In this document: in pieces, positions 1 through 22,921 of the stretch
How the letters are laid out: the number at the start of each line of letters is the position of its first letter
Numbering within the stretch: the first letter of the stretch is position 1
Assembly: GCF_025602895.1 (NCBI RefSeq)
Contig: NW_026516555.1
Coordinates: 1-22,921, forward strand
DNA length: 22,921 nucleotides
Source: Polychytrium aggregatum
Lineage: Eukaryota > Chytridiomycota > Chytridiomycetes > Polychytriales
Direction of reading: 5' to 3'
The notes under the pieces: model-generated
The model's input: only the letters and a program-made list of their open reading frames with translations
What the model was told of the DNA's origin: nothing
The model's database searches: none
Position numbers and translations under genes: made by a program

Positions 1-3000
1 GGATGTGGATGTTGGATGAACCAGGAGCCCTGGATCGGCGTTGGTCTGCTTTGGGTGTGAGTTGAGCGGTGTTGTGTCGCTGTTGGTCCTGTGCAATGGC
101 TGGCTGTGGGAGCGACCCGCGAGGGCCGTCGAGGCGAGGCGCTGGGCAATGATGTTGAGGGAGTGAAAATACGAGTGCAGGTGGTGATGGAGGCCGAGGG
201 CACCTTTGGGCGATTGCTGGTGCTCGGGCGAGAGACTGCTCCACCACTGGCGCAGACCGACAATGACCTCGGCGGCACCCATCTGCCGCTGGTGGCTCGT
301 CAGCACCGGGGACACCATCAAGGACGAGAGCCTGCCACTGATGTGGGCGAGGTGGACGTATATGCACATGTCCTCGTAGAGCGAGTCGAATCCATCGAGC
401 AGGAACGACGAGTCCCAGCCTGGTGCGGGTGCCGATGGTCAGATGTGCGGGTCCGGGATCAGGACAGGGTTGGATGGCCGATGCACCGGCACGGTGTTGC
501 AGCGACGGTGGTTGGCGAGCGGAGCCATCGAGTCATCCAGAGTGTTGTCGCCGAGTTGCACCGTTGAGCGAGGCGATGGAGGAGACAGGATCAGCGGGAT
601 GGATCAAGGGGAGCAAAGGCATCGGCACGGCCGAGACGCCTGCCCGCCTGCACCAGCAGAATGCATCTCGGACCAGCGTGCGCCACACCCCATCCGTGCC
701 TGCATCTGTGCGGGAGCGATGCAGCAACGGGGGAGCCAGGGCCCTGGGCAGCAGCAGCACCGCCAGCCCGCCCTGGCCGGCATCCTGGCTCATGCTCGCA
801 GCGACAGCCAGGGCCGTGTGGCGTGGCGCATGCGCCTCACGGGGTGGTGTCACAACGCGACGATCCCTTGAGGCGCTGCGTTTCAGGGGGAATGGTGCAG
901 GGGAATGCTGCCACAGAGACCCAAGCGACGGCGACGAGGCAGGATGGGGGCTCTGTGGTTGCTCGCAGACCAGATGGCGCTCGGTGTCGGGCGGCTGCGT
1001 CCTTACCATCGTCGGGAATGACCGGGCATCGCCCAGCCATCAGAGCTCCGAGACGATCAAACAGAATCAGGGCGAGAAGCGTCATCCGGCGATATCGCAG
1101 CTCCGAGGACACACGGCTTGTCGTTCCAGATCGTGCCATGGGAATGGATAGTGACTGGCATTCTGGGTCGGGGCGTGCAGACTGCGAAGAGGCGGATGCC
1201 GTGGGTGCTTGTGGCAGTGGGGTCTCGGATGGGTGACTCAGGGCCGATCCTGTGTGGTGCGGACCCGGAGCAGTCCAACTGCCGTGGCTGTCGAGACTGA
1301 GATGCAGCCCGAGATCCTGGGCCATGTTCCAGGCGAGCCCTGCATGATGGGGATCGAGTCACTCCCATGAACAGCGAGGCATCGCGAGCCAGGATCCAAG
1401 GAGCAGCAGTGTGTGTTACCTGTGTAGTAGGTGTGGCCGGTGCTGGCGCCGGATCCAGTCGACAGACTCGTTCCACAGATGATGACCACGGCTTGCAAGA
1501 CTTGCAGACACGGGTGGTCGTGGAGTCGCTGGGTGTAGATGCGGCACTGGTCGGCCAAGGCTTTCCGGGTGTGGGCGGGGTCCGAGAGGCCGAGGGATGC
1601 GCTGAGACGGTCGTCGTGAGCGACCGCCAGACACATGGACCAGACGAGGAACAGGAAGGGCTTGAGTGTGCGTGTGGATTGGAGATGCAAGAGAGTGGCG
1701 AGTCGTCAGTGTCTGCTCGGGAATCGAGGCGCATGGCGAGGCAGATGGAGACATGGGTGGGCTTGTGGGAGAGGCAGTCGAGGACGTTGCGGCTGTCGAT
1801 TGGCTCCCGACCGATCACCGAGACAGCGACGCCATCCAGGTCCACAATGCCATCCTGATTCGTTCCACAGCATCGATGCCGTGCTCTGGTCGTCCTCTGG
1901 ATCGCCTTGCTGTTCAGAGCGGCCGCCGTTGCCTCCATATGGCCAGATGTGTGCTCGGTGTCATCGACGACTTCTGCATCGCGACATTGCCCAGCATCCG
2001 GCGGGCATCGATCAGAGCGACTTGCTACTGTCTGGCTCGCCAATCACACACCTATCTCCACGACCTCCGTCTCCGTCTCCTCCTGCGAATCGTCGTCCAA
2101 ACCACCCGCTGTCGCCCTGTCCAGAATCGCCTGTACCTCGGAGTAGCGTTCCCTGGCCAGCTCGGCGCGGAACGCAGCCGGGTCGACAAAGTCCATTGTC
2201 AGTCCGAGGTGCTCAAAGAACATCCCAGTGATCTGCCCGGTGGCATTTAGTGGGAATGGAAGGACCTCGGATGTCGGTGCCTCGGGCTTGCCCGTCGGAC
2301 GGCATGCGATGTCAGAGTCAATGTCGATGGCTCCTCGTGCAGACCGAGGAACGCTGACGACGAGGGTGGCTCCGCCCATGGCTGTTGCCCCCATGAGCAC
2401 TGCCGAGTTGCTGGTCGTGCTCTTGACTGTGCGAGCGAGCGGTGAGTCCACCGGCATCGATTGGACAGTTGTCGGTGTGGATCGGGTCAGGCAGGTCCGA
2501 TGCCAGATCGACGAGCACGATTCCGGGTGGCAGCCAGGGGCGGTGTCCGATCAGCACGTTGGAGTGCCGCCCAATGATGCCGAGCGTGATGGATCAACGG
2601 CGAGACGGCATTGGTGGTCGGAGCGGGCCAGGACAAAAGCAAGTCGGGTGAGTGGTCGGCTCCAGCGATCACGGCTTCCTGGTCGTCATGGCAACTCGCG
2701 GTGCACATCAGGCAGCCGGCGCCACACCCACTCCCACCGGTATTCATTCTGCCACAGCAAGCCGAGCATACTGCCGATGTCGATGCCGATGCTGATGCTG
2801 ATGCTGATCTGCCCCAGAGGCCAATGTCGTCCGTGCAGCGCAGGCTTGGGCCATCCGCCGCAGCACCATCTGCAGCATCAGCAGTCGGTCACATACCCCA
2901 GTAAATGCCGAGGGTGTTTTGGCCCTGCATCGGTTGATGATTCCGTTGCGAAGACGGCGGGTGGTTAGTTTTACATCCTCTGCTTTGTCCTTGGTCGAGC

Positions 3001-3742
3001 CAAGCGAGTGTGATCGGCATGGAGGCGCACCATGGCCAAACGGCGTCGATCGATCGGGAGCAGCCACGGCGTCCTGTGCGAGCCAATCTGCCAAGGCTGC
3101 ATCAAAGACTCGGATCGAAGGGCTTTGATATCCGGCAAATTGGAGGCCGTCGCGCTGATCCACGAGTTGGACGAGTCTCCTGCAGCTGGGTGATGGCGAG
3201 TCTTCTGCGGTCCGCGTTTCCTCGGAGGAGTGTAGTAGGCTGGAGAGCAAGCAGGCATGCGGATCAGCGGGGACGCAGGCCAGCATGGAGATGTGCACAG
3301 TATGAGGAAGATGTCTGGCTGGTGCCTGCAACTCGATGCAGCTGCACGTCGTGAGCAGTGATTGCGAGGGCCCAGAGCCAGACACCTGGGTTGACGTTGT
3401 CGCATCGCGATCGATGGGATGGAGTGAGGCTGCTCGCCCGCTCGATACTCACTGCAGAGGATTCCGCTTGCCCGACAGGCCTCGCATGGGTATTCGCCGA
3501 TGCACTTGACCCGCTTGATGCGGCAGACTGTGCAGATGCAGATGCAGATGCAGATGCAGATGCAGATGCAGGCGTGTGGTTGTGAGCGGCGACTCGCGGC
3601 TAATCTGGGCGTTTGGCAGTCGACGGACATATCGGCAACGGGGCCGGGAGCGATCTGGGGGCAGATGGGATCGGCACATACCATCGCACGCCCGCTTGGT
3701 TTTCGGGGTGGGGGCGGGCTTGGGAGGACCCGGTGGGTCCAT
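1..3742 (-). CDS. Zn2Cys6 (Gal4-type) fungal transcription factor, multi-exon, 3' end beyond the left edge
   Basis: Predicted nuclear DNA-binding regulator. Exon 1 (3742-3682) starts with ATG and ends in KTKRACD; its split codon joins exon 2 (3527-3453), giving CDVCRIKRVKC followed by CEACRASGILC, the six-cysteine binuclear zinc cluster. Exon 3 begins at 3239 in matching phase and continues as PPRKRGPQK, a basic linker typical of the family. Further left the fungal middle homology region is visible: GMFFEHLGLTMDFVDP near 2150-2250 (exon ending 2052 at a GTGTGT donor), SMCLAVAHDDRLSASL near 1620, and LAWNMAQDLGLHLSLD then RYRRMTLLALILFDRLGAL (exon 1339-1007, ending at a GTAAGG donor). The intron 1419-1340 fits in phase. 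A C-terminal helical exon (419 to the edge, SLYEDMCIYVHLAHISGRL) remains open at position 1. I could not join the exons between about 3200 and 2460, between 2052 and 1690, or between 1007 and 419, so frameshifts or decay there are possible. The zinc cluster call is firm; a single intact gene is an inference. Confidence 0.68.
2776..2808. repeat. GATGCT/GATGCC-like hexanucleotide tract
   Basis: A short run of GATGCC and GATGCT units lies inside the transcription factor locus, in a stretch whose exon status I could not resolve. On the minus strand it would read as alternating His/Gln or His/Arg if translated. Confidence 0.5.
3528..3681 (-). other. Intron 1 of the Zn2Cys6 gene with a microsatellite at its 3' splice site
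   Basis: The donor GTATGT follows the codon pair for Cys-Asp, and the acceptor CACAG precedes TCTGCCGC. Removing these 154 nt puts CD and VCRIKRVKC in frame and completes the canonical zinc cluster. The last third of the intron is a (GCATCT)n tract on the minus strand, abutting the acceptor. Confidence 0.8.
3531..3572. repeat. (GCAGAT)n microsatellite, about seven units
   Basis: Perfect six-base units (GCAGAT on plus, ATCTGC on minus). It lies just upstream of the intron 1 acceptor of the zinc-cluster gene, so on the transcribed strand it supplies the pyrimidine-rich tract. Confidence 0.9.
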
Positions 3743-3898
3743 GCTGGATCCGGTCTGGAGGGCAGCAAGATGGAAGAGGAGGGCTCTGGGACGAGGCCTG
3801 AGGGCGAGTCTCGCCAGCGCTGCGAAACGCGAGGATTTGCTCAGAAATGCAGGTGTCGGAAGCGGCCTGCACCGTAGCCAGTTTTGCGGTACACCCGC

Positions 3899-3919
3899 CC
3901 AGCCAGCCAGCCAGCCAGC
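3899..3919. repeat. (CCAG)5 tetranucleotide repeat
   Basis: Five uninterrupted CCAG units about 160 bp upstream of the transcription factor start codon. Confidence 0.9.
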
Positions 3920-5121
3920 AATCAGCCTGGCAGCCCAAGACTCACAGTCAGCACACCGCACAACAGCATCGACAGCATCGCAGACGACAGAGAGTCGGCG
4001 GGCTTACAGCGCAGCCTCGTTTGCAGGGCAGTTGGCGCGGGATCGGCTGGGGATGGCGATACTCGGTCCAGTTGTCGCTGTGCAGTTACTCCGGTTCAAC
4101 CGAAGAATGCCCATGGCCGGAGCCAGTCTCTGACTCACAGGCCCGCTGGCCCGCAGGGAGCGCACCGTGATATATGGCGGCCGCACTCAGACGGCCCAGC
4201 ACAAACAGCCAAGCGGGTCTGCTATATGCGGCAGATGATCGCTGATTGCCCAAGGCATCGAGTGCTCAGCCCAGCCCAGCAAGAGGCATGCGAGCGAAGC
4301 GTTATGCGCCAGCACCGGCTATTCCTGGGCTCAGACGACTGCCTGCTTCAAAGCGGGCAGCCGAGGCACCTGCCGGGCGGAAGGCGCCAACAGTGGCATG
4401 CAAGGGTCCAGTTGTTGGTGCTGTTGTCGCCCGACGGCGAGATCGCACGGGTATGTCGGGGAGAGCAGGCACCCGATCGTCAACAAAAGGGGGTGGATGT
4501 TGGATCGCTGGGAGGTGCCAGGCATGGATGCAACTGCACCCGACTCAGCCCACAATCCCCGGCGGTGTGATGCACGAGGATGTGGGGGGTGGATGTGCAT
4601 TTGTGGTGTCAGCTGGATTCAGGGGGAGGGGTGGAGAGGAGTGGTCGGCAGTGGTCGATAGAGTTGGGCCAATGCCGGTGTAGTTGGTGCTCGGCACAGG
4701 GCGCTGCTTGGGCTGCTGGTGTGTCCTGGGTGTTGATGTTTGTGTTGGCCGCGAGACAGCAACGTGCTGGCGGGGGCTTGGGTTGATGTGGCCAGAGTTG
4801 GACGACAGGGGTTGTGGCCGCCAGGGGTTGTGTTGTCGAGGATTGTGGCTGTCAGGTGGCCGCTGTCAGGGGGTGGATGCATCTCGGTCACCAGCACCAA
4901 TGATGTGGCTGGTGTGGTGCTGGGGAACAGCTGGTCGGAGGGGTTGCTGGTCTCGAGCTGGATCGAGAATGTGGACTGGGTGTGGATGGAGAGACAGTCG
5001 GGGTGTCCAGATGGAGTGAAGGGAGTCAGTGCGATCCAGGGTGCAGCTAACTGGCAGGGACGAGTGCTGGTGTCGAGCGGGATGCAAGAACAGGTCGTGG
5101 TAGCTTCGTTGAGTACAGATG

Positions 5122-5160
5122 TTATGCTGATGTTGTGCTGGTGTTGTGCTGGTGTTGTGC
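5122..5160. repeat. 11-bp minisatellite (TTGTGCTGGTG), 3.5 units
   Basis: Units at 5122-5132, 5133-5143, 5144-5154 and a partial at 5155-5160. The first unit differs from the consensus at two positions. The core TGCTGGTGT is shared with the 11-bp array at 21921-21975. Confidence 0.85.
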
Positions 5161-5402
5161 ATGAGTGGACCAGGCTCCAAGATGATCCGATGTGGGACAC
5201 CCGCTGGATCGAGCATCGATTCGGCGCATCTCGTGCAGTCCAAGGAGCGACTCCAACAACAGTCCGCCGACTCGTCGCTGGCTCTGATATCTTGTCCCGG
5301 CTGCCATCTGTCGTATATCGCGGGCGACGATCGAAATGTAGTCATTCTGCGCAGGCTATCGTCACTGATGGTGATTGACCCTGCGTTTACAGGCAATCCA
5401 AT

Positions 5403-5426
5403 AAAAAACGGGACACCCGGGTTTTT
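5403..5426. repeat. Left terminal inverted repeat with a hairpin
   Basis: 5403-5415 matches the complement of 8973-8985. The same end can also fold on itself: AAAAACGGG (5404-5412) pairs with CCC and GTTTTT (5416-5418, 5421-5426) around an ACA loop, leaving a two-base GG bulge. Confidence 0.7.
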
Positions 5427-5473
5427 GACCATTCATCGAATATTTTGTTACCCAATGTTATCGCGCGCTGGCC

Positions 5474-6445
5474 ATGACCATTCGCCACACATCCGACTTT
5501 CGCACCGCCGCATTGCGATGCTACGCCCTCATCCATAGCCTGCGTAAGGTTGCCACCATATTGAGTGTATCCAAGAGCACCACCCATCGATGGCACCGAG
5601 GATGCAAGCTGGATGACCCATCCCGGGTCCCAGCTCGCAGATCCACTTTCTTCGAGCAGGCATGTCCAGTCATTCGCACCCTGATTGAACAGGACCCGTT
5701 CCAGACTGGTCCTGTGTTGCGATGCAAGCTCGAGTCCATCCTCCAGAGGAAAGTTTCACTCTCACTCTGCCACACTGCCATCCAGCGAGCAGGTCTCTCA
5801 CACAAGAGGGCAACACACCTCTACAAGTCCAAGCGACTGGATGAGCGAGTGGCACAGTTCAGGGACCAGGTCCGCTCCATCGACCCACGACGATTCGTTT
5901 TTGTCGATGAGACAGGGATCAGGAGATCCATTTTCCCTCTTTACGGATACTCACCGAAGGGCGTCCCACTCCGTCAGCGCAATCACATGAAACACAAGTC
6001 TGTCTCAGCTGCATTTGCCATCAACCACTCTGGTGTGCTGCATCGCATGTACATCCCCACATCATTCAAGACACACTCGATGGTCGAGTTCTTTGAGCGA
6101 GCGAGCTTCCCAGATGACTCTGTGATTGTGATGGACAATGTCAGCATGCACAAGACAATGGCTGTCCTGGACTGCATCGAGCGCCGAGGATGGTCAGTGA
6201 TCTTCACCCCACCTGCCTCGCCCGACTTCAATCCCATCGAGAACTTCTTTGGGGTTGAGTCCCCATCATTTTGGGATTTAGTCCCCCAATCACGCCGCCA
6301 TTTTCGCGTTCACATCCCTGGCTTGAACCTCTCGGCGATTTTTGAACAGGTCGCTTCCCCAACCAGCCCGCGCAGACGGGTTCCTGCTCTCGGGTATAAA
6401 TGCCACACCTTCGTCCTGCTGCTTTCTTCCCTCATCTCGCCTTGA
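5474..6445 (+). CDS. IS630/Tc1-mariner DDE transposase, C-terminus lost or replaced
   Basis: Cut-and-paste transposase. The N-terminus (about residues 1-45) is a helix-turn-helix (SLRKVATILSVSKSTTHRW). The RNase H-like catalytic core follows, with Asp145 in FVFVDETGI, Asp221 in VIVMDNVSMHK and Glu256 in PDFNPIENFF. The spacing between the second and third acid is 34 residues, the DD34E class of Tc1/IS630. The family normally carries some tens of residues after this glutamate. Here homology stops at about codon 259 (position 6250) and the frame continues into unrelated sequence that includes two small hairpins and the TATA box of the next gene. The ORF's tail from 6251 to its stop at 6445 is probably not native. 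Function is doubtful: all three catalytic acids are present but the C-terminal helices are missing. Confidence 0.82.
   Translation: MTIRHTSDFRTAALRCYALIHSLRKVATILSVSKSTTHRWHRGCKLDDPSRVPARRSTFFEQACPVIRTLIEQDPFQTGPVLRCKLESILQRKVSLSLCHTAIQRAGLSHKRATHLYKSKRLDERVAQFRDQVRSIDPRRFVFVDETGIRRSIFPLYGYSPKGVPLRQRNHMKHKSVSAAFAINHSGVLHRMYIPTSFKTHSMVEFFERASFPDDSVIVMDNVSMHKTMAVLDCIERRGWSVIFTPPASPDFNPIENFFGVESPSFWDLVPQSRRHFRVHIPGLNLSAIFEQVASPTSPRRRVPALGYKCHTFVLLLSSLISP
6251..6285. repeat. Two tandem small hairpins at the transposase break
   Basis: GGGGTTGAGTCCCC (6251-6264) and GGGATTTAGTCCC (6273-6285) are similar in sequence, and each can pair its G run with its C run. They begin exactly where transposase homology ends, so they may mark an insertion or recombination terminus. 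Confidence 0.55.
6395..6400 (+). promoter_or_regulatory. TATA box of the Fanzor gene
   Basis: TATAAA in the context CGGGTATAAATG, 130 bp before the Fanzor start codon. This would give a leader of about 100 nt. It lies inside the non-homologous tail of the transposase ORF. Confidence 0.55.
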
Positions 6446-6529
6446 TCGGATCATCGCGCCATTGTACGATAAAAAAAAGTCTCTGCTCTGACCAGTACCA
6501 CTGGCAGGCATCCAGCATCCTCTGCCCCC

Positions 6530-8900
6530 ATGCCTCCGAAGCGTAAGGGTACCGGTGATGGCCAGCCTCGGCCACCCAGGCCCAAGAAAGCCAAGTCACA
6601 GTCGGAGCCTGTCTCTGGTTCGTATTCTGATCCCACGCATGCTTGTTTCTCTGTTGCTCCGTCGCTCACCACCACTGCTTCTGCAGATCCAATGGATGTC
6701 GATCCCACCGAGCCTGGTCCATCTACTTCCTCGAGTACTGGCAAGCGATGTCGCCAGTGCGATGGCACCGATCACGAACGTTGCAACACCAGCAAATGTC
6801 CCAAATACCTGCCCCTCAAGAGTTCTGTCGTCCCACTCGTGGATGGAAGGTCATCGGCCCCTCAGTTCAGCTGCTTCAAGCAGACGATGGATGGCTGTTG
6901 TCTCAATCCCGCTCTCCGCGACAAGATCCAGGCCACCGTCGAGGCCATGACCCAGATCCAGTTCGAGGCATCCAGGCTGCTCAACCTGCACATCCTCCGG
7001 TGCATCGAGCAGGATCTTCCCGTCCCTGTCATCTCCAAGTCCACCCCTGCTTTCATCCGCCAATGCTTTAAGATCGTCCAGGCCGATGCCCTCTCGCCGA
7101 CCGGGGACAATGAGAAATACAACGAGCATCTGGTCGCTTCCTTTGGCATCTACCAGTCCACTCGGCACGCAGACCTGCCTCCGGCCCCTCGTCTGCCTGA
7201 TGGTGCTCACAGTCAGCTTCTCACACTGGCTGTCAATGCCTATGCCACCAACTGCACCACCCACCTCGACCTGGCCTACTGGCGACTCCTTCGCCGCTTC
7301 TGTGCTGCCGTCTTCCCAGCCAACAAGCATAAGCACGACGCCATCGAGGCCTGTCTCGAGCTCTTCGAGAAACCAGGGCAGACTCCACCCAAGGCCGATA
7401 TCGAGTTCCTCTATCCAGACTTTGGCCACATCCTGGACGAGTTTCGCTACAGCAGCGACCAGGACCGCTTCCGGGCCCTCCATCGCCTCTCACACCATGT
7501 GAGAATCCTCGCTCGAGACAAGATGGTCGACAATGTCCACAAGTGGATCGACTGTGACATGCCCGCCCTCCGAGTCACCGAGCTGCAGCGCCAGGCCAAG
7601 CTGGACGAGCTCACTGCCAGAGGCATCCCCTCCGACGACAAGAGGTTCACCACGGCCAAGTCTGAGCTCGGCACCACCAAGTCCAAGATCAACAAGCTGG
7701 CATCCAGGATCAACTGGGCACTCAAGCAGCTCGCTCTCGACACTCCTCCGGCCGTGTGCACGATGGTCCCTCTGTGCACTGCCAAGGCCAAGTATGTCAA
7801 GATCGACACCGTCGCACTCTGGGAGCTCCTGGGTCCAAAGAAGCGCCTTGACCTCACCCGGGACAAGCTCAAGGAAGAAGGTGAGGACGGTGTCAACAAC
7901 CAGGATGGTCTCTGGCGCAGTTGCTTCAAGCTGCGTAGTTCCCTCTTCCAAGAGCGGGACGTGAACAAGAAGCTGTTCAACTACGAGATCAGCACCGATG
8001 GCATTGGATGCACCATCGGCCTCGTCAAGTTTGTGCGTCGAACCGATCACACCGAGACCATCGAGCCTCCTCCGACTGCCGAGCAGCGCATCCAGACCCA
8101 CATCGGCGACCCAGACCCCAACAGGACCACTTGGATTGGCATCGATCCTGGAGTCGGCTCCATCTTCACGGCGGTCATCCAAGCACCGGGCCACCAAGAC
8201 GAGGTGGTCTCATTCTCCAACGGCCACTCAGCACATGTGTGGCCATACGTCCAATACTGAGTGGCACAACACCATGAAGTATCGACTCGACATCGAGACC
8301 TGGATATCGACCACCCCCTCGCCCAAGGTGTCGTCCTCGGAGGCTTTCAAGGTCCATCTCACCCATGTCCTGCGACCGGAACTTCGAGTGCAGCTCGACT
8401 TCCACCTTGGCAAGAAGGCCCGTCACCATCGCTTCACGGGCCACAAGAGGCGCCAAGTGGCCGTCGACAGGATGTGCAAGGCCGTCCTGAAGCACGCCCC
8501 AATACGGACCGATGTGGTGATCGCCTTTGGCAATGCGTCATGGCGACAAGGCAAGGGCTATGCATCCAGCCCTCGGAGGCAGCGGTTTGCTCGGTACTTT
8601 GAGCAATTCGAGCACCACCGACGCCGTCCCAATCACCCTCACGGAAGTGTCAAGGTGGCCTCGACGAACGAGTTCAACACCTCGCAAGTGTGCTCCAAGT
8701 GCCTGGAGCCAGTTCGGTTGGAAGGACTCGATGCGCCCAGTGTTGCGAATTCCCACTTTGTCAGGAGCTGCAAGAATCCCAGCTGCCGGACGGTGTGGAA
8801 TCGCGACGTCAATGCGGCGCGCAACATGATCACAGTATGCAGGTCGATTGTGGAGATCGGAGAGCGACCGGCGGTCTTCACTCGGAGGCTGCCAAAGTGA
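6530..8900 (+). CDS. Fanzor RNA-guided nuclease (eukaryotic TnpB homologue), one internal +1 frame change
   Basis: Predicted RNA-guided DNA endonuclease, about 789 aa if the frame is rejoined. The start at 6530 precedes a basic, nuclear-signal-like N-terminus (MPPKRKG, PKKAK). A Cys/His cluster CRQCDGTDHERCNTSKC lies at residues 74-90. After a long helical region comes RuvC-I, WIGIDPGVGS with Asp539. Frame 2 then ends at TGA 8258-8260. The next frame resumes without a gap at 8259 (EWHNTMKYRLD) and supplies the rest: SSSEAFKVHLTHVL, the RuvC-II strand VVIAFGNASW without an acidic residue, then STNEFNTSQVC with Glu714, and a zinc finger Cys721-x2-Cys724 and Cys747-x4-Cys752. RuvC-III, WNRDVNAARNM with Asp759, follows. 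A missing RuvC-II glutamate with a substitute glutamate just before the zinc finger is the published Fanzor pattern, so the family call is secure. Whether full-length protein is made depends on the 8258 site. Confidence 0.88.
8255..8261 (+). other. In-frame UGA with +1 continuation (TAC TGA G)
   Basis: Skipping the single T at 8258 turns Tyr-stop into Tyr-Glu-Trp-His and opens 213 further codons holding two of the three RuvC motifs. Three explanations are possible: a one-base insertion, programmed +1 frameshifting at a stop codon, or removal of an intron. A 58-nt GTGG...TGAG segment at 8204-8261 would also restore the frame. However, it would delete the conserved-looking VVSFSNGH strand, and its donor is weak. 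Confidence 0.6.
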
Positions 8901-8922
8901 TCTGTTTTATTTCTTGTGGCTT

Positions 8923-8937
8923 TGCTTGACGCAAGCA
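8923..8937 (+). repeat. Hairpin TGCTTG-ACG-CAAGCA
   Basis: A perfect six-base stem with a three-base loop, 23 bp after the Fanzor stop codon and 36 bp before the right terminal repeat. Confidence 0.75.
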
Positions 8938-8972
8938 CAGCATATACTACCTGTTCATGGAAACGGCTATAT

Positions 8973-8986
8973 TGTCCCGTTTTTTT
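8973..8986. repeat. Right terminal inverted repeat
   Basis: TGTCCCGTTTTTTT. The first 13 bases are the exact reverse complement of 5403-5415. Confidence 0.75.
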
Positions 8987-9319
8987 CTGAATAAAGTGTA
9001 TGACCATGAGCCGCTTCACTTGGATCAGCACCACAGCCATTATCGAGAGTGGGAAAGCACCTGGCCAGTATGATCCTGCTGTAAGCGGATTGGGCAGACC
9101 CAGTTGGGAAGGTTTGTGACGTCACCGAACCATATCTCGGCAGGTTGCTGGATCGATGAGCGGACCCACTTACCACTCTGGATGTAGCCGATGTTCACGT
9201 CTCGTTGCCGCACATCAAGCACTGCTGGCTTGCTCACCCTCGGCCTGGCAGCTTTGCTCCTTGATTACACTTGCATCTCGTATCCATTCATTTCTATCGC
9301 GTCTTGATCGTCACCTGGA
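8987..9319. other. Intergenic flank; polyadenylation-like signal and an unassigned minus-strand frame
   Basis: AATAAA at 8990-8995 could serve as the Fanzor polyadenylation signal. On the minus strand, 9237-9040 reads an open frame containing IGYIQSGKWVRSSIQQ and AEIWFGDVTNLPNWV. It looks protein-like but I recognise no family; it could be a gene remnant. The rest should hold the promoter of the next plus-strand gene. Confidence 0.4.
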
Positions 9320-12048
9320 ATGCAACTCAAGAACTATCCACTCGGGTTCAGGGACCATCAGGTACGATGCAACATCTCCACAGATTCTCGATAGGCGACA
9401 CTCCGGTTGATGCACTTATTCGCGACCTCAATTCTATGCATGCCTCCAGTTCCCATTAACTCGCACTGACGGCTACTTTCTCGTCTGCAGCTAGAAGACG
9501 AGTGGTCACGGTACGATAGATACTCCGAACGTGGGCTCTACATCCATGTCGCGTTTTCCCTCGTATACATTCTGCACCAGGTTGCCATCCAATTGTTTAC
9601 GACCTTCGATATATCTGGTGCGTCTATGCGATCAAATATCGAGTCCGGAGACAGAATATCTCGGGGCTCTGTGGGGTCCAAAATATCACCCGCTTGTCCT
9701 CGAGTCACATCTCCCCACATTATATCGTGGCCCACTGTGTATTAAACTCTATCCGCTGGTAATTTCCACTTATATGTCACTGAAACGACCAACGCAGAGA
9801 TTCCCGCGTGTTCGGCCTGTGCATTGCTTTTGCTCGCAAGTCTGATTCCAAGCTGGCTTTGGAATATCCGAACGCTTCACAATGAGCTGGCGATGGCCGT
9901 GTTCGTGTCGATTTCGGCAACCATCTTATGGACGATGGCCGAGGGCGGCTTGGCTTCAAACAAGGGCCTTGGCCTGTTTTGCATCCTGGCCATCTATCGT
10001 GGAAACACAGTCGCAATGCCTCCGCTACTGGTGCTCTTCGTCGTTGCCATTATTTCTATCGGGGAAATCGAGGACGCACCAATGTCTCCACTCAGCCGAA
10101 GTTCAATGTATTTGTTCTGGATATGCATCGGCTTCTTGGGAAGATTCCACTCATTCCATGGGGTATGCATACCATCGTCTGTCAACCGTAGTTCGGCGGC
10201 GCTACTGATGAAATTGATCATATGGAGACCATGTATCGCTCAACTATGCAACAAACTTGAAGCACTCATAAGCCATCTCCACAGGAAATAGCAAGACGGA
10301 AAACCTTTTGGATTGCAAGGACACTTGACGAGACACACAATCTGCCGCTTCCCCATCAATATCTTTGTGCCGAGATTCCTCGATGGTTCACGGAACGGAA
10401 TCTCAGCGGAGATTTTATCTACCCAATCGCTCAGTTTGCCCCGAAGCCACCGAGCCGGCGCTCGGGATGGACAAATTGTCTCCTCCGATTCTCAAAATGG
10501 GAACTCGAGATGGAATACAAAAGGTGACCAGCGCTGTCGGTGGCTGTGCAGCAGTGATGTGGATTGTTGGTGGATGTGTGGGGGAGGGTATGTGCAATGG
10601 ATGTACGTGTACGATGGGTGCATTGATGTGTGATAGATGCGTTGGTGCCGAGAAGTGTACTGCGTAGCGAAGTTCTCGTTGAGATGTTGTTGCGCGAAGA
10701 TTCGAGCGAATGCTTGTGCTGTTGGTATCCTGTGCTGTTGGTATCCTGTGCTGTTAGTATCCCTGTGCTGTTGGTATCGGAAATGTCCTCGATTATCTGT
10801 GATAGAATGGCAGATAACGTTGTTTGGAACTCTGGCTCGACTGTGGTCACCTATGATGCTATGGTTGCTCATTCCGCTCGTCGGCGGTTCGATGGGTTTG
10901 ATACGCTGCTCACTCACTTTGCCACCACCGCAATACCACAACACCACAACACCACAACACCGCAACACCACAACACCGCAACACCGCAACACCACTCTCA
11001 TTCCTCGATCGGTGGCCCGATCACATCTGCCGCCGACAACAGCGACTCGATCCCAACCTCGATTCGCCTCCACTTTGGCACCACCCTGATCAACTTGCTC
11101 TTCACACTTCCCACCATCATCCTCGACTACTACGCTGCTCAGAGTCTCGGCAATCCGCTGTTGATCACACTCACACGCTACCTGCTGGTCTACTTTCCAA
11201 TTGTCCTGGTCGTCCCGAGCGCTCTCCTGTCACTGACGTCGATCCGGAAGTCGGTCCAGGCCGTCCAGACAGTGATTGCGACGATCCACATCTGCAACAT
11301 CGGGGGATGCCTTGTCCGGCACGGACTGGTTCTGGTCTCTGGAGAATCGGGCCTGACACTGTTTGCGACAAGTCTCTCGCAACTGATCTTCTCGACATTT
11401 GTGGCATCGACATCGGGGATCTCGGTGCAAACTCTCGTTCCAATCGTCTGGCTATGCGTTTGTGCACATGCCGGGCTTGTTTTAGGATTGCCAAATGGAT
11501 TTGGCGACATTCGGTACAGCATCCTTATGGTTGCTGTCGTCGGGATAGTTGTGTCGGTCTCTGCCTCCATCAACGAACACGAACATCGAAAGCTCTTCTT
11601 TCTCGAAAAGTGGTCTAAATCATACCAGCCAAAGTCTCGGGAAGCCATTCAGTTTCCACCCGAATTTTCTGATTTCACCGAGTCGCAGTACTACTCAACA
11701 GTATCGAGCGAAAATTCGACTGGGTCAAAGTCTAGAAGAGAGTCTACCTTTTCCGATATGGATGTGTGGGGCTCACGCTCACTCGCGGCTTCCCGCAACC
11801 AAAGTGTACGGCGGCCCATGCCATTTCCGGCGCTCTATGTCGTCAATGCTTCGTCGATCAGTTCAGGGCTCGGTTCTACATCAAACGATATTGTGTATAT
11901 GGAGCGACATGACGGAGTACTAAGGGCCGTTCCAAGGGGAAATAGCCAGCACCGCTCGGAAGAAGCACAGCCAAAGTCGCAGATGGGCCCAAGTCCGATC
12001 GGAAGCGAGTGTTGCTCGGTAGTCGAAGAGCATATCCACCCAGAGTAG
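9320..12048 (+). CDS. Unrecognised polytopic membrane protein, about 671 aa (paralogue A), five exons
   Basis: Exons: 9320-9361, 9491-9617, 9798-10162, 10285-10523 and 10806-12048. All junctions are GT-AG and phases agree throughout. The ATG at 9320 is the first after an in-frame TGA at 9305. The N-terminal motif YPLGFRDHQ-LEDEW is followed by about six hydrophobic segments (for example IHVAFSLVYILHQ and PPLLVLFVVAIISIG). Next comes a soluble exon with RWFTERNLSGDFIYP, a His/Asn/Thr/Gln repeat loop, and about six more hydrophobic segments (INLLFTLPTIILDYYA, YLLVYFPIVLVV and others). The cytosolic-looking tail is Ser-rich and contains FPALYVVNASSIS. The 6+6 layout recalls membrane cyclases or transporters, but I see no catalytic domain and do not assign a family. 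The match in exon lengths with the next gene (42, 127/130, 365, 239) strongly supports this model. Confidence 0.75.
10715..10778 (+). repeat. 16-bp minisatellite in intron 4 of paralogue A, four units
   Basis: The unit is TGTGCTGTTGGTATCC, with one A variant and one extra C. Paralogue B has five units. The 16-bp step is not a multiple of three, which supports an intronic location. Confidence 0.9.
10935..10995 (+). repeat. Coding 9-bp repeat (CAACACCAC/CAACACCGC), paralogue A
   Basis: Encodes a low-complexity His-Asn-Thr-Pro-Gln loop (IPQHHNTTTPQHHNTATPQ) just before the second membrane bundle. It is identical in paralogue B at 14451-14511. Confidence 0.8.
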
Positions 12049-12822
12049 TGACATCGAGCTCCCGATGTGGACAGACCCAGGGCTGCCCGAATGGAGTCAC
12101 AGATGTTGCTACAGCTTTTCCAAGAGTAAACAGACGCCCGTATATCATGATTAGTGACTACGAATATTGAGCAGCGTTCATTACTGGACTCTCATTGAGT
12201 CGTTGCGCCAACCCTTACTTTCAATTCCGTCTTGGTTGGGATATCCGTGGATGCCGCGCGTCCACGACTCGCACCAACCAATGCAAATGTGCGATTATCA
12301 ACTTGCACACCGATATCATGTTCCCAGTTGCCCCACTTCGACGTGGTGGAAAGATATCATGAATGATAAATATGTAGATGCACTTTCATCCAAGAGCTAA
12401 AGCCATAAAGGCATGGATCGGCTTTCGCCAATGAATGAGGCTGGTAAATCGCTTTCAGAGTGGGGTAACATGCACACCTCTCTGAGACCAGTTCACGCTC
12501 GTTTTCTCGAGCCCTTTCATCGCTGACTTTCCCTGCACTCGATATTTGCAGGCAGTCCGCTGGCTCAATCAGGAGCTCCGTGGCCCCGCATCGCACCGTC
12601 ATCCGTGATACCAGATGCCTGTGTGATGCCTACGTCGCCACTGGCCCACTCGACAGCTCGACGTCAGGCTCGCAAACGCTGTCGTTATGCGTGAGCCGGA
12701 ACCATATCGCATTGTGGTGCTCGGGCATTTCTGGTTCTGGAAAGGTCCGCCAGCGCTCCGAACACTCGACTGCCAGTGCGCTCCAGACACTCAACTGCCA
12801 CCCATCCCTGCACGAGCACAGT
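12049..12822. other. Spacer between the two membrane paralogues
   Basis: I see no supported gene. An open frame runs in from 12580 in the same frame as the downstream start codon, but the ATG at 12823 is the one that aligns with paralogue A's start. The stretch presumably holds the 3' end of paralogue A and the promoter of paralogue B. Confidence 0.5.
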
Positions 12823-15570
12823 ATGCTGCTCAAGCGTTACTCGCTCCGATTCAAGGACTCGCTGGCAAGTGTGTTGATAGTTGCGACAGTATAGATGATA
12901 ATGAACGAGCAATGGAGTGTTGGTGTTTGACTGGTCGGCATGACCCACGCGAATGTTGGGGCGCTTCCAAACCGAAAGACTCTTCAGAATGCCTCCGCCG
13001 TTGTTCCGACGAAGGTGGCTCAGGCATCTTGCGTGGATACTATACCATGGACGTGCCGGCTAATATGTCGCCGTCGTCCGGCATTTGGAAACCGGTTTCA
13101 TTTACTGAACGGACAAGCAGCTGGAAGCCGAGTGGCAGACCTTCCTCAGCACCTCTTGGCATCCAGCTACGACAAGAAGTATACTATTCGGTCTCTGTGC
13201 GCTCTCTCGGGGAATCTTGATGCTCGTTCGGCAGCGTGCCGAGCCGTGGGGTGGGTACCACTGTGTCGAAACTAGCAGCTCGGTCGCTTGACCTTCGGTC
13301 CGAGGCATCTAATCGCTGTTTCAACCCGGCCTGCCGTTTTCAGCGATCATGTCATTGGCCTCAAGTACAGCCGTTTCCATAGCATCTCTCTTGTACTGCG
13401 CCAATAGAGCGGTCCAGAGTGTTCAGGAATCAGCTATCTTGCTGGCGGTAGCATGTTTCCTGGCTTCACGTTTATGGGAAGCAGCCACTCTCGCCCAGCC
13501 CATATGGAATAGCTCAGGTCTATTCGCAGTTGCTGCTATCAGTCAGAGATATCCTGCCACAGTCCATTGCCTACTTTCTATCGACCTTGTCGCCAACATT
13601 TTCGTGAGTGAGCTAGGCAATTCCGCCGAACCAGGGACGGTCCGCAGCGCCGCGTATATCGGGGCAGTACTCGTCGCGCTCTTGGGATGCATGGTGAGCT
13701 ATCGTCAGGTAGGCATCGCCGGCTGTGGTAGCTCAGAGCGAACTCAAAATCCGGCACGACTAATCAATGTACTCAATTCGATAGGAATGGACGAGCCGCA
13801 TGATATTCTGGGTGGCTCGCACAATGCACGAAACACGGCCGCAGTTTGGGCTCTCCGAAGCGGCGTTTTTGGAGCTATCACGGTGGTTCACGGAACGGAA
13901 CCTCAGCGGAGATTTTATCTACCCAATCGCTCAGTTTGCCCCGAAGCCACCGAGCCGGCGTTCTGGATGGACAAACTGTCTCCTCCGATTCTCAAAATGG
14001 GAACTCGAGATGGAATACAAAAGGTGACCAGCGCTGTCGGTGGCTGTGCAGCAGTGATGTGGATTGTTGGTGGATGTGTGGGGGAGGGTATGTGCAATGG
14101 ATGTACGTGTACGATGGGTGCATTGATGTGTGATAGATGCGTTGGTGCCGAGAAGTGTACTGCGTAGCGAAGTTCTCGTTGAGATGTTGTTGCGCGAAGA
14201 TTCGAGCGAATGCTTGTGCTGTTGGTATCCTGTGCTGTTGGTATCCTGTGCTGTTGGTATCCTGTGCTGTTAGTATCCCTGTGCTGTTGGTATCGGAAAT
14301 GTCCTCGATTATCTGTGATAGAATGGCAGATAACGTTGTTTGGAACTCTGGCTCGACTGTGGTCACCTATGATGCTATGGTTGCTCATTCCGCTCGTCGG
14401 CGGTTCGATGGGTTTGATACGCTGCTCACTCACTTTGCCACCACCGCAATACCACAACACCACAACACCACAACACCGCAACACCACAACACCGCAACAC
14501 CGCAACACCACTCTCATTCCTCGATCGGTGGCCCGATCACATCTGCCGCCGACAACAGCGACTCGATCCCAACCTCGATTCGCCTCCACTTTGGCACCAC
14601 CCTGATCAACTTGCTCTTCACACTTCCCACCATCATCCTCGACTACTACGCTGCTCAGAGTCTCGGCAATCCGCTGTTGATCACACTCACACGCTACCTG
14701 CTGGTCTACTTTCCAATTGTCCTGGTCGTCCCGAGCGCTCTCCTGTCACTGACGTCGATCCGGAAGTCGGTCCAGGCCGTCCAGACAGTGATTGCGACGA
14801 TCCACATCTGCAACATCGGGGGATGCCTTGTCCGGCACGGACTGGTTCTGGTCTCTGGAGAATCGGGCCTGACACTGTTTGCGACAAGTCTCTCTCAACT
14901 GGTCTTCTCGACATTTGTGGCATCGACATCGGGGATCTCGGCGGAAACATCTATTCCGATGATCCTCCTGTCAGCGACCGCATACATATTTCTCGCGGCC
15001 TTTCTCTCGCCTTCACACGCTCTCACGGTTCATGGCATCCAGGCCGAAGCCCTTGCTGCTCTCACAACTGTGATAACGGCCGGTATTGTCGAACATGGCC
15101 AACGGAGACTCTTCCTCATTCGTCGGTGTGCTGACATCATATCAAAATATGCAACCCAGCAGTCTGTTGTCGATCACGACGAGCTCTCGTCGGTGTCACC
15201 TATGAGTTCGCAAGTGCTATCGTCAAACAGCGACCCGATTCCCACATCCAAATCGTTTAAATCGTCGTCGAGCAAATCCTCAGCGCGGTACTCACGCTCG
15301 ATATCTGCTACTCAGTCGCTGGGATCCAAGGTGGCGCCTCAGCGTCAGTTCCCCCAGCTAGTCGTGGTCAACGCCTCGTCGATCTTGTTAGAATCTCCAT
15401 CGAGCAGCCAAATCTCGTTCCAACCCTCTCTCGGCATAGCAGATACGCTCACAAGAGACGATGTATACAGCACCGAAGAGATTGCCAGAACATCAGCCAC
15501 TTCCAACCAGGACCAAAGCAGCCCTCAGCAGAGCCCCGATCTCGGCTTGCCGACAGCACCATGCCTGTAA
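12823..15570 (+). CDS. Unrecognised polytopic membrane protein, about 674 aa (paralogue B), five exons
   Basis: Exons: 12823-12864, 13121-13250, 13344-13708, 13785-14023 and 14322-15570. Exon 1 (MLLKRYSLRFKDSL) aligns without gaps to exon 1 of paralogue A (MQLKNYPLGFRDHQ) and is the same length. Its intron starts GCAAGT, a GC-AG intron, and exon 2 opens LEAEW against LEDEW in A. The other introns are GT-AG. Exon 3 is 365 nt in both genes although the proteins there are strongly diverged. Hydrophobic segments again suggest 6+6 (RSILFGLCALSRGILML, YIGAVLVALLGCMVSYR; then the shared second bundle). The tail differs from A but keeps FPQLVVVNASSIL. Tandem position and common structure point to duplication of one ancestral gene. 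The function is unknown. Confidence 0.75.
14215..14294 (+). repeat. 16-bp minisatellite in intron 4 of paralogue B, five units
   Basis: Same unit as at 10715-10778, with one additional copy. Confidence 0.9.
14451..14511 (+). repeat. Coding 9-bp repeat, paralogue B
   Basis: Same His/Asn/Thr/Gln-coding array as in paralogue A, with the same number of units. Confidence 0.8.
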
Positions 15571-15713
15571 GCCAAGACGGGAACTGAACCGAGGGAACGG
15601 CTGACCATAATTCCCATCACCAAATCCACAATTTGGCCGATGGACCAGAGATTTATACACGATTCCTTTGTAATACTTTGCAATAACCACGAAGAGATCT
15701 GGAGCACACCGGC

Positions 15714-17799
15714 TCATGTCCAGATTCCATCGATGTTGAGATGGAATGATCGGAACTTGAGTTCTGGAACGGGCTGGTAGAATCCTGCAGAGCGTCGGGA
15801 GCAGGACCGGGTTTGTGAGAATGCGGATTGCCGTTACCCCGAAGACATGAAAGAGTGAGGCTGCAAACCCATACCTGGACCGGGCTTGCTGCCGTTCGGA
15901 TTGACTGGGAAGCGCGGCGAAGCTGATGCAAAGACATGGTTGGCGACTGGGCCCTTGTGCTGGACGGCGTCGGATGCCGATGCCAGCTCGTAAAAGCCTG
16001 GACCAGGCACGATGCCCTTGTGGCCGGAATATGGTCGCGGCGGTGCCTGGACGACACTGGTGAACTCGGACCTTCTCCTGGAGTGTTGAATCGCAGTGAT
16101 GACATCAGAAGACCAACGTTTGCTTTTTTTTCGTTCACAAAGCAAGCACACATCCGATTCGATATGAGCGCGATTCCGCCCGGGATTCATGGAGACAGCG
16201 ATGCTCACTTGGCAAGATTCCGCAATGGCTTGTTGATCAGCTCGTAGGAACCTGGACCAGGTGCGTTGGTTTTCCTGATCGAGAGAGACAGTGCGAGTGA
16301 GCGGGAGCGCTGCGTGTCATTGAATTGATCCCCTCGGACCAGTCGGGACTGTATCGTCGACAGTGCACCAACAACTTGTGGGCACAGATGAAAGGCAGGG
16401 GCCGAACGGATGGTTGACGCCGCATATAGATGCCAAGGGCGGTGTTGTGCTGGCATCGTTGCGGAAGTTGGGAGGGGATGCCACAGTCGTCCTCGACCCT
16501 GGCACACCGCGATCACTCTCCTCGACTTACTGGGACGACTGTTGCTTGCGAATGGTACTCTTGAATGCCGCAACAGCGCCTGAGCGATGCGTAATGTCCC
16601 GAACCTCGTAGGCACCTGAAACGAGGCCATCGTGAACACGAGGTCGCAGCAACTCCTCTTCACCCCTCCCCCAGCTTATTGACCGCCAAGGGTTCACATC
16701 ACAGTCATCCTATCGGCGATTCCGAACCAGCTCCAGGCGCCGCCGCTCCATCGACGCAAACCTGGCGGTGGGGCATCCCATCCGGGTGTGGCCTCTGGGC
16801 AGTTGATCTCGGACCGCCTCGTTTTGCTTTTGAACACAAATACAGCCCCAGACTCAGCAACATGGCCGGATTTAGTTGGAGGGGCAGCATCGTATTGGCC
16901 TGGTCCCGGCAGCGCCCGTCGCTTTGGGGCCGGCGCGGCAACAGGCTTTGCAAAGCTTGATGTCTTGGATGATGAGAGCGAATGGCTGTACCGAGGATGA
17001 CCCGAGACGTTGTATTGCCCAGGAGCGACGGGCAGAAACTCGAGCTCGGTCGGAGGCTTCCGAAAGCGTCGGAGCTGGGGACAGGCGAAAGATATCAGCC
17101 ACGAGTAACGAGCAGCAACAAACGCCCGACAGTTACATTCCCACGCTCGGTGCCATCACCAACGCCACCCTTCAAAGCGCTCATATCATTTGCGCGCTAA
17201 CTCCACTCGCAGCGGACACATCGCCAGGTCGGCAATCGTCGTCTTCCCAATTGAGGAGTGTCGGCAAGCAGATACCTTTGACGCGAACCCGACTCCAAAG
17301 CCCTTCTTGGATATCGACGCTTCGTCGATCAAAGCGATTCTGCTTGGCTTCTGGTAGTATCCAGGTCCCGGCAGCTCATTCTAAGCAAGTTGGGGGCGAC
17401 AGACACCCAAACGGAAACAAAGCGGGCGGGAAAAACAAAATTGGTCCATCAAGTTCACGAAGGCGGGATGGGCGAGAGCTGGTTTGGTCTGGTATGTGTT
17501 CGACGATCTCGCCTGCCAGGGCTGGTTTGGACCGTACCGGGTTGAGATCAAAGCGAGGCGCCGTCGAGTTGAATCCCTTGGGCTCTCGGTCGTCAAAGTG
17601 GAACGTCTGGAACTTGGTGGGTATGCTCGGAGGGTGCATGAAGAGCTTGAGATGCCTCGGCCCGCCTCCCGGCACGAGCGGCGCTGCAGGCCAGCGCGAG
17701 TATCAACGCAGGCATCGGCGTGAGTATCAACTTGGAGGGGATCAAAAATGCATACCGGTGCGGTGCGATTTTCCCGGCCCAAAAGTCGATCGTGCCCAT
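15714..17799 (-). CDS. Sperm-tail PG-rich repeat (STPGR/SHIPPO, ODF3-like) flagellar protein, multi-exon
   Basis: Proteins of this family bind or line ciliary and flagellar microtubules; in a fungus they imply motile zoospores. Exons I can read on the minus strand: 17799-17756 (MGTIDFWAGKIAPH); one ending at 17538 with FNSTAPRFDLNP; 17380-17276 (ELPGPGYYQKPSR); 17074-16762 (FLPVAPGQYNVSG, RRALPGPGQYDAAP); 16615-16531 (GAYEVRDITHRSGAVAAFKS); 16274-16209 (NAPGPGSYELINK); 16077-15875 (GIVPGPGFYELAS and SKPGPG); 15784-15714 (FYQPVPELKF to the stop). PG-P-G-x-Y motifs recur and often sit at exon borders. Phases agree for most junctions. The acceptor of the second exon and the exon or exons between 16531 and 16274 are unresolved. 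The gene lies 3' of, and on the same strand as, the glutamine synthetase gene. Confidence 0.82.
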
Positions 17800-18310
17800 A
17801 TACCTTTCGGCTCTCCTTTCTGCATCGTCATATTGTGGGTGGCGGAAGAGCGGCAAAGGCAACGACAGCAGTGTTCTGAGGACGCAGCGCTCCGTCCAAA
17901 AGGCAACCAGGCCGCTGCAAACTGCCTCGGCTCTCGCACGACGCTCTTGATCGGATCGTGATTCGCTGGGCTCGCTGGCTGGCCGATGACACAACAGAAC
18001 CAGCACTCTCGCATCGCATTGGATACGGTATTTGCTCGTGGACGACAACTCATGCAAAAGTAACGTCTTTACTTTGTTCACAGATGCTCACTTTGGAGAA
18101 TCCGGCGCACGGGCCAGGGGTGGGAGTGGCTCGTGCGCTGCAGATCAAGTTACTGAAAATATTTCACAACAGAAGCATCCCGGGCAAGGAGGCTCGGAGA
18201 CGCTGGAGTTTCACAGCTTGACTACTCAAGTTCGTGGCTCAAAACATATGAATGAATGGGGCGGGGGCGCTCAAGAAAATATGGGAATACGAGGCCGGGC
18301 GGCGCTGAGC
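17800..18310. other. Spacer between the glutamine synthetase and STPGR genes
   Basis: About 510 bp, presumably the 3' UTR of the synthetase and the promoter of the STPGR gene. An upstream extension of the STPGR frame is open through here but shows no domain. I see no other feature. Confidence 0.5.
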
Positions 18311-21300
18311 TTACAACAGGAGCTCGGTGTACTTGGGGTAGGGCCAGTACTTGTCAGCAACCTGGGACTCGATGCTGCAGGGAAGGGTAGGTAATCAAGC
18401 CCGCGCGAGAGAGAGTGAGGATAAAAGTAGAGTCAGAAACGAGCTGCGAGTTGGGCAGTATGACATACACCTCCCACACATACTACACAATGCACACTCC
18501 GCCTCCCGTTCCGCTCTGTTTCGTTTCCCGAGGGTGCTGCGGATACACAAAACACTCGGCGACGCAGATGCACCCGTGCACGACGAGCAGCGGATCGAGT
18601 GCGGCGGCCAGATATCTAGAGAGCAGACACTTACACGTCGGTGGCAGCGCGAACTTCCTCCATGGCGGCAGTGAGCTCAGCCGAGCTGTAGTCGGCCTGG
18701 GCCTCGCCCTCGAGACCCTCGGCCTTGTCGATGACGCTGACGAGCTTGTCGTTGGCGGCGTTGAGGCGGTCGACCTGGCTCTTGAGTCTGGTCAGGATGG
18801 CCTTCTCGGGAGAGGTGGCAATGTCCTCGCCGACTTCCTTCAGGGTCTTGAGGGCGTCGGCCAGCTCCTTGCGGTAAGCAAAGGCAGCGGGCAGGACCGA
18901 CTGGACGGTCATGGTCTTGAGGGTATGGGCCTCGATCAGGAGGTCCTTGGCGTACTTTTCGACGAGGATGTGGTAGCGGGAGTGGAGCTCGGTCTCGGTG
19001 AAGATGCCAGTCTTGGTCAGGAGAGCAGCATGGCTGGGCTCGAGCAGCTGGCGGAAGGCAACGGGGCAGGACTTGATGTTGGGGAGGCCACGGCGAGCAG
19101 CCTCATCAACCCACTCCTGGGAGTAGTTGTTGCCCTCGAAGCGGACGCTCTTGGTCTGCTTGACAAAGTGGCGGATGACGTTGAGGATGTCGTCGACGGT
19201 GAGCTGGGGCTTGCTGCCCTTCTGCTTCTCCAGGGCCTCGGCGACGAGGTCGATCGAGGCAGCAACGGCAGCGTTGAGGAGAGCAACGGGGAAGGAGGGC
19301 GACTGCTTGGAGCCGACGGCACGGAACTCGAACTTGTTGCCGGTGAAGGCGAAGGGCGAGGTGCGGTTGCGGTCGGTCAGGTCACGGGCGATCTGAGGCA
19401 GGGTCGAGACCTTGAGGTCCAGGACAGTGCCGCCGACCTTGACAGACTCCATGTGGGGGCGCGAGAAGTTGCGGACGTCACGGAGCTCCTCGATCGAGTC
19501 CAGGACTTCGTTCAGGTGCTCGCCGAGGAAGGCCGAGATGATACCGGGAGGGGCCTCCTGGGCACCGAGGCGGTGCTCGTTGCTGGAGCTGGCAATACCG
19601 GCGCGGAGGAGACCAGCGTGCTTGTTGACGGCATCGAGGGTAGCGAGCAGGAAGAGCAGGAAGCGGTAGTTGGTCTCGGGCTTGGCGCTGGGGTCCAGCA
19701 GGTTCTCGCCGTTGTCGGTGGACATGGACCAGTTGCAGTGCTTGCCGCTGCCGTTGATGCCCTTGAAGGGCTTCTCGTGGAAGAGAACCTTGAGGCCATG
19801 GCGATGGGCAACCTGGTGGAGGGTCTCCATGGCGAGGAGGTTGTGGTCAACGGCGACCGAGGCCTCCTCGAAGATGGGGGCAAACTCAAACTGCTGGGGA
19901 GCGACCTCATTGTGTCTAGTCTTGACCGGGACACCGAGCTTGAAGAGCTCGAGCTCCATCTCACTAATGCAGGCCAGGACACGGCTGGGGATCTGGCCAA
20001 AGTAGTGGTCCTCGAGCTGCTGGTGCTTGGGGGGCATCGAGCCGATGAGAGTGCGGCCGGTGATCTTGAGATCGGGGCGGAGCTGGTACAGGGCGCGATC
20101 GATCAGGAAGAACTCCTGCTCGGTACCCAGGGTGGTGTACACGCGCTTGGTTTCGGTGTCGCCGAGAACACGGAGCAGGCGGAGGGCAGCGTTGGCCAGG
20201 GTCTCGGCCGAGCGCAGGAGGACGGTCTTCTCATCGAGAGCCTCGCCGTTGTAGGAGATGAAAACGGAGGGAATGTAGAGGACGTAGGTGCCATGGGGAC
20301 CCTTGCGGATGAACATGGGGCTGGTGGTGTCCCAGATGGTGTAGCCACGGGCCTCGAAGGTGGTGCGCATGCCACCGTTGGGGAAGGAGGAGGCATCGGG
20401 CTCGGACTGGAGGAGCTGGGATCCAGAGAAGGTGTCGATGGGAGAAGTCTACAGGCCGAAGAGCGGTGCGTTAGCATATCGGGCCGAGACAGACGATGCG
20501 GGCTCCCGACACGCTCATATCGGATGGATGCGATCCGACTGGCCGAGATCTGACGCTCAGAACAAAAGACATGGATGATCGTGCAAGGTGCAGGCGCAGG
20601 TAGGAAGGAGGCACGGGATAGTCACCTCATCGAGATCGCCGACGACAGTCTTCAGGGTCAGGAAGTTGTCGTGCTTCTCGGCAGTGGTTCCAGTCTGAGG
20701 CTGGAACCAGTGAGTGAAGTGGGTGGCACCACTGTCGATGAAGTCGATATGAAAAGTGAAATGAAGTCAGAAACGAACCCGATCAGGAAAGAGAGAAGAA
20801 AAAAAAAACGACAGGACACAGACGGACACAGAAAGAGCGAGGACCCCGAATGCGGTCGGCGAGAGAGAAGAAAGCGCGCGAGAAGCGGAGAATCAAGCCC
20901 CAGACAAGCAAGGATCTCGTGGTGGTGTGTCAGGAAGCGCAGCGGGCATTGGCGCTGGTGCGTCAGCGACCAAAGAAGGAAGGAAGGGAAGAAAAAGCAA
21001 TCTTTACCGGTCCATGGCCCAGACACGGACAGCGTGGGCGACGGCATCAGCGGTGGGGCGATCCAAAGTCTGTCTTCCCTGCGAGACGGCGGAACCAAAT
21101 GAGCAGGGTCAGCCACAGCGCGACAATCTTAAATCCAAAACCGACGAGAAGCGACCGGCTATCGACCGGCTATCGACCGGCTATCGACCGGTCATCGAAC
21201 CGGATGACGCCGCCGACAGCGAGCCACACGTCACGCGAAGAAGAAAAAAAGGAGGCTACGAAGAAAATGACAGACACGAGCGCCGCCAGAGTGAGGCTCA

Positions 21301-21531
21301 GCCAGCCACAGGAGCGTCATCGGCCACCAAACGAACCTTGATCTGCTGGACGAAGCGGGCATAGACGGGCTTGGGGAGGTGCTTCTGGAGCTCCTTGAGG
21401 GTAAAGACGTTCTGGCCGTAGATCTCGGAGATGTAGGCGTGGCGGTGGTCGACGGTGGGCCAGTCGACGACACGAGAAGGGCGGTCGAGACCCTCTCGCA
21501 GGGCCGAGATGCGGGCAGCGTTGGAGGCCAT
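18311..21531 (-). CDS. Glutamine synthetase type III (GSIII/GlnN-like), five exons, about 750 aa
   Basis: ATP-dependent synthesis of glutamine from glutamate and ammonium; GSIII enzymes form dodecamers. Exons: 21531-21337, 21078-21008, 20731-20626, 20448-18632 and 18374-18311. All introns are GT-AG and every phase fits, totalling 751 codons including the stop. The N-terminus has YGQNVFTLKELQKHLPK. Exon 2 (LDRPTADAVAHAVRVWAMDR) joins exon 3 (GATHFTHWFQPQTG). The core carries EPDASSFPNGGMRTTFEARG, GTEQEFFLID (near residue 232), HNEVAPQQFEFAP, GSGKHCNWSMSTDNGENL (near 357) and EAPPGIISAFLGEHL. The last exon gives the family's typical end, DKYWPYPKYTELLL. A stop appears at 18631-18633 if the last intron is ignored, but the GTAAGT there is a strong donor. 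Length and motifs indicate an intact enzyme. Codon use is strongly GC-biased at third positions, suggesting high expression. Confidence 0.95.
21152..21195. repeat. 11-bp tandem repeat (CGACCGGCTAT), four units, in GSIII intron 1
   Basis: Units at 21152-21162, 21163-21173, 21174-21184 and a variant at 21185-21195. The array lies within the 21079-21336 intron. Confidence 0.9.
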
Positions 21532-21635
21532 GGTGACGATGTGGGAGAGCTGGGAAGAAGACCTCGGAGGAAGGAGTGATGCGAAGGACCCAGGAGGGCG
21601 ATGGAGACAAACTCGGCGACGGCGGCGGCACGGGC

Positions 21636-21641
21636 TTTATA
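21636..21641 (-). promoter_or_regulatory. TATA box of the glutamine synthetase gene
   Basis: TATAAA on the minus strand in the context GGCTATAAAGCC, about 105 bp upstream of the start codon at 21531. The distance suits a leader of roughly 75 nt. Confidence 0.6.
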
Positions 21642-21920
21642 GCCGACCAGGGTCAGGATGACGACGGCGCCAGGGAGCAAGATAGCACGGGATGCCAGCT
21701 GGGTGTATCTCCGATCACCGCGGGGAAGGCGGCTCGGGGAGGGGCTGGCCAACAAGGGAGACAAGCCCGCCGATATCGGCGCCAGCTGTGCGCAGCGGCG
21801 CGCAGCACTGGGCTATCGGGCCAACCCGGAGCGCCACGGCGCGGGCACGTGTCGGGGTGTCTGGGCGTGTCTGGGGCCCAACGTGCCGGGCGGACAGGCG
21901 GGGAGACACCGGCGGGAGTC

Positions 21921-21975
21921 TGCTGGTGTCCTGCCGGTGTCCTGCTGATATCTTGCTGGTGTCCTGCTGGTGTCC
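21921..21975. repeat. 11-bp minisatellite (TGCTGGTGTCC), five units
   Basis: Units at 21921, 21932, 21943, 21954 and 21965. The third unit is the most diverged. The core is shared with the array at 5122-5160. Confidence 0.9.
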
Positions 21976-22005
21976 TGCGGGCGATCCGGCATGAACCGCG
22001 TCCAA

Positions 22006-22081
22006 TGGCAACAACATCCGAATCCAATTCCAACAGCATCCGCATCCAATTCCAACAGCATCCAATTCCGATTCCAACAGC
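22006..22081. repeat. Degenerate repeat of CCAATTCCAACAGCAT
   Basis: Three to four imperfect copies spaced 16-22 bp apart, directly after the 11-bp array. Confidence 0.75.
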
Positions 22082-22736
22082 CACCGTCGTCTCGGACAGA
22101 GGACCCCGGTGCTTCATGTCGCAGCAATGATCGCCACCGCAGCACCGCTCGCCGCCGCTGGTTCCTCGGGCGAGGCGGGAGAGCTCGTCGCTGTCGCGAC
22201 CGATAGAGTTGTTATCGGGGCCGCCAATTGGTCCCGGCATAAGCGTCTGCACAGCTGCAGCGCGACCCAATGCACAGCCAGCATGGCGAGTGGTCCAGCG
22301 CCATGTCTGGTCGAGCGTCCAATGTCCAGCATCGAGCCTGGATACCCCGCGGAGTGGTTTCATGTGCAATTTGCATTCGCGGCGGTCTTGCAGCACCTTG
22401 TTGGCCTGGCTCCCGTCTGAACTCGTTGTTTTGCCTGCATTTTGGAATGCCTTCCACCCAGCTTCTTGGGTTGGCCTCGCGCTGACATCCTTCCAGCAAC
22501 GCGAGCGCCACTCGGTCCGGTCGAATCGCATGCAAATCTGGTCGTGTTTGATATCTGTATTACAGGCACTGCGGCAAGGAGCAAGCGACAAAACATGAAA
22601 GGTGGGGCTGTGAAGCAAGGAAGGGCTGCGAGCGAATCTGGGAAGGATAGTGCTCTTGCGCACTTGCGCGACGAGCCCGGCGCCAGCAGCGGCAGACAAG
22701 ATGGCGAGGAGCGCCACTGCCGGGACGACGCTGCGT

Positions 22737-22921
22737 TCAGAGCTTCTCGATGCGCTCGATCAGACCGCTCATCCGCTTCTCCAGGGCCTCGATGTTATTC
22801 TCGACCGAGGCTTGATTATCGGCGATGCTGGACTCGAGCCGCGCAATGGCCGACTGCATGAGCTTGGAATTGTCCTCGAGCTTGTCCTGGCCCTGGGTCA
22901 GCATCTTGAGTGACTCTGAAA
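22737..22921 (-). CDS. C-terminus of a coiled-coil protein, cut by the right edge
   Basis: On the minus strand an open frame from the edge reads MLTQGQDKLEDNSKLMQSA, RLESSIADNQASVENNIEAL and EKRMSGLIERIEKL, then stops at TGA 22739-22737. Heptad-like spacing of hydrophobic residues and many charged residues indicate a coiled coil. The first minus-strand bases, TTTCAG, could be a splice acceptor, in which case this is the last exon. The family cannot be named from this fragment. Confidence 0.7.
   Translation of the reverse strand, partial: SESLKMLTQGQDKLEDNSKLMQSAIARLESSIADNQASVENNIEALEKRMSGLIERIEKL

Follow-up and report, generated by a model that had tools for sequence, protein, structure and literature searches.

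A Tc1/mariner element carrying a Fanzor1-like nuclease in the chytrid Polychytrium aggregatum, and a one-sided TTA footprint at its insertion sites

Do the mariner-type transposase and the Fanzor nuclease that lie side by side in Polychytrium aggregatum, a chytrid, belong to one mobile element, and does the nuclease influence where that element survives? Fanzors are eukaryotic relatives of CRISPR nucleases. The window, the whole stretch of 22,921 nucleotides that was analysed, contains a single Tc1/mariner (IS630) element at 5390–8998 with a TA dinucleotide on each side. An earlier note on this DNA had described a composite transposon in which matching inverted repeats, with outer ends at 5403 and 8986, frame the two genes. 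The repeats and both genes inside them are there. The true ends, however, lie 12–13 nt further out, and composite misnames what is a single element bounded by one pair of ends.

The element, its ends and its two genes

The inverted repeat arms of the window copy (5396–5415 and 8973–8992) are 85% complementary, and the two terminal inverted repeats (TIRs) differ in their outer halves. The features of the element are as follows.

5388–5389, no strand: left TA target-site duplication; TA at 34 of 34 distinct sites
5390–5415, plus strand: left TIR; 19 of 26 nt match the right TIR
5474–6259, plus strand: DD34E IS630/Tc1-mariner transposase, native part only; DDE_3 5.9e-21; relative in copy L028, 310 aa
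6530–8900, plus strand: Fanzor1-like gene; Cas12f1-like_TNB 1.5e-9; relative in L028, 790 aa; frames 6530–8260 and 7998–8900
8973–8998, plus strand: right TIR; 170 genomic matches to the right-end pattern
8999–9000, no strand: right TA target-site duplication; TA at 33 of 34 distinct sites; the fold predicts that it pairs inside the stem of the RNA scaffold

TA plus the left TIR, with at most 2 mismatches allowed, recurs 339 times elsewhere in the genome, and the right-end pattern yields 86 distinct right flanks among the 100 matches listed. The same ends were located at 34 distinct sites, 26 of them found via DNA similarity and located with mismatch-tolerant patterns and the other 8 via patterns with the TA fixed; the listed TA counts exceed chance. 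The TIRs are common to the copies and, together with the TA duplication and the DD34E triad, identify the element as Tc1/mariner (IS630). A neighbouring family that is rarer was also sought by pattern; its 6 places were too few for use.

The transposase carries a DDE_3 domain and the DD34E triad that had been read from the window, seen in L028 as D145, D221 and E256 with 34 residues between D and E. It scores 112.5 bits against NCBIfam transpos_IS630 (cut-off 100), and HTH_23 matches a candidate N-terminal helix-turn-helix DNA-binding domain at E 0.0018 and 18.5 bits, below its cut-off of 24.6. A protein search with the transposase gave 33 matches among 994 candidates, the best two 35–36% identical.

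RuvC-I, RuvC-III and the zinc finger, the motifs of a TnpB/Fanzor protein that the earlier note had named, were likewise confirmed. DPG lies at 539 (RuvC-I), E715 is six residues before the zinc finger CxxC (Ealt) and D760 follows; PMC10711439 defines Fanzors by such a DPG in RuvC-I together with an Ealt glutamate at this distance from the zinc finger. The published Fanzor search pattern with fixed zinc-finger spacings gave no match, while a relaxed version matches. With up to 4 residues permitted in the second cysteine pair, the motif D-X(125-275)-[TS][TS]-XX-C4 zinc finger-X(5-50)-RD, taken from the description in PMC3627910, matched and ends at RD 760; its leftmost start is D445, and D539 is also in range. 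The Fanzor profile matched SpuFz1 (8gkh, the best PDB match) at 1.2e-6, and GtFz1 only at 0.49; the single-sequence search against SpuFz1 gave E 0.31, a low similarity. By these motifs and profiles the nuclease is Fanzor1-like, with RNA-guided double-strand DNA cleavage predicted. A protein search with the Fanzor C-terminal part found 3 proteins among 754 candidates, no relative was confirmed in the viral contigs scanned with the Fanzor, and a plasmid search gave no match.

Both genes are broken in the window copy, which the first reading had overlooked. In alignment, a deletion near 6260 removes the native C-terminus of the transposase beyond NFFG, and the open reading frame as listed extends to 6445 as a non-native tail after the deletion. 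The Fanzor gene has a 2-bp deletion near 8228 in its alignment. Judged from its reading frames, the window copy is defective and cannot encode either enzyme whole.

Open copies, short copies and a predicted guide RNA

The genome search that had been proposed found other copies in which transposase and Fanzor lie inside one pair of ends, rather than occurring only in separate elements with unrelated ends. Both genes are open in three fetched copies at two sites: the alleles L028 (790-aa Fanzor, 310-aa transposase) and L040, and L074 (Fanzor 786 aa, transposase 310 aa). Of 30 copies retrieved because they resemble the window copy, a sample biased towards the window's transposase deletion, 14 have a Fanzor frame of at least 787 aa without a complete transposase. 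In short copies, which lack complete genes, both ends survive, the right one over 165 nt or more in all nine read. The right end is the predicted guide RNA, placed together with the predicted target-adjacent motif (TAM) of the Fanzor as follows.

5387–5389, plus strand: predicted Fanzor TAM, TTA (T + TA), left flank; T before TA in 80 of 83 distinct left ends
8834–9000, plus strand: predicted guide RNA scaffold (omegaRNA), spanning the Fanzor gene's 3' end through the right TA; 5' limit guessed from the shortest copies
9001–9020, plus strand: predicted guide (flanking DNA read into RNA), by analogy with SpuFz1 as described in PMC10432273; its length is a guess

The last 150 nt on the TA side of the window copy (8851–9000) fold at −49 kcal/mol (z −2.6 versus shuffles). 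Covariation is weak, with two-sided changes in 4 of 28 consensus pairs (5 sequences). Rfam holds no family for the right-end RNA; the only match, an unrelated one, fell far below its gathering score.

A one-sided T at the insertion sites

The T before the left TA stands against a background of 12.1%, and to the right of the element only 15 of the 86 distinct flanks (among the 100 matches listed) have A as the mirror base, a polarity of 96% versus 17% at present insertion sites. Within the same copies, T was present on the left in 32/34 and the mirror A on the right in 7/34 (p 4e-10). A one-sided T is not expected of a symmetric transposase, whereas a Fanzor TAM would give such polarity. We therefore predict 5'-TTA as the TAM, with the guide directly after the right TA. 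A polarised TTA footprint is also what the earlier note's idea of persistence by cutting empty sites predicts, and the DNA flanking the many copies suggests that the Fanzor has a part in determining at which sites they survive. No intact empty allele was found for 21 joined sites (40 of 527 candidates scored), so the T was not observed in a target that had yet to receive the element. The only match spanning a joined site, C10 (L047), was rejected: it is related to the L007 flank through a tandem repeat and does not represent a clean empty site.

The footprint could instead arise from transposition itself. The Fanzor would then be a passenger without a role in retention, and a transposase complex with unlike ends (left CAGGCAATCC, right CACTTTATTC) would capture TTA in one direction. 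The differing outer halves of the TIRs fit this, as do the sister families, which carry other Fanzors and transposases and in which T or A is the favoured base ahead of the left TA, in 52/59 distinct flanks (T in 36/59, A in 16/59) among the matches listed. Some T preference is therefore not special to the Fanzor of the window element. For these families, 100 of 264 matching places were listed, 92 of them with TA and 66 distinct (T 39, A 19, C 5, G 3); the GAAATGGG class makes up 59 of the 66 among the matches listed.

There is direct support for Fanzor capture or exchange on one transposase. In L075 the left 1,012 bp, transposase included, are 95.75% identical to the family and are followed by another Fanzor, whose three main pieces show 38–58% amino acid identity, and by another right end, in keeping with the earlier suggestion that the Fanzor was captured. 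In copies whose transposase is nearly the same (95–99% nucleotide identity in 6/6 probed) and whose left TIR has a single base difference, but with a Fanzor 38–48% identical, the bias is lost: T occurs in 4/7 (Fisher p 0.005), a small comparison of 7 sites that becomes 5/8 with L075 (degenerate target-site duplication) added and 4/8 if the copy with an unconfirmed Fanzor is added. This loss argues against a passenger Fanzor, and mariner transposases are, to our knowledge, as a rule symmetric in the targets they prefer, which also counts against it. We regard this explanation as unlikely.

A sister family with left TIR CAGCGTTTCCAAAATGAAATGGG was considered as a Fanzor-free control and rejected, since blastn detected DNA derived from a Fanzor in 17 of the 20 copies read; its flanks enter the sister-family counts above. 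A DDE_3 search (150 of 335 candidates scored; six regions read) found no Fanzor-free multi-copy mariner control, and a Fanzor is present in 5/6 regions. L077 has only a transposase within the 4.4 kb fetched, and its left end is rearranged.

The Fanzor might also have a chiefly trans-acting or regulatory role, with other copies or gene expression as its object, and TTA as an ancestral co-adaptation rather than a mark of ongoing empty-site cutting. Short copies that keep the 3' region without a Fanzor gene would suit such a role, as would the copies of the biased sample that pair a long Fanzor frame with an incomplete transposase. Alone, it does not explain the polarity at present insertion sites, and we consider it very improbable.

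Proposed life cycle, known systems and allelic copies

We think it probable, with some reservation, that the DD34E transposase, the Fanzor1-type nuclease and a 3'-end guide RNA form one system in which the Fanzor cuts empty sites and the element is regained when a filled copy serves as repair template. Cut-and-paste transposition by the element's own transposase would place it at TA sites. The RNA would read into the DNA immediately to the right of the insertion and use that stretch as its guide. The Fanzor would cut a matching empty site bearing 5'-TTA (T + TA target) on the left, and repair would follow. Over time, insertions in a Fanzor-cuttable orientation and context would survive and others be lost. 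Here we infer RNA production, cleavage, repair and retention.

A Fanzor and a mariner transposase in one element were published in 2013 (Bao and Jurka, PMC3627910), and the present element is a further example of that type, not a new type. PGv-1 and PUl-1, compared by their description there, also combine a mariner transposase with a Fanzor1, TIRs and TA duplications; the Polychytrium element differs in being fungal and high copy, whereas PGv-1 is described as single-copy. With SPu-1/SpuFz1 of Spizellomyces punctatus (PMC10432273) it shares a chytrid host, TA sites, a one-sided flank motif and ghost copies keeping the guide-RNA end. Unlike SPu-1, it has a transposase inside its ends: in their account of Spu-1, Saito et al. 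2023 (PMC10432273) report none within its inverted repeats and call the role of the Fanzor for the transposon unknown. The motifs also differ, TTA here versus CATA in SPu-1, for which the same paper describes a conserved CA upstream of the left end and a measured TAM of CATA. Another system of transposase and RNA-guided nuclease treated there likewise has its TAM at the insertion site, but its transposase chemistry is unrelated, and the Polychytrium element is eukaryotic.

One chytrid genome combines many copies, some with both enzymes open, with natural Fanzor exchange on one transposase and short copies keeping only the guide-RNA end. Should the TTA footprint reflect a TAM, it would be evidence, at the population level, that a Fanzor influences the sites at which a transposon survives. 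The predicted motif and guide position are precise, making the element a tractable test of Fanzor function.

A bolder and doubtful extension is that the Fanzor rules the population genetics of the transposon: copies would persist only at left-TTA cuttable sites and in the cuttable orientation, interiors would be shuffled by repeated RNA-guided cutting and repair from other copies, and Fanzor modules would be interchangeable cassettes on a single transposase. Hundreds of dispersed copies would then behave as a freely recombining population, in a eukaryotic cut-and-copy life cycle. Against the cycle proposed above, the dN/dS of the Fanzor, 0.32, does not fall below the 0.27 of the transposase, and a contrast in selection between the Fanzor and broken transposases was uninformative because truncated transposases are still at 0.23; perhaps the copies recombine. 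Linkage among copies falls to background within 50–150 bp. This distance is about the length of a short read, and there is a substantial chance, somewhat short of even, that both the missing linkage and the differences between alleles at one site are assembly or polishing artefacts from which nothing on repair can be read. Internal gaps of at least 77 bp, which would be harder to make by polishing, nevertheless separate 4 of 12 allelic pairs: L004/L021, L011/L045, L029/L039 and L003/L043, the last with a gap of about 104 bp in adjoining pieces.

Ends, genes and integrity of the window element

The element occupies the following interval.
5390–8998: Tc1/mariner (IS630) element, bounded by TA at 5388–5389 and 8999–9000

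The outer 26 nt of its left and right ends match at 19 positions. The earlier note had framed a composite transposon with 13-bp repeats at 5403–8986; these repeats are real, but they are only the inner and better-matching section of a terminal repeat that is longer and imperfect. The left gene is, as that note had claimed, an IS630/Tc1 DD34E transposase, with a DDE_3 match of 5.9e-21 and the triad D145, D221 and E256, 34 residues separating the last two. The transposase of the copy at locus L028 scored 112.5 bits against the NCBIfam transpos_IS630 cut-off of 100. The proposed TnpB-like nuclease was also borne out: the right gene has DPG at 539, its rearranged glutamate, E715, six residues ahead of the zinc finger, and D760. 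Excerpts of PMC10711439 describe a rearranged glutamate and DPG as a Fanzor signature. Among solved structures, SpuFz1 was matched by a single-sequence query at an E-value of only 0.31 and by a six-sequence profile at 1.2e-6, the same profile giving 0.49 for GtFz1. Judged by its sequence, the right gene is a Fanzor. A cysteine/histidine-rich N-terminal stretch (protein P0001, residues 70–95; protein P0005, N-terminus) is held in common with a 30%-identical Fanzor relative from a metagenome.

Like the window family (family A), PGv-1 and PUl-1 unite a Fanzor1 and a mariner transposase in one element, as reported in 2013 (PMC3627910, in part). The word Fanzor is absent from the titles and abstract openings of the Polychytrium aggregatum genome papers covered, a coverage that does not extend to other existing Fanzor catalogues.

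On the reading of its frames, the window copy is dead. Relative to L028, its transposase has lost the native 3′ end after NFFG, the interval compared showing a gap of 126 positions. The Fanzor of the window copy carries a 2-bp deletion directly past RuvC-I. In L028 (contig C407) one element encodes both a transposase of 310 aa and a Fanzor of 790 aa, and so does L040, which occupies this site on a different contig; at a second site, L074, the frames are 310 and 786 aa. A Fanzor frame of at least 787 aa was present in 15 of 30 copies retrieved by similarity to the window copy, and one of these 15 (L028) also has a complete transposase, in a set skewed towards the window's own transposase deletion. 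Copies retaining the 3′ part of the transposase are common, since 99 of 150 places scored in a DDE_3 search reach model position 135 or further.

Copies, alleles and turnover

The genome searched comprises 64.7 Mb in 418 contigs. The left end plus TA has 339 genomic matches (at most 2 mismatches), and a DNA similarity search with the window element found at least 20 near end-to-end places among the best 40 of 1,246 candidates. Of the further copies and empty sites that the earlier note proposed to look for, copies proved numerous, but no intact empty allele was found at any of 21 joined sites (40 of 527 candidates scored), which weighs against the Fanzor reading of the flank footprint given below. 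Fanzor frames of at least 780 aa made up 90 of the 130 tabulated from a C-terminal search (best 131 of 1,523 candidates), these being best-scoring matches rather than a random sample. The annotated P. aggregatum proteins P0003 (male-sterility-domain) and P0004 (uncharacterised), two of three protein relatives found, contain Fanzor C-terminal pieces and are perhaps gene-model fusions with transposon fragments.

Several insertion sites recur on a second contig, their flanks being almost the same, and the assembly therefore seems to hold, at least partly, both haplotypes of a diploid. The window's own insertion site recurs on contig C402 (L041), with 0 mismatches in 571 bp of flank and 64 mismatches in the element relative to window 5390–8998.

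Alleles were compared at 12 sites; the flanking DNA included for each pair ranged from 191 to 1,400 bp. Flanks showed no mismatches in eight pairs, and 2 and 5 mismatches in 1,400 bp in two; in two pairs one right flank each had 9/75 and 6/101 mismatches, and L017/L020 additionally had 52 gap positions in one flank. The elements of these pairs differ by 0.4–3.6%, in patches, with internal gaps of at least 77 bp in 4 of the 12 (one such site has copies of 3,476 bp and 1,110 bp). Among 26 copies at different sites, linkage (r2) falls from 0.17 within 50 bp to 0.04–0.05 beyond, about chance level. Allele mosaics and linkage decay fit pervasive conversion between copies, as expected from repeated break repair; they also fit an effect of polishing with short reads.

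A one-sided TTA footprint

A left-end pattern occurs at 141 places; among the 100 matches listed, 83 are distinct by flank, and a T precedes the left TA in 80 of these (p = 2.7e-69), against 12.1% for the TA dinucleotides that make up the background in the DNA around the insertions. The pattern demands a non-T nine positions out, which has no bearing on the base before TA. A C one position beyond the T is rare (4/83, among the matches listed). For the right-end pattern (170 places; 86 distinct among the 100 listed), the mirror base, an A behind the right TA, is present in 15 of the 86. At 34 distinct sites with both flanks from the same copy, the left T was found 32 times and the right A 7 times (p = 4e-10). 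Such polarity is not expected of a symmetric complex, because choosing TTA symmetrically puts half of the sites in the opposite orientation. A Fanzor requiring TTA beside its target would give a one-sided footprint, if its guide comes from the right flank as in SpuFz1. SPu-1 of S. punctatus likewise has a one-sided motif upstream of its left end, a conserved CA with a measured target-adjacent motif of CATA (PMC10432273, in part), whereas here the base is T and the predicted motif TTA.

For sister families with left terminal repeat CAGCGTTTCCAAAATGAAATGGG, the matches listed give 59 distinct left flanks, of which 36 have T and 16 have A; this counts against the Fanzor reading. They were rejected as a Fanzor-free control, Fanzor-derived DNA being present in 17 of 20 copies read, and no Fanzor-free mariner family was found in the DDE_3 search (150 places scored, selected regions read). 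Separately, left ends of type TACAGTCWATCCAGAAAG share nearly the same nine preceding bases (CRAKATACT or a close variant) at roughly 41 of the 100 matches listed, which is suggestive of a single insertion copied within a larger repeat.

Exchange of the Fanzor on one transposase offers another comparison. L075 (C96:12500-16900) carries the left 1,012 bp of family A, transposase included, at 95.75% identity, joined to a different Fanzor (38–58% identity in three main pieces) and a different right end. The left-end type CAGCC, one base off family A, occurs at 10 places, 8 of them distinct; short probes detected the other Fanzor in seven of these, the eighth matching neither Fanzor, and transposase DNA was 95–99% identical to family A in 6/6 probed. 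T precedes TA at 4 of the 7 verified other-Fanzor sites versus 80/83 in family A (p = 0.005), at 5/8 with L075 added (left target-site duplication GA; p = 0.008) and at 4/8 with the unverified eighth copy (p = 0.0008). The weaker bias, in small numbers, is in the direction predicted by a Fanzor-specific motif rather than a transposase preference. A chimeric Fanzor was seen at L048 (C118), residues 1–305 being 69% and 303–790 95% identical to family A; its left end is of sister-family type, flanked by AATA.

Predicted guide RNA and other features of the window

Nine short copies have both ends and no complete gene (six of 279–380 bp, three of 1,110 bp), and in all nine that were read the right end is preserved over 165 nt or more. 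A fold of −49 kcal/mol (z −2.6) is predicted for the last 150 nt of the window element and places the terminal TA inside a stem; a comparison stretch of upstream coding DNA gave z −0.8. When five right ends from two families are aligned, two-sided changes occur in 4 of 28 consensus pairs and some pairs are broken, so that covariation lends a putative guide RNA weak support. In one IS607 TnpB a fixed right-flanking base belongs to the RNA scaffold (PMC10711439, in part), and by analogy the right TA may play that part here.

Elsewhere in the window, 18634–20370 (−) holds an open frame of 579 aa for a type III glutamine synthetase, with Gln-synt_C and C-terminal domains and an N-terminal GSIII domain matched only partly. 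A direct duplication (10372–11014 and 13872–14530), about 3.5 kb apart, includes short tandem repeats, with 97–100% identity reported over two 300-nt families.
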